A DNA stretch of 64,000 nt from Amphiplicatus metriothermophilus (GTDB lineage: Bacteria > Pseudomonadota > Alphaproteobacteria > Caulobacterales > Parvularculaceae): the NCBI RefSeq assembly GCF_900199215.1, contig NZ_FZQA01000003.1, positions 310,001-374,000 on the forward strand. The letters are read 5' to 3'. Position numbers and translations under genes: made by a program. Under the pieces are notes generated by a model, which saw only the letters and a list, made by a program, of their open reading frames with translations, was not told the origin of the DNA and did not search any database. Each line of letters starts with the position of its first letter. Positions within the stretch are counted from its first letter, which is position 1. Shown piece by piece: positions 1-64,000 of this stretch.

Positions 1-1319
1 AAGTGATCGATCGCAATCCGGCGGACTTCGGCGATCGCCTGGAATACTTCGCCCTGCTGCGAACTTTCGCGACGACTCTCTCCGGAAGGGACAAGGACGA
101 GTTTCATTTCACCATCCCTACCGATGAATTCTTGAGGCAACGAAATTCCACGCCGCGCGCAGAATATGGCGCGGAATTAGCCATATTTTCGGCAACGCCG
201 CCAAGAGATGTGCGCGTTCTGTATACGGAGCCTGGCTCGCCGGCTGCGGAAGTCGTCGGCGGCCAGATAAATCTTCCGCGAGGAACGCGCATTCTTGAGG
301 TGGACGGCGTCGATCTCGTCAACGCCAACACGCAGGCTGAAATCGATATCCTGAACAACGGTCTTTTTCCGGCGACGGCGGGCGAACAGCATACCTTCGT
401 CGTTCGGGACGCCGGCGCCGCATCGACGCGAACCGTGACCTTGATCTCGGAGAACATCGCGCCCAAGCCGGTCAATCTGACGAGCGTCGTCGACACGCCG
501 GGCGGAAAGGTAGGCTATATGCTGCTGACGACGTTCAGCCCTTTCGCGTCAGAGAAGGACATCGCCGATGCGATCGCCGCCATGAGGGCGGACGGCGTTC
601 AGGATCTCGTTCTCGACCTCAGATACAATAGCGGGGGATTGCTCGCCGTCGCCTCGCAGCTCGGTTATATGATCGCCGGGGAGGCGCGCACGAGCGGCAG
701 AGTTTTTGAAAGGCTGCGCTTCAACGACGACGCCGGCGACCTCAATCCGGTGACCGGCCAGTTCAATGAACCTGTGCCTTTCTTTGACGAGGGGCTCGGA
801 TTCTCCCTGCCTGCCGGCCAGCCGCTGCAAAGTCTCGATCTGCCGCGCGTTTTCATTCTGTCGACCGAGATTACGTGCAGCGCCAGCGAGGCGGTGCTTA
901 ACGCGCTGCGCGGGATCGACCTTGAAGTGGTGCTGATCGGCGGCGCGACCTGCGGGAAGCCGTTCGGGTTCTTCCCGCAGGACAATTGCGGCGTCACCTA
1001 CTTCACGATCCAGTTCCAGGGCGTGAACGACAAAGGATTCGGCGATTACGCCGACGGGTTTTCGCCGGAAAACTCCAGCGCCGCTTTTGCGGTGAAGGTT
1101 CCCGGCTGCGAGATTTCCGATGATCTTGGCAGCGCGCTCGGCGATGAAAACGAGCCGATGTTCGCCGCGGCGCTCGCCTATCGCGAAACCGGCGCCTGCC
1201 CGACCTCGGCCATGGCGTTTTCCGCCAGTAGTTCGAGCGTCAAGGAGAGCGGGGCGTCGCCCATGCTGCCGGGCAGGAGCGTATTTGAGACGAACCGCGA
1301 CATGCGGATGCCGAATTGA
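1..1319 (+). CDS. S41 family C-terminal-processing-like protease, 5' partial
   Basis: The gene runs in from the left edge: the first readable codon (GTG at 3) gives no signal peptide, so the true start is probably outside the window. A PDZ-like segment (VRVLYTEPGSPAAEV to about residue 130) is followed by the S41 core, with LVLDLRYNSGG, then C-S-A-S-E containing the expected Ser nucleophile, then CGKPFG containing the expected Lys partner. S41 enzymes use a Ser/Lys dyad and usually act in the periplasm or at the outer membrane. The substrate cannot be inferred here. Several Cys near the active site (TCS, TCGK, DNCG, PGC) suggest disulfides, which supports an exported protein. It is followed after 20 bases by a small lipoprotein gene on the same strand. 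Confidence 0.85.
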   Translation, partial: VIDRNPADFGDRLEYFALLRTFATTLSGRDKDEFHFTIPTDEFLRQRNSTPRAEYGAELAIFSATPPRDVRVLYTEPGSPAAEVVGGQINLPRGTRILEVDGVDLVNANTQAEIDILNNGLFPATAGEQHTFVVRDAGAASTRTVTLISENIAPKPVNLTSVVDTPGGKVGYMLLTTFSPFASEKDIADAIAAMRADGVQDLVLDLRYNSGGLLAVASQLGYMIAGEARTSGRVFERLRFNDDAGDLNPVTGQFNEPVPFFDEGLGFSLPAGQPLQSLDLPRVFILSTEITCSASEAVLNALRGIDLEVVLIGGATCGKPFGFFPQDNCGVTYFTIQFQGVNDKGFGDYADGFSPENSSAAFAVKVPGCEISDDLGSALGDENEPMFAAALAYRETGACPTSAMAFSASSSSVKESGASPMLPGRSVFETNRDMRMPN

Positions 1320-1339
1320 GGTGCGAAACGGAGCCAGGA

Positions 1340-1714
1340 ATGGTTTCATATCGCGGCATGTTCATTCCGATCGCGCTTATCGCGCTGATGGCGAGCGCCT
1401 GCCAATCGAACGGCGAAGGCGAGGGGGAGCCCGCCGCGCTCGCTGCAGCGGACGCCGAGACGATGGCACGGGCGAAGGCCGCGCTCGCTGAGGCGATGGG
1501 GGTCGCGAAGGTCGAGTTGGGTCCCGGAGATCCGACGAAAATGTCGACCCTTGCCGTTCTGCCGCCGCGCCCGACCGCGCATGAGGACAGAAGCCTGGCG
1601 CGGCCGACGGTGTTCGACATTGTTTTGAAAGACGGACGGTGCTTCGCGGTCAGGCGCGAGACCGGCGAGGCTTACGAGCTGAAAGACGTGTCCTGCCGCG
1701 CGCTGCGGGAATGA
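1340..1714 (+). CDS. Small lipoprotein of unknown function with Gly-Glu linker
   Basis: ATG at 1340 is preferred because it starts a clean lipoprotein signal: a hydrophobic stretch (FIPIALIALMASAC) ending in a lipobox, preceded by AGGA. The mature protein begins at Cys and has an acidic NGEGEGEPAAL linker, then an Ala/Glu-rich helical stretch and a C-terminal half with two Cys (DGRCFAV and DVSCRAL). About 124 residues. I do not recognise a family. It lies 20 bases after the S41 protease and may share its transcript. The GEGEGE linker after the lipobox recurs in the lipoprotein at 15451-16290, otherwise unrelated to this one by eye. Function unknown; probably envelope-anchored. Confidence 0.6.
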   Translation: MVSYRGMFIPIALIALMASACQSNGEGEGEPAALAAADAETMARAKAALAEAMGVAKVELGPGDPTKMSTLAVLPPRPTAHEDRSLARPTVFDIVLKDGRCFAVRRETGEAYELKDVSCRALRE

Positions 1715-1750
1715 CCGGGGCGATGCTTGCAGGAGGCGTTCCGTGATGGT

Positions 1751-1765
1751 ATGACACCGGTTACC
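1751..1765. promoter_or_regulatory. Operator-like site upstream of kduI (copy 1)
   Basis: ATGACACCGGTTACC lies 68 bases before the kduI start. Its core ACCGGT is palindromic with a central CG, as in LacI-family operators. The same 15 bases occur once more, at 6216-6230 before the TRAP transporter gene. The identity of the repressor is inference; no LacI-family gene lies in the window. Confidence 0.65.
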
Positions 1766-1833
1766 TAACCTGATGCGGCGTCCTGCCGTCGGGCGTCTCA
1801 TAAGGCGCATCAGGCGGCGGGCGGGAGGAAGCG

Positions 1834-2682
1834 ATGTTCGACAGGATTTATCAGGCTACGCATCCCGACATGATGGAAGGGGTCTCCAACGAAAAGCTCC
1901 GCGAGCGCTACGCGGTCACGGGGCTTTTCGGCAAGGATCGCATTTCGCTCAATTATTCGCATAATGAACGTTTCGTCATCGGCGGCGCGGCGCCGGTCGC
2001 GCAGGCGCTGAAGCTGCCGGACCAGACCGAACCGCCTTCGGCTAAGGACGCGCCGTTTCTGCAGCGTCGCGAGATGGGAGCGGTCAATGTCGGCGCCGGC
2101 GCGGGGCGTATAACCGTCGACGGCGAGGCCTACGAAATGCAGCCGAAGGACGGCCTGTATATTCCGATGGGCTCGGAAAAGGTTGTGTTCGAATCGACGG
2201 ACCCGGCGAGTCCGGCGAAGTTCTATCTCGTCTCGACTCCCGCGCACCGCCGTTATGAAACCGTAAAAATCTCCATCGACAAGGCCGTGCCTCTGGAGCG
2301 CGGCTCGCTGGAAGAGTCGAACGAGCGCACGATCTATCAGTTCATCGTTCCCGATACCTGCAAGTCTTGCCAGCTCCTTTTGGGACTAACGATTCTCAAT
2401 CCGGGCAGCGTGTGGAACACCATGCCGCCGCACCTGCACGACCGGCGTTCGGAGGTGTATTTCTACTTCGATCTCGGCGAGGACGATCGCGTGTTCCACT
2501 TCATGGGCGAGCCGGAAGAGATGCGTCATATCGTCATGCGCAATGACGAGGCGGTGATCTCGCCGCCCTGGTCGATCCATATGGGATGCGGCGTCAAGAA
2601 CTACGCGTTCATCTGGGCGATGGGCGGGGAGAATCTCGACTACACCGACATGAACGTCCTCGACATCTGCCAGCTCAGATAA
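1834..2682 (+). CDS. kduI: 5-dehydro-4-deoxy-D-glucuronate isomerase
   Basis: KduI converts 5-keto-4-deoxyuronate, formed from unsaturated uronic acids released by polysaccharide lyases, to 2,5-diketo-3-deoxygluconate in the cytoplasm. The 282-residue product is the usual family length (about 278). The metal site is intact: [10 protein letters not shown] supplies His200, His202 and Glu207, and WSIHMG supplies His249, each four residues offset from the E. coli ligands. The start follows GGGAGGAAG at good spacing. kduD begins two bases after the stop, so the two are translationally linked. The operator-like site at 1751-1765 lies upstream, implying induction by an uronate intermediate. Nothing odd in the sequence. 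Confidence 0.95.
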
Positions 2683-2684
2683 CC

Positions 2685-3443
2685 ATGCCGTCCGCATTCG
2701 ACCTTTCGGGAAAGATCGCGCTGGTCACTGGCGCCAATACCGGCATCGGTCAGGGTCTCGCTGTCGGTCTCGCCGAAGCCGGCGCCGACATCGCCGCGGT
2801 GGGGCGCAGCGACCCGGCAGAGACCCGTAAGATAGTGGAGAAGGCGGGCTGCCGTTTCGCCTTCGTCGAGGCCGACCTGCGCGACAGCGCCCGGGCGGAA
2901 GAGATCGTAGCGGCGGCGAAGAAGGCGCTCGGCCCCGTCGATATTCTGGTCAACAACGCCGGCGTGATCCGCCGCAATGACGCGCTCGACTTCACGCAGG
3001 AAGACTGGGACGAGGTTCTCGACGTCAATCTCAAGACGGTGTTTTTTCTCTCCCAGGCGGCCGCGAAACGCATGGTCGCCGCCGGGCGGCCGGGCAAGAT
3101 CATCAATATCGCTTCCATGCTGTCCTTTCAGGGCGGGATTCGCGTCGCCTCCTACACGGCGAGCAAAAGCGGCGTGGCGGGCCTGACGAAGCTGCTCGCC
3201 AATGAATGGGCGAGCCGGGGAATCAACGTCAACGCCATCGCTCCGGGCTACATCGCGACCAACAACACGGCGGCGCTGCGCGCGGACGAAAAGCGCAACG
3301 CGGAAATCCTCGGCCGCATCCCGGCGGGACGCTGGGGCGAGCCGGGGGATCTCGCCGGGGCGGCGGTGTTCCTTGCTTCGCCGGCTTCCGATTACGTGCA
3401 CGGAACGATCCTCGCCGTCGACGGCGGCTGGCTGGCGCGCTAG
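2685..3443 (+). CDS. kduD: 2-dehydro-3-deoxy-D-gluconate 5-dehydrogenase (SDR family)
   Basis: KduD reduces the KduI product to 2-keto-3-deoxygluconate with NAD(P)H. The 252-residue protein is a classical short-chain dehydrogenase: TGANTGIG near residue 15 for the cofactor, NNAG, Ser144, and Tyr157-x3-Lys161 (YTASK). The ATG at 2685, two bases after the kduI stop, gives a proper N-terminus (MPSAFDLSGKIALVTG); a longer in-frame reading would overlap kduI by about 100 bases and is unlikely. Position directly after kduI makes KduD far more likely than a generic SDR such as a 3-oxoacyl-ACP reductase. Confidence 0.93.
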   Translation: MPSAFDLSGKIALVTGANTGIGQGLAVGLAEAGADIAAVGRSDPAETRKIVEKAGCRFAFVEADLRDSARAEEIVAAAKKALGPVDILVNNAGVIRRNDALDFTQEDWDEVLDVNLKTVFFLSQAAAKRMVAAGRPGKIINIASMLSFQGGIRVASYTASKSGVAGLTKLLANEWASRGINVNAIAPGYIATNNTAALRADEKRNAEILGRIPAGRWGEPGDLAGAAVFLASPASDYVHGTILAVDGGWLAR

Positions 3444-3473
3444 GATCGGGACGTCCGAAAGCAGGGAAGACGG

Positions 3474-4493
3474 ATGGCCCGAAATCGCGCGATCGTTTGT
3501 TTCGGCGAGCTTTTGCTGCGGCTCAACGCGCCGGGGCGCGAGCGACTGCTCCAATCCCAGCGGCTTGACGTTCATGTCGGAGGAGCCGAAGCAAATGTCG
3601 CGGTTTCCCTCGCGCAGTTCGGGCATGAGGCTCGCTTTGCGAGCGTCGTCGCCGACAACGCCCTTGGCGAGGCGGCTCTTGGGGAGCTCCGGCGCTACGG
3701 CGTCGACGTTTCGCCGGTCGCGCGCGCATCCGGTCGGATGGGACTTTATTTCATGGCCTCAGGCGCGACGCGGCGGCCTTCGGAAATTATTTACGACCGG
3801 GCGGGCTCGGTTTTCGCCGAAGCCGGAGAAGAGACGCTCGACTGGCCGGCGATCCTCGACGGTGCGGGCTGGCTGCATGTTTCCGGCGTGACGCCTGCGG
3901 TCGGCCCGAAGCCGGCCGCCGCCGCGCTCAAGGCCGTTCGCACTGCGAAGGAATGCGGGGTGAAGGTTTCCTTCGACGGCAATTATCGCGCCCAGCTCTG
4001 GGCGGCCTGGGGCGGGGACGGGCCGGCGATCCTGCGGCGGATTCTCGCTTGCGCCGATCTCGCCTTCATCAACGAACGCGACGTGGGCCTGGTTCTCGGG
4101 CGCGATTTTCCTCGCGACGAGGCGGGCCGGCGCGCCGCTTTCGCCGCCGCGTTCGAGGCTTTTCCGGGACTTGAGCTTATCGCGGCGACGCGCCGGCGCC
4201 AGCACAGCGTCGACCATCACGCATTGACGGCGGTTCTCGCGACGCGGGACGGGGGCGAGCGGCGCTCGCGCGAATGGGACCTTTCCGGCGTCGTCGACCG
4301 CATCGGCGCGGGCGACGCGTTCGCAGCCGGGACGCTGCGCGGCCTGATCGCCGGGCACGATCATCGGCATACGGTCGAGTTCGCCGCCGCCGCAGCGGCG
4401 CTGAAGCACTCCATGCCTGGCGACTTTAACATCGCCACGGTCGCTGACGTAGAGCGGGCGCTCGCCGAAGACGACCTCGACGTGCGCCGGTGA
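3474..4493 (+). CDS. kdgK: 2-keto-3-deoxygluconate kinase (PfkB family)
   Basis: Phosphorylates 2-keto-3-deoxygluconate to KDPG, the entry to the lower Entner-Doudoroff pathway. The 339-residue product has the PfkB/ribokinase fold: N-terminal FGELLLRLNAPG, the glycine-rich VGGAEANVAVSLAQFG, and the C-terminal anion-hole and catalytic motif GAGD at 278-281 (Asp281 as base). ATG at 3474 lies 30 bases after kduD and follows a purine-rich stretch. The neighbours kduI and kduD fix the substrate assignment. The KDPG aldolase needed next is not in the window. Confidence 0.9.
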   Translation: MARNRAIVCFGELLLRLNAPGRERLLQSQRLDVHVGGAEANVAVSLAQFGHEARFASVVADNALGEAALGELRRYGVDVSPVARASGRMGLYFMASGATRRPSEIIYDRAGSVFAEAGEETLDWPAILDGAGWLHVSGVTPAVGPKPAAAALKAVRTAKECGVKVSFDGNYRAQLWAAWGGDGPAILRRILACADLAFINERDVGLVLGRDFPRDEAGRRAAFAAAFEAFPGLELIAATRRRQHSVDHHALTAVLATRDGGERRSREWDLSGVVDRIGAGDAFAAGTLRGLIAGHDHRHTVEFAAAAAALKHSMPGDFNIATVADVERALAEDDLDVRR

Positions 4494-4517
4494 GGCGGCG
4501 AGTCAAAAGGACCCTCC

Positions 4518-6128
4518 ATGACCGATAAGGCTCGACGACACGCTCCTTCGCGCCTGCCGCGCCGCAAGGTGCTCGCCGCCGGCGCCGTCGCGCCGCTGAT
4601 CGCGGCCGCCGCGGGGCGCGCAAAGCCGGCGGCGGCGCCGCTCGCCATGACTGTTCACGGTCCGGTGCGGGGTTATCGCGACGGGGCGATCAACGTCTTC
4701 AAGGGGGTGCGCTATGGCGCGGACACCCGCCCGCGCCGGTTCGAGCGTCCGGCGCGGCCGCAAGGCTGGCAGGAGCCGGTCGAGGCGGTCGATTACGGCC
4801 CGGCCTGCCCGCAGCGCGGCGCGCGCGAAGCGATCAGCGAGGATTGTCTCTTCCTCAATGTCTGGACGCCAGGCCTCGCCGACGGCGGAAAACGCCCTGT
4901 TATGGTCTATTTCCATGGCGGAGCCTATAATTCCGGGTCCGGATCAAGCCCGCTGTATGACGGGCGTCGGCTTGCTGAAAAAGGCGACGTCGTCGTCATA
5001 ACGGTCAATCATCGTCTGAACGCCTTCGGCTATCTCTACCTGCCGCTCGTCGCGGGCGGCGCCCTGCCGGATTCCGGCAATGCGGGCATGTGGGATCTCG
5101 TGCTCGCGCTCGAATGGGTTCGCGACAATGCGGCGACGTTCGGGGGCGATCCGGGCCGCGTCATGGTCTTCGGCCAGTCCGGCGGCGGCGCGAAGATCGC
5201 GACTCTGATGGCCGCCCCGGCGGCGATGGGGTTCTTTCACGCCGCTGCGACCATGAGCGGCCAGCAGGTGACCGCCTCAGGACCTCTCAACGCCAGCGAG
5301 CGGGCGCGCGCGTTTCTCGACGCGCTGTCAGTCTCGCCTGGCGACGTCGCGGCGCTGAAATCCCTGCCGGCGGAGCGTCTTGTCGAAGCGCTGGCGACGC
5401 CGGACCCGATCGGGCCGGATCGCGGCGGGGTCTATTTCGGGCCGGTGCTGGACGAGCGCTTTCTTTCCCGCCATCCCTTCTGGCCCGACGCGCCGGCGCA
5501 GTCGGCCGAAATTCCGATGATCCTCGGCAATACGAAGGACGAAACGCGCAATCTCATTGGCGCGCGCGAGCCCGACGCCTTCGATCTGCGATGGGAGGAT
5601 TTGCCGGCGCGGCTCGCCGCCCATATGCGCGTCGACATCCATCCCGGCCATGTGGTCGAGACCTATCGCCGTCTTTATCCGGACCATTCGCCTTCGGACG
5701 TGTTCTTCGCGGCGACGACCGCGGCGCGCTCCTGGCGCGGGCAGGTCGAGGAGTCGGACGCTCGCGCGCGGCAGGGCGCGCCGACCTGGGTCTATCAGAT
5801 GGATCTCGCCTCGCCCCTCGACGGCGGCAAATGGGGCGCGCCGCATACCATCGACATCGCCCACGCCTTTGACAATACGGACAAGCCCGGCTCGCTCACG
5901 GGAACGGGCGCCGCCGCGCGCCGCGTCGCCGACGAGCTGAGTCGCGCCTTCATCGCGCTCGCGCGTCATGGCGATCCCAACCATTCCGGCCTGCCGCGCT
6001 GGGACCGCCATACCCTGCCTGAACGCCAGACCATGGTGTTCGACGAGACGACGCGCCTTATGAACGACCCGCGCAAGGGCGAGCGCGCGCTTTTCGCCAA
6101 GGTTCCTTTCACCCAATGGGGGACGTGA
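4518..6128 (+). CDS. Exported type-B carboxylesterase
   Basis: A 536-residue alpha/beta hydrolase of the carboxylesterase type B (cholinesterase-like) family. The triad is visible: Ser221 in GQSGGG, Glu342 in TKDE, His443 in GAPHTID. The N-terminus carries an arginine pair before a hydrophobic run (RLPRRKVLAAGAVAPLI), a Tat-like signal, so it probably acts in the periplasm. It starts 24 bases after kdgK on the same strand and precedes the second operator and the TRAP genes. From that setting I infer that it removes ester groups (acetyl, methyl or feruloyl type) from uronate-containing substrates before uptake. Family membership is firm; the substrate is a guess. Confidence 0.88.
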   Translation: MTDKARRHAPSRLPRRKVLAAGAVAPLIAAAAGRAKPAAAPLAMTVHGPVRGYRDGAINVFKGVRYGADTRPRRFERPARPQGWQEPVEAVDYGPACPQRGAREAISEDCLFLNVWTPGLADGGKRPVMVYFHGGAYNSGSGSSPLYDGRRLAEKGDVVVITVNHRLNAFGYLYLPLVAGGALPDSGNAGMWDLVLALEWVRDNAATFGGDPGRVMVFGQSGGGAKIATLMAAPAAMGFFHAAATMSGQQVTASGPLNASERARAFLDALSVSPGDVAALKSLPAERLVEALATPDPIGPDRGGVYFGPVLDERFLSRHPFWPDAPAQSAEIPMILGNTKDETRNLIGAREPDAFDLRWEDLPARLAAHMRVDIHPGHVVETYRRLYPDHSPSDVFFAATTAARSWRGQVEESDARARQGAPTWVYQMDLASPLDGGKWGAPHTIDIAHAFDNTDKPGSLTGTGAAARRVADELSRAFIALARHGDPNHSGLPRWDRHTLPERQTMVFDETTRLMNDPRKGERALFAKVPFTQWGT

Positions 6129-6215
6129 CAAGCAAGACGGGCGGCGCCTCCTGACTTGCTCATGCATGGGCGCCTCCGCGCAGGCGATTTTCCATGGCTC
6201 CGCTTTTCAAATGTA

Positions 6216-6230
6216 ATGACACCGGTTACC
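6216..6230. promoter_or_regulatory. Operator-like site upstream of dctP (copy 2)
   Basis: An exact second copy of ATGACACCGGTTACC, 54 bases before the preferred dctP start and 87 bases after the esterase stop. Flanks differ from copy 1 (AAATGTA before, ATGCC after), so the identity is confined to the site itself, as expected of a protein-binding sequence rather than a recent duplication. Confidence 0.65.
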
Positions 6231-6284
6231 ATGCCAGCGACAAGGACAGCCTGGATCGGCAGGCCGGGAGGAAACCCAAGCGAC

Positions 6285-7382
6285 ATGGCCGAAGCGCGCC
6301 GCGATCGAAGCGCCATCCCCATCGCATGCGCGGGGGCCGTCAACGGACCTGCGCCGACGCAAGGCGATAAGCGGCCGAAGCCGGCTGTCCTGGTCGGTGC
6401 GGTGGATAGGCGCGCCTTCCTCGCCGGCGCGGCGGCTTTGGCGGCCGGTTGCGGGCGCGACCAGCCGCGACCCCTCTTCTCATCCGACACCCATCCAGAC
6501 GGCTATCCGACCGTCGAGGCGGTGAAAGAGATGGCGCGGCTGCTGCGGGCGCGCACCGGCGGGCGGCTCGACGTGAAGATTTTCGCCGGCGGACAGCTCG
6601 GCTCGGAGCGCGACACGCTGGAGATCGCCACCTTCGGCGGGCTCGACATGAACCGCGTCAACCTCGCGCCTTTGAATTCCATCGAGCCGCTGACCACGAT
6701 TCCGTCGCTCCCTTTCCTGTTCCGCTCGACGGCGCATATGCGCCGCGCCCTCGACGGCGCGCCTGGCGAGGCGATCCTCGCCGCGCTTGAGCCGCACGGG
6801 CTCATCGGACTGTGCTTTTACGATTCCGGCGAACGCTCTTTCTACAACACGAAACGGCCGATCCATACGCCGCAGGACATGCGCGGCATGAAGATCCGGG
6901 TGCAGAATTCAGACCTTTATGTCGCGATGGTCAGGGCGCTGGGCGCCGACGCCACGCCCATGTCGCTGGGGGAGGTCTATCAGTCGCTGGTGCAGGGCGT
7001 GATCGACGGGGCGGAGAACAACTGGCCTTCCTACGAATCCGGCCGCCATTACGAGGCGGCGCCGTATTACAGCCTCACCCGACACGTCATGGCGCCGGAG
7101 ATTCTCGTCATGTCGAAGGCGCGTTGGGAAAAGCTCTCGGCGCCGGACCGGGAGGCGGTGCGCGGCGCGGCTAGGGAATCCGTGCCCTTCATGCGCGCGC
7201 TGTGGGACAGGCGCGTCGAGGAATCGCGCGCGCGGCTCTTGGCGGAGGGCGTGAAGGCCAACGAAGTCGACGATCTTGCGCCCTTCGTGGAACGGATGCG
7301 GCCTGTCTGGTCGCGTTTCGTCGTCACCGACGCGCAAAAACGTCTTGTGCGGATGATCGAGGAGATGGCGGACGATGCTTGA
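6285..7382 (+). CDS. dctP: TRAP transporter substrate-binding protein (DctP family)
   Basis: Periplasmic solute-binding subunit of a TRAP transporter. Typical DctP features: GGQLGSERDTLE, GMKIRVQNSD with the Arg that usually contacts the substrate carboxylate, and DGAENNWPSYE. ATG at 6285 follows GGGAGG and lies after the operator; this gives 365 residues, but the signal (DRRAFLAGAAALAAGC, a Tat-like arginine pair leading to a lipobox) begins only near residue 38. A GTG at 6402 would place the signal at the N-terminus but has no clear ribosome site. The gene overlaps dctQ by 8 bases. The island suggests an uronate or sugar-acid ligand. Confidence 0.9.
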   Translation: MAEARRDRSAIPIACAGAVNGPAPTQGDKRPKPAVLVGAVDRRAFLAGAAALAAGCGRDQPRPLFSSDTHPDGYPTVEAVKEMARLLRARTGGRLDVKIFAGGQLGSERDTLEIATFGGLDMNRVNLAPLNSIEPLTTIPSLPFLFRSTAHMRRALDGAPGEAILAALEPHGLIGLCFYDSGERSFYNTKRPIHTPQDMRGMKIRVQNSDLYVAMVRALGADATPMSLGEVYQSLVQGVIDGAENNWPSYESGRHYEAAPYYSLTRHVMAPEILVMSKARWEKLSAPDREAVRGAARESVPFMRALWDRRVEESRARLLAEGVKANEVDDLAPFVERMRPVWSRFVVTDAQKRLVRMIEEMADDA

Positions 7383-7884
7383 GAAGCTTGCCAAGATCAC
7401 TCGCGCCGCGAGCGAGATCATGATGAAGTTCGCCGCCGCGGGCCTTGTGTTGATGACCGTCATCGTCGGCTGGCAGGTTTTCGGCCGCTATGTGCTGAAC
7501 TCCAGCCCGTCCTGGTCGGAACAGGCCTCGCTCACATTGATGATCTGGTACGTCTCCTTCGCCGCTGCGGCCGGCGTGCGCGAGGGCTTCCACATTCGCA
7601 TCGTCGCCGTGGAGAACGCCGCGCCCGCGCGCGCGCGTCGCTATATGCGCATCGCATCCAATCTCGTGGTCGCCGGTTGCGGCGCGGCGATGCTCGTCTG
7701 GGGCGGCGATCTCGTCGCGCGCACCTGGAGCCATGTGATCCCCTCGCTCGGCCTGCCGCGCGGGCTCGCCTATCTGGGCTTGCCCATCGCCGGGGCGCTG
7801 ATCGTCCTGTTCGCCGTCGAGCGCGCGCTGGAGGAAGCGCGCGGACTGAAGTCCGAGGACGAGGAGGACCCGCGGTGGAGCTGA
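7375..7884 (+). CDS. dctQ: TRAP transporter small permease (DctQ family)
   Basis: The 169-residue small membrane subunit that bridges the binding protein and the large permease. Four hydrophobic segments are visible (near residues 18-38, 52-72, 93-113, 134-152), the usual DctQ topology, and WSEQASLTLMIWYVSFAAA matches the conserved second segment. Its ATG lies inside the end of dctP and its end overlaps dctM, so the three subunits are translationally coupled. Confidence 0.92.
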   Translation: MLEKLAKITRAASEIMMKFAAAGLVLMTVIVGWQVFGRYVLNSSPSWSEQASLTLMIWYVSFAAAAGVREGFHIRIVAVENAAPARARRYMRIASNLVVAGCGAAMLVWGGDLVARTWSHVIPSLGLPRGLAYLGLPIAGALIVLFAVERALEEARGLKSEDEEDPRWS

Positions 7885-9155
7885 CCGTCCTCATCCTCAC
7901 GCTGGCGATCCTTCTGGCGCTTGGCGTTCCCGTCGCCTTCGCGCTCCTGGGCGCCTCGATCGCGACCTTCGTCGCGCTCGACATCCCGCTCATCGTAGTC
8001 TTCCAGCGCGTCGCGGCGGGCATGAGCGTGTTCACGCTGATGGCGATTCCTTTCTTCATTTTCGCGGGCGACCTCATGTACCGCTCCGGCGTGGCGGAGC
8101 GGCTGGTGCGCGCGGCGGAAGCCGCTCTGGGCCGCGCGCGCGGCGGGCTCGGTCTCGTCACCGTCGGCGCTTCGACCATGTTCGGCGCGGTTTCCGGTTC
8201 GGCCATCGCCAGCGCCTCGGCGATGGGCTCGGCGCTCATGCCGCTGATGAAGGAAAAGGGCTATGACGGCGATTACGCGGTCAATGTGACCGTGTCCTCG
8301 GCGATCGTCGGCCTGCTTATTCCGCCCTCGCACAATATGATCATTTATGCGGCCGCCAGCGGGACGGGGGTGTCGATCGGCGATCTGTTCCTCGCCGGGA
8401 TCGTTCCGGGCGCGCTCACGGCGGGGCTTTTGATGATCGCAGCCTGGGCGGTGGCGGCGCGCCGCGGCTATCCGCGCGGGGCCTTTCCAGGCTGGCGGGC
8501 GTTTCTGCTGGCCTGCGCGGCGGCTCTGCCCGGCCTCATGGCGGCGGTCATCATCATGGGCGGCATTCTGAGCGGAGCGTTCACGGCGACCGAATCCTCC
8601 GCCGTCGCAGTGATCTACACCATTCTCGTCGGCGCTTTCGTCTATCGCAGCCTGGGCTGGCGACGGTTCGTCGAGTCTGCGGTCCAGTCGGCGAAAATCA
8701 CGGCGATGGTGCTGCTGATCATCGGCGCGGCGACGGCGTTCGGCTATGCGCTGGCGATCCTTGAGACGCCCTCGCAGCTGGCGGGTCTCATTACGGCGGT
8801 CAGCGACAATCCGATCGTTATTCTGCTCATCATCAATCTGATGCTGCTCGCGCTCGGCACGTTCATGGACATGTCGCCGCTCATCGTCATCACGACGCCC
8901 ATCCTGCTGCCCATCGTGCAGAAGCTCGGCATGGATCCCGTGCAGTTCGGGGTGGTGATGATGCTCAATCTGGGGATCGGCCTCATCACGCCGCCAGTGG
9001 GGTCTGTATTGTTCGTAGGCGCGGCGGTCGGCAAGACGCCGGTCGAACAGGCGGTGAAGACCATCTGGCCGTTTTACGGGGCGATGATCTTCGCGCTCGT
9101 TCTCGTCACCTATGTTCCCGCCCTTTCCATGCGGCTTCCGGAGCTGTTCAAATGA
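7875..9155 (+). CDS. dctM: TRAP transporter large permease (DctM family)
   Basis: The 426-residue transport subunit, which moves the ligand with sodium. About twelve hydrophobic segments are present, with family signatures such as FFIFAGDLMYRSG, LIPPSHNMIIYA and LGIGLITPPVG. The start is GTG at 7875, preceded by GAGGAGGAC and overlapping dctQ by 10 bases; it gives the normal DctM N-terminus (ELTVLILTLAILLALGVPVA). Longer readings would overlap dctQ extensively and are rejected. Confidence 0.93.
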   Translation: MELTVLILTLAILLALGVPVAFALLGASIATFVALDIPLIVVFQRVAAGMSVFTLMAIPFFIFAGDLMYRSGVAERLVRAAEAALGRARGGLGLVTVGASTMFGAVSGSAIASASAMGSALMPLMKEKGYDGDYAVNVTVSSAIVGLLIPPSHNMIIYAAASGTGVSIGDLFLAGIVPGALTAGLLMIAAWAVAARRGYPRGAFPGWRAFLLACAAALPGLMAAVIIMGGILSGAFTATESSAVAVIYTILVGAFVYRSLGWRRFVESAVQSAKITAMVLLIIGAATAFGYALAILETPSQLAGLITAVSDNPIVILLIINLMLLALGTFMDMSPLIVITTPILLPIVQKLGMDPVQFGVVMMLNLGIGLITPPVGSVLFVGAAVGKTPVEQAVKTIWPFYGAMIFALVLVTYVPALSMRLPELFK

Positions 9156-9592
9156 CCAGAACGATTTGCGTGCTGCTTGCATCTGCCGGACTGATCGCCT
9201 GCGGAGCGCCGACGGAACCGGCGCCCGCCCAGGCGCGGCCCATGATCGTCGTCGACGAGAACGACGTGAAGGTCGACGAGCCGCCGCCCCACGGACGCAT
9301 CGGCATGAGCACGGCTTATCGCATCAGCGACGCCGCGCCGGCGCGCGCCATGGAGTTCCGCAAGCGCGTGTTGCATCCGGGCGCGGCGATCGGAGAGCAC
9401 GTGATCTCTCATGACGAAGTCTATTACGTACTTTCCGGCTCGGGCGAGGTCGTCTCCGACGGCGAGACCGCCATGTTGGAGCCAGGCATGGCGGCCTATC
9501 TTTATGAAGGCGCCAATGTGGGCATTCGCCAGATCGGGGAAGAGCCGCTCGCCCTCATCATCTCGTATCCGCTTGCCGAGCGGACGCCATGA
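9152..9592 (+). CDS. Lipoprotein with a single cupin domain
   Basis: A 146-residue protein coupled to dctM by an ATGA overlap. The N-terminus is a lipoprotein signal (CVLLASAGLIAC), so the product should sit on the periplasmic side. Residues about 65-140 form a cupin barrel: the first metal motif is present (HPGAAIGEHVISHDEVYY, two His and a Glu), but the second motif (LEPGMAAYLYEGANVGIR) lacks the usual His. Cupins next to kdu genes are often KdgF, which linearises unsaturated uronates in the cytoplasm; export and the missing ligand make that assignment uncertain here. Other options are a periplasmic uronate isomerase or a ligand-binding accessory of the transporter. Confidence 0.8.
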   Translation: MTRTICVLLASAGLIACGAPTEPAPAQARPMIVVDENDVKVDEPPPHGRIGMSTAYRISDAAPARAMEFRKRVLHPGAAIGEHVISHDEVYYVLSGSGEVVSDGETAMLEPGMAAYLYEGANVGIRQIGEEPLALIISYPLAERTP

Positions 9593-9706
9593 CGTTCGAC
9601 TCGGCCGGCGGTCCGGATTCATGTTTTGGTAAGGAAGGTCGCGAGAATTTTAACAAAAACGTAGCGACCTGGCTTCTAGCTGGAGGCGAAGCCGGGACGC
9701 CGAACG

Positions 9707-10051
9707 ATGAACGCCGCAGCCATCGACTTCGCCCATCTCGACCGTTACGCCTGCGGCGACGCGGCGCTGCGGGACGAAATCCTCGCGCTTTTCGTCGAGC
9801 AGGCGAGGCTGGCGATGAGTCGTCTCGATGCGGGCATGGGCGATGAAGCCTGGTCCGACGCGCTCCATCGCCTGAAAGGTTCGGCGCGCGGGGTCGGCGC
9901 CTGGCGGGTCGGCGCGCTTTGCGAACGGGGAGAGGCGCTGACGGGATGTGGCGGCGCGACCACGGCCGCGCGCCGCGCGCTTCTCAAATCTCTGGCTGCG
10001 GAAGTCGAAGCTGCGCTCGCAGAAGCGCGCAGCGTGACTGCCGTCGGCTGA
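9707..10051 (+). CDS. Hpt-domain phosphotransfer protein
   Basis: A 114-residue stand-alone histidine phosphotransfer domain. The expected motif is HRLKGSARGVGA, with His54 as the likely phospho-acceptor, flanked by amphipathic helices forming the four-helix bundle. Such proteins shuttle phosphate between a hybrid kinase and a response regulator; no partner lies beside it. Length and helix pattern resemble alphaproteobacterial stand-alone Hpt proteins such as ChpT only loosely, and ChpT itself has a different fold, so this is not called ChpT. It converges with the S9 peptidase gene, 13 bases between stops. Confidence 0.85.
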   Translation: MNAAAIDFAHLDRYACGDAALRDEILALFVEQARLAMSRLDAGMGDEAWSDALHRLKGSARGVGAWRVGALCERGEALTGCGGATTAARRALLKSLAAEVEAALAEARSVTAVG

Positions 10052-10064
10052 CGTTCAGTTCTCG

Positions 10065-12005
10065 TTACTCAGCGAAGACTTCCCCCAGAAACGCCGCCTC
10101 CCGGCGGTAATAGAAGAGCTTGTTGGCGAGCTTGCGCCAGCCATGGCCTTCGTCCGGGATCAGAATATAGGGCGCCTTGATCCCGTTGCGGCGGAGCGCG
10201 CGCACCATCACCTCGGTTTCGGCCTTGTCGATGCGCGGATCGCGCGCGCCATGGGAGTAAAGAACGGGAACGCGAATCCTGTCCGCATTGCGCACCGGCG
10301 AGATCTCCTCATAAAAGGCGCGCCACCTGGGATCGGCGATGTCGCCATACTCTACGCGGTCCGACGCCTTGAGGGCCGGCGAGGCGACCTCGAGCGCCGT
10401 CACCCAGTCGCCGACGCCGAAAAGGCAGACGCCGGCGTCGAAAGCGTCCGGATAGGCGCCGAGCACGGCGTTGACCATGTAGCCGCCGTAGGAGCCGCCC
10501 TTTACGGCTGCGCGGCGCGCGTCGACGCGCCCGTCCTCGTCGAGCCAGGCCAGCAAGTCGACGAGGTCGCGCACGCTGTCGAGACGCTTCTCGCGGTTGT
10601 CGAGGTTGAGATATGTCCGTCCGAACCCGGTCGAGCCGCGCACGTTCGGCTCAAAGACGGCGACGCCGCGCGCGACATGATATTGCGTCACGGGATCGAA
10701 GCCGGCTTTCGACTGGCCGGTCGGTCCGCCATGAACGTCGAACAGCACTGGCGGTTTCTCATCCGCGCCGTGATTTTTGGGCAAATAGAGCAGGCCCTGA
10801 AGCATCACGCCGTCGCGGGCGGGCGCCCGCACGCTGACGGGTTTGACGAAATCCTCCGCCTTCAGGCCGGCGAGGGTCGAACTGAACACGCGCGCGGCTT
10901 CGCGCGCTCCGATGTTCCATATGTAAACGTCGCCTGGCGTGTCATGGGCGGAGACCTTGACGAGCAGCCGCGGCGTCTCGCGCGCGCAGGAAAGGCCGAG
11001 CACGCCTTCGGGCAGCGGCGGGACCGGGATGTCGCGCCCCCGCCGCAGATCGCGCGCTTTCAGCGCGTCGAACCCTTCGCGGTTGACGCGCCATACGAGA
11101 TAGCGGTCGCCGCACAGAACCGGGCTTTCGATGTCGGCGTCGTCTTCCTCCGCGATCAGCGTGAAGGCTTCCTCGGCGAAATCGTAATAGCCGAGGGCCA
11201 GAAACTCCCGCCCGTAATTGGTCGAGAAATAAACCCGCGCGCCGTCAGGGGCGGGCGCGAAAGCCTCGCCGCCGCCGAAGCCGCTCGTGAAATTCGCGGG
11301 GCTTTCCGGCCGGAACAGGGGCGTCAGAGCGCCGGTTTGCGCGTCCAACGTATAAAGGTTGTTTCCATCTTCGCCCACCGCCTCCGAGACCATCAGCTTC
11401 GCGCCGCCGGGAATCCAGGCTTCCGCAGCGAAGTGATATCGTCCCTCGAAGATCATTTGGCTTTCGCCGCTCGCCAGATCGGCGACATAGATGTCGTAGT
11501 CGTCGCCGTTGCGCTCCGTCGAGGCGTAGGCGAAGCGCGCGCCGTCCGGAGAAAAGGCGCCGAACTGGCGAAAGCCGCCTTCCGCCGCGGGCAAGACCAG
11601 GCGCTCTGATTTTCCGTCTACGGATATGAGATAGTAGGCTTCCTGCTCGTCGCCGTCATTGTCCGCGCCGTAAAGGAGCGCCCGGCCGTCGGGCGTCCAC
11701 TCGAAAAAGGTGACGCCGTTGCCGAAAGTGATCTGCTCCGGCGTTCCGCCTGCGGCCGGCATGATCCAGATCTGGCGCAGGCCGGTCGTATCGAGCAGGA
11801 GCGCGATGCGCTCGCCGTCCGGCGAAATCTTCGCCGACAACGCGCCGCGCGAGAGAAGAAAGCGCGCGATATCCGGCGGCTGTTCGCCGGCGAGGCCGAC
11901 CTTCAGCGGTTTCGGTTCAGGCGAGACATGCTCGATCTCGCTCGCCGCCGCGCCCGCCCAGACGAGCATTGCGCTCGCCGCAATCATCCCCAGCGTTTTC
12001 ATCAT
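10065..12005 (-). CDS. Exported S9 family prolyl oligopeptidase-like peptidase
   Basis: A 646-residue serine peptidase with a Sec signal (MLVWAGAAASE), an N-terminal beta-propeller (repeated SPDGARFAYAS and DGRALLYGADN-type blades, residues about 40-370) and a C-terminal alpha/beta-hydrolase domain. The triad is complete: Ser505 in GGSYGGYM, Asp589 in GARDPRID, His621 in DEGHGW. It resembles dipeptidyl-/acylaminoacyl-peptidases of the S9 clan that cut short peptides in the periplasm. The gene runs in the same direction as the upstream VWA gene, with 20 bases between them, so the two may be cotranscribed, though no functional link is obvious. Confidence 0.92.
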   Translation of the reverse strand: MMKTLGMIAASAMLVWAGAAASEIEHVSPEPKPLKVGLAGEQPPDIARFLLSRGALSAKISPDGERIALLLDTTGLRQIWIMPAAGGTPEQITFGNGVTFFEWTPDGRALLYGADNDGDEQEAYYLISVDGKSERLVLPAAEGGFRQFGAFSPDGARFAYASTERNGDDYDIYVADLASGESQMIFEGRYHFAAEAWIPGGAKLMVSEAVGEDGNNLYTLDAQTGALTPLFRPESPANFTSGFGGGEAFAPAPDGARVYFSTNYGREFLALGYYDFAEEAFTLIAEEDDADIESPVLCGDRYLVWRVNREGFDALKARDLRRGRDIPVPPLPEGVLGLSCARETPRLLVKVSAHDTPGDVYIWNIGAREAARVFSSTLAGLKAEDFVKPVSVRAPARDGVMLQGLLYLPKNHGADEKPPVLFDVHGGPTGQSKAGFDPVTQYHVARGVAVFEPNVRGSTGFGRTYLNLDNREKRLDSVRDLVDLLAWLDEDGRVDARRAAVKGGSYGGYMVNAVLGAYPDAFDAGVCLFGVGDWVTALEVASPALKASDRVEYGDIADPRWRAFYEEISPVRNADRIRVPVLYSHGARDPRIDKAETEVMVRALRRNGIKAPYILIPDEGHGWRKLANKLFYYRREAAFLGEVFAE

Positions 12006-12025
12006 CGAGGTCCCCTGCTTCGCGC

Positions 12026-13201
12026 CTATCTTTTCAGCTCGGACATCGCCCTGTCGATTCCCTCAAGCGTGAGGGGAAACATCCGGTCGCCCAGAAGTTC
12101 GCGCATCAGGCCGATCGACGGCGTGTAATCCCAGTGCTGTCGCGGCGTCGGATTGAGCCAGACGACGCGTTCATAGACGCTGAGCAGCCGCCGCATCCAG
12201 ACCGCCCCCGCTTCCTCGTTGAAATATTCGACCGAGCCGCCGGGAACGGTGATCTCATAAGGGCTCATGGAGGCGTCGCCGACGAAAATGACCTTATAGT
12301 CGTGCGGGTATTTGTGAAGGATATCCCAGGTCGGAATTTTCTCGGTCCAGCGCCGCCGGTTGTCCTTCCACACGAAGTCGTAAAGACAGTTGTGGAAGTA
12401 GAAATACTCCATGTGCTTGAATTCCGAGCGCGCCGCCGAGAACAGCTCCTCGCAGACTCGGATGAACGGATCCATCGAGCCGCCGACGTCGAAGAACAGG
12501 AGCACTTTGACCAGGTTGCGCCGCTCGGGCCGCATTTTGATGTCCAGATAGCCGGCGCGCGCGGTGGCGTCGATGGTACCGTCGAGATCGAACTCGTCCG
12601 CGGCGCCGCGCCGCGCGAAACGGCGCAGGCGGCGCAGCGCCAGCTTGATGTTGCGCACGCCGAGCTCGACCTGATCGTCGAGATTTTTGTATTCGCGTTT
12701 CTCCCAGACCTTGACCGCGCGGCCCTGCCTTCGGCCTTGGTTTCCGATGCGCACGCCTTCCGGATTGTAGCCGCCGGAGCCGAAGGGCGAGGTTCCTCCC
12801 GTGCCGATCCATTTCGAGCCGCCCTGATGGCGCTCCTTCTGTTCTTCGAGACGCTTCTTCAGCGTCTCCATCAGCTTGTCCCAGCCGCCAAGGGCCTCGA
12901 TCTGGCGCTTTTCTTCTTCCGTGAAGTAGCGCTCCGTCAGCAGACGAAGCCATTCTTCGGGAATTTCCGCCGTCACGCCCTCGGCGACGGTCTCGATCCC
13001 CTTGAAGACATGGCCGAACACGCGGTCGAACTTGTCGAGATGGCGCTCGTCCTTCACCAGCGCGGCGCGGGAGAGATAGTAGAAATCCTCCACGCGCCGG
13101 TTCGCGAGATCCGCCTCCACGGCTTCGATCAGCGTCAGATATTCGCGCAGGCTCACCGGCACGCCGGCCGATTTCAGCTCTTGGAAGAAGCGGGTGAACA
13201 T
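12026..13201 (-). CDS. VWA domain-containing protein (CoxE-like)
   Basis: A 391-residue cytoplasmic protein of the CoxE-like/DUF58-adjacent VWA group that is common in proteobacteria beside a MoxR-type ATPase. The N-terminal part is helical (MFTRFFQELKSAGVPVSLRE); the centre has a Gly-rich linker (GTGGTSPFGSGGYN); the C-terminal VWA domain carries a degenerate metal site, VLLFFDVGGSMD, in which the usual D-x-S-x-S reads D-V-G-G-S. The ATG at 13201 is the natural family start. No MoxR ATPase gene lies next to it here. The gene is divergent from the polymerase gene, and the 90-base space holds a LexA box. Confidence 0.82.
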   Translation of the reverse strand: MFTRFFQELKSAGVPVSLREYLTLIEAVEADLANRRVEDFYYLSRAALVKDERHLDKFDRVFGHVFKGIETVAEGVTAEIPEEWLRLLTERYFTEEEKRQIEALGGWDKLMETLKKRLEEQKERHQGGSKWIGTGGTSPFGSGGYNPEGVRIGNQGRRQGRAVKVWEKREYKNLDDQVELGVRNIKLALRRLRRFARRGAADEFDLDGTIDATARAGYLDIKMRPERRNLVKVLLFFDVGGSMDPFIRVCEELFSAARSEFKHMEYFYFHNCLYDFVWKDNRRRWTEKIPTWDILHKYPHDYKVIFVGDASMSPYEITVPGGSVEYFNEEAGAVWMRRLLSVYERVVWLNPTPRQHWDYTPSIGLMRELLGDRMFPLTLEGIDRAMSELKR

Positions 13202-13275
13202 GGGCGCGATGTAGCACGGGCCTTGCGCGTTCGACAGGGCGACGGGCAGCGGACGCTTGCGCGCCCCCGTTGGAT

Positions 13276-13290
13276 GTTCTATTTTTGTTC
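13276..13290 (+). promoter_or_regulatory. LexA (SOS) box of the Y-family polymerase gene
   Basis: GTTC-TATTTTT-GTTC is a perfect match to the alphaproteobacterial LexA site GTTC-N7-GTTC. It overlaps a promoter-like pair, TTGCGC at 13257-13262 and TATTTT at 13280-13285 with 17 bases between, so bound LexA would cover the -10 region. The ATG at 13292 lies one base after the box. Confidence 0.85.
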
Positions 13291-13291
13291 C

Positions 13292-14665
13292 ATGTCTTCC
13301 GCGGCGGAAATGTCGCTCGTTCACGGTCCGCCCGGCTATCGTCCGAATGTCGGGCTTCGATACCTGTTCATCGACTTCAACGCCTATTTCGCGGCGGTGG
13401 AGCAGCACGACCATCCCGGGCTGTTCGGCAGGCCGGTGGTCGTCGCGCCGCTCGCCTCGGAGAGCAGCGGCGCGATTGCGGTGAGCTATGAAGCGCGCGC
13501 CTTCGGGATCAGGCGAGGAACCCCGATCCGCGAAGCGCGCCGGCTGTGCCCGGGATTGGCGGTCATGCCCGCGCGCCACGACCGCTATGTGGCTGTGCAT
13601 AAGCAATTGATGGACGAGATCGGGCGCCATCTGCCGCTGGTCAAAGTCTATTCGATCGATGAGGCCGCGTTCCGGCTTTCCCGCTCGGAGGAGCATCCCC
13701 GGGCGGCGCTTGTCGTCGCGCGGGCGATCAAGCGCGGGATCGCGGAAAATGTCGGGCCCGCCCTTCGCGCGTCCATCGGGCTCGCGCCGAGCCGGCTTCT
13801 CGCCAAGCTCGCCGCCGAGCGGAATAAGCCCGACGGGCTCACCGTTCTTGAAATAGCGGACCTGCCGCGCCGCCTCGCCGGCATGCCGCTCGAAGAGATT
13901 CCGGGCGTCGGCCCCGGCGTCGCGGCGCGGCTGGCGCGCGCCGGGGTGCATGACTTTCCCGCCCTGTGGCGCCTGCAGCCCAAACAGGCGCGCGCGATCT
14001 GGGGTTCGGTGCAGGGAGAGCGTTTCTGGTACGCGCTGCACGGCTACGAAGTCGACGAGCCTGAAACGAAGAAGTCGATGATCGGCCACAGCCGCGTGCT
14101 CTCGCGCGAGCACGAACGCCCGTGCGAAGCGCGCGTCGTCGGCCGCGCGCTGCTGCTCAAGGCGGCGAGTCGGCTGCGTCATTACGGGCTTCACGCGCGC
14201 GCGCTCACGCTGGCCGTGCGGCTGCGCCCCGTCGGCCGCTGGGAGGGCGCGCGGCGTTTTCCGCCCACGCAGGATTCCTTCAGCTTTCTGAGAGTTTTTG
14301 ACGCGTTGTGGGCGGCGTTTCTCGACGAAGCCCGATGCGGCCGGGGCGCGCCCGCGCCGCGTTGCGGCGGGGTGACCGTCTATCTGCATGATCTCGCCGC
14401 GGAAGGCGCAGCCGAACTCGCCCAGCTCGATTTATTCGCGCCGTCCGATCCGGCCGCTGATCGGCGCGCGCGGTTGTGGGCGACGATCGACCGGATCAAC
14501 GCCGATCTCGAACATAAGTTCGAGCGGCTTGGCGGCGGATCGAAAACCGGCGAAAAACGCCGGCGTTATGTCACGCTCGCGCGCCAGCAGGGGCTCGATC
14601 TCGACTATCTCGGCGCGAAGATCGCTTTCTCTCGCGTGCCGGAGGAGGCGGAGTTTCTGTACTGA
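13292..14665 (+). CDS. Y-family translesion DNA polymerase (DinB/Pol IV-related)
   Basis: A 457-residue error-prone polymerase. The palm catalytic residues are present: Asp28 in FIDFN and Asp123-Glu124 in YSIDEA. EEIPGVGPGVAARLARAG is the helix-hairpin-helix of the thumb, and QLDLF at 378-382 is a sliding-clamp binding motif. It diverges from E. coli DinB (FIDFNAYFAAVE instead of HIDMDCFFAAVE) and is longer at the C-terminus, like a second DinB-like group found in alphaproteobacteria. It is under a perfect LexA box. Start options are ATG 13292 or ATG 13310; if transcription starts seven bases after the -10, the mRNA would begin at or near 13292 and be leaderless or nearly so. Confidence 0.88.
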   Translation: MSSAAEMSLVHGPPGYRPNVGLRYLFIDFNAYFAAVEQHDHPGLFGRPVVVAPLASESSGAIAVSYEARAFGIRRGTPIREARRLCPGLAVMPARHDRYVAVHKQLMDEIGRHLPLVKVYSIDEAAFRLSRSEEHPRAALVVARAIKRGIAENVGPALRASIGLAPSRLLAKLAAERNKPDGLTVLEIADLPRRLAGMPLEEIPGVGPGVAARLARAGVHDFPALWRLQPKQARAIWGSVQGERFWYALHGYEVDEPETKKSMIGHSRVLSREHERPCEARVVGRALLLKAASRLRHYGLHARALTLAVRLRPVGRWEGARRFPPTQDSFSFLRVFDALWAAFLDEARCGRGAPAPRCGGVTVYLHDLAAEGAAELAQLDLFAPSDPAADRRARLWATIDRINADLEHKFERLGGGSKTGEKRRRYVTLARQQGLDLDYLGAKIAFSRVPEEAEFLY

Positions 14666-14674
14666 GCGTTCGGC

Positions 14675-15337
14675 TCACTCGCCGAAGGCGCGCAGAAGGT
14701 TGTTGCGCAGATTGACGAGCCGGTCGCGCAAGCTGTCAGGAACCGGACAGGCGCCGAGTTCGGCGAGCGCAGTCTCGAGCTCGAACAGCAGGGCGCGATG
14801 CTCCGCCGCGCGCACGCGGCTCTTGATCCAGCCGATCGCGGCGAGCCGGCGCCCGCCCGTCACGGGCTCGACCCGGTGCACGAAGGTCGAAGGATAGAGC
14901 GCGATCGCGCCGGCCGGCGGCTTGATCGTATCCTCCGCGCCGGCGCTGTCGATGACGAGCGCGCCGCCCTCGTATTCCTCCGGCGCGCTCAGAAAGAGCG
15001 TGAAGGAAACGTCCGTGCGCGCCCCGTCGATATAGGCCGCGTCCACATGCGGACCGTAGCCCATGCCTTCGTCATAGCGGCTGACGATGAGGCGCGCGAG
15101 CCGGTCGGGCTGCGCCGCGGCGCGCACGATTCGACTGTTCAGAATCGCCCGCTCAAGAAGCGACAGCGCGCCCTTCGCCGCCGGCGCTTCGGCGCGAAGC
15201 TGAAGATTGCGCTTGGCCGCGCGCGCGCGTCCTTTGGCGGTCGCCGCGCCGTCCGTCCATAGGGTCTCGTCGGCCAGCGTTTCGCGTATGGCCGACAGGG
15301 TCGGGGCGTCGAGAATGTCGGCGATCTGGAGGATCAT
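14675..15337 (-). CDS. PKHD-type Fe(II)/2-oxoglutarate hydroxylase (PiuC/YbiX family)
   Basis: A 220-residue cytoplasmic dioxygenase (family usual length about 226). The iron ligands are visible: His97-x-Asp99 (GPHVDAAY) and His154 (FVHRVEP), with GGRRLAAIGWIKS following, which includes the Arg that usually binds 2-oxoglutarate. Members often accompany TonB-dependent iron uptake genes and respond to iron; no receptor gene lies beside it here. The ATG at 15337 gives the usual MILQIADILDA N-terminus. It converges with the polymerase gene (9 bases) and diverges from the lipoprotein gene at 15451. Confidence 0.9.
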   Translation of the reverse strand: MILQIADILDAPTLSAIRETLADETLWTDGAATAKGRARAAKRNLQLRAEAPAAKGALSLLERAILNSRIVRAAAQPDRLARLIVSRYDEGMGYGPHVDAAYIDGARTDVSFTLFLSAPEEYEGGALVIDSAGAEDTIKPPAGAIALYPSTFVHRVEPVTGGRRLAAIGWIKSRVRAAEHRALLFELETALAELGACPVPDSLRDRLVNLRNNLLRAFGE

Positions 15338-15450
15338 GGGCGCGTCATAGATCTGTCCGGGACACATCTGTAATTGCGAGGCGATTGCAAAAGCAAGCGG
15401 CCTCATTATGATGGCCGCCCTTCCAGGAACGCCAGCGAAAGGATGCGCCC

Positions 15451-16290
15451 ATGGCTCGCCGTCTGAAACTGCTAACCGGCCTGTCGACGATCGCGCTGGG
15501 CGCGGCCGCTCTCGGCGGCTGCGGCGGCGGCGAAGGCGAGGGGGAAGCCGGCGCCCCAAGCGCGGCGGAATCAGGCCCGAGCGATCACGGCGCCCATCTC
15601 GCAGGCGAGGGCGAAGGCGGCGAAGGAGAAGGAGAGGGCGAAGGCGCGGCGGCGGCCGACCCCGCGACCGACCCGGTCGCCTATCTTCACCAGCTTTTCC
15701 TGATCCGCGGACATCTTCAGGCCGGCGCGGCGCTTTACGCCGCCGGCGAGCAGGCGATGGCCGCGACTCATATGAAGCATCCGGAGGACGAGCTTTACGC
15801 CGGTCTCGCCCCAGCCTTCGAAGCGCGCGGCGTCGACGGCTTCGCCGGCGAGCTTCAGGCTTTGGCGGCGAGCGTCGCGAATGGCGCGCCCGCCGGCGAG
15901 GTCGAGGCCGATCTCGCCGCCGTCAAGCGCGCCATCGACGCCGCGGCGGAGGCTGCGCAGGCGAGCCCGGCGGAAACCCTGCTCGCCGCGGCTGCGCTTC
16001 TGCGCACGGCGGGCGAGGAGTTCGACATCGGCGTGAAGGACGGGGCCATCGTCAATCTGCACGAATATCAGGACGCCTACGGCTTCATGACGGCGGCGGT
16101 GGAAAGACTTGCCGCCCTCGACGGCGGCGGCGGCGCGGTCGATGAGGCGATCGCGCAGGCGCGCGAGCAGGCCGCCCTTGCGCTCGCGGTCGCGTCGACG
16201 GTCATGCCGCAGGAGCCGGTCGAAGCCCGGTCTTCGACCATCTACGGCGCGGCGGCGCGGATCGAGATCATCGCGCGCGGGCTGATGTAA
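15451..16290 (+). CDS. Lipoprotein of unknown function with acidic Gly-Glu linker
   Basis: A 279-residue protein with a lipobox (LGAAALGGC) and directly after it a low-complexity linker of Gly and Glu (residues about 25-65, with GEGEGEGEG). The rest is helical and Ala-rich: HLQAGAALYAAGEQAMAATH, HPEDELYAGLAPAFEARG, and LHEYQDAYGF. The helical part recalls metal-uptake periplasmic domains of the FTR1/imelysin type, but I cannot point to a diagnostic motif, so no function is assigned. His residues at HGAHL, LHQ, HLQ, THMKHP and LHEY could bind metal. It is divergent from the PKHD hydroxylase gene, 113 bases apart, which is at least consistent with an iron link. Confidence 0.7.
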   Translation: MARRLKLLTGLSTIALGAAALGGCGGGEGEGEAGAPSAAESGPSDHGAHLAGEGEGGEGEGEGEGAAAADPATDPVAYLHQLFLIRGHLQAGAALYAAGEQAMAATHMKHPEDELYAGLAPAFEARGVDGFAGELQALAASVANGAPAGEVEADLAAVKRAIDAAAEAAQASPAETLLAAAALLRTAGEEFDIGVKDGAIVNLHEYQDAYGFMTAAVERLAALDGGGGAVDEAIAQAREQAALALAVASTVMPQEPVEARSSTIYGAAARIEIIARGLM

Positions 16291-16294
16291 GCCG

Positions 16295-17299
16295 CTATCG
16301 CCCGCGGCGGCGCGTGCTGCGCTCCTCGCGCAGGTCCGCCGGATCGGGGCCGGGGGCATGGCCGCGCGGAAGAAGATCGCCTGGGTTCCACGGCCCGTAG
16401 CTGAAGCTGCGGGCGCCGGGGCCCGGCTGATAGCCGGTGAACGGCACGCTTTCGGGCGAAGGCCGTTTCGGCCGGCCGAGCAGCGTTTTCGCCGGATCGT
16501 ACCAGCGCACGCCGGGGGTGCGGCGGAGCTGGTCGGGGAACAGCGCCATCAGCTCCATGATGTCGTCGGGCATGTTGACGGAGACGTTGAGACCGATCTC
16601 GCGCGCCTCGCCCGCTTCGATCGGATAGTCATGCGTCCAGCGCCCGCTCGACAGGAGCTTGGCGATATTGGCCGCGGCGTTGGGCGAGACGGTTCCTTCC
16701 AGCAGCTCCTGCGCGGCGCGTTCGAGCTGATCGATCGCCTTCTCGCCGAGATCGGCGAGGACGAGCGTGTAATCCTCCGTCGAGTCCGGCGACTTGGTCC
16801 GCGCCACGCGCAGGATCGAAGCGGCCGGCAGGCCGGCGATCTGCGGGTCGATGGGGCCGAGCACGGCGTGGGGGTTGAGCACGATCTCATCGGCCGCGAG
16901 CGCGATGAGCGTGCCGCCGGACATGGCGTAATGGGGTACGAAGACGGTTTTGCGCCCCTTATGGGCCTTGATCGCGCGGGCGATCTGCAAGGCCGGCAAA
17001 ACCAGTCCGCCCGGCGTGTGCAGCACGATCTCCAGAGGCTGGCCGGAGGGCGTGCGCCGGATCGCCTCCAGCACCTCCTCCGCGTCGTTGAGGTCGATAT
17101 AGCGAAGGTTGGGAATGCCCAGAAAACCCATCGGCTCCATGCGGTGGACGATGGTGATGATCCGCGACTTCCGCTTTTTCTGGAGCCGGGCGAAGCAGCG
17201 TTCGATCTCGGCGTTGCGGCGCTGGCGCATGAGCGCCGGCAGCACGAACAACAGCAGAATCAGCAGCAGGAACGGCAACTGGCCGGCGAGCTCTTCCAT
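16295..17299 (-). CDS. Membrane-anchored ClpP-fold serine protease (SDH proteinase family)
   Basis: A 334-residue protein with one N-terminal membrane segment (LPFLLLILLLFVLPAL), then a crotonase/ClpP-like domain of the serine dehydrogenase proteinase type. HTPGGLVLPALQIARAI and PHYAMSGGTLIALAADEI are characteristic, with Ser127 as the probable nucleophile. Relatives include SppA and NfeD-type membrane proteases; no NfeD partner is adjacent. The C-terminal 50 residues are Pro/Gly/Arg-rich and probably unstructured. Converges with the lipoprotein gene, four bases between stops, and is divergent from yggT. Confidence 0.87.
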   Translation of the reverse strand: MEELAGQLPFLLLILLLFVLPALMRQRRNAEIERCFARLQKKRKSRIITIVHRMEPMGFLGIPNLRYIDLNDAEEVLEAIRRTPSGQPLEIVLHTPGGLVLPALQIARAIKAHKGRKTVFVPHYAMSGGTLIALAADEIVLNPHAVLGPIDPQIAGLPAASILRVARTKSPDSTEDYTLVLADLGEKAIDQLERAAQELLEGTVSPNAAANIAKLLSSGRWTHDYPIEAGEAREIGLNVSVNMPDDIMELMALFPDQLRRTPGVRWYDPAKTLLGRPKRPSPESVPFTGYQPGPGARSFSYGPWNPGDLLPRGHAPGPDPADLREERSTRRRGR

Positions 17300-17550
17300 G
17301 CCCCACGCCCCTCTTTACTCAACGGGTTGCAAGCGTCGCGCCTGACGGCCGCTCCAATGCTCACGCCGTTGTTTTCCCGACGAAACCCCCTCTTTTCGGC
17401 GCGCGGACGGGCGCGCGCCGATCCCGGCCGGGATTGTGACGCAAGCAGAGCCGGCAGGCCAGCCCCCTCCCGAAAAGGCTCCAGGCGCGCCAGGCGCGTT
17501 GCGTCGCGACGCGACGCGCCCTAAGTGCGGGGGAGAGGAAGGACCTGCCC

Positions 17551-17853
17551 ATGGCCGTCATCGCTTATCTCTTCAACGCGCTGATTCAGCTCTACATCAT
17601 CGTCATCATCGTCACGGTGATCTTAAGCTGGCTTCTCGCCTTCAACGTCGTCAACCGGCACAACCGCTTCGTGGACGCGGTATGGCGGACCTGTCTGGCG
17701 CTGACCGAGCCGGCGTTGCGGCCGATCCGGAACTTTCTGCCGAGCCTCGGCGGCATCGATCTTTCGCCGATCATTCTGCTGATCGCGGTGAACGCCCTCC
17801 AGATCGGCGTGAACCGCTATGTTTTCGCCCCCCTCTTGGCGCGCGGGCTGTGA
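17551..17853 (+). CDS. YggT family membrane protein
   Basis: A 100-residue protein with two hydrophobic hairpins (IQLYIIVIIVTVILSWLLAF and IILLIAVNALQIGV) and the conserved PALRPIRNFLPSLGGIDLSP between them. YggT proteins are small inner-membrane proteins of unclear role, tied in several bacteria to cell shape, division or osmotic response. The stop overlaps the start of the DUF167 gene (GTGA). The first gene of the chain yggT-DUF167-folD-glycosyltransferase, in which every junction overlaps. The preceding 251 bases hold only promoter space for this gene and the divergent protease. Confidence 0.92.
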   Translation: MAVIAYLFNALIQLYIIVIIVTVILSWLLAFNVVNRHNRFVDAVWRTCLALTEPALRPIRNFLPSLGGIDLSPIILLIAVNALQIGVNRYVFAPLLARGL

Positions 17854-18200
17854 GCCGGGAGGCCGGTTCGCGGTTTTATCAGGCCGTGGAAGGCGGATTT
17901 CTCTTGCAGGCGCGCGTCATTCCGGGAGCGGCGAAGAACGAAACGGCAGGGCTCCGGCGCGGTCCCGACGGGACGGCGCGACTCGTCGTCCGCGTGGCGT
18001 CGCCGCCAGACAAGGGACGCGCAAACAGGGCCGTCGTCGAAACGCTCGCCCGCGCGCTTGGCTTGCCCAAGTCCGCGGTGTCGATTAGGGCAGGCGAAAA
18101 AGACAGGCTGAAGACGATCGCGATCGCGGACGACTCGGCGGCGGTCGCCGAACAGCTCGCCTCTCTGGCTGGCGTCGCATCGACGGATGAAAAGGAATGA
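17850..18200 (+). CDS. DUF167 (YggU) family protein
   Basis: A 116-residue soluble protein with the family signature [16 protein letters not shown] and [20 protein letters not shown] at 17850 overlaps the yggT stop and gives the usual N-terminus ([16 protein letters not shown]). YggT and YggU genes are neighbours in many proteobacteria; the molecular role is unknown. The stop overlaps folD (ATGA). Confidence 0.9.
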
Positions 18201-19078
18201 GCGCCCGAATCATCGACGGCAAGGCGATCGCCTCAGCGCTTCGCGAACGGATCGGAGAAGAAGCGCGCGCCTTCGCGAAGGCGCACGGCGCGCCGCCATG
18301 CCTCGCCGTCGTCCTCGTCGGCGACGATCCGGCGAGCCAGGTCTATGTGCGCAACAAGGGTCGGGCGACGCGCGAGTCCGGCATGATCTCCATCGAGAAA
18401 CGCCTGCCGGCGAGCGCAAGCGAGGCGGAGGTGGCCGCCGTCGTGCGCGCGCTCAATGAAGATCCGTCCATAGACGGAATCCTCGTCCAGATGCCGCTGC
18501 CGGTCCATATCGACGCGCACAGCGTCATCAACGAGATCGATCCGGCGAAAGACGTCGACGGCCTCACTGAGACGAACGCCGGCCGCCTTCTCCTGGGCGT
18601 GCAGGGCCTGCGTCCGTGCACGCCGGAAGGCTGCGTGATCCTGGCCAAAAGCGTGCGCGATCGATTGGAGGGATTGCGCGCCGTCGTCGTCGGGCGCTCC
18701 ATTCTCGTCGGCAAGCCGTTGTCTCTTTTATTGCTGGCTGAGAACTGCACGGTCGTCATGGCGCATTCGAAAACGCGCGATCTGCCCGAGATTTGCCGTT
18801 CTGCGGACATTCTGTGCGCGGCGGTCGGCCGGCCGCGCCTGATTGAGGGCGATTGGGTGAAGAAGGGCGCGGTCGTCCTCGATATCGGCATCAATCGCGT
18901 CGAGGAAGACGGCGCCGCGCGGCTGGTCGGCGACGTCGATTTTGAAGCGGCCAAGGAAAGAGCGGAGGCGATCACGCCCGTACCCGGCGGCGTCGGGCCG
19001 ATGACCATCGCCTGCCTTCTGCGCAACACGCTCATCGCCGCAGCGCGCCGACGCGGCGTTCGGGGGCCGGCGATCTGA
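18197..19078 (+). CDS. folD: Bifunctional methylenetetrahydrofolate dehydrogenase/cyclohydrolase
   Basis: FolD makes 10-formyl-THF from 5,10-methylene-THF in two NADP-linked steps, supplying purine synthesis (purH is also in the window). 293 residues, standard length. Motifs: [51 protein letters not shown] and the C-terminal [19 protein letters not shown] overlaps the DUF167 stop and the gene's stop overlaps the glycosyltransferase ATG, so this is one tightly coupled operon. Confidence 0.97.
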
Positions 19079-20079
19079 TGGGCGCGCGCGGACAACCCTT
19101 TCCGGCCGGCTCGCCGCGCGTTGCGGTGATCCTGCCCTGCTATAACGAGGAAGCGGCGATCGCGGGCGTCGTCGCAGATTTTCGCGCGGCCCTGCCCGAG
19201 GCTGCGGTTTACGTCTTCGACAACGCCTCCACCGACGCCACGGCGGCGGCGGCGCGGGACGCCGGCGCGATCGTGCGCGCGGAGCCGATGAAAGGCAAGG
19301 GCAACGCCGTGCGTCGCGCCTTCGCCGATGTCGACGCCGACATTTACGTCATGGCGGACGGCGACGGCACTTATGAGGCGGCCGCAGCGCCGGCCATGAT
19401 CGCGGCCATGCGCCGGGAGAGCCTCGACATGGTCGTGGGCGTGCGCGTCCCCGACGACGAGGTCCAGGGCGCCTACCGGCCCGGCCACGTGCTGGGCAAC
19501 CGGGTTTTCAGCTTCGTCTTCAGGCGGCTTTTCCGGTTGGAGCTTTCCGATCTCCTGAGCGGTTATCGCGTGCTGTCGCGCCGGTTCGTGAAGTCTTTTC
19601 CGTCCGTATCAAAAGGTTTTGAGATCGAGCTCGAAATGTCCGCGCACGCCGCCTTGCTGCGCATCCCGGTGAAAGAAGTTTCCACGCGCTACGGCGCCCG
19701 CCCGGACGGGAGCAAGAGCAAGCTCAACACCTGGCTCGACGGGGCGCGGATTCTGCGCCGTATGCTAACGTTTCTGCGACTGCATCGCCCGCTTCTCATC
19801 TTCGGCGGCGCATCCCTCGGCGCAGCGATCGCATCGTTCGTGCTCGCCGTTCCCGTCCTGATAGAATATCTGCAGACCGGCCTGGTGCCGCGCTTTCCGA
19901 CGCTCATGGTCGCGACCGGCGTGATGCTGACGGCGGTGATGCTGTTCATCGTCGGGGTGATTCTCGACGCGCAGGCGCGATATTTCTCGGAAATGAAGCG
20001 CCTTCAGTATCTGCAGATTCCGGGGCCTGCGCCTGCTTTTGTGGAAACGGACGAGGCGCTCGAGACGGCCCGTTCTTGA
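19078..20079 (+). CDS. Membrane-linked family 2 glycosyltransferase
   Basis: A 333-residue GT2 enzyme similar in outline to dolichol-phosphate mannosyltransferase-like proteins. The N-terminal GT-A domain has VAVILPCYNEEAAIAGVV, DNASTDATAAAA, and the DGDGTYE metal motif. Two C-terminal membrane segments follow (residues about 241-265 and 280-302). Such enzymes move sugar from a nucleotide donor to a polyprenyl phosphate at the inner membrane; donor and acceptor cannot be read here. It overlaps folD by one base (TGATG), and looks like the last gene of that operon. Confidence 0.88.
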   Translation: MGARGQPFPAGSPRVAVILPCYNEEAAIAGVVADFRAALPEAAVYVFDNASTDATAAAARDAGAIVRAEPMKGKGNAVRRAFADVDADIYVMADGDGTYEAAAAPAMIAAMRRESLDMVVGVRVPDDEVQGAYRPGHVLGNRVFSFVFRRLFRLELSDLLSGYRVLSRRFVKSFPSVSKGFEIELEMSAHAALLRIPVKEVSTRYGARPDGSKSKLNTWLDGARILRRMLTFLRLHRPLLIFGGASLGAAIASFVLAVPVLIEYLQTGLVPRFPTLMVATGVMLTAVMLFIVGVILDAQARYFSEMKRLQYLQIPGPAPAFVETDEALETARS

Positions 20080-20136
20080 AGGCGCGCGCGCGATCGCCAT
20101 ATCACCAGATGGTTTGAAGCCAGCTCAGGAGGGCGC

Positions 20137-20676
20137 ATGAGAACGCGCCGGTCGCTTCGCGCCGTCATGCTCGCAGCGACGGCGCTCGCCGCCGTCGGCG
20201 GCGCGTCGGCGCACGCCGCGGTCGCGGCGCCGGCTCCGACAGAGGCCGTCGCGCCGAACGCGCCGGCCGTTCACGACGAGCGAGAAACCGCTAGTCCCGT
20301 CAGCGCGACAGATGTCGGCCTCGCCGCCGGTCTGACTGCGGCGCTCGCTGCGATCGTCCGGTTTCTCGGCGCACGCCGTCTTGCGCAGGCGCTCAGACGG
20401 GCGGGCGCGGCGACCGCCAGAACGGCCGCCGCCGCGGCGAAAGCGCCGGTTCGGCTCGCGAAAGGGGCGGCGCGGGCCATCGGCGCGCCGGTCCGCTACG
20501 CGCTGATCGTCATCGGCCTGGGCGTTTTCGCCCTTGCAGGGATCGCCGCGCTCGACATCGAGTGGGCGGCGGGGCTCGCCCTTGGTCTGGCGATAGGCCT
20601 TGCCGTGTGGCTTGCGGCGGTCCGGACGCGCAAGGCCTTCGCGCCGCGGCGAATGAAGGTTAATGAAAATCAATGA
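20137..20676 (+). CDS. Hypothetical exported or membrane protein
   Basis: 179 residues, start after CAGGAGGGC. An N-terminal signal (LAAVGGASAHAA) is followed by a Pro/Ala-rich stretch, one short hydrophobic helix (VGLAAGLTAALAAIVRFLG), an Arg/Ala-rich region, and two adjacent C-terminal membrane segments (ALIVIGLGVFALAGIAAL and AGLALGLAIGLAVWLAAV). The composition is dominated by Ala, and I recognise no family. It stands alone between the folD operon and rpe. Confidence 0.6.
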   Translation: MRTRRSLRAVMLAATALAAVGGASAHAAVAAPAPTEAVAPNAPAVHDERETASPVSATDVGLAAGLTAALAAIVRFLGARRLAQALRRAGAATARTAAAAAKAPVRLAKGAARAIGAPVRYALIVIGLGVFALAGIAALDIEWAAGLALGLAIGLAVWLAAVRTRKAFAPRRMKVNENQ

Positions 20677-20827
20677 GTTTGGCGGGCCCGAGCTCCTTTC
20701 GGGACCGCTTGCGGCGCGATGTCGGCTTCAGGTCCCTTAAAGGCTCGTGATTTCGCGGCTGGCCCGGGGTTTGCTTCGAAGGAAGCGGACTTCGTTCCTG
20801 TCCCACTTACGCGCGAAAGCGCCGCCA

Positions 20828-20853
20828 GCCCCGCTCCGGCGGGGCGCTTTTTT
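20828..20853 (+). terminator. Rho-independent terminator upstream of rpe
   Basis: GCCCCGC-TCCG-GCGGGGC (7-bp stem) followed by GC and six T. It lies 151 bases after the preceding gene's stop and 69 bases before rpe. It ends either a long 3' UTR or a short independent transcript from the 245-base space 20677-20921; a partly overlapping AAAGCGCC/GGCGCTTT pairing could compete with it. Confidence 0.75.
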
Positions 20854-20921
20854 GCGCGAACCGGCCGGGGATGTGCGCTCTCCAGTTGCGCAATGTCGGC
20901 GCATCACGATAGGTCTCGACA

Positions 20922-21584
20922 ATGAGCCGCGTGCGCGTCGCCCCGTCCATTCTGTCCGCTGATTTCGCCCGCCTCGGAGAAGAGGTGGCGGCGGTCGCCG
21001 CAGCCGGCGCGGACTTCATCCATGTCGACGTCATGGACGGTCATTTCGTGCCGAACCTCACCATCGGCCCGATGGCGGTGAAGGCGATCCGCGGCGCGAC
21101 AAAGCTGCCGTTCGACGTCCATCTGATGATCGCCCCGGTCGATCCCTTCATCGACGATTTCATCGCCGCCGGCGCGGATATCCTCACCGTTCACCCGGAA
21201 GCCGGACCGCATCTTCACCGCACGCTGCAACGGATCAAAAAAGCCGGCGCGAAGGCGGGCGTTTCGCTCAATCCGGCCACGCCCGCGCAATTCGCCGTCG
21301 AAGTGCTGGACGAGGTCGATCTCGTTCTCGTCATGAGCGTCAATCCCGGTTTCGGCGGCCAGAAGTTCATCGCCTCCCAGCTCAGGAAGATCGAGACCTT
21401 GCGCAGGGCGATCGACGACTCGGGGCGCGACATCATGCTCGAGGTCGACGGCGGCGTGAACGCCCAGACCGCGCGCGCGTGCGTCGCGGCGGGCGCCGAC
21501 GTGCTGGTCGCCGGTTCGGCCGTCTTCTCGGGGGGGCCGCAGTCCTATGCGGCCAATATCGCGGCCTTGCGGGGAGGCGCTTGA
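20922..21584 (+). CDS. rpe: Ribulose-phosphate 3-epimerase
   Basis: Interconverts ribulose-5-P and xylulose-5-P in the pentose phosphate pathway. 220 residues, standard length. The TIM-barrel motifs are intact: [26 protein letters not shown] with the metal-binding His and catalytic Asp, [17 protein letters not shown] and EVDGGVN. A terminator lies just upstream, so it probably has its own promoter in the 68 bases between. The heparinase-like gene begins 4 bases after the stop. Confidence 0.97.
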
Positions 21585-21587
21585 GCA

Positions 21588-23270
21588 ATGCCGGCGACGC
21601 GACGGGGAAATCAGGCGCGGGCCGGCAGACACGACCTCGTCGCGCGCGTGCAGCGCGTATGGGGCGAGAGTCCTTTCTATCAGGCGCGCCTGCGCGGTCC
21701 TGCGCCGGACCGGCTGTATCATCAGCCCAGCGATCCGCGCACGCCGGATCGCGCGCTCGCCGAATCCCTGTTCCGGGGCCGGCTCGCCATCGGCGCGGAG
21801 AGCGTCGATTGCGAGGGGGAGGTCGAACGCATCTGGGATCTCGTCGTGGCGACGGGGCCGTTGCATTCCTTTCTCCACGATTTCTCCTGGCTGCGGCACG
21901 CCGAAGCCATGGGCGAGGCCGGCGCGCGGCCGGCGCGTCGGCTTATCCGCGCCTGGCTCGATCGGTGCGAGCGTTGGTCGCCGGACGCCTGGGCGCCCTA
22001 TCTGACCGGCGAGCGCCTGACGCAGCTCTGTTGCCACGCTGCGCTGGCCCTGCGCGGCGAGGATGCGCTGTGGCGCAGCAGGCTGCTTTCGTCGATGGCG
22101 CGACAGACCCGACATCTGGCGCGCGTTTGTCACCGCGCCGAGACCGGTTACGAACGTCTGATGACGGCGGCCGGCCTTGCGCTGGCGGGGCTGTGCCTGC
22201 CGGGCTGCGAAGAGCAGGCGGAGCGCGGACTCGAGCTGTTGCGCCGCGAGCTGCGCCTGCAGGTCCGTCCCGACGGCGGCCATATTAGCCGCAATCCCTC
22301 GCAGCAGCTCGCCATCGTCATCCGCCTTCAGATGATCCTGAAAGCGTTGGAGGCGCGGCGCATGCCCGTTCCGGGCTTCCTGCGCCACACTGTCGGGCGA
22401 ATGGCGGCGAACGCGCTGTTCTTTCGCTGCGGCGACGGGTCGCTCGCGGTTTTCAACGGCGGGTATGAGGACGATCCGAAATCCGTGCTGGCTGTGCGTC
22501 AGGCGCTCGACGACGACTCGGTCCCGCAGGGTTTCGCGCGCCATTCCGGTTTCCAGCGTCTCGAAGCGGCGCGCGCGGTTGTGATCGCCGACGTAAGCCA
22601 CGGCCGCGGACCGGAACGCTTCGACGGCGCGACGTCTTTTCATTTCTCCTCGGGACGGGGCCGCATCGTCGTCAATTGCGGCAATGGCGGGCATCTTCCC
22701 GGCGAGTGGAGCCGGGCCCTGCGACAGGCTGCGGCCCATTCGACGCTGTCTTCGGAGCCCCCGCTCGCGCTTTTCGGGGGCGGGGCGATCGCGCATCATC
22801 GGGCTGAGGACATCCGCGGCCAGTTTCTCGAAATCGAGCGCCGGGCCCACGCGGACGCGCCCGACGGGCCGCGCCACCTGCGCCGGTTTTACCTGAGCGC
22901 GGGCGGGGACGATCTGCGCGGCGAGGATGTGATTTTCCATCCGCCCGAGGCGCTCCGGCGGACCTGGCGCATCCGGTTCCATCTTCATCCGGGCATGAAA
23001 GCCTCGCTCGCGCGGGATGGACGATCCGTAATCCTGGCGCCGCCTACCCGCGAAGGCTGGCGGTTTCGCACCGACGCGCCGGAATTGCGCCTGGAAAAGA
23101 GCGTCTATTGCGGCGCCGGCGGATTGCCCGCGGCCGCGGAGCAGATCGTTCTTGCCCCGGGCGGGTTGGAAGTCGGCGACAGGGAGGCTATCGTCGTCAG
23201 ATGGGCCTTTCGACGGCTCGATGGGGCGTGGACTGCCGAGGGGGACGACGGGAAACTCGAACGTGACTGA
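21588..23270 (+). CDS. Heparinase II/III family protein
   Basis: 560 residues, resembling the alphaproteobacterial heparinase II/III-like proteins that sit between rpe/rsmB-type genes and purH. An (alpha/alpha) toroid N-terminal half (WLRHAEAMGEAGARPARRLI, RPDGGHISRNPSQQLAIV) is followed by a beta-sandwich half with HSTLSSEPPLALFGGG, the conserved His-containing segment. There is no signal peptide, so the protein should be cytoplasmic, unlike true secreted lyases. Proposed roles in this genomic niche involve cell-envelope polysaccharide, but none is established. The gene is translationally close to rpe; the capD-like gene follows after 14 bases. Confidence 0.85.
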   Translation: MPATRRGNQARAGRHDLVARVQRVWGESPFYQARLRGPAPDRLYHQPSDPRTPDRALAESLFRGRLAIGAESVDCEGEVERIWDLVVATGPLHSFLHDFSWLRHAEAMGEAGARPARRLIRAWLDRCERWSPDAWAPYLTGERLTQLCCHAALALRGEDALWRSRLLSSMARQTRHLARVCHRAETGYERLMTAAGLALAGLCLPGCEEQAERGLELLRRELRLQVRPDGGHISRNPSQQLAIVIRLQMILKALEARRMPVPGFLRHTVGRMAANALFFRCGDGSLAVFNGGYEDDPKSVLAVRQALDDDSVPQGFARHSGFQRLEAARAVVIADVSHGRGPERFDGATSFHFSSGRGRIVVNCGNGGHLPGEWSRALRQAAAHSTLSSEPPLALFGGGAIAHHRAEDIRGQFLEIERRAHADAPDGPRHLRRFYLSAGGDDLRGEDVIFHPPEALRRTWRIRFHLHPGMKASLARDGRSVILAPPTREGWRFRTDAPELRLEKSVYCGAGGLPAAAEQIVLAPGGLEVGDREAIVVRWAFRRLDGAWTAEGDDGKLERD

Positions 23271-23284
23271 CGGGGGATCTGCCT

Positions 23285-24487
23285 GTGCGCATGCTTGAAA
23301 AACTCATCTCCCGGTTTTCAAAACCTGACAGGATCACGCGCGGCAAGGCGATCGAGATCGATCCGGCGCTGCTTTTGCAGCGGCCGCCGCGGCGGATCGA
23401 TCAGCGCGCGGCGCGCCGTCTGCTGATCGGCAAGCGCGTTCTCATCACCGGCGCCGGGGGCACGATCGGCTCGGAGCTCGCCCGTCAGGTCGCGGCGTTC
23501 GAGCCGGCGCATCTGACGCTGCTGGATAATTCCGAGTTCAATCTTTATCAGATCGACCTTGAGATGCGCGAAGCCGGCTATGCTTCGCTCATTACCTCCC
23601 AACTCGTCGACATTTGTCGGCGAGAGCATCTTGATCGCGCGTTCACGGAGGCGCGGCCGGAGATCGTGCTGCACGCGGCCGCCTTCAAGCATGTGCCGAT
23701 CGTCGAGCAGAACCGCTGCGCCGGCGCGCTCGTCAACGTGCTGGGCGCGAAGAACGTGTTCGACGCTGCTACGGAAACCGGCGCGGAGTCCGTCGTTTTC
23801 ATCTCCACCGACAAGGCGGTGAATCCGACGAGCTTCATGGGCGCGACGAAGCGCATCGCCGAGCTTTACGCCCAGGCGCTCGATGTCGCGCAGAACGACA
23901 CCCGGTTCGTCACCGTGCGCTTCGGCAACGTTCTGGGTTCGACGGGATCGGTGACGCCGCTTTTCGCGCGGCAGATCGCCCGCGGCGGTCCCGTGACCGT
24001 GACGCATCCGGAGATTTCCCGCTATTTCATGACGACGCGCGAGGCCGTGCAGCTCGTCCTGCAGGCCGCGAGCCTCGACAGCGCCGAGAAAAGCGTCGTC
24101 ACCCACGACGGCCGGGTTTTCGTGCTCGATATGGGCGAACCCGTGCGCATACTCGAGCTCGCCAAACGCATGATCGAGGCGCACGGTCTGACGCCGGGCG
24201 TCGATATCGAAATCCGCTTCACAGGGCTTCGCTCCGGAGAAAAGCTCTTCGAGGAGATTTTTCTCGATACGGACAAGCTGGTGAAGACCGGCGCGGACGG
24301 GGTTCTGCTCGCCTCCCCGGCGATGATCGACCTGCCGCTGCTCAATCCTCGGCTGTCGGACGTGATCGAACACGCGCTCGCGGGCGATCAGTCGGGTCTG
24401 GACGAGGCCGTGCATCACCTGGTGCCGGAGTTCAGCCCGACCGAAGCCGGCGGCGAGGCGGCCAAGCAACGCCCCCTCCAGCGCTGA
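23285..24487 (+). CDS. Soluble CapD/WbpM-type NDP-sugar 4,6-dehydratase
   Basis: 400 residues of the extended SDR class that acts on UDP-HexNAc. The NAD motif is TGAGGTIGSE; the active site reads STDKAVNPTSFMGATKR, with Met in place of the SDR Tyr, as in the WbpM/PglF/FlaA1 group that uses a relayed mechanism. Standard WbpM/CapD proteins have four N-terminal membrane segments; this one lacks them and starts about 45 residues before the Rossmann fold. Start is GTG 23285 (spaced from GGGGG) or ATG 23291. It sits between the heparinase-like gene and purH, an insertion into an otherwise conserved neighbourhood. Probable role: making a 4-keto-6-deoxy amino sugar for surface polysaccharide. Confidence 0.87.
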   Translation: MRMLEKLISRFSKPDRITRGKAIEIDPALLLQRPPRRIDQRAARRLLIGKRVLITGAGGTIGSELARQVAAFEPAHLTLLDNSEFNLYQIDLEMREAGYASLITSQLVDICRREHLDRAFTEARPEIVLHAAAFKHVPIVEQNRCAGALVNVLGAKNVFDAATETGAESVVFISTDKAVNPTSFMGATKRIAELYAQALDVAQNDTRFVTVRFGNVLGSTGSVTPLFARQIARGGPVTVTHPEISRYFMTTREAVQLVLQAASLDSAEKSVVTHDGRVFVLDMGEPVRILELAKRMIEAHGLTPGVDIEIRFTGLRSGEKLFEEIFLDTDKLVKTGADGVLLASPAMIDLPLLNPRLSDVIEHALAGDQSGLDEAVHHLVPEFSPTEAGGEAAKQRPLQR

Positions 24488-24567
24488 GCCGCGCCGGCCT
24501 TGCGCGGCGCGCCGCCGGCGATTAAGCATCCCGGCGCATTCCCGAGACAGTCTGGCAGGAGCGCCCT

Positions 24568-26151
24568 ATGTCCCAGCCGAGCCCGGTGCGGCGCGCGATC
24601 ATTTCCGTTTCCGACAAGTCTGGCCTGACGGCCTTCGCGAAAAGACTCGCCGCCGCCGGCGTCGAGCTGGTCTCCACCGGCGGGACGGCGCGGGCCCTGC
24701 GCGAGGCGGGCCTCGCCCCGCGCGACGTTTCCGAGCTCACGGGCTTTCCCGAGATCATGGACGGACGCGTGAAAACGCTGCACCCGAAAGTGCATGGCGG
24801 CCTTCTCGCCCTGCGCGGGGATGCGGCGCATCAGGCGGCGATGCGGGATCACGGGATCGAGCCCGTCGATCTTCTTGTGGTCAATCTTTATCCCTTCGAG
24901 GCGACGGTCGCGCGCGGCGCGGACTATGACGAGTGCGTCGAGAACATCGACATCGGCGGGCCGGCGATGATCCGGGCCGCAGCGAAAAACCATGCTCATG
25001 TCGGCGTGGTCACCGATCCGGCGGACTATGACGCGGCGGCGACGGAGATCGAAAAGCTCGGCGGCCTGTCGCATGAGCTGAAGCGGCGTCTGGCGGCGGC
25101 GGCCTATGCGCGCACGGCCGCCTACGACGCGGCGATCGCGGCCTGGTTCGCGCGCGAGCTCGGCGAGGCGCATCCGAGAGCGATCGCCTTCTCTGGCGCG
25201 CTCAAACAGACGCTGCGCTATGGCGAGAACCCGCATCAGCGCGCGGCGCTATATCTCGGCGGCGAGGCGCGGCCGGGCGCGGCGACGGCGCGACAAGCGC
25301 AGGGCAAGGAGCTTTCCTATAACAACCTCAACGACGCCGACGCGGCTTTCGAGCTCGTCGCCGAATTCGCCGGCGCGGGTCCGGCGGTCGCCATCGTCAA
25401 GCACGCCAATCCGTGCGGCGTCGCGCTCGGCGCCAGCCTCGCGGAAGCCTACGCCAAGGCGCTCAAATGCGACCCGGTTTCGGCCTTCGGCGGAGTCATC
25501 GCCGCGAACCAGGCCCTTGATCGGGCGGCGGCGGAGAAGATCGCCGAAATATTCGCTGAGGTGGTGATCGCGCCGGATGCGGATGAAGACGCGCTTTCCG
25601 TCCTTTCCAGAAAGAAGAACGTCCGCGTGCTGCTGACCGGCATTCTGCCTGATCCGGCCGCGCCGGGGCTGACATGGCGTCCGCTCGCCGGCGGGTTTCT
25701 GGTTCAGTCGCGCGACAATGGCCGGATCCGCGAGGCGGATCTCAAGATCGTAACCAGGCGCCGGCCGACCCCGCAGGAGACGGCCGACATGCTGTTCGCC
25801 TTCACGGTCGCCAAGCATGTGAAGTCGAACGCCATCGTCTATGCTAAAAAGGGCGCGACGGTCGGGATCGGGGCCGGCCAGATGAGCCGAGTCGATTCAA
25901 GCCGCATCGCCGCCCGCAAGGCCGCGGACGCCGCCGAAGCGGCGGGCGAGCGCGAACCGCTTACAAAAGGTTCGGTCGTGGCCTCGGATGCGTTCTTTCC
26001 GTTTGCGGACGGTCTGCTCGCTGCGGCTGAAGCGGGCGCGACGGCGGTCATACAGCCCGGCGGCTCGATCCGCGACGAAGAGGTTATCGCCGCAGCCGAC
26101 GAGGCCGGCCTCGCGATGGCCTTCACCGGCATGCGGCATTTCCGGCACTGA
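24568..26151 (+). CDS. purH: Bifunctional AICAR transformylase/IMP cyclohydrolase
   Basis: Catalyses the last two steps of IMP synthesis. 527 residues, full length. The N-terminal cyclohydrolase domain has [29 protein letters not shown] and [16 protein letters not shown]; the C-terminal transformylase has [17 protein letters not shown], the KHANPCG motif with the catalytic Lys-His, and [10 protein letters not shown]. It uses 10-formyl-THF of the kind made by FolD (18197-19078). Preceded by an 80-base gap and a purine-rich GGCAGGAG ribosome site. Converges with gdh, 21 bases between stops. Confidence 0.97.
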
Positions 26152-26172
26152 CGGCCGGCGGGGTGCGGCGTC

Positions 26173-29100
26173 TTATACGGCGGGGCGCATCCGCTCCGTC
26201 AGGTCGCCGAGCTTTTTGGCAAGCAGCGACAGCTTGCCGACGCTGGTGACGCCGCCGCCGAGTTCGAGCTCGGTCACGAAGCGCTCGTAATTCTCGATCG
26301 CCCCCTCGCTGGTCTTGCGCCAGCGCGCCAGCACGTCCTCCAGCCATTCGGGCGTCGGCTTCTTGGGATCCGTCCTGGCGTAGGCGATGATGTTCGCCGC
26401 CAGCGCCCCTTGGCGCGCGGAGATGTCCTCGACGAGACGGCGCGCCGCCAGCCGGTCGAAGTGATCTGCAGGCGGATAGTTTCTCACCTGATCGCGCGCG
26501 AAATCGAGGCTGAAACGATGACCGACCGCGAAGTAGATCGCGCCGGCGGCCTCGCTCGACCAGCCGCTCTCGCGCGCGAGGTTCACCACGTCGAAAGCGC
26601 GCTCGAGCGCCGGCATTAGCGCGGCTTCCCGAGCGAGCTCCTCCGGCGCGCCCTCGCGCAGCCATTGCGCGGCGCGCGCCTCCAGCGCTTTAGCTGCGCC
26701 CGACGGCAGTATCGACGGCAGCGCGGCCTTGAACGCCGCGATCGGCGCGCCGTACTGGTCGATCAGCCCTTTCAGGCCTCGCTGCTCGATCAGGCCGACC
26801 GCATGCGGATCGCTGACGATCCGGTAAAGCTGCTCGCGCAAGAGCTCCGATGCGGTGTTGTAAAGCGCGATCTGCAACGAAGCAGGCGCCTTGTTGTCGA
26901 GCGCGTCGACGGCGGCGGCGAAGCTCGCGAGGTTGAGAATGCGGCGCGCCGCCTCGTAAGCCAGCGCGACCTCGGCCGCCCGCGCGCCCGTCGCTTCGAC
27001 GGCGCGATAGGGAAAGCTCGCCCCGCAAGTGTCGACGATCTCGTTGGAAAGTCGCGTCGCGATGATTTCCCGGCGCAGGCGGTGGCGGACGATGCAGTCC
27101 TTGAACCGGTGTAATTCGTCCGGGAAATAGGCGAACAGCTCCCGCTCGAGCATGGGATCGTCCGGCGCGTCGGATTCCACGAGCGATTCGAAGAGCCACA
27201 TCTTTGCATAGGCGAGCAGCACCGCGAGCTCCGGCCGCGCGAGGCCGAGGCCGCGGGCTTTCAGCGTCGAGATCGCTTCCGGGTCGGGCAGGAACTCGAT
27301 CGCCCGGTCGAGGCGGCCTTCCCGCTCAAAGGCGGCGATGAGTCGGGCGTGGCCGTCGATCTCGCCGGGCGCGAGCGCCTCCATCATCGAAAGCGCGCGG
27401 GTCTGGTCGTAATTGTGACGCAAAACGTGCGCCGCCACGTCCTCGGTCATGGCCCGCAACAGCTCGTTGCGGTCCTCGGATTTGAGGTCGCCGTGCTCGA
27501 TGGCGGACGAAAGAAGGATCTTGATGTTCACTTCGTGGTCGGAGCAGTCGACGCCGGCCGAATTGTCGATGGCGTCGGTGTTGATGCGCCCGCCCTTGCG
27601 CGCGAATTCGATGCGCCCGCGCTGCGTGAAGCCGAGATTGGCGCCTTCGCCGACGACCTTGGCCCGAGCCTCGCCGGCGTTGATGCGCACGGCGTCGTTG
27701 GCGCGGTCGCCGACCTCGGCGTTCTCCTCGTCCGACGCCTTGAAATAGGTGCCGATGCCGCCGAGCCAGAATAGCTCGACCGGCGAGGCGAGAACTGCGC
27801 GGATAAGCTCGTTGGGCGTGAGCTTGTCGGCCTTGATGTCAAGGAGCGCCTTCATTTCTGGCGAGACCGGAATGGATTTCGCCGAGCGCGAAAATACGCC
27901 GCCGCCTTTCGAGATGAGCGCTTTGTCGTAATCCTGCCAGGACGAGCGGGGCAGCTCGAACAGGCGCTTGCGCTCTTCATAGGACGTCGCGGGATCGGGA
28001 TTCGGGTCGATGAAGATGTCGCGGTGGTCGAAAGCGGCGACCAGTCTGATCTGCTTCGAGAGCAGCATGCCGTTGCCGAACACGTCGCCCGACATGTCGC
28101 CGACGCCGGCGACCGTGAAGGGCTCGGTCTGGATGTCCTTGCCGAGTTCGCGGAAATGGCGCTTGACCGCCTCCCAGGCGCCGCGGGCGGTGATGCCCAT
28201 CGCCTTGTGGTCGTAGCCGGCCGAGCCGCCAGAGGCGAATGCGTCGCCCAGCCAGAATCCGTACTCGGCGGAAATCGCGTTCGCAGTGTCGGAAAATGTC
28301 GCAGTGCCCTTGTCGGCGGCGACGACGAGATAGGGATCGTTATGGTCCCACAGAACCATGTTCGCCGGCGGCTTGACCGCGCCGCCCACGATATTGTCGG
28401 TCAGGTCGAGCAGGCCGCGGATGAACAGCTTGTAGGCTTCGCGCCCTTCCTCGAAGATCGCCGCGCGATCGCCGCCGACGGGAAGCTGCTTCGGATAAAA
28501 TCCGCCTTTCGAACCGGTCGGCACGATGACGGCGTTCTTCACGCGCTGGGCCTTGACGAGCCCCAGAACTTCCGTGCGGAAATCTTCCCGTCTGTCCGAC
28601 CAGCGTATGCCGCCGCGCGAGACGGGACCGAAGCGCAGATGCACGCCGTCGACGCGCGGGCCGGAGACGAAGATCTCGCGATAGGGCTTCGGATCGGGCA
28701 GGCCTTCCACCTTCTGGCTGTCGATCTTGAAGGAAATGTACGGTTTGGATGCGCCGTCCGCTTCGCGTTGATAAAAGTTCGTGCGCGTCATCGCCGAGAA
28801 GAGATTGAGATAGCGCCGCATGATGCGGTCTTCGTCGAGGCTTTCGACCGCTTCCAGAGACTTCAGAACCCTCTCCTCGGCGGCGGCGACTTCGTCTTCG
28901 CGCCTGTCGGCGTCCTTGGGGCCGGTCGGATTGAAACGCGCATGGAAGACTGCGATGAGCTGTCGCGCGATGTCATGATGCTTGACGAGGGCTTCTTCGA
29001 TATATTTTTGCGAGAAGGAGAAGCCGGCCTGCATGTGAAACTTTGCGCAGGCGCGCAGCATCCACGCCTCGCGCCAGTTGAGCCCGGCGTTGACCACGAG

Positions 29101-31068
29101 CGCGTTGAACCCGTCGTCCTCGCACCATCCTTCGAGAACGGCCGCCAGGGCGTCTTCGAGAAGCGCCTTGATCGCGGCGATGTCGACGCTGCGGCCGAAT
29201 TTTTCTTCCGTATGGAAATCATGTATCCAGACGGGTTCCGCGCCGGCCGGTCGAACGACGAAGCCCGCCTCCTGAATGACGCTGAGGCCGAGATTTTCGA
29301 GCGTCGGGATGAGGGAAGAAAGCCGCATCGGGCCGCCGCGGCGGTATATCTTGAGCCTGATTTCGCTGTCGGCGTCGCCCGGCCTGCGGAAGACGCGCAG
29401 CTCCCGCTCGGCCGAAGTCATGGCCTCGATTTCCGCGATGTCGACGAGCGCTTCCTCGGCGGAGGTTTTTTCGCGATAACCGGCGTCGAAGGCCTTTTCG
29501 TATTTGGCGTAAAGCCCGCGCGGCGTCGCGCCTTCATGGGCGGCGCGCATGGCGTCGAGCAGATCGTCGGTCCACTCCCGGCAGATGGCGCGGATGCGGC
29601 GCGTGAGCTCGGCGATTCCGGGTCCCTGCGGGGCGCCGGGATTGAGCCCGATGATGAAATGCACGCGCACGAGCGCCGCGTCGCCGAAATAGGGATAGAA
29701 CGCCGACACGCGCCCTTCGAAGGTCGAAGCGAGAAGCGCGCCGATCGCTTCGCGCACTTCGGAGGAGAACTTCTCGCGCGGCACGTAGACGAGCGCCGAA
29801 ATGAACCGGTCAAAACGGTCGCGCCGCATGAAAAGCTTCACGCGCGGGCGTTTGTACAAACGCAGGATTCCGAGCGCCGTTTCGCGCAGCGTGTCGATGT
29901 CGATCTGGAACATCTCGTCGCGCGGGAACGTCTCGAGAATGTTGATGACGGCCTTTTCGTTATGGCCGCCCGGAATGAAGCCGGCGCTTTCGACGACGTT
30001 GCGCACTTTCGCACGAAGCAACGGAATGTCGGAGGCGGGGCGATTATAGGCGTCCGAAGTGAAGAGGCCGACGAAGCGGTCCTCGCCGTTCACCTTTCCG
30101 TCTACGGAATAGGTCTTCACGCCGATATAATCCATGTAGACGCGGCGGTGAACGAGCGATTTGGCGTTGGCCTTGGCGACGAGAATCGACTCGCCCGAGC
30201 GCATGAACTCCTCGACGGCGGGCGACAGGTGCCCTTCCTCGGAATAGGTGGATTTCAGCACGCGCCGCGCCTTGTCGCGCAGAATGCCGAGGTCGCTTTC
30301 GGGATCGTGCTCGAAAACGACCTGGCCGCCGTCCTTCGCGTAGCGGTAATGGCGCACGCCGAGAAAGGCGAAACGGTTGTCCCACAGCCATTTCAGGAAC
30401 TCGACTGCTTCGCGCTGCTCCTCGCGCGCGACGCCCTCGGGCCGCGAGCGTTCGAGCTGCGCGATGCAGCTCGCCAGGCGCGCGCGCATCGGCTCCCAAT
30501 CGGCGACCGCGAGCGCGACGTCGTCAAGGACGCGCTTGAGCTCGGCTTCGAGCTGCGGGATCTCCTCGTCGTCGATGGGCGGATCCATCTCCGCATGGAT
30601 CATGGACTCCCGGACCGGCGTTCCGCCTTCGAGCACGCGCCGGCCCTTGTCGTCGCGGGCGACGTCTACGACCGCGTTGACGAAGAACGAGACGGCCTTG
30701 CCTGCATCGGCGAGCGCGCCGGTGACGGAGTCGACGAGGAACGGTTTGTCGTCGGCGACGATGTCGAGAAAGAGCCGGGTCTGGCGCCAGTCCTTCGCCT
30801 TGTTGAGACGCAGCTTGATGAGATGCGCGCCCGGCGCGCGTTTCTCGCTCGCCTTCCAGGCCGCGACGGCGCGATCAAGAAGAAGCTGCGGCTCCTCCCA
30901 GAACCTGTCTTCCCCGGTCGCGAAGCGGACGATCTGCGTCGCATAGCTCGCAAAAGCAGGGGAGATTTCGCCGTTCGCGTCGAACTCGCCGCGTTTCGTT
31001 TCCTTTGCGAAGGCGAGAAGCTTGCCGAGAATGGCTTCGTCGGCGTCGGACTGGAACCCTTCGGGCAT
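26173..31068 (-). CDS. gdh: Large NAD-specific glutamate dehydrogenase (180-kDa class)
   Basis: Oxidatively deaminates glutamate to 2-oxoglutarate, linking amino-acid breakdown to the TCA cycle. 1631 residues, the size of the class typified by the Pseudomonas and Streptomyces enzymes, with long regulatory N- and C-terminal extensions around a central catalytic core. Core motifs include [35 protein letters not shown], the Asn-Asp region [19 protein letters not shown], and [15 protein letters not shown]. An in-frame ATG lies 34 codons upstream, but the start at 31068 is preferred because it follows a near-ideal GGAGGAAAAGCAG site and gives [15 protein letters not shown]. It ends the long minus-strand block. 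Confidence 0.97.
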
Positions 31069-31286
31069 TCTGCTTTTCCTCCAGGCGCCGGCGCATGACG
31101 CGAACGGCCGCCCCTCAAGGGCGGCTTCCGGCCGCGAAAGCGGGTCCTCGCCCGCATTCGCAGCGGTCATGCGATGCGGCTTCTTGATGGCGCGGTCTTA
31201 ACGTGAAGACGTTCAGGAAGTCTAACGAATTGAATGTCGCGGCGCCGTCTCGAAGACCCATCGGTCATCCGCGCCGGTCTTGCGCG

Positions 31287-32033
31287 TCAGACGGCCGCCG
31301 CGCCCGCGCCGTGCGGCGCATCCTGTTCAGGCGCCTCCTCCGCATCAAGATTGCGTCTGGCCAAAGAGGTCCGCGGGAACCGCCGCTGCGCCTGCCCGCC
31401 CAGATGGCGGTTCAGCAGGAAAAGCGCGACCGCGCCGGCGAGGAACGCCGCGGCGGCGCCGAAAAACGCGAGCGCCGGTCCGCCGACGCGCCAGGCGCCG
31501 ACGAAGCAGAACAGCGCGGCCGGAGCCCAAAGCGCGGCGGCGCTCTTGTCGTGAGGAGCGTGCAGCATGGCCGCCCCGAGAGCGCCGACGAGGATCAGCG
31601 CAAGGGTCTGCATCGCAAGGGCGTCGGGCGCGCCCGCCGGCAGGACGATGACCGCGCCCGCGCCGAATCCGGCGCCGAGCGCGCTCAGCGCCGCGGTGTA
31701 GTTCGCCCGCCAGAGAAAGGGGCGCGCGGCGCTGGCTGAACCGGCGCGGAAATCGGCGAGCAGACGGCGGCATGCGTAAAGCGCGCCGAGCAGGATCGCC
31801 GCCCAGACGAAGGCGCGAAAAGGATAGGCGCCGCCGGCGGTCACGGCGATGAAAATTCCGACGCCGGCGATGAGCGCGAGCCCCGCGCCGCCCCAGCGGG
31901 AGAGCAGGTCGATCAAGTGAAGCTGCGCCGCGCGCGAGCGCGGACGCCTTCTCGGGCGGGCCCGGCGCGCCTCCGCTTCCAGACGGGCCTGCAGTTCGTG
32001 GACGGCGGGCCGCGCGCCTGGAGATCTTTGCAT
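31287..32033 (-). CDS. Hypothetical multi-pass membrane protein
   Basis: 248 residues with a basic Arg-rich N-terminal 35 residues ([13 protein letters not shown]) and then about seven hydrophobic segments in which Ala, Leu and Gly predominate. The C-terminus is polar. No family recognised; the pattern resembles small integral membrane proteins linked to sensory or envelope functions, but no motif decides this. The start follows CGGGAGGGCTAC. A full CtrA box lies 52 bases before the start, which suggests cell-cycle-timed expression. Confidence 0.65.
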   Translation of the reverse strand: MQRSPGARPAVHELQARLEAEARRARPRRRPRSRAAQLHLIDLLSRWGGAGLALIAGVGIFIAVTAGGAYPFRAFVWAAILLGALYACRRLLADFRAGSASAARPFLWRANYTAALSALGAGFGAGAVIVLPAGAPDALAMQTLALILVGALGAAMLHAPHDKSAAALWAPAALFCFVGAWRVGGPALAFFGAAAAFLAGAVALFLLNRHLGGQAQRRFPRTSLARRNLDAEEAPEQDAPHGAGAAAV

Positions 32034-32084
32034 GTAGCCCTCCCGACCTGATTTGCCGTCGTTTCCGACTCCGCCGTCCTGGCG

Positions 32085-32099
32085 TTAAATTCGCGTTAA
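32085..32099 (-). promoter_or_regulatory. CtrA binding box
   Basis: TTAA-ATTCGCG-TTAA, a perfect TTAA-N7-TTAA, followed by C as in the consensus TTAAC. It lies between 32034 and 32188, in front of the membrane-protein gene 31287-32033 and downstream of the TPR gene, so only the former is an obvious target. CtrA is the master cell-cycle regulator whose phosphorylation depends on DivL and CckA; divL is two genes upstream. Confidence 0.65.
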
Positions 32100-32188
32100 C
32101 GTTCAGGCGGCCTTGGCCAATCTGGTGAAGCGATTTGCCGGCGCGGTCGAGGCTTTTTGGAAAGCAGAAGCCGTCGCCGGGCGCGGCG

Positions 32189-32884
32189 TCAGCGCGCGCC
32201 GCCGTCGTCTGTTTCTTCCAGCCGTCTGTAATGCGCGTCGATCGCGACGCCGAGCTGCTGAAGCTCGCCGCGCAGGACGAGCGCGTCGACATTCATGGGA
32301 TCGAGCTTGAGCGCGGCGACGACATCCTCCGCCGCGGCGCGATGCTTGAGAAGGGCCATATGCGCGCGGGCGCGGTCGACATAGGCGTCCGTCGAGACGA
32401 AGCCGGCCTGTTCGGCCTTCGTGACCGCATCGGCGGCGGCCTGATATTCCTCCCGCGCGAGGCGGATCTTCGCGGCGGTCAGGTAAAGCTCACCGGCTTC
32501 GGGCGCCCTGGCGAAGGCCGCGTCCAGCGCCTCGGCGGCGAGACCGATTTCGCCCGCTTCGAGCCAGGCGCGGGCGGCCTGCGCGAGAATGCGCGCGCGC
32601 ACGAGGTCGTCGCCCGCGTCGGGCCTGTCGGCGAGTTCGAGAAGCCGAACGGCGGCGAGTTTCGGATAGCCGGCTGCAAGGTCGGCGACCGCAAGACAAT
32701 GAAGCGCCGGCGCGCCGCCGCCGTCCGCATGCCAGCGCTCGGCGGCCTTTCGCGCCTCGGCGATGCTTTCGCCGAGACGGGCGACGCATTCCTCATAGCG
32801 CGTGTCGAGAACTTCGTGGGCCAGCGGGAGCGGTTCGGACACGGCGAGCGCCGCGGCGAGCGCCGCGATGTGGAGACCGATCAT
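32189..32884 (-). CDS. Exported TPR-repeat protein
   Basis: 231 residues with a short signal (LHIAALAAALAVSE) and then Ala-rich helix pairs of tetratricopeptide type, for example AAEALDAAFARAPEAGELYL and AAEDVVAALKLDPMNVDAL, the second being a good TPR match. TPR proteins are protein-binding scaffolds; the partner is unknown. It begins 44 bases after the divL stop and may share its transcript. Two Cys (ECVARL and LHCLAV) could form a disulfide in the periplasm. Confidence 0.75.
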   Translation of the reverse strand: MIGLHIAALAAALAVSEPLPLAHEVLDTRYEECVARLGESIAEARKAAERWHADGGGAPALHCLAVADLAAGYPKLAAVRLLELADRPDAGDDLVRARILAQAARAWLEAGEIGLAAEALDAAFARAPEAGELYLTAAKIRLAREEYQAAADAVTKAEQAGFVSTDAYVDRARAHMALLKHRAAAEDVVAALKLDPMNVDALVLRGELQQLGVAIDAHYRRLEETDDGGAR

Positions 32885-32928
32885 GCGTCGAGCCTATACC
32901 GCCGGGAGAGGGCGAAAAAGCGGCGGCG

Positions 32929-35658
32929 TCATTCCGCTGCGCGGGCTTTGGGCCGGGCGCGCCTTGGCGCGCGGCGGCGCGGGCTGGCGGCGGGCTCCTT
33001 CTTGGGCGAGGCGCCGTCTTTGGGCGGCTTCCCCTCGCGGCGCGTCGCCGAGGCGGGGGCGGCCGCATCGGGCGCGCCAGCCGCAGTCTCGGGCGGAGAC
33101 GGCAGATAGCAGGTCACGCGCGTGCCTTTGCCGGGCTCGGACTCCATGCGCACCCAGCCGCCATGCAACGTGATGAAGCGCTGCACCAGCGACAGGCCCA
33201 GCCCGGCGCCGGCGCTCGGGCCGCGGCTCTCGAACGGATCGAAGGCCTTGGCCTGATCCTCTGGCGAGACGCCGCGGCCGGTGTCGGCGACCCAGACGCG
33301 CACGAGGCCGGGCGCGCGATCTGCGCCGAGCACGACCTCGCCGCCGGCGCCCGTATAGGCGAAGGCGTTCGACAGCAGATTGAACAGCACCTGTTTCAGA
33401 CGCTTCACGTCCGCCCTGATGCAGCCGATGTCCTTGGGGCAGTCGACCTTGAGCGAGACCTGCGTGTCTTCCGCCTTCAGCGCGGCGTAGGTGGCCGCGC
33501 TTTCGAGCAGGTCGCGCACGTCGACCTCGCCCGGCTCGAGCGTCATCTTGCCGGCGTCGATCACGGCGAGGTCGATGATGTCGTTGATCAGATCGCGCAG
33601 GTGATGCGAGGCCGAAAGAATGCTGGCGATGTAATCCTTCTGCCGATCGTTCAGCACGCCGAACATCTGTCCGTCGAGCATCTCGGCGAAGCCGATGATC
33701 GTCGCGAGCGGCGTTCTGAGCTGGTACGAGACATGGTCGACGAATTTCGACTTCTGCCGGTCGATGTCTTCGAGGAAGGCGTTGCGCTCCTTGAGCTCTT
33801 TCTCGCGCTCGCGGCTGTCGGTCACGTCCAGGAAGTGCGCGAGCGTCGCGCCGTCGGGCAGCGGCTCGATTCCGAAAGACAGGGTCCGCCCGTCCGCCAG
33901 GGCGACGGAAAGGTCCTTGACGGAGACGCGATCCTCCGGCGACAGCGACGTCGCGCGACGCTTGATGTCGGCGATCGCCTCGTCGCCGGCGCGGATCTGG
34001 TCTTTGAGCGCGGCGAGGACGCGATCGATATGCGGCCGCGCGTTCAGAAGCTCTTCATCGAGGCGCCACAGCCGCAGGAAAGAGGCGTTGTATAGGCGCA
34101 ACGATCCGTCTGCAGAAAAAACGGCGACGCCTTCGGCGAGATTGTTCAAGGTCGCGCGTTGGACCTTGATCTGCGTATTGTAGCGCGCTTCGAGATCCAG
34201 CCGCTCCGTGATGTCGTCGAAGACGCACAGGACGCCGCCGAGCGGATGGCGCGCGCGCGCCACGCGCAGGGTGCGCCCGTCCGGCAGGTGCCAGATGTCG
34301 TCCGGCGCCTCGCCGTCGCGCTCGCCCCCGGGCGCGGCGAGTTCGCCCGTGTAAAGGGCGAGCTGTTCGGCTTTCCATTCGGCGTAATCGGCGCGCTCGG
34401 GCAGCTTGCCGGCATGGCGCAGAAGGTCGAGGAGCTCGCCGTGGCTCGGCTGGACGGCGAGATCGGCTTCGTCGAGGCCCCATAGCCGGAGAAAAGCCTG
34501 ATTGTGATAGATGAGGTTCTGGGCCGCGCCGAACAGCGCGACGGCGGTCGGAATCTGGTCGAGCGCGCGCCGGTTCGCCTCGATGTGGTGGCGCAGCTCC
34601 GTACGCGCCCGGTCTAGCTCGGTGATGTCGACGGCGATCCCGCCGAGCGCCGCGTCGTCGGCGGCGTGCATCGGCGTCTCGACGATCTTCAGCACGCGGC
34701 GTTCGCCGCGGATGTTGACGATGATCCGGCCTTCCGCCGGCCGGCGCTCGGCGGCCGCCTTTTCGGCGATCTTGCGCGCGGCGGGATCGAGCTCGACCTG
34801 ATCCTTGAGGACCGCGGCCGGGGCGAGGCCCTCGACCGCCTCCGCATAGGCGCGGTTGACCCAGACGAGGGAAAGATCGGCGCCGCGCCGCCAGGCGGGC
34901 AGGGGCGCGCGTTCGAGCAGGGTGAGCGCGCCGTGCAGGTCTGTCGTGCGCTCGCGCACCTTGCCCATGATCCCGGTGTCCTCGGCCATGCGCGCGGCAG
35001 GGTCGGTGAGCCAGAGCGCGACCTGACCGCCGGCGACCCGGCCGTCGGCTTCGATCGCGCGGCCTTCCGAGGTCACGACGGAGCCGGAAAACGCGATTCC
35101 GTGAGCTCGCAGCTCGCGGACCTTGTCCTTGAGCTTCTTGGTCTCTCCCGGCGCGCTGTCGTCTTCGACGGGAAGCTCGCCGAGGGTTTCGAGGAGCCGG
35201 TCCACCGGGGAGGCGAGGGGGTCGTCATTTTCCCTGGCGAAGGAAAGGAGAGAGGCGAGCGCTGCCGGACCGCCGAGAATCTTGGGCAGGCCCCAGCCGC
35301 TTTCAATGGCGTCGTAATCGTCCTCCCAGACCAGCACGAGGCCCGGATGGGCCGACAGCACCGCGTCGGCCTTCTCAAGCTGCGCCTCCATCTCGGCGAG
35401 CTTCTCGGACCAGGTGACGGATTGGGTGCGCGAGGCGGCCGAGACGCGCGCCGCCCAGGCGATCGCCGCGATGGCCACGCCGACCGCGCCGGCCGCCGTG
35501 ACCGCCAGCGGATCGAACCGGCCGGCCGCGGCGGCGATATCGGCGAGCCCCTGCGCCGCGGCGGGGCTCGCGCCGAGAACGCCCGCCGCGCCTGCGCCGA
35601 AAAGCGCCCGGCGTCTCAAGCGCCCCGTCCCGCCTCTGTCTTTTTCTGCGCGCCCCAT
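32929..35658 (-). CDS. divL: DivL-type PAS kinase with Tyr at the phospho-acceptor position
   Basis: 909 residues. A Tat-like or signal-anchor N-terminus (LRRRALFGAGAAGVLG) and one membrane segment (LAVTAAGAVGVAIAAIAWAA) are followed by three PAS-like regions (about 250-350, 360-490, 500-610), a dimerisation helix and a HATPase domain (NLLSNAFAY, DTGRGVS, GAGLGLSL). In the H-box, where kinases have SHELRTPL, this protein reads SYQLRTPL: Tyr645 replaces the His. That substitution is the hallmark of DivL, the regulator that controls CckA and hence CtrA and asymmetric division. The ATP site looks intact. A Lys/Arg/Pro-rich tail of about 60 residues ends it. Caulobacter DivL is about 140 residues shorter. 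Confidence 0.88.
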   Translation of the reverse strand: MGRAEKDRGGTGRLRRRALFGAGAAGVLGASPAAAQGLADIAAAAGRFDPLAVTAAGAVGVAIAAIAWAARVSAASRTQSVTWSEKLAEMEAQLEKADAVLSAHPGLVLVWEDDYDAIESGWGLPKILGGPAALASLLSFARENDDPLASPVDRLLETLGELPVEDDSAPGETKKLKDKVRELRAHGIAFSGSVVTSEGRAIEADGRVAGGQVALWLTDPAARMAEDTGIMGKVRERTTDLHGALTLLERAPLPAWRRGADLSLVWVNRAYAEAVEGLAPAAVLKDQVELDPAARKIAEKAAAERRPAEGRIIVNIRGERRVLKIVETPMHAADDAALGGIAVDITELDRARTELRHHIEANRRALDQIPTAVALFGAAQNLIYHNQAFLRLWGLDEADLAVQPSHGELLDLLRHAGKLPERADYAEWKAEQLALYTGELAAPGGERDGEAPDDIWHLPDGRTLRVARARHPLGGVLCVFDDITERLDLEARYNTQIKVQRATLNNLAEGVAVFSADGSLRLYNASFLRLWRLDEELLNARPHIDRVLAALKDQIRAGDEAIADIKRRATSLSPEDRVSVKDLSVALADGRTLSFGIEPLPDGATLAHFLDVTDSREREKELKERNAFLEDIDRQKSKFVDHVSYQLRTPLATIIGFAEMLDGQMFGVLNDRQKDYIASILSASHHLRDLINDIIDLAVIDAGKMTLEPGEVDVRDLLESAATYAALKAEDTQVSLKVDCPKDIGCIRADVKRLKQVLFNLLSNAFAYTGAGGEVVLGADRAPGLVRVWVADTGRGVSPEDQAKAFDPFESRGPSAGAGLGLSLVQRFITLHGGWVRMESEPGKGTRVTCYLPSPPETAAGAPDAAAPASATRREGKPPKDGASPKKEPAASPRRRAPRRARPKARAAE

Positions 35659-35914
35659 CGACTTTCCGCTTCGCCGGACGGGCGGACGGCGCGTCGCCGC
35701 AGCCGTCTCGAACGCCCGCCGAACGCCATATCTAGGCTGTCCGCCGCTCCAAGCTCACAATATGTACCCGCTTCGCGGGGCGCGCCTAGACCTCGGCCCA
35801 TGAAAATTCAGTCGCGCCGGCCGGTGCTTTTCAACAGGCCCGTGTGGAAATCATGGAGAAAACGCCGCCGGGAAGCGGCGCCGAGCCGATCGACCGCCTG
35901 TCGGACGGACAATC

Positions 35915-38038
35915 TTATTGCGGGTCTTTGGGCGACTCCGATGGCGGCTCTTCCTCGCCGCTCGCGGGCTTTTTCTTTTTTCGGCCGAAAAGCTGCTTGA
36001 GCGCTTCGTCGGCCAGGGTTTCCTCCACCGAGCGCTGCGGCGCGGCCTCCGCGGACGACTCCGCGCCGGTTCCCTCCTGCGCCGGTTCGTCGGCCGCGGG
36101 ACGGGTTCCGAAGACGCCCTCAAGAAGGCGCCCGGCGGTTCCGTTTCTCCCCGCATCCCGGCCGGCGCCGCCGAGAAGCTGCTGGAGCGCAGACTCGGCC
36201 CGCCCGCGCGCGAGCGCCTCCACGTCGACGGCGATTCTCGGCTGGGCGAAGGTTCCGCTCACGCGCAGCGGGATCGCGAGACTGCGTCCGCCCTCGCCGT
36301 CCGCCGCGGTCGACGCCTTGGGGATCAGCCTGAGGTCGAGCGTTTGGGCCGGCAGATCGATCTTGCCGGTTCCGGCCATCTGGACGAACGGCCCGACGAG
36401 CGAGATCGTCGGCGCGTCGACGACGCCGTCGGCGATGGAGAAGCGCGACAGGAACTCGGAATATTCGGTTTCTTCATGCGGCGCCTGGGCGGCGGCGACC
36501 GCCGCGGCGACCGCAGCGGGATTGAATCCCTGTTGCCGAAGGTTCGAGACCGCCTGGGCGAGCTTGGCCAGATTGACGCCCTTGATCGCCCCGTCGGCCA
36601 GGTCGAAGCCGCCTGCGCCGTCGAGCGAGCGCATGATCGCCGCCTGCGTCGATCCGGCGGCCGTGAACTCCAGCTTGAAGCCGCCGAGGCCGAGCAGCCG
36701 GTCGATCCGCATGAGATCTTCCGCGAAGGGCTGGGCCTGCACGGCGCCGACATCGAAAACTCCCGAGAGAGAGGGCGTCGCGCCGCGCGCGTTCACGACC
36801 AGCCGGCCCGAGCCGGCGCCGCCATACACGCCGAGCTCGGGAATCTCCGCGGTCAGACGGCCGTCGTCGATAAGCAGCTTCAGACGGCTGCGCCCGAAGG
36901 TGAGATTGTTGAGAAAGATTTGCTCCGCCGTGGCGTCGATGTCGGCGTCGATGTTGCGCAAACCCGAAAAATCGAGCTTTTCCTCCGACCACGCTGGAAA
37001 GCCCGCCGCGTTTTCCGCCGGCGGCGGCAGATAGGGCCTCAGGTCAAGCGCGCCGACGGCGAGCCGTCCGGTCGCTTTTGGCCGCGCGCCCGACCAGTCA
37101 AGCGCGAGATCGCCTTCGGCGTCGATCTTGTCGAAGACGATCTTCGCGTCGGCGAGCCGCACGCCGTTCGCATCGCCGGCGGCCTCGCCCTCGACGGACA
37201 GGGAATCGAAGCCCGGGGAATCAGCGAGCGGCGCGCCGAGCAGCGCCGCGAGCGCGCGCAGATCGGGCGCGTCGAAACGCACGGGTCCGGCATAGGAGAA
37301 AGAATCCGCGCCCGGTCGCAGGGCGAGATCGGCGCCCGCGACGGTCTCGCCGATCGCGGCGTCAAGCTTCAGGTTGGCCGGCTCCTTCTTCATCAGCTTC
37401 GCCGGGCTCGTCAGCACCAGATCGATCTTCGAGGGCGCGCCCTGGAAGAGCATCGTTCCTTCGAACTCGAGCGGCTGGTCGAGGCTGTCGAGGCGCGCCG
37501 CCGCGTTGATCGCCTCGGCGGCATAGGTCTGTCCCGCCGCGGCGTCCGCGTAGGAGGCGCGCCCGTCCACGATCCGCACGTCGCCAAGGCGCAGATCGCC
37601 GATCTCGGGCGTCGCGCCGGGCTCGGCCGGCGCGGCGGCTTCCTCTGCGGCGCGCGCGAGAATCCAGTTCGCCCGCCCGTCTGCGGCGCGGGCGAGATGG
37701 ATCTCGGGTTCGATCAGCACGAAGCGCTCGATCTCGACCGCGCCCGAGAAGAGCGGCCACAGCTTCACGCCGATATCGGCGGACGCCACGCGCGCGAGAT
37801 AGGGCGCCGCGAAGCCTTCCGCGTTCGCGATCTCGAGCCCGCTCACGCGAAAGGCCGGACGCGGAATGATCTTGAAGGAAAGGTCGTCGTCGACCGTCAC
37901 GGAACGGCCGATCGCCTCGCTGGCCGCCGCTTCAAGGCGGCCCTTATAAGCCGCCGCCGGCACGAGGCCGGGCGCGACGACGATGATGACGGCGACCAGC
38001 AGAACGAGAACGACGAGCGCGAGAAGGAACTTTTTCAT
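35915..38038 (-). CDS. AsmA family protein
   Basis: 707 residues. One N-terminal membrane helix (FLLALVVLVLLVAVIIVVAP) is followed by the AsmA domain (SVTVDDDLSFKIIPRPAFRV, VSGLEIANAEGF) and a long beta-rich repeat region. The C-terminal AsmA_2 segment is GGFDLADGAIKGVNLAKLAQ with FSIADGVVDAPTISLVGP. AsmA-type proteins resemble bridge-like lipid-transfer proteins that span the periplasm and affect outer-membrane assembly. The tail is acidic and Lys-rich (FGRKKKKPASGEEE). The 256 bases between its stop and the divL start hold no gene that I can see. Confidence 0.88.
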   Translation of the reverse strand: MKKFLLALVVLVLLVAVIIVVAPGLVPAAAYKGRLEAAASEAIGRSVTVDDDLSFKIIPRPAFRVSGLEIANAEGFAAPYLARVASADIGVKLWPLFSGAVEIERFVLIEPEIHLARAADGRANWILARAAEEAAAPAEPGATPEIGDLRLGDVRIVDGRASYADAAAGQTYAAEAINAAARLDSLDQPLEFEGTMLFQGAPSKIDLVLTSPAKLMKKEPANLKLDAAIGETVAGADLALRPGADSFSYAGPVRFDAPDLRALAALLGAPLADSPGFDSLSVEGEAAGDANGVRLADAKIVFDKIDAEGDLALDWSGARPKATGRLAVGALDLRPYLPPPAENAAGFPAWSEEKLDFSGLRNIDADIDATAEQIFLNNLTFGRSRLKLLIDDGRLTAEIPELGVYGGAGSGRLVVNARGATPSLSGVFDVGAVQAQPFAEDLMRIDRLLGLGGFKLEFTAAGSTQAAIMRSLDGAGGFDLADGAIKGVNLAKLAQAVSNLRQQGFNPAAVAAAVAAAQAPHEETEYSEFLSRFSIADGVVDAPTISLVGPFVQMAGTGKIDLPAQTLDLRLIPKASTAADGEGGRSLAIPLRVSGTFAQPRIAVDVEALARGRAESALQQLLGGAGRDAGRNGTAGRLLEGVFGTRPAADEPAQEGTGAESSAEAAPQRSVEETLADEALKQLFGRKKKKPASGEEEPPSESPKDPQ

Positions 38039-38365
38039 GGGGCTGTCCGTTAGAACGTATGAGCGATTTCAAGCGCAGGCTTGCGCCGGCGCGCGGCGAA
38101 GCGCGCCTGCGGCGGCCAGCTTATCCAAGAACGACGACAGCGACGAGAACGCATGCGGGGGGCGGCGACGCGAAAACGCGCGAATCGTTTTGCAGTGCGG
38201 TCCTGGGGCGGAATTTCGAAATGCGCCTGCTCCCGTCGGCGGATTCTGGAACATATTGAAAACATGCGCCGATTTCCACGGCGAAATCAGTCCCTTAAAT
38301 CTTCTTGCCAAGAGAGAACAAAAAGCGTACAAAATCTCCATTGACGGGCGCGGGCCCGGCAGGCG
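38039..38365. other. AsmA-recA divergent intergenic region
   Basis: 327 bases without a convincing gene. The right end carries the recA promoter and LexA box (entered separately). The left end must hold the AsmA promoter. Short open frames here have no ribosome site or recognisable similarity. Confidence 0.6.
38305..38333 (+). promoter_or_regulatory. recA promoter with LexA box
   Basis: TTGCCA at 38305-38310 and TACAAA at 38328-38333 are spaced by 17 bases. Between and over the -10 lies GAAC-AAAAAGC-GTAC (38316-38330), seven of eight positions of the GAAC-N7-GAAC (reverse of GTTC-N7-GTTC) LexA site. Bound LexA would block RNA polymerase. Confidence 0.8.
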
Positions 38366-39457
<1,092 letters not shown>

Positions 39458-39868
39458 GGCGGGGCGGCGCCGTCCGGAAGGGCTGCGCCGGCCGCTTGAG
39501 GCCAAAAGACGACGAAGGATCGCCGCGATCTCGCGCAGGCCTCTACGAGCCGGAGCATTCGGGCGCCGTCCCGTTCGCAGCGTTCCGTATTTTTTCCGTA
39601 TTCGTCACGGGCCGGCGCCCGCATTCTCAAGCCCGCCGCAGAAACCTTCTGGGGCGGCTATGCCGGCTATTTCGCCGACCCGGACGGCCATTTGTGGGAG
39701 ATCGCATGGAACCCCGGCTGGCGGATCGACGAAGCAGGCGCGACCTGGGCCGAATCGTGAGCCGGCGCCGGTTGCGGCCGGGCGGGGCGGCCGGCGATGA
39801 TGCCGGCGCAGAGAGGCGAACGAAGGCGCCGCGCGCCTTATTTATTAAGAGAGATCAGGGAGAGATGC
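39458..39868. other. recA-VOC intergenic region
   Basis: 411 bases with no intact gene. It contains the VOC remnant at 39611-39760; a 134-codon open frame covering the region in another phase is Arg-rich, lacks a ribosome site and looks like a frame artefact. No clear terminator for recA was found. Confidence 0.6.
39611..39760 (+). pseudogene. 5'-truncated VOC (glyoxalase-like) gene remnant
   Basis: Read from 39611 in the frame ending at TGA 39758-39760, the sequence encodes AGARILKPAAETFWGGYAGY and then FADPDGHLWEIAWNP, the typical last third of a VOC/glyoxalase-family protein, with the metal-ligand region DPDGHLWE intact. Upstream, no VOC N-terminus is found in any frame, no start codon with a ribosome site is present, and the frame is closed by TGA at 39497. 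This is best read as a gene decayed or deleted at its 5' end. It precedes an intact, only distantly similar VOC gene. Confidence 0.8.
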
Positions 39869-40249
39869 ATGATCGGCTATGTGACCCTCGGAACGAATGA
39901 TCTGAAGAAGGCCGCCGGTTTTTATGACGAGCTGGTCAAGGAGCTCGGCGCCAGACGGGTGATGGAGGCCGACACCTTCGTCGCCTGGTCGACGGATATG
40001 AACGCGCCGGCGATTTCCGTCATCAAGCCCTATGACGGCGCGCCGGCGAGCGTGGGCAACGGAACCATGGTCGCGCTCGCCGTGGACGGCCCCGAAAAGG
40101 TGAAAGCCGTCCACGCCAAGGCGCTCGCCCTCGGCGGCAAGGACGAGGGCGCGCCGGGTCCGCGCGGCGACGGCGGCTTCTACGCCGCCTATTTCCGCGA
40201 CCTCGACGGCAACAAGATCAACGTGTTCTGCATGGTTCCGAAGGAATAG
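39869..40249 (+). CDS. VOC family protein (glyoxalase/bleomycin-resistance-like)
   Basis: 126 residues. Matches the VOC fold: MIGYVTLGTNDLKKAAGFYD at the N-terminus and AAYFRDLDGNKINVFC at the C-terminus, the paired beta-alpha-beta modules. ATG at 39869 follows CAGGGAGAG. The usual first-module His/Gln metal ligand is replaced by Tyr/Thr (GYVTLGT), so the enzyme may lack the standard metal site or be non-catalytic. Substrate unknown. The remnant just upstream is of the same superfamily but a different subgroup. Confidence 0.9.
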   Translation: MIGYVTLGTNDLKKAAGFYDELVKELGARRVMEADTFVAWSTDMNAPAISVIKPYDGAPASVGNGTMVALAVDGPEKVKAVHAKALALGGKDEGAPGPRGDGGFYAAYFRDLDGNKINVFCMVPKE

Positions 40250-40469
40250 GCCGCGCGACGGCCCCTTCGGCGCCGCGCCGCTGGACGCGCGCGGCGGTTG
40301 AACCTATGTAAGCGGGCCGCGCCGCTCGCCGTCCCGCACGACGGCGCAGGGCGCGGCCGTCGCATGGAGCGGCCGGCGTGGAAAGGCTGTCCATCGGCGG
40401 CGCCCGGGCGACGGTCCGGGCAGGGCGCGCGGGCGCCCGAACGGCCAGGCCGCAACCGCACGGGATTCT

Positions 40470-43124
<2,655 letters not shown>

Positions 43125-43125
43125 C

Positions 43126-43154
43126 TTCGCCGGCGCCCGCCGGGCGCCGGCGAA
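43126..43154. terminator. Bidirectional hairpin terminator between alaS and the GIN-domain gene
   Basis: A perfect 13-bp stem, TTCGCCGGCGCCC/GGGCGCCGGCGAA, with a three-base loop, begins two bases after the alaS stop. On the plus strand it is followed by TCGTCTCTTT, a weak U tract. It separates two convergent genes and could serve both. Confidence 0.75.
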
Positions 43155-43169
43155 TCGTCTCTTTGCGAA

Positions 43170-43808
43170 TTAATTACGGATCGAAACGTCGCCGCCGGAC
43201 GATTCGTCGATATTGACGTTGTCCGGACCGCCATAGACGTCAATGTCGCCGCCGCTCGAGGCGTCGGCCGTCACCGACTCCGAGGCGAAAACGCGCATGG
43301 ATCCTCCCGAGGAGGCGTCCGCCGTGACTCGCCGGCATTCAAGGCCGTCGGCCCGGATGGACGCCCCGCTTGAGACGTCGGCGACCAGCGCGCCGCAGCG
43401 TCCCGACACTTCGACGTCCGCCCCGCTTGAGGCGTCGACGACGAAGTTGTCGGAATCGACGCCTGTCGCCGTGGCGTCGGCGCCGGAGGAGACGTCGAGC
43501 CGCGCAAGCGTCGGCGTCGTCACGTAAACGGTCGCGGTCTCCGAGCGGCCCCAGACGATGCCGACGCGCGGCTTGCGCCGGATGACGAGCTCGTCGCCTT
43601 TCACGAGGATGTCGAGTCGTTCAAGGGCTTTTTCCGTTCCCTCGGCGCGCACGGAATAATTCCCGCCGACGGTTATTACGGCGTTCTGGCCGGAGGAGAC
43701 GGAAACGGCGTCGAAACCGGAAAGATCGTAGTCTCGTGTCTCGGCGAGGGCCGAGCCGGCCGCCAAGACGAGGCCGGCGCCCATAGCGGCGATGATTCGT
43801 GCGTGCAT
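43170..43808 (-). CDS. Exported GIN/DUF2807-type beta-helix protein
   Basis: 212 residues with a Sec signal (GAGLVLAAGSALAE). The N-terminal part (DYDLSGFDAVSVSSGQNAVI) is that of the putative auto-transporter adhesin head GIN domain (DUF2807). The remainder is a ladder of short repeats, each with a D-x-SSG-A/G core (VSSGADA, ASSGADV, VSSGASI, ASSGGSM, ASSGGDI, ESSGGDV) about 15-22 residues apart, which predicts a right-handed parallel beta-helix. GIN proteins are secreted or surface-exposed; their role is unclear. It lies alone between alaS (convergent) and dprA. Confidence 0.85.
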   Translation of the reverse strand: MHARIIAAMGAGLVLAAGSALAETRDYDLSGFDAVSVSSGQNAVITVGGNYSVRAEGTEKALERLDILVKGDELVIRRKPRVGIVWGRSETATVYVTTPTLARLDVSSGADATATGVDSDNFVVDASSGADVEVSGRCGALVADVSSGASIRADGLECRRVTADASSGGSMRVFASESVTADASSGGDIDVYGGPDNVNIDESSGGDVSIRN

Positions 43809-43948
43809 GACTGATGCTCCCTTCCTGCATGACCGTCATTAAGCAGCGTAATCGCGCGCGCCGGCCGGGCAACGCCCTCTGCGGCGAAACGTTGCCGATC
43901 CGCGAGCGGGCGCCGGAAGGTTTCGCGCCGCCGCGAAAATCGCGCGGC

Positions 43949-45079
43949 TCATCGCGCGGCGCGAACGAAGGCGCCGCCGGGCAGTTCTTCGGCTTCTCCC
44001 GCAAGCACGAGCTCCAGCAGGGCGTCGGCGACGAGGCCGGGCGGGGCGCCGGCCGCGCGCAGGATTTCGTCGCGATGGAGCGGCGTGAAGCTCAAGAGCT
44101 CGAAGACCGCCGCGCGCAGCTCAGGCGGCGCGGCGTCCGGCGCCTCGTCGGTCTCCCCGGCGCCTTCGGCCCAGTCGAAAAGGTCGTCCGGCCCGGTCTC
44201 GCGCGCGCCGCGGGCCTGCGCGGCGAGAACCTCCAGAATGTCCTCGGCCGTCTCGACGAGCGTCGCGCCGTCGCGGATGAGGCGGTTGGCCCCCTGGCAA
44301 CGCGGGTCGAGCGGCGAGCCGGGCACGGCGAAGACCTCGCGTCCCTGATCGAGCGCGAACCGCGCGGTGATGAGCGTGCCGGATTTCGCCGCCGCCTCGA
44401 CCACGACGACTCCGCGCGCGAGACCCGAAATGAGCCGGTTGCGGCGGGGAAAGTCGCGCGCCGTCGGCTGATGGCCGAGGGCGCGTTCGCAGACCAGAAG
44501 CCCGCGCGCGGCGATCTCCAGGGTCAGATCCTCGTGTTCAGGCGGATAGATGACGTCGACGCCGCCGGCGACGACGGCGATCGTCCCGGTCTCGATCGCG
44601 GCGGCGTGGGCGGTTCCGTCGATGCCGCGCGCGAGCCCGGAGACGACGACGACGCCTTCCGCGCCCAGCCCCTGCGCCAGATCGCGGGCGATCTTGCGCC
44701 CCGCGCCGGAGGCGTTGCGCGCGCCGATGATCGCGACGGCGGGCCGCTCGAAAAGGCTCGGATGGCCCTTCGCGTAAAGAACCGGCGGCCGGTCGGGCAG
44801 GGGACGCAGCAGGCGCGGGTAATCCGGCTCGCAGGCGAGAATGATCCGCACGCCGAGCTCGTCGGCGAGATCGAGCTCGCGCGCGCACGTCTCCCGGTCG
44901 GCGAGGGCGGGCGGCTGGGCGCGCCCCGCCGCGCGGGCGAGCCGCGGCAGCGCGTCGAGCGCGGCGGCGGCGGAGCCGAATTTTTTCAGCAGGCGAAAAA
45001 AGCTGATCGGGCCGATGCTCTCAGTACGGATGAGCTGCAGCCAGTCGAGCCGCTCTTCGCGCGAAATAGCGGCCGTCAC
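43949..45079 (-). CDS. dprA: DNA-processing protein DprA
   Basis: DprA loads RecA onto incoming single-stranded DNA during natural transformation. 376 residues. The central Rossmann-like domain shows [53 protein letters not shown], and [20 protein letters not shown]. The C-terminal winged-helix domain ([20 protein letters not shown]) and the N-terminal SAM-like helices are both present. Start is GTG at 45079, overlapping the plsY stop (GTGA). In many alphaproteobacteria topA follows dprA; here the next gene is the GIN-domain gene. Confidence 0.95.
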
Positions 45080-45669
45080 GTCGTCGATCCCCCTTTCGCG
45101 GCGCCGATCTTCGGCTCGGCCCCCTCGAGAAGGCGCGCGATATTGGCGCGATGGCGCAGGAATATGAGGACGGTCATGAACGCCGCGGCGGCCGCGAATG
45201 CGGGCTTGCCCATGGCGAAGAGCGCGACAGGGCTCGCCGCCGCGGCGACGAGCGCGGAGAGCGAAGAATAGCGCGACACGAACGCGACGCCGAGCCACGT
45301 CGCGCAGGCGAAAACGCCGGCCGGAAACCACAAGGCGAGAAGGGTTCCCAGATAGGTCGCCACGCCCTTGCCGCCCCTGAACCCGAGCCAGACCGGAAAG
45401 CAGTGGCCGAGAAAGGCCGCCGCGCCGGCGATCTCGGGTCGCCAGCCGAGAGCGTAGGCGGCGACGACCGCGATCGCGCCCTTGCCGCCGTCGAGCAGGA
45501 GCGTCGCGAGGGCGAGGTCTTTGCGCCCCGTGCGCAGGACGTTCGTCGCGCCGATATTGCCCGAGCCGACCTGACGGATGTCGCCCAGCCCGGCGGCTTT
45601 CGTCAGCACCAGGCCGAACGGAACGGAGCCGAGAAGATAGCCCAGCACGAGCGGGAGAACGTAGCTCAT
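45076..45669 (-). CDS. plsY: Glycerol-3-phosphate acyltransferase PlsY
   Basis: Transfers acyl groups from acyl-phosphate to glycerol-3-phosphate, the first committed step of phospholipid synthesis, in the inner membrane. 197 residues with about five hydrophobic segments. The three conserved motifs are present: [20 protein letters not shown] with the KDL that follows, and [23 protein letters not shown] at 45669 overlaps the pyrB stop (ATGA), and its own stop overlaps dprA, so pyrB-plsY-dprA is one coupled unit. Confidence 0.96.
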
Positions 45670-46664
45670 GGGCGATTCCTGTCGCTGTCGCGCTCGGCGC
45701 GAATTCCTCCCGTCAGCAGCGCGTCGAGACAGGCCATGCGCGCGGCCACCCCGTAGAAGACCTGGCGCAGGATGAGCGAACGCTCCGGATCGTCGGCGAG
45801 CGCGTCGTCGATCTCCACGCCCCGGTTCATCGGACCGGGGTGCATGACCCTGGCGTTCGCCTTGGCGAAACGCAGACTCGCATGCGTCAGGCCGTATTCC
45901 TCGAAATAGCGGGCCGAGGCCGCTTCGCGCTCGGCGTCGCAGCTCATGCGCTCGAACTGCATCCTCAGCGCCATGACGATGTCGGCGCCGGCGAGGCCCG
46001 TCTCGAGCGAATCGTATCGCGCGACGGATGGAAAATCGTTCGCGGGCGGCATGAGATGCGCCGGCCCGACGAAGCGCACCTCGGCGCCGAGCCTGACGAA
46101 CAGGCGTGCGTCCGATCCGGCCACGCGCGAATGCTTCACGTCGCCGCAAATCGCGATGACTCGTCCTTCAAGCGAGCCGAAGACCGAGCGGATCGTCGCC
46201 GCGTCGAGCAGCGCCTGGGTCGGATGCTCATGGGCGCCGTCGCCGGCGTTGACGACCGCGCAGTCGAGCCGGCGCGCCAGCGCCTCCTGCACGCCGGGCT
46301 CGCTGTGGCGCACGATGAGAATATGCGCGCCCATCGCGGCGAGGGTCTGGGCGGTGTCGACGAGTCCCTCGCCCTTGTTCACCGAGGACGCGGCGACGGG
46401 CACGTTGATGACGTCGGCCCCGAGTTTTTTCCCCGCGAGCTCGAAGGAAAGATTGGTGCGCGTCGACGATTCGAAGAACAGATTGATCTGCGTCTTGCCG
46501 GCGAGCCGGCGCGGCGCCTGCGCGCCGGCGCGCAGATAGCCCGCATAATGCTCGGCGAGATCGAGAAGATGCCGGACCTCGTCGCGCGACAGATCGTCCA
46601 CGCTCAGCAAGTGGCGAGCGGACCAGCCGCCGGGCGGCGGCGCGGGGCGAGGCGCATTTTCCAT
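45666..46664 (-). CDS. pyrB: Aspartate carbamoyltransferase catalytic subunit
   Basis: Makes N-carbamoyl-aspartate in pyrimidine synthesis. 332 residues. Motifs: [13 protein letters not shown] (carbamoyl-phosphate site), [47 protein letters not shown] 46664 ([13 protein letters not shown]) is preferred over an upstream in-frame start 13 codons away because it lies closer to the homologous region. pyrC, which normally follows pyrB in the alphaproteobacterial order pyrB-pyrC-plsY, is absent: plsY begins directly at the pyrB stop. Confidence 0.96.
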
Positions 46665-46704
46665 TGAGACCGGTTCTATAGGCGCGAGTCGCGGCCTCCG
46701 CAAT

Positions 46705-47073
46705 TCACGCGCGCGTCTTCTTCGCCGTCCGGGCGAGCCACACGCCGCCGGCCGCCAAGATGACGACGTCGATGAAGAACATGAGCGGCAGCGAGACCGG
46801 CCCCCCGCGGGATGCGTATTGCACTGCGCCGACGCCGAGGCCGGCCGCGGTCACGACCATGGCGATGAGCACCGCCGTGCGCCCGCCGGCGCGCACATAG
46901 GCCCCCAGGGCCGAATAGACGACGCCCATGACGATGAGCGCGGTCTTCATCTCGCCGGCGTCGCCGAGCAGGCCCACGCCGAGATGGAGCAGGCCCGTCA
47001 GCACCAGCAGTCCCGACATGGCGTGGCGAAAGACGTTGGGATCGAGCGGGGGCGGCTTCTTTCTGGTCATCAT
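46705..47073 (-). CDS. Small four-helix membrane protein of unknown function
   Basis: 122 residues. After a short polar N-terminus (MMTRKKPPPLDPNVFRHAMS) come four hydrophobic segments (GLLVLTGLLHLGVGLLG; TALIVMGVVYSALGAYV; AVLIAMVVTAAGLGVGAV; LPLMFFIDVVILAAGGVWLA). The start overlaps the ruvX stop (ATGA), so the two are coupled. Family not recognised; the neighbour gives no functional clue. Confidence 0.75.
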   Translation of the reverse strand: MMTRKKPPPLDPNVFRHAMSGLLVLTGLLHLGVGLLGDAGEMKTALIVMGVVYSALGAYVRAGGRTAVLIAMVVTAAGLGVGAVQYASRGGPVSLPLMFFIDVVILAAGGVWLARTAKKTRA

Positions 47074-47537
47074 GAGGTCGCGCTCCTTAGCCGATCGATG
47101 GCGCCCTGCAAGATGAAGGCGGCGGCGGATTCGTCGATCTTGCGCGCGCGCTTGGCCCGGCTCGCGTCGAGCGCGATGAGCGCGCGCTCCATCGCGGCGG
47201 TCGAAAGCCGCTCGTCCCAGAACGCCACCGGCAAGGGCAGGATGCGGGCGAGATTGCGGGCGAAGCTGCGGGTCGATTGCGCGCGCGGGCCCTCCGTGCC
47301 GTCCATGTTGCGCGGCAGGCCGAGCACCAGGCCCACGACGCCCCGTTCGGCGGCGAGCGCGGCGAGGCGCTCGGCGTCGGCGGCGAACTTTCTGCGCCGG
47401 ATGGTCTCCACCGGCGTCGCCACCCGCCGGTCGGGATCGCACGCGGCGACGCCGATGGTCTTCTCGCCGAGATCGAGGCCGAGAAGCGCTCCCCGCGGGC
47501 CGAACGCGGCGGCCTGTTGTTCGAAGCTCGATTTCAT
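47070..47537 (-). CDS. ruvX: Putative pre-16S rRNA nuclease / Holliday junction resolvase-like (YqgF)
   Basis: YqgF family, 155 residues; in E. coli the homologue matures the 16S rRNA 5' end. The RNase H-like fold shows LLGLDLGEKTIGVAACDPDR with the first catalytic Asp, GLVLGLPRNMDGTEGPRAQ, LPVAFWDERLSTAAMERAL with the Asp-Glu pair, and KIDESAAAFILQGAID. Standard length. First gene of a two-gene coupled unit with the membrane protein. Confidence 0.95.
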   Translation of the reverse strand: MKSSFEQQAAAFGPRGALLGLDLGEKTIGVAACDPDRRVATPVETIRRRKFAADAERLAALAAERGVVGLVLGLPRNMDGTEGPRAQSTRSFARNLARILPLPVAFWDERLSTAAMERALIALDASRAKRARKIDESAAAFILQGAIDRLRSATS

Positions 47538-47599
47538 GCGTTCATGCTACCACGCCCTGGAAGGCCGGGGACAGATTAGAAAAGCGATTTGTTTTCAAT

Positions 47600-49009
47600 A
47601 TGTTGCGTCGCCGCCGTCTGACCCTTTTCGCGCTCGCCGCGGCGCTCGCGGGCGCGGCGATTCTCGCCCGGCTCGCGGGCGAGCCGGGGGGCGGCGATGC
47701 GCCGGCCGCCTTTTCGGTCGACCTCGCCCCGGCGCCCGACGGCGCCTGGCGCGCGACCTATCGGCCGGACCGGCCGGTTCGGCGAATCGACCTCGGGCCG
47801 CGCCATAACGGCTTTCGAAGCCGCGACTGGACCGTCGAGACGCCTGGCGCCGCGCTTGTCGAGGAGGACGGCAGGGATGTCATCGTCGCCGAAGACGGAC
47901 GGCGCCTTCCGGCGGCGATCGCGGTCAGGGCCGTCGCGCGGGTCAACGGCTTCGCGAAACAATATGAGCCGATCACGCCGATGGGCGCGCGCGGCGCCGT
48001 TCTGTATACGGGGCATTTCCAGCCCTTCGCGGCGGCGGGCCGGCGCGCGCCGGTTCGCTTCGCGATCCGGCCCGCTCCTGGCGGGCGCGTTTCGGCCTTC
48101 GGCGAAACCGCGGCGGCGTTCGCGGACTGGGCGAGCCCGCACGACCATCCCGCTTTCGTCTATGTCGGTCCTGACGCGCCGCGGGCTTTCGCCGGCGGGC
48201 GGCTTTATGTCGATCCGTCTGCACCCGGATGGATCGCGGCGGAGATCGAGACGGCGCTGCCGCGGCTGCTCGGCTTTTATGCGCGCGCGTTCGGCTCAGG
48301 GGGCGCCGGCGATCCGGGGAACGGACTTGAAAAAGGAGTCGACGTCTTTCTCGTCATGGGCGGCGCGGCTCCGGGCCGGCTCGACCTGCGAGGCGACGCC
48401 CTGCCCGGGCAGATTCTCGTCGCCCTTTCCGGCGCGGGATGGCGCGCGCCGGGGGAAGGCGCGCGCGAGATCCTGCGCCGGGCGCTCGCCCATGAAGCCG
48501 CGCATCTCTGGCAGGCGGCGGCGAGGCCCTCGCCGGCGGGCGCGCCCGACTGGCTCCATGAAGGCGCGGCGGAGGCGCTCGGCGTCGAAGCGCTCGCCGG
48601 CGCCGGTTTCTGGACGCTGGCCCAGGCCGATGAAGCGCGCGTGCGGGCCCGCTACGCCTGCGCGGCCGGACTCGACGGGGGCAGCCTGCGCGCCGCGGCG
48701 GCGGCGGGGCGCTGGCCCGCCGTCTACGCCTGCGGCCATGCGCTCGTCGCAGCCGCCGCCGCGGCCCATAACGAAGCGGGCGCCGTCGCGGCCTTCTGGC
48801 GCGACTTCGCCGCCGAAGCCGCGGAGAAAGGCGGCTACGACCTGTCGCTTTTCCTGGCGATGGTCGAGCGGCGCGCCGGTCCGGACGCCGCGCGCGCCTT
48901 CGCCCTCTTCCCCGGCGCGCGGCATGCCGCGCCGGAGCGCGAACTCGCCCGCCTTGCGGCGCTCGCGGGCGCCGGGCGCGCCAGCCTTGAACCGGCGCGC
49001 GGGCGTTGA
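47600..49009 (+). CDS. Exported gluzincin-like metallopeptidase of unknown role
   Basis: 469 residues. An N-terminal hydrophobic signal or anchor (LTLFALAAALAGAAILARLA) is followed by a beta-rich half (residues about 35-170) resembling the N-terminal domain of M1-type aminopeptidases (RWRATYRPDRPVRRIDL-type strands). The second half has HEAAH at 298-302 and, about 19 residues later, HEGAAE at 320-325, giving the HExxH-x18-E zinc pattern of gluzincins. No family could be named. Between the helices an Ala-rich segment replaces the usual catalytic-domain helices. It is divergent from ruvX and precedes gatC by 50 bases. Substrate unknown; probably periplasmic. Confidence 0.72.
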   Translation: MLRRRRLTLFALAAALAGAAILARLAGEPGGGDAPAAFSVDLAPAPDGAWRATYRPDRPVRRIDLGPRHNGFRSRDWTVETPGAALVEEDGRDVIVAEDGRRLPAAIAVRAVARVNGFAKQYEPITPMGARGAVLYTGHFQPFAAAGRRAPVRFAIRPAPGGRVSAFGETAAAFADWASPHDHPAFVYVGPDAPRAFAGGRLYVDPSAPGWIAAEIETALPRLLGFYARAFGSGGAGDPGNGLEKGVDVFLVMGGAAPGRLDLRGDALPGQILVALSGAGWRAPGEGAREILRRALAHEAAHLWQAAARPSPAGAPDWLHEGAAEALGVEALAGAGFWTLAQADEARVRARYACAAGLDGGSLRAAAAAGRWPAVYACGHALVAAAAAAHNEAGAVAAFWRDFAAEAAEKGGYDLSLFLAMVERRAGPDAARAFALFPGARHAAPERELARLAALAGAGRASLEPARGR

Positions 49010-49059
49010 TAGGGCTTCGCGCGCGGCGTTTCCCGCTCCGCGCCTGTCAGAGGACGATC

Positions 49060-49359
49060 ATGGCCATCGACAAGGAAACCGTGCGCAAGGTCGCGCGCCT
49101 TGCGCGCATCGCCGAGCCCGAGCAGCGGCTCGAGCCGCTGGCGCGCGAGCTCTCCGGCATTCTCGGCTGGATCGAGCAATTGAACGAGGTCGACATCGAA
49201 GGCGTCGAGCCGATGACCTCGGCCGTCGATATGAAGCTCAAGATGCGCGAGGACGTCGTGCAGGACGGGCCGACGGGCGGCGGCCAGCCGGAGAAGATCG
49301 TCGCCAACGCGCCGAAGACGGAGGATCATTTCTTCGTCGTGCCCAAGGTGGTGGAGTGA
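49060..49359 (+). CDS. gatC: Asp/Glu-tRNA amidotransferase subunit C
   Basis: The 99-residue clamp subunit of the GatCAB amidotransferase, which converts Glu-tRNA-Gln (and Asp-tRNA-Asn) to the correct amide. Matches the family: VRKVARLARIAEPEQRLEPL, ILGWIEQLNEVDIEGVEPM, LKMREDVVQDG. ATG 49060 follows GAGGACGATC. A longer frame back to 49006 would add 18 residues without similarity. gatA follows after a 178-base gap that holds a repeat pair. Confidence 0.96.
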   Translation: MAIDKETVRKVARLARIAEPEQRLEPLARELSGILGWIEQLNEVDIEGVEPMTSAVDMKLKMREDVVQDGPTGGGQPEKIVANAPKTEDHFFVVPKVVE

Positions 49360-49370
49360 CGAACCTCGGT

Positions 49371-49532
49371 TCGTCATTCCGTGCGCGCCGCAACGCGAAG
49401 CGTTGCTGCGCAGACACGGGATCTTTGTCCGCTTGCTCGGCCCGCGCCGTGCATGTTGTTAGCCAATTCGATAGCGGTTCCGGATCAGCAGCGCCGCATT
49501 GCATGCTGCGCTGCGTCCGGGATGACGGGTTA
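49371..49532. repeat. Inverted pair of REP-like palindromic repeats between gatC and gatA
   Basis: Two related units in opposite orientation: 49371-49424 starts CGTCATTCCGTGCGCGCC and runs to ACACGGGATC; 49474-49532, read in reverse, starts CCGTCATCCCGGACGCAG and runs to GCTGATCCGGAAC. Each can fold on itself. The TCATYCCGG...GGATGACG layout is that of intergenic REP elements common in alphaproteobacteria. It separates gatC and gatA, which otherwise would be contiguous. Confidence 0.7.
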
Positions 49533-49537
49533 GTTTT

Positions 49538-51016
49538 ATGAACGACATCGCCGATCTCACCCTCGCCGCGCTTCGCGACGCGCTGAAGGCGAAAAAGGTC
49601 TCCTCGCTCGAAGCGACGCAGGCCTATCTCGCGAATATCGAAAAGGCGAAGGCGCTGAACGCCTTCATCACCGTGACCCCCGACAAGGCGCGCGAAATGG
49701 CGAAGGCGTCGGATGCGCGCCTGGCCAAAGGCGAGGGCGGGCCGCTCGAAGGCGTTCCGCTCGGGATCAAGGACCTCTTCTGCACCGAAGGCGCGCCGAC
49801 GACCGCCGGCTCCCGCATTCTCGACGGCTTCCGGCCGCCGTACGAATCAAGCGTCACCGCCAATCTGTGGCGCGACGGGGCGGTGATGCTCGGCAAGCTG
49901 AACATGGACGAGTTCGCCATGGGCTCGTCCAACGAGACCTCTTATTACGGCCCGGTCGTCAATCCGTGGCGCAAAAAAGGAGGCAATTCCGACCTGACGC
50001 CGGGCGGCTCGTCGGGCGGTTCGTCGGCCGCCGTCGCGGCGCGCTTGTGCGCGGCGGCGACGGCCACCGACACCGGCGGATCGATTCGCCAGCCCGCCTC
50101 GCTGACGGGAACGGTGGGCGTGAAGCCGACCTACGGGCGCTGCTCCCGCTGGGGGATCGTCGCCTTCGCCTCTTCGCTCGATCAGGCCGGGCCCATCGCG
50201 CGCGACGTGCGCGACGCGGCGATCATGCTCCGGTCGATGGCCGGCTGCGATCCGAAGGACTCGACCGCCGTCGATCGCCCCGTGCCGGACTACGAAGCGG
50301 CGCTCGCGCGGTCGCCGAAGGGACTCAGGATCGGCGTGCCGAAGGAATATCGCGTCGAGGGAATGCCCGAGGAGATCGAAAGGATCTGGGCGCAGGGCGT
50401 GGACTGGCTGAAGGACGCCGGCTGCGAGATCGTCGAAATCTCCCTGCCGCTCACGAAATACGCGCTGCCGGTCTACTACATCGTCGCGCCGGCGGAGGCC
50501 TCCTCCAACCTCGCGCGCTATGACGGCGTGCGCTACGGCTTCCGCGCGAAGGAATACAAGGATCTGCTCTCCATGTACGAGGAGACCCGCGCCCAGGGCT
50601 TCGGCGACGAAGTCAAGCGCCGGATTCTGATCGGCACGTATGTGTTGTCGGCGGGCTATTACGACGCCTATTACCTGCGCGCGCAGAAGGTCCGTAAACG
50701 GATTTTCGACGAGTTCGTCGAGGCGTTCGGCAGGGTCGACCTGATCCTGACGCCGTCGACGCCGTCGGCCGCCTTCGCGCTCGGCGAGAAGACCGCCGAT
50801 CCGGTGCAGATGTATCTCAACGACGTCTTCACCGTGACGGCGAACCTTGCAGGGCTGCCGGGCGCCTCCGTGCCGGCCGGCCTCGATCGCGACGGCCTGC
50901 CGCTCGGGCTTCAGCTTCTCGCGCGGCCCTTCGACGAGGAGACCATGTTCACGGGCATGGCCGCGCTTGAGAAGGCCGCCGGGTTCAAGGCGCGCCCGGA
51001 GCCGTGGTGGGGGTGA
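49538..51016 (+). CDS. gatA: Asp/Glu-tRNA amidotransferase subunit A
   Basis: 492 residues; the amidase subunit that releases ammonia from glutamine. The amidase-signature Ser-cisSer-Lys triad is visible: the Lys in [20 protein letters not shown], and the Gly/Ser-rich [12 protein letters not shown] and [17 protein letters not shown]. The C-terminal end has [20 protein letters not shown]. Standard length. The alpha/beta hydrolase gene starts 9 bases after its stop. Confidence 0.97.
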
Positions 51017-51025
51017 GCCTGCGCC

Positions 51026-51808
51026 ATGACCCGCCGCTATCGCGAAATCGTCTACAGCGCGCCGTTGTCGGAGCCGGTCGAAGGGCAGGCCTGGATCGCG
51101 CAGGCCGAGGGCGACTGGCGGCTCGTCGTATTTCCCGGAACGCCCTCGCGCAAATATCTCTTCGAGCGTTTCCTGCGCCTTGCGCCGCCCGACCTCGAAG
51201 TCGTGGTGCTGGCCCGGCCGGGCTATGCGCGCGGTCATGCGCGCGCCTATCTCGACTTCGACGATCAGGTCGCCGCGGCGCGGCCTTTTCTCGACGGCGG
51301 CAAGAAGGTGGTGACGCTCGGCGTCTCCTATGGCGGGGCGCTCGCCTTCAAGGTCGCGCTCGACTTTCCCGAGATCGTGCGCGGCGTCGTCTCGGTCGCC
51401 GCCCTCGTCGCCGAGCCCCGGCCCTGGGTGCAGCCCTTCGTCGATCTCGGGGGCGCGCCGGCGGTGCGTGGCCTCCTGCCGAGGACGCTCCACCACGCCC
51501 GCGCCGAGGTCGCCGGACGGCGCGCCCAGATCGGCCCGCTTTTCGCCCGGCTGAAGGAGCTCGCGGCGCCGGTGACGATATTGCACGGCGATCTCGATCA
51601 TCTCGTCGCCTTTTCGGACGCCGAAACGCTGCGCGGCTTCTTCGCGCCGGACGCCGATGTGGAGCTCGCGCGCGTGCGCGGCGGAACCCATTTCCTTGAA
51701 ATGCAGTATCCCCGGCGGCTCTATGCGGCGGCGCGAAGCGTCATCGCGCGCGCAGAAGACCGGCGCCCGCCGCGACGGCTTGAGTTCGACCGTACAATGA
51801 TTATATAG
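51026..51808 (+). CDS. Alpha/beta hydrolase
   Basis: 260 residues. The fold is shown by the strand-turn motif GVSYGGALAFKVAL (Ser nucleophile), an Asp in LHGDLDHLVAF and a His near the end in GGTHFLEMQYPRR, giving a complete triad. GTPSRKYLFERFL probably forms the oxyanion region. No signal peptide, so cytoplasmic. ATG 51026 follows gatA closely; substrate unknown. It interrupts the gatA-gatB order, which is often contiguous. Confidence 0.88.
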   Translation: MTRRYREIVYSAPLSEPVEGQAWIAQAEGDWRLVVFPGTPSRKYLFERFLRLAPPDLEVVVLARPGYARGHARAYLDFDDQVAAARPFLDGGKKVVTLGVSYGGALAFKVALDFPEIVRGVVSVAALVAEPRPWVQPFVDLGGAPAVRGLLPRTLHHARAEVAGRRAQIGPLFARLKELAAPVTILHGDLDHLVAFSDAETLRGFFAPDADVELARVRGGTHFLEMQYPRRLYAAARSVIARAEDRRPPRRLEFDRTMII

Positions 51809-52033
51809 ACTGTCATGCGCGCAGAAATAAATATCGCATACGGAGAGAACGGGTCGGGATTTTCCCGCGTCGCGTGTCGTTTCGTGCGAAACGCGCAAGG
51901 GCGAATCGTTCGAAACTCGCCGCAAAGCCGCTGCGCGGCTGAATCAGCGCGATTCCCGCTCTCTCCAAATCGTGCGATTCCGCTCGGAACGGGCGCCGCG
52001 GCGCGCGCGCCGCGGCGACCCGCTCCGCGCCCC
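51809..52033. other. Intergenic region with clustered GANTC sites
   Basis: 225 bases between convergent genes, with no open frame of note. GANTC occurs at 51903, 51941, 51951 and 51976, four sites in 78 bases. Small inverted repeats include CGGGA-TTT-TCCCG near 51855 and GTTTCG-TG-CGAAAC near 51879. No toxin gene accompanies the antitoxin-like gene to its right. Confidence 0.6.
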
Positions 52034-52333
52034 TCAGCGCCAGCGATCGCGGTCGCTGAGAAGCCTGTGCATCAGCGAATTCGCTTCAAGCAGAATTTCA
52101 TAGCCCGCTTCGTCGTCGCCGGCGGCGTATTTCGCCAGCGCCGAATCCAGCGTCACCGCGATCCGATGGCGCTTGTGGGCTTGCACGATCTTCGCGTAGA
52201 CCTGAAACGCCTGGTACGGCATGACGACGCAAAGCGGGCGTCCGTGCCGACGGATCAGCACGATTTCGTCCTTCGCAGCCTTGAGCATCGCACCAAAATT
52301 CCGCTTCGCCGCGTCGGCGGTGAAGATGCGCAT
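52034..52333 (-). CDS. Orphan Phd/YefM-type antitoxin-like protein
   Basis: 99 residues. The N-terminal half matches the type II antitoxin fold: MRIFTADAAKRNFGAMLKAA, then EIVLIRRHGRPLCVVMPYQAF, where the conserved Arg-His-Gly-Arg-Pro turn is intact. The C-terminal half (IAVTLDSALAKYAAGDDEAG and LLEANSLMHRLLSDRDR) would be the toxin-neutralising tail. ATG 52333 follows GGAGGAAG. No RelE/Doc/VapC-type toxin gene lies on either side (gatB upstream; 225 bases of non-coding sequence downstream), so it stands alone: a solitary antitoxin, a DNA-binding regulator derived from one, or an anti-toxin for a locus elsewhere. Confidence 0.82.
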   Translation of the reverse strand: MRIFTADAAKRNFGAMLKAAKDEIVLIRRHGRPLCVVMPYQAFQVYAKIVQAHKRHRIAVTLDSALAKYAAGDDEAGYEILLEANSLMHRLLSDRDRWR

Positions 52334-52563
52334 GACTTCCTCCTTCCAGCGTCTTGCCCTTCGAGCCTAACGGCGCGCCGAAAGGGGCGGATAAGTCGGT
52401 CGAACAGGATGGCTGAAAGGTTAAGCGCGCCCGGCGCGTTTCGCGCGGAATTGCCGCGCCGGCCAGGAAAAATGCGGGCGCCGGCACTTCGCCGCGCCGC
52501 CGGCCGTTTTCAAAACGTGAAGAACATGCTTAAGGATCGGCGCGCGCCGTCAGGGAATCGGAA

Positions 52564-54030
52564 ATGAGCGTTCAGCCCCGCAAGCTCCTCAAAGGCGAGA
52601 CCGGCGACTGGGAAGTCGTCGTCGGGCTCGAAGTCCACGCGCAGGTGATCTCGAAGGCGAAGCTCTTCTCCGGCGCGTCTGCGGCCTATGGCGCGGGGCC
52701 GAACGAGAACGTGTCGATGGTCGATGCGGCGATGCCGGGCATGCTGCCGGTCATCAACCGCTTTTGCGTGGAGCAGGCGGTGCGCACGGGTCTCGGGCTC
52801 AACGCGAAGATCAATCTCTGGTCGCGGTTCGACCGCAAGAACTATTTCTATCCGGACCTGCCGCAGGGCTATCAGATTTCTCAGTACAAGGATCCGATTG
52901 TCGGCGAGGGCGAGATAGAGGTCGAGCTCGACGGCGGCGAGACCATCGTGGTCGGCATCGAGCGGCTGCATCTCGAACAGGACGCGGGCAAATCGATCCA
53001 CGACCTGTCGCCGAAGGAGTCCTATGTCGATCTCAACCGCGCGGGCGTGGCGCTGATGGAGATCGTCTCCAGGCCCGACATGCGCTCGGCCGACGAAGCG
53101 GCGGCCTATTTCTCGAAGCTCAGGACGATCCTGCGCTATCTCGGAACCTGCGACGGCAATATGGAGGAAGGCTCCATGCGCGCCGACGTCAACGTGTCGG
53201 TGCGCCGTCCCGGCGAACCATTCGGTACGCGAACGGAAACCAAGAACATCAACTCCATCCGCTATGTGAAGCAGGCGGTGGAGTATGAGGCGCGCCGACA
53301 GATCGCGGTCCTCGAATCCGGCGGCGAGATCGAGCAGGAAACGCGCCTGTTCAACGTCGCGACCGGCGAGACGCGGCCCATGCGCTCGAAAGAGGATGCG
53401 CACGACTACCGGTATTTTCCGGATCCGGATCTTCTGCCGCTGGAGCTCGATCCGGAATGGGTCGAGCGGATCAGAAACAGCCTTCCCGAACTGCCGGACG
53501 CCAAGAAGCATCGTTTCATTCGCGACTACGGGCTGTCGGCCTATGACGCGGCGGTGCTCGCCGCCGACCGGGCGAGGGCTGATTATTTCGAAGCGGTCGC
53601 GAAGGGGCGCGACGGCAAGCTCGCGGCGAACTGGGTGACCACGGAATTGTTCGGCGCGCTCAACAGGGCCGGCCGCGAGATCGAGGCGACGCCGGTCGCG
53701 GCCGAGCGGCTCGGCGCGCTCATCGACCTTATCGCCGAGGGCGTCATTTCAGGGCGCATCGCCAAGGACGTCTTCGCCGTGATGTTCGAGACCGGCGAGG
53801 ATCCGGCGAAGATCGTCGAGGAGCGCGGCCTCAAACAGGTCACCGATGCGGGCGCCATCGAGAAGGTGGTCGACGAGATCATCGCCGCCAACCCCGCTCA
53901 GGTCGAGCAGGTCAAGGCCAAGCCCAAGACCTTCGGCTGGTTCGTCGGCCAGGTGATGAAGGCGACCGCCGGCAAGGCCAACCCGCAGGCGGTGAACGAC
54001 ATTCTTAAGCGGAAGCTCGGGCTTGAGTGA
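52564..54030 (+). CDS. gatB: Asp/Glu-tRNA amidotransferase subunit B
   Basis: 488 residues; the subunit that binds the mischarged tRNA and performs the kinase/amidation step. Motifs: [56 protein letters not shown], the metal/ATP region EDAGKSIHD-like ([11 protein letters not shown]), and the C-terminal YqeY-like helical domain ending in [16 protein letters not shown]. Standard length. It is separated from gatC-gatA by the hydrolase and antitoxin-like genes, but on the same strand. Confidence 0.97.
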
Positions 54031-54133
54031 CGGCGCGTTCACGGGTCCGTGATTGATGTCCGGGTCCCAGGCTTGCTAGACTGCGAGCGGGCGCGATCCG
54101 GGGGCGGCAGAAGATTAGGAAGGAGAACGTCCT

Positions 54134-54556
54134 ATGCGGGTGAATCTTCCTCTTGCGAGCGCGGCCCTGCTGATCGCGATGGGTTGCGCCACGACGGCGT
54201 CCGAACGGGTCGACGAAAAGGTGGTCGAAAAGCTCGCCGGCTTCGAGCGCACCGGCGAAACGGTGGGCTGCCTGAACGTCCGCAGCATTTCGTCGATCGA
54301 CGCCGCCGACGAAAAGACCTTCCTCGTGCGCGTCGGCGTCAACGATTACTACGTGAACGAAGCGCGCGGCCGGTGCAGCGGCGCCACGAGCAACTTCAAT
54401 CATCTCGAGTACACGCTCACCGCCGCACAGCTTTGCAGGCTCGACGTCATTCGCGTGGTCGACAACCAGACGGGAACGTTCTACGGCTCCTGTTCTCTGG
54501 GCGATTTCGAGAGACTGAAGGACAAGGCCCCGGCCGAGGCGGACGAGGCGTCCTAA
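54134..54556 (+). CDS. Small lipoprotein, DUF6491-like
   Basis: 140 residues. The N-terminus is a lipobox signal (LPLASAALLIAMGC). The mature protein has Cys at GCLNVRSISSID, GRCSGATSNF, QLCRLDVIRV and GSCSLGDFERL, with the pattern C..R.I, D......R, Y.N, C, QLC..D.I.V, G.C.LG.F that resembles the DUF6491 family of Caulobacterales lipoproteins. Start after AGGAAGGAG. Function unknown; the four Cys suggest two disulfides in the periplasm. Confidence 0.78.
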   Translation: MRVNLPLASAALLIAMGCATTASERVDEKVVEKLAGFERTGETVGCLNVRSISSIDAADEKTFLVRVGVNDYYVNEARGRCSGATSNFNHLEYTLTAAQLCRLDVIRVVDNQTGTFYGSCSLGDFERLKDKAPAEADEAS

Positions 54557-54589
54557 GCGCCTGGCGCCGCCGAGCGGTTTCGCCGTTCC

Positions 54590-54609
54590 CCGTCACGCGA
54601 TCGTGACGG
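54590..54609. terminator. Hairpin downstream of the DUF6491-like gene
   Basis: CCGTCACG-CGAT-CGTGACGG, an 8-bp perfect stem with a four-base loop, 34 bases after the stop of the preceding gene. The following bases (CGAACGGTCCTTTGCGCCTTT) are only weakly U-rich, so termination is probable but not certain. Confidence 0.5.
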
Positions 54610-54712
54610 CGAACGGTCCTTTGCGCCTTTATCGCTTACGCTTATCTGTGATCGACGAAGCGCCGTCGCCCGACGGGGCTATTCTTCCGTATCCAGAGGA
54701 GAACGTCGATCC

Positions 54713-55438
54713 ATGAGCGCTCCCATCCGTCTTTACTACTGGCCGACGCCGAACGGCTGGAAGATCACGATCATGCTGGAGGAGCTCGGCGTTCCGTACG
54801 ACGTCGAATATGTAAACATCCTCAAGGGCGATCAGTTCGGGGAGGATTTTCTCAAGATCTCGCCCAACAACCGGATGCCGGCGATCGTCGATCCCGACGG
54901 GCCGGGCGGCGCGCCGATCTCGATCTTCGAGTCGGGCGCGATCCTGCAATATCTCGGGCGCAAGTTCGGCCGGTTCTACCCCCGGGACGAGCGCCCGCGC
55001 GTCGAGGTCGAGCAGTGGCTTTTCTGGCAGGTCGGCGGGCTCGGACCGATGGCCGGCCAGGCGCATCATTTCCTGCGCTACGCGCCCGAGAAGATTCCGT
55101 ACGCCGCCGAGCGCTACGTCCGCGAATGCAGGCGGCTATACGGCGTGATGGAGCGCCGCCTCGCCGACCGCGATTTTCTCGCAGGCGATTATTCGATCGC
55201 CGACATGGCGGCGTTCGGCTGGGCCGTCTCGCATGAATGGCATGACGTATCTTTCGACGCGTTCCCGAAGGTGAAGGCCTGGTTCGAGCGCGTCGGCGCG
55301 CGCGAGGCGGTCAAGCGCGGCCTCGCCGTCGGCGCGGAGGAGCGCGACAAGACGCGCGCCATCGCCGACGACGAAGAAGCCCGGCGCCATCTATTCGGAA
55401 TCGACTCGCGGCGGGAGAAGGCGGCGCCCGGCGATTAA
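54713..55438 (+). CDS. Glutathione S-transferase family protein (Ure2p/YfcG-like)
   Basis: 241 residues. The thioredoxin-fold half shows YYWPTPNGWKITIMLEELGV, where TPNGWK holds the Thr-x-Asn catalytic position used by YfcG/YghU-type disulfide-bond oxidoreductases, then NNRMPAIVDPDGPGG and SIFESGAILQYL for glutathione. The helical half has LFWQVGGLGPMAGQAHHF and YSIADMAAFGW. These enzymes reduce disulfides or glutathionylate in the cytoplasm. Start ATG follows GAGGAGAACG. Neighbours are unrelated. Confidence 0.92.
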   Translation: MSAPIRLYYWPTPNGWKITIMLEELGVPYDVEYVNILKGDQFGEDFLKISPNNRMPAIVDPDGPGGAPISIFESGAILQYLGRKFGRFYPRDERPRVEVEQWLFWQVGGLGPMAGQAHHFLRYAPEKIPYAAERYVRECRRLYGVMERRLADRDFLAGDYSIADMAAFGWAVSHEWHDVSFDAFPKVKAWFERVGAREAVKRGLAVGAEERDKTRAIADDEEARRHLFGIDSRREKAAPGD

Positions 55439-55455
55439 CCTTTCGCTTACGGTCC

Positions 55456-55483
55456 GTAAACGAATGAACAAGGTTTCGTTTAC
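55456..55483. promoter_or_regulatory. Inverted repeat upstream of the SEL1-like gene
   Basis: GTAAACGAA (55456-55464) and TTCGTTTAC (55475-55483) are exact inverse copies with a 10-base spacer, 89 bases before the start of the next gene. The layout fits an operator half-site pair or a hairpin. It is also preceded by TTAACCTTTCGCTTAC, an imperfect CtrA-like site at 55435. Confidence 0.45.
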
Positions 55484-55572
55484 CGGATGTTAGCGCAAGG
55501 CCTTTCATCCTTTTCATGGTTAAGCCCGGCGGCCGCAAGGGGGCGGCGGGGCGCAGGATGAGGGGCTCAACG

Positions 55573-55857
55573 ATGTCAGTGTCGATTCAGGCCGAGGACC
55601 TTTCGGCCGCCGAACCGATCCTGAGCGGCGAGGAGATGTACCGGCTGGGGCTCGCCGCCTCCACGGGCGGGCAGAGCGGCGCCTTCGATCTCGTGACCGC
55701 GCATATGTGGTTCAATCTCGCGGCCATGCAGGGCAATCTCGAAGCGCGCGCCTATCGCGCCGAGCTCGCCCGCGAGATGACCGCCGAAGAGATCGCCGAA
55801 GCCCAGCGGCTGGCCCGCCAGTATCTCGCGACCCATCGCCCGCGCCTCGACGGGTGA
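55573..55857 (+). CDS. SEL1-like repeat protein
   Basis: 94 residues. The body is one SEL1-like helix pair, MYRLGLAASTGGQSGAFDLV and AHMWFNLAAMQGNLEARAYR, ending in MTAEEIAEAQRLARQYLATH, a signature common to short alphaproteobacterial SEL1 proteins. ATG 55573 with GAGGGG eight bases upstream is preferred over ATG 55558 and a longer frame from 55516. Role unknown; SEL1 repeats bind proteins. Converges with the DUF1801 gene. Confidence 0.8.
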   Translation: MSVSIQAEDLSAAEPILSGEEMYRLGLAASTGGQSGAFDLVTAHMWFNLAAMQGNLEARAYRAELAREMTAEEIAEAQRLARQYLATHRPRLDG

Positions 55858-55866
55858 GGGCGCGCG

Positions 55867-56256
55867 CTATTTCCGCGCCGCCTTTGTCGGATCGCCGAGC
55901 TGCACATTGAGGCTCGCCGCTTCCCTGGCGAGCCGCGCGGCGAGCGCCGCGTCGACCGGGTCGCCCTTGACGAAGGTCCGCGTCGCCATCTCGTATTTGC
56001 CGCCGGGTTTGAGGGCGGGGTCGATTTTCGTCAGCCGCTTGCCGCGCCAGAAGCCGAAGAGCACCCGTTCTTCCTCCGCGCGGATGAGCAGGGCGGGACC
56101 GTTCCGCAAATAAACGATGTGGCCCCATTTGATCGTCTCTTCGAGATCGGCGGCGCTTTTCGCCGCCGCGCGCAAGGCGGCGACCGTTTCCTTCCTCCAG
56201 CCCCGCAGGGCCCTCACATAGGCGTCCGGATCGGCGGCGGGCGGCGTTTTCTTCAT
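55867..56256 (-). CDS. DUF1801 (YdhG-like) family protein
   Basis: 129 residues. The family signature is visible: AYVRALRGWRKETVAALRAA, then EETIKWGHIVYLRNGPALL and FGFWRGKRLTKIDPALKPGG, with the C-terminal MATRTFVKGDPVDAALAARL. DUF1801 proteins are small cytoplasmic proteins; some are linked to metal or iron handling but no function is agreed. The start codon is preceded by GGGAGCTTC. Stands alone on the minus strand. Confidence 0.88.
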   Translation of the reverse strand: MKKTPPAADPDAYVRALRGWRKETVAALRAAAKSAADLEETIKWGHIVYLRNGPALLIRAEEERVLFGFWRGKRLTKIDPALKPGGKYEMATRTFVKGDPVDAALAARLAREAASLNVQLGDPTKAARK

Positions 56257-56408
56257 GAAGCTCCCCTTCGCTCGCGAGGGCGATATCGTAGCAATTCAGG
56301 CCGGGCTTCAGGCCGCCAAGGCGAGCGCCGCGGCGAACCCGAGATGGGGGCCGAAGCCGACCCTAGGCCGGAGGCGTGTGCGATCGCATATGGAGGAAAG
56401 CAATTCTC

Positions 56409-56759
56409 ATGACGAAACACCGAATCTATACGACGAGCTTCGCAAGCGTTTATCCGCATTATATCGCTAAGGCGGAGAAAAAGGGACGCACGAAGGCGGA
56501 AGTCGATCAGATCATCCGCTGGCTGACGGGATACAACCAGATGGAGCTGGAAGCCCAGCTGAAAAAGCAAACGGACTTTGAGACGTTCTTCGCGCAAGCG
56601 CCGCAACCCAATCCTTCACGCGCGTCGATCAAGGGCGTGATTTGCGGCGTCCGAGTGGAGGAGATAAAAGAGCCGACCATGCGGGAAATTCGCTATCTTG
56701 ATAAATTGATCGACGAACTCGCCAAGGGAAGAGCGATGGAGAAGATCTTGCGCGAATGA
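56409..56759 (+). CDS. DUF2200 family protein
   Basis: 116 residues. Strong agreement with DUF2200: [60 protein letters not shown] and [20 protein letters not shown]. Function unknown. ATG 56409 is preferred over an in-frame ATG 33 bases upstream because it starts the conserved block and follows GGAGGAAAG. Its codon use is visibly more A/T-rich than its neighbours (TATACG, GATAAATTG, AAAAAGG), so it may have been acquired recently. It is followed by a 367-base gene-free stretch. Confidence 0.9.
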
Positions 56760-57126
56760 GAACAAGGAAAAATATGTGGCGCGTCGCGATTGCCGCGCAG
56801 GGCCGGCTGCTGCCAGCGTCGGCGGCGACGAACGGGGGGGGCGCGGGTTGGCGGCGCTCGCAACACGTGGATATCGGCCTTGCGGCCTCAACCCGCCCTG
56901 CGCCGAAGGCGGGCCCCAGAGCATGTCCGATCGGAAGCGCGCTGGATCATCCCGCAACCATCAACCCGCTCACCCTGACGAAAGTCGGGGTCCAGTTAAA
57001 ATAAAAGAACCGGGCTTCGCCCGTCATTGTCCCTTGGTTGGGTCCCGGCTTTTGCCGGGATGGGCGGGGAAGCCCGAAGGACCGTCTTGAAGGATGGTCT
57101 CCATTCTGCGAACTTAGTAGGCGCAG
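56760..57126. other. Intergenic region rich in palindromic repeats
   Basis: 367 bases between the DUF2200 gene and the end of uvrA, without a credible gene. Right part holds the repeat at 57011-57076 (separate entry); the left part contains further fragments of the same kind (CCTGACGAAAGTCGGGGTCC at 56973). Confidence 0.6.
57011..57076. repeat. Palindromic repeat element downstream of uvrA
   Basis: Outer arms CGGGCTTCGCCCGTCAT (57011-57027) and ATGGGCGGGGAAGCCCG (57060-57076) are near-perfect inverse copies, and an inner hairpin TCCCGGC-TTTT-GCCGGGA (57043-57060) lies between. The arrangement matches intergenic repeats of alphaproteobacteria that carry a TCCCGGCTTTTGCCGGGAT core. It may stabilise or end the uvrA mRNA, which runs toward it. 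Confidence 0.7.
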
Positions 57127-60069
<2,943 letters not shown>

Positions 60070-60183
60070 GATGCTTATCAGGCTCGTTTCGAACTGCGGC
60101 GGGGACCTGTGATCGGGCGAAGGAACGGCGCGGGGCGGCCGTTCATGGCCGGCCATACAATCGCAAATACGCGTTGACAGCAA

Positions 60184-60198
60184 GAACAGGATGTGAAC
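60184..60198. promoter_or_regulatory. LexA box between uvrA and ssb
   Basis: GAAC-AGGATGT-GAAC is a perfect GAAC-N7-GAAC (reverse of GTTC-N7-GTTC). It lies in the 226-base space between divergent uvrA and ssb, 114 bases from uvrA and 97 from ssb, with TTGACA at 60174-60179 next to it. Such a shared site is known at uvrA-ssb in proteobacteria. Confidence 0.88.
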
Positions 60199-60295
60199 GT
60201 TTTCGGCGGACGCTGAAATTTTCGCCGCAGGCGCCGATTGAGCGGCCGGCGAAACGGCGCCATAGCCGCTGGGAAGCAATCAAGAGGAGCTCGTC

Positions 60296-60748
60296 ATGGC
60301 CGGAAGCGTCAATAAAGTCATTCTGATCGGCAATCTCGGCGCCGATCCGGAGGTCCGGCAGATGCAGGACGGCCGTCCGGTGGTGAACCTGCGCCTGGCG
60401 ACGTCGGAAAGCTGGCGCGACAAGAACACCGGCGAACGACGCGAACGGACCGAGTGGCATCGCGTGGTGATCTTCAACGAGGGTCTCGCGCGCATCGCCG
60501 AGCAGTATCTGCGCAAGGGCTCGAAGATTTACGTCGAAGGCCAGCTTCAGACGCGCAAGTGGACGGATCAGAACGGACAGGATCGCTACACCACCGAAGT
60601 CGTGCTGCAGGGGTTCAACTCGGCGCTGACGATGCTTGACGGTCGGCGCGACGGCGGCGGCGGCGATTTCGGCGGCGAGAACTCGTCCAGCAGCGGACGA
60701 TCCGGAGGCGGTCAGTCCTTCGAACTCGACGACGACATCCCCTTTTGA
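60296..60748 (+). CDS. ssb: Single-stranded DNA-binding protein
   Basis: 150 residues. OB-fold: [81 protein letters not shown] Gly/Ser-rich linker ([20 protein letters not shown]) leads to the acidic tip DDDIPF that docks repair and replication partners. Start follows GAGGAGCTCGTC. Divergent from uvrA over the LexA site. Confidence 0.97.
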
Positions 60749-60749
60749 C

Positions 60750-60849
60750 GAGTCGAACACGTGCAGGTGATTCGAATCACCTGACTGCGACACGCGGTTT
60801 CGAACGTTCGAAAGCGCGTTCGAGAGTCAAAATCGGGCGAATCCGAATC
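60750..60849. promoter_or_regulatory. GANTC cluster with two perfect palindromes upstream of the H1-like gene
   Basis: Six GANTC sites in 100 bases (60750, 60769, 60774, 60824, 60839, 60845); one more lies at 60965. Two exact palindromes are nested in it: CAGGTGATTCGAATCACCTG (60764-60783, 20 bp) and TTTCGAACGTTCGAAA (60798-60813, 16 bp). GANTC is the CcrM methylation target. A weak promoter (TTGAAT 60917-60922, 18-base spacer, TTTATG 60941-60946) precedes the gene. Which proteins bind the palindromes is unknown. Confidence 0.6.
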
Positions 60850-60980
60850 ACATCGCGGCGAAAAACGCACAAAAAGTGCAAAAAAGTGCCTGTGCGGACG
60901 CTCCGTGCGCGCGCAATTGAATACTTTTTTAGCAAATTGATTTATGGTGCGGCTTTCGAACGTCGATTCGGAGGTAACCC

Positions 60981-61229
60981 ATGGCGGTAAAACGCAAAGC
61001 GACGAAGAGAAAGACGGCCAAGAAGGCGACCAAGCGCAAAGCCGCTACGAAGAAAGCGACGAAGCGCAAGACGGCCAAGAAAGCCACCAAGCGCAAGACG
61101 GCCAAAAAGGCCGCCAAGCGCAAGGCGACGAAGCGCAAGACCGCGGCCAAGAAGACGGCCAAGAAAGCGGCGAAGCGCAAGACCGCCAAGCGCAAGACGG
61201 CCAAGCGGCGCACGAAGAAGGCGGCCTAG
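60981..61229 (+). CDS. Lys/Ala-rich histone H1-like protein
   Basis: 82 residues built only from Met, Ala, Val, Lys, Arg and Thr, mostly as repeats of KATKRKTAK type. Strongly basic and intrinsically disordered, like the C-terminal tail of histone H1 and bacterial HC2/AlgP-type nucleoid proteins; it should bind DNA in the cytoplasm without a defined fold. The start follows an excellent CGGAGGTAACCC site. It lies downstream of ssb, separated by the GANTC and palindrome region, and is followed by a structured RNA or terminator region. Role probably chromosome compaction; this is inference from composition. Confidence 0.85.
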   Translation: MAVKRKATKRKTAKKATKRKAATKKATKRKTAKKATKRKTAKKAAKRKATKRKTAAKKTAKKAAKRKTAKRKTAKRRTKKAA

Positions 61230-61315
61230 TTCCGACCGCTCTCGGCGCGCAGGTTGCGTCTCGGCGCCGGGGTTGCAGCAAGCGCAGCGCGTGTAGGCTG
61301 CAATTCTTGAGGGGA

Positions 61316-61391
61316 CGATCATCGGCGACACTGTCGATGATCGCGCAAGGGGGCTCTCCCCAATTCGTCGCTCGCATGGAGCGAACCAACC
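61316..61391 (+). ncRNA. Candidate structured RNA (three hairpins before a terminator)
   Basis: Three consecutive stems: CGATCATCG/CGATGATCG (9 bp, 61316-61343), GGGG/CCCC around CTCT (61350-61361) and TCGCTC/GAGCGA (61368-61384), directly followed by the terminator at 61392. It may be a stand-alone small RNA or the 3' part of the H1-like mRNA. No promoter is clear, and no match to a known RNA family could be made by eye. Confidence 0.4.
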
Positions 61392-61422
61392 AAAACCCGG
61401 CGCGGGCCCCGCGCCGGGTTTT
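61392..61422 (+). terminator. Strong Rho-independent terminator
   Basis: AAAACCCGGCGCGG-GCC-CCGCGCCGGGTTTT, a perfect 14-bp stem with a 3-base loop, followed by CGTTTTTCG. The stem symmetry would let it work in both directions. Confidence 0.9.
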
Positions 61423-61576
61423 CGTTTTTCGCCCCTCCTGCGCGCCGCGAGCCCGTTCGGCTTTGCGCAACGGGCGAGGCTCGCCCCTGTCCTCGTGCGA
61501 GATTGCGCGCGGGCCGAACGCCTGTCAGGCTTGTCTCGCTCGCCGCAATGGCGAATGCACAGGGGAGGGTCGGTCG

Positions 61577-61846
61577 ATGGGTTTCGCTTATGCAAAAAAA
61601 CTGGCCGCGCTCGGCGCAGGCGTGGCGCTCGCCGCCTGCGCGACGACCGGCCCGCAGCGCGCGCCGAGCCTGGATCCGCAATGGGCTGCGAACGGATGGC
61701 TGACGCCGGGTCCGACCGGCGAGCCGGAAATCATCGGCCTTTATGTCACACGCAAGGAATGCGAAGCCGCCGTTGAAGACTGGCTGTCGCAACAGGTGGT
61801 CGGGAACCCGGTCTACGGCGAATGCCTGCCGATCGATCGGCGGTGA
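61577..61846 (+). CDS. Small lipoprotein of unknown function
   Basis: 89 residues. Clear signal with lipobox (LAALGAGVALAAC), then a short soluble part (SLDPQWAANGWLTPG, VTRKECEAAVEDWLSQQVVG, YGECLPIDRR) with two further Cys. ATG 61577 follows AGGGGAGGGTC; readings that extend back through the H1-like region are artefacts. No family recognised. Confidence 0.7.
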   Translation: MGFAYAKKLAALGAGVALAACATTGPQRAPSLDPQWAANGWLTPGPTGEPEIIGLYVTRKECEAAVEDWLSQQVVGNPVYGECLPIDRR

Positions 61847-62003
61847 CGATGCTATCAGCGACGATTGCACGGCGAACGGATCTGCGCGGACTCATCGCCC
61901 GATCGGCGCGTGAGGGCTTGTTTGACGGATGAGCGCGTCGCCGCTTTGAGATATACGTGAACATCGAGACCGTGACCGTGACGCTGCTTGCGCTGGCGCT
62001 AAC

Positions 62004-62488
62004 ATGGTCGTGCTGATGGAACTCGTTCAGCTTTTGCGTTAGTTGCACATTCTCGGCGCGGCCGTGCTGCTTGGAACCGGCGTCGGCATCGCCTTCTTCA
62101 TGGCGATGACGCATCGGACTCGCGACGCCGGACTTATCGCGCATGTGGCCTCAGTCGTCGTCATCGCCGATTGGGTCTTCACTGCTTCCGCCGTCGCGAT
62201 GCAGCCGGTCACGGGCGCGCTGCTGGCGCATGCCCTCGGATGGCGGCTTACGGAAGGTTGGATACTCCTGTCGCCGGCGCTTTACGTCTTGGTCGGCGCA
62301 TTCTGGATTTCGGTGGTCTTCATGCAGCGCCGGATGCGCGACCTTGCGCGTGCGGCCGCAAATGACGGGACGCCTCTGCCGACGGCGTATTTCAGGCTCT
62401 GCTGAGTGTGGTTCGCTTTCGGCTTTCCGGCCTTTTCGGCGTGCTGGCCATTATCTGGCTGATGGTCGCGCGCCCGTCGATAGGTTGA
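62004..62488 (+). pseudogene. DUF2269 membrane protein gene with three lesions
   Basis: The middle reads cleanly as a DUF2269 integral membrane protein (LHILGAAVLLGTGVGIAFFM, IADWVFTASAVAMQPVTG, LYVLVGAFWISVVFMQRRM). The likely start is ATG 62004 or 62016 (MELVQLLR), but TAG at 62040-62042 interrupts LLR-[stop]-LHIL, where the family has an aromatic residue. A TGA at 62403-62405 interrupts YFRLC-[stop]-VWFAFGF. A one-base deletion in the T run near 62433-62436 shifts the last part, which resumes as GVLAIIWLMVARP to a stop at 62486-62488. All three breaks must be repaired to give the full protein of about 160 residues. Confidence 0.85.
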
Positions 62489-62494
62489 TCGCGT

Positions 62495-63595
62495 TCAGAC
62501 CGAGAACCGGTCCAGAAAAGCCGAAGTTGCTTTCGCGCCCGGCGATGTCGCACCGCCGCAGACGTATATTCCGTCATCGAGCGCGACGGCGCCGAGCCCG
62601 TGGCGCGGGCGCGGCATCGGCGCGACGGCGCGCCATTTGTCCGCGCGAGGATCGTATTCCCACGCGTCGGCGTAGACGCCGCCGCCGGCGTCGTCGAACC
62701 ATTCTCCGCCCATCGCGTAGACCTTGCCGTTCCAGGCGGCGGCGGCGAGGCCGGCCTGCCCGTGCGGCGCTTTTTTGTTCATGGCTTTGGGCAGCGGCGC
62801 GATGCGGTCCCAGCGGTCCGCCAGCGGATCATAAACCTCCGCCGTCGGCATGACGCCGCCGCGCACGGTTCGTCCCCCGACGACGTAGAGGAGCCCGCCG
62901 AGCACGGCGCCGGCGGCGCTGTTGCGCGGCGTCGGAATCGGGCGGCGCTCGAACCACTCGTCGCGGCGCGGGTCGTAGGCCTGGTGCCGGTCGACGTCGA
63001 TATGGTCGCGCCAGTGCAGATTGCGGCTGGTGGCCGGCGACCGTCCGCCGACGATGTGAAGAAAACCGTTCAGCGCGACGGCGACCGCTTCAGCTTGCGG
63101 CGCCGGCAGAGGCGCGGCCGGCGCCCACGCGCCGGCGTCGAGATCGTCGAGGCGCCACAGCTCGGCGCGCATCCGCCAGCCGCCTTCGGCGTCGCTGGCG
63201 AAGCCGCCGGCGGCGTAGAGCCGCCCATGCAACGCAACCAGCGCCAGATGATGACGCGCCTGCGGCAGGGCCGGGCCATGGCGCCAGTCGTCGCGCGCCG
63301 GGTCGTAGATCGTCGTCGCGGCGGTCGCGGCGAACGGACTGTCCGGCGCCGGCGTCATGCCCCCGGCGTTGACCAGAAGCCGGACGCTGGCGGGCTTGGC
63401 CGCGCGCGCTCCGACTTCGATGCGTTCGAAGGCCGCCGGATAGATTTCCTGAACCGGAAACGGCATGTCGGCGCGCGCCGCCCACGCGCCGGGCGACGGG
63501 GGATGGGGATGCGCGCGCGCGCCGGCGATCCCCAGCGCCGTCGCGGCGGCGGCTGTTCCCCCCAGGATCACGTCGCGCCTGTCAGGATGACTCAT
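62495..63595 (-). CDS. Exported Kelch-repeat protein
   Basis: 366 residues. A Tat-type leader (SHPDRRDVILGGTAAAATAL) precedes about six Kelch blades, for example LHGRLYAAGGFASDAEGG, LNGFLHIVGGRSPATSRN, LGGLLYVVGGRTVRGGVM, WNGKVYAMGGEWFDDAGG and LDDGIYVCGGATSP; the Gly-Gly pairs and the W and Y positions are as expected. They form a beta-propeller that usually binds carbohydrate or protein. Secreted or periplasmic; ligand unknown. ATG 63595 follows AAGGGGGA. The gene runs tail to tail with the DUF2269 remnant, six bases apart. Confidence 0.87.
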   Translation of the reverse strand: MSHPDRRDVILGGTAAAATALGIAGARAHPHPPSPGAWAARADMPFPVQEIYPAAFERIEVGARAAKPASVRLLVNAGGMTPAPDSPFAATAATTIYDPARDDWRHGPALPQARHHLALVALHGRLYAAGGFASDAEGGWRMRAELWRLDDLDAGAWAPAAPLPAPQAEAVAVALNGFLHIVGGRSPATSRNLHWRDHIDVDRHQAYDPRRDEWFERRPIPTPRNSAAGAVLGGLLYVVGGRTVRGGVMPTAEVYDPLADRWDRIAPLPKAMNKKAPHGQAGLAAAAWNGKVYAMGGEWFDDAGGGVYADAWEYDPRADKWRAVAPMPRPRHGLGAVALDDGIYVCGGATSPGAKATSAFLDRFSV

Positions 63596-63713
63596 CGGCG
63601 CATTCCCCCTTACGCAACTTCGCCGGCGCGCTTGCGCACAGGACGAAAGGGAACGTCCGGCCGGACGTCCCCTCTCCAACTTCCGCAGGCGAATCGGCGC
63701 CCGGTCTGCGCGC

Positions 63714-64000
63714 TTAGCGGCGCGTCGAGAACAGCAGCAGAAGCGCCGAAACGATCGCGGCGATGCCGGTCGGCCCGTAGGTTGCGACCGCGCCGGGATT
63801 TTCCGGGTCAGGCGCGCCCATGGCGTTGGCGATCATGCCGCCCAGCCAGTCGAGCCCGGAAGCGAACGCGCCCTGCGCCGAGGTCGCGACGCCGCCGGGC
63901 GTCTCGCCCATTCGCATCAGCAGCGCCTGCGTATCGACGCCGAAATAATCGTGCGCCCCTACGAGCCCGGTCAGAATGAGCCCGAGCGCGCCCACGACGA
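63714..64000 (-). CDS. Membrane protein, probably partial at the right edge
   Basis: The readable part is 93 residues with two hydrophobic segments (GALGLILTGLVGAHDYFG at the start, GIAAIVSALLLLFSTRR at the end). An ATG lies at 63995, but the frame remains open to the window edge (VVG before it), so the N-terminus may be longer. The middle has GMIANAMGAPDPENPGAV. No family recognised. It lies 118 bases upstream of the Kelch gene and could be in the same operon. Confidence 0.6.
   Translation of the reverse strand, partial: VVGALGLILTGLVGAHDYFGVDTQALLMRMGETPGGVATSAQGAFASGLDWLGGMIANAMGAPDPENPGAVATYGPTGIAAIVSALLLLFSTRR

Follow-up and report, generated by a model that had tools for sequence, protein, structure and literature searches.

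The 232-bp spacer between ssb and the gene for a small histone H1-like protein in Amphiplicatus metriothermophilus contains seven GANTC sites, six of them within exactly 100 bp, and is best explained as a two-module control region of the H1-like gene, a reading to which we give a probability of about 0.6. We infer from the sequence that the first module, the upstream cluster of sites mainly in the YGAKTCG context, is methylated in vivo by CcrM and that its methylation state is read, most likely by GcrA together with the sigma-70 RNA polymerase; transcription of the H1-like gene would then follow the passage of the replication fork. The second module would be a hairpin in the leader, which is predicted to hide the Shine-Dalgarno (SD) sequence and would keep translation low until it is opened. 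The conserved CcrM-site cluster ahead of the H1-like gene is very probably functional, and expression of this gene probably keeps time with the replication of the chromosome. The features of the region are collected in Table 1, in which positions are those of the window, i.e., the whole 64-kb stretch of DNA (64,000 nucleotides) that was analysed.

Table 1. Features of the region around the ssb-H1 spacer, with positions in the window.
Feature	Position	Strand	Description
ssb, single-stranded DNA-binding protein	60296..60748	+	Upstream neighbour; Pfam SSB, 3.6e-39; NCBIfam PRK06341 above cut-off
Cluster of six GANTC sites	60750..60849		Exactly 100 bp; starts at 60750, 60769, 60774, 60824, 60839 and 60845
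20-bp palindrome CAGGTGATTCGAATCACCTG	60764..60783		Contains two GANTC sites
16-bp palindrome TTTCGAACGTTCGAAA	60798..60813
Conserved block ATACTTTTTTAGCAAATT	60921..60938	+	Probable core promoter or activator site
Likely -10 hexamer TATGGT	60943..60948	+	From reading of the relatives' alignments
Predicted hairpin GCUUUCGAA-loop-UUCGGAGGU	60952..60975	+	From folding; buries the SD sequence GGAGG (60970..60974)
Seventh GANTC site (CGATTCG)	60965..60969		Within the leader hairpin, immediately 5' of GGAGG
K/R/A/T-repeat, histone H1-like protein, 82 aa	60981..61229	+	Composition; ssb synteny
Probable intrinsic terminator	61392..61430	+	3' of the H1-like gene; strong G+C hairpin, then T runs

The H1-like gene and the GANTC sites upstream of it

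The H1-like open reading frame looks like a real gene, and its start (MAVKR or MAVRR), its ribosome-binding site (RBS) and its position behind ssb are kept in relatives. Low-complexity K/R/A repeats run along the whole of the small, lysine-rich protein. Bacterial histone H1-like, lysine-rich proteins carry tails of the Hc1/AlgP type, and the K/R/A/T repeats are common to these proteins and the one described here; the likeness is one of composition, with no match to Pfam or NCBIfam at 0.001. "H1-like" is thus a label for composition, and the protein would presumably serve in DNA packing. An HU-like identity was rejected, since the protein has no PF00216 match and all four PF00216 matches in this genome map elsewhere. 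Across genera g1 (to which this genome, G000, belongs) and g2, lengths between 45 and 153 aa are found, apparently by gain and loss of repeats. A sequence search with the protein gave matches in only 10 of 61 genomes, which is attributed to its low complexity.

A simple scan found no plus-strand terminator between ssb and the H1-like gene, so read-through from ssb is possible. The terminator downstream of the gene (z = -5.56 on folding of 61380-61440) is absent from the list of the same scan, which ended at 61420. Four matches to known RNA families were obtained at E <= 1, all far under the gathering scores, on the minus strand and around this terminator. The region had no match among phage records, and a phage origin was therefore rejected.

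The initial annotation, which counted six GANTC sites in 100 bases upstream of a histone-like gene, is borne out, with a seventh site to be added; its expected site number, calculated for 66% G+C, was slightly off because the spacer itself has 51% G+C in a genome of 66%. GANTC is avoided overall, as the 64-kb window contains 164 sites versus a mean of 380 in shuffled sequences. In a sample of 392,127 bp, which takes in the window and belongs to a draft genome totalling 3.16 Mb, there are 957 sites (2.44/kb), and only 1 of 389,942 positions, namely that of 60750-60849, has six sites per 100 bp. The sites are more frequent in spacers than in coding sequence (3.55/kb versus 2.35/kb in the sample), in agreement with the more than 1.5-fold enrichment in intergenic DNA of Alphaproteobacteria (PMC3973325). 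Measured against the intergenic rate, p is 5.5e-5 for 60749-60928, the top-ranking one of 190 intergenic stretches delimited by a rough gene caller that ended the spacer early, at 60928. Given an estimated few thousand spacers per genome, this p value by itself is suggestive, not overwhelming; the recurrence in relatives described below is stronger evidence than the value from a single genome. In dinucleotide shuffles of the 232-bp spacer, 1.21 sites are expected versus the 7 observed, and none of 1,000 shuffles reaches 7.

YGAKTCG surrounds 4 of the 6 cluster sites and 5 of the 7 spacer sites versus 211 of the 957 in the sample, and 3 of the 16 TGATTCG sequences in the sample lie inside the ssb-H1 spacer. 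Three other stretches of the sample have at least 4 GANTC sites per 100 bp. By reading, that in locus L193 lies inside a coding frame and that in L194 near an IS-like gene; the third, in the window at 51903-51980, is a second cluster of four sites in 78 bp, in the spacer before a small minus-strand gene that is antitoxin-like by reading.

Conservation of the spacer and geometry of the probable promoter

By synteny with ssb, an H1-like gene was located within 1 kb downstream of ssb in 20 of 59 genomes: all of those in genera g1 (9/9), g2 (7/7), g4 (3/3) and g6 (1/1), none of the 15 in g3, g5, g7 and g8 of the Parvularculaceae, and none of the 24 that represent four further families of this order. 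These counts and those upstream of ssb cover 59 of 61 genomes, and one f5 locus (L059) extends only 237 bp beyond ssb. Among 80 named loci inspected for the pair beyond the family, for most of which the end of ssb was fixed in place and some of which were short downstream, the single positive one belongs to Parvularculaceae.

GANTC is present in 19 of the 20 ssb-H1 spacers, the one without it being that of the g4 genome G024 (66% complete). With stop and start codons included, the number of sites per spacer is 3 to 9 in g1 and always 3 in g2; the g6 spacer has 2 and the g4 spacers have 0, 4 and 3. Shuffles were compared for 31 of 35 genomes that bear the conserved block described below (G005, G027, G067 and G068 were left out, as their spacers were not delimited). 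The start codon was placed too early in L199 and L203, each of which is therefore counted with one leader site too few. In 8 of the 9 g1 genomes, including this one, 42 GANTC sites were found versus 10.82 expected, and 37 in the YGAKTCG context versus 4.37; for g2, where 22 of the 26 genomes with the block were used, the corresponding values are 63 versus 7.08 and 57 versus 2.38. The relatives behind these totals are not independent of each other. The single g6 genome has 2 sites versus 0.64 expected, and the excess is non-significant in G008 (p = 0.096) and G013 (p = 0.114) taken singly. Conservation in sister genomes, the check proposed with the initial annotation, thus holds for site content, which is in excess in g1 and g2, while the positions turn over. 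The sites lie mostly far upstream in g1, and g2 has one GANTC right after ssb and a pair ahead of the RBS. This g2 pair, CGAATC-at-GATTCG, and the 20-bp palindrome of G000 are two arrangements of one unit.

The pattern of base changes was followed by parsimony for the leader sites (33 of 35 genomes; G067 and G068 have no ssb in the locus). In 24 g2 and g6 genomes, the leader sites, two in number, show 6 changes, and 4 of them affect the free base N, which would fit GANTC being what is read; the support is weak because this set omits G067, in which the right-hand site was lost by core changes. Once g1 is added, the count for the right-hand site becomes 3 changes at N plus 2 at a core base, and the leader GANTC is missing in 6 of the 9 g1 genomes. 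The zero core changes at the upstream sites prove nothing, since the search pattern itself required GANTC.

Downstream of the cluster lies a block with a putative promoter role. The pattern ATACTTTTTTAG[CT]AAATT, with at most 1 mismatch, occurs in 36 of 62 family genomes (9/9 in g1, 26/28 in g2, 1/1 in g6 and zero in the other six genera), and the same pattern read backwards occurs in 2 of 62. The pattern was derived from an alignment including some of the genomes later searched. It is present once per genome, except in G072, where it is on two contigs. Alignments of the block, the larger set and folding used 35 of the 36 block genomes (G030 was left out). Conservation of this kind across three genera is odd for what would be a promoter spacer. 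In most relatives, a TAnnnT-like box follows on the 3' side of the block, and then the RBS. A simple scan of the spacer found no sigma-70 consensus pair, a result that says little because shuffled sequences give no pair either. Between the cluster and the block, an imperfect inverted repeat around CGGACGCTCCG (60890-60915) precedes a T6 run; it is kept in some g1 genomes and in g4, and an altered form is found in g6.

The GANTC cluster lies 94 to 193 bp upstream of the likely -10 hexamer, and the leader site lies downstream of it. The cluster would thus lie outside the -35 to -10 region of the conserved block and not within the core promoter, so that GcrA activation in the known geometry is not to be assumed; at ctrAP1, the GcrA footprint covers -35 to -10 (PMC3667746).

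A predicted hairpin over the Shine-Dalgarno sequence

The site near the RBS (60965) has a possible alternative explanation, namely that what is conserved close to the gene is an SD-sequestering RNA hairpin and the RBS-proximal GANTC a by-product of its pairing. We consider this slightly better than an even bet. In 35 genomes, the predicted unpaired probability of GGAGG averages 0.11 versus 0.33 with shuffled upstream sequences, and it is below 0.3 in 28 of the 35 (in 26 when the leader is shortened to 18 nt). In 18 of these genomes, no more than 5% of 100 shuffles hide the SD sequence equally well. The leaders of ssb show no comparable effect: in 17 genomes, they average 0.51 versus 0.46 when shuffled, compared with 0.05 versus 0.33 for the H1-like leaders of these 17; for ssb, whichever GGAG, AGGA or GAGG came last ahead of ATG was treated as the SD sequence. 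The six g1 genomes without a leader GANTC retain the pairing through another left arm (CUUCCG or CUCCG), and five of them are below 0.1, with G005 pairing weakly at 0.33.

Several observations weigh against the hairpin as the conserved feature. In the same six g1 leaders, 14 to 19% of shuffles are as low in three genomes and 31% in G005. The five genomes of the G065 clade and G027 have changed N, kept GANTC and broken a pair without compensation, and the SD sequence of the G065 clade (0.39 to 0.40) is hidden no better than in shuffles. The changes are one-sided because the 3' arm is the SD sequence itself, and no double compensation was seen. RNAalifold gave no consensus hairpin on an automatic alignment of the leaders. 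The hairpin would account for the leader sites at most, not for the six upstream sites. Since the leader GANTC and the hairpin are separable, the leader site is not attributable to CcrM alone, and the hairpin is no explanation for the upstream cluster. The hairpin is compatible with a reading of that cluster by CcrM and GcrA.

CcrM, GcrA and the proposed reading of the cluster

The genome encodes orthologues of both proteins, CcrM matching the CcrM structure 6pbd over residues 31-385 (9.2e-175) and GcrA matching PF07750 (1.4e-48) and 7ye1 (2.2e-38). Within the family, CcrM was found in 54 of 62 genomes (57 minus the three weak matches in G005, G076 and G084) and GcrA in 58 of 62. A cluster-bearing spacer occurs without a CcrM match in G003, G065 and G072 and without a GcrA match in G008 and G078; since all five are fragmented drafts, these absences may be an effect of assembly. 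Both proteins have matches in all four of the genera g3, g5, g7 and g8, which have no ssb-adjacent H1-like gene.

The upstream region of ccrM in this genome, inspected as a known target and not as a blind find, resembles the ssb-H1 spacer in having five GANTC sites in the 98 bp before the ATG (L147, 2353-2450), which suggests that ccrM itself may respond to methylation here; it differs in that, by reading, four of the five are GAGTC and none is YGAKTCG. According to PMC7987155, the predicted GcrA control of ccrM was lost in Parvularculales. The neighbouring ssb is among the CcrM-activated genes of C. crescentus (PMC3973325), and GANTC occurs within 130 bp upstream of ssb in 8 of 9 g1, 7 of 7 g2 and 3 of 3 g4 genomes. 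The only g1 genome without it is G000 itself (60166-60295), where ssb may thus have escaped from control by CcrM. In g7, the site is found in 0 of 6 loci counted and 0 of 4 readable, L022 and L023 having only 20 bp before ssb. That the site is missing in g3 and g7 because CcrM or GcrA was lost there was rejected: GcrA is present in 10 of 10 g3 and 6 of 6 g7 genomes, and CcrM in 9 of the 10 and all 6, respectively.

Other operators were sought as well. No LexA box GTTC-N7-GTTC is present in the ssb-H1 spacer; the nearest lies at 60184-60198, between uvrA and ssb, and a loose search for paired GTTC or GAAC at a spacing of 7, at most 250 bp upstream of ssb, was positive in 51 of 59 genomes, relatives and this genome taken together. 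The CtrA box is TTAA-N7-TTAA, and no such box with up to 1 mismatch occurs in the ssb-H1 spacer.

The direction of control that we infer for the cluster is activation, as more likely than repression. The extended motif TGATTCG/YGAKTCK is that of GcrA-activated genes in C. crescentus, and in the part of the same study that deals with B. subvibrioides it had no predictive value or preference (PMC7987155). Alternatively, methylation could repress the gene, as at the A. tumefaciens gcrA promoter, whose activity is lower when CcrM is active, also in E. coli, and which has 6 GANTC sites in the 250 bp upstream of the gene (PMC11514494). That region is similar in site number and likewise precedes a chromosome-cycle gene, in its case gcrA, and the distance of the cluster from the core promoter is no argument for GcrA activation; the sites, however, are mostly YGAKTCG, the context of GcrA activation in Caulobacter. 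We regard repression as unlikely. It is still more doubtful that the spacer is a MucR target in which MucR shields GANTC from CcrM and the sites remain unmethylated. The genome encodes a MucR homologue, the spacer is low in G+C for this genome, and the C. crescentus MucR targets include a promoter with four GANTC sites, but shielded promoters are generally not conserved between species (PMC5172544), and this cluster is. A chance cluster, or a relaxed avoidance of GANTC in a low-G+C non-coding spacer, is very improbable: GANTC is indeed commoner in spacers, but the dinucleotide-preserving shuffles of this one fall far short of the observed number, and other species show the excess again with their sites placed elsewhere.

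The two perfect palindromes are present as first described, the 20-bp one with its two adjacent GANTC sites, but as conserved control elements they do not stand, being private to this genome. Of 214 loci, 3 contain the 12-bp core of the 20-bp palindrome, and each of these belongs to G000; the 16-bp palindrome is likewise restricted to G000 loci among those compared. Both were rejected as operators because of this confinement and because perfect palindromes of at least 16 bp are frequent in the genome sample, mainly G+C-rich ones. CRP/FNR-like regulators bind GTGA-N6-TCAC. The letters of the 20-bp palindrome match this motif, but with its core absent from all but the G000 loci among the 214, an operator of such a dimeric regulator is hardly credible.

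Methylation-dependent control by CcrM and GcrA is therefore the reading retained for the cluster: the conserved site content, the YGAKTCG context and the presence of both proteins speak for it, and what has found no support are the palindromes and a position between -35 and -10. The cluster resembles the CcrM/GcrA promoters of Caulobacter (mipZ, ctrA P1, podJ, ssb and ftsZ) in having GANTC in the control region, in the YGAKTCG context and in the presence of CcrM and GcrA, and its juxtaposed pairs recall those of the mipZ promoter (PMC3667746). It differs in having more sites, in their position farther upstream of the likely core promoter and in its H1-like target. The type of control region is known, its target is unusual, and the predicted RNA element is an addition to the initial annotation. 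A literature search for GANTC and CcrM together with a histone H1-like gene found none, the titles of papers on GcrA, CcrM and histone-like proteins pointed to nothing on such a gene, and next to nothing was found that pairs Parvularcula with GANTC.

The place of the locus on the chromosome bears on the timing. In the relative G033, whose genome is a single 3.47-Mb contig, about 1.40 Mb separate ssb from the DnaA match (a 508-aa frame), so no long hemimethylated period is to be assumed; if the origin is near dnaA in this genome, the locus would be terminus-proximal and hemimethylated only briefly. As a tentative and broader proposal, which we hold to be possible but less probable than the two-module reading itself, a multi-site CcrM switch in Parvularculaceae may time an H1-like packing protein with the replication fork and, with the leader hairpin as a gate, close a loop of replication, methylation and packing. 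If this is true, methylation would control a protein that coats the methylated DNA, possibly including access to GANTC, and chromosome packing would join the CcrM/GcrA programme, which has received little study in this family.
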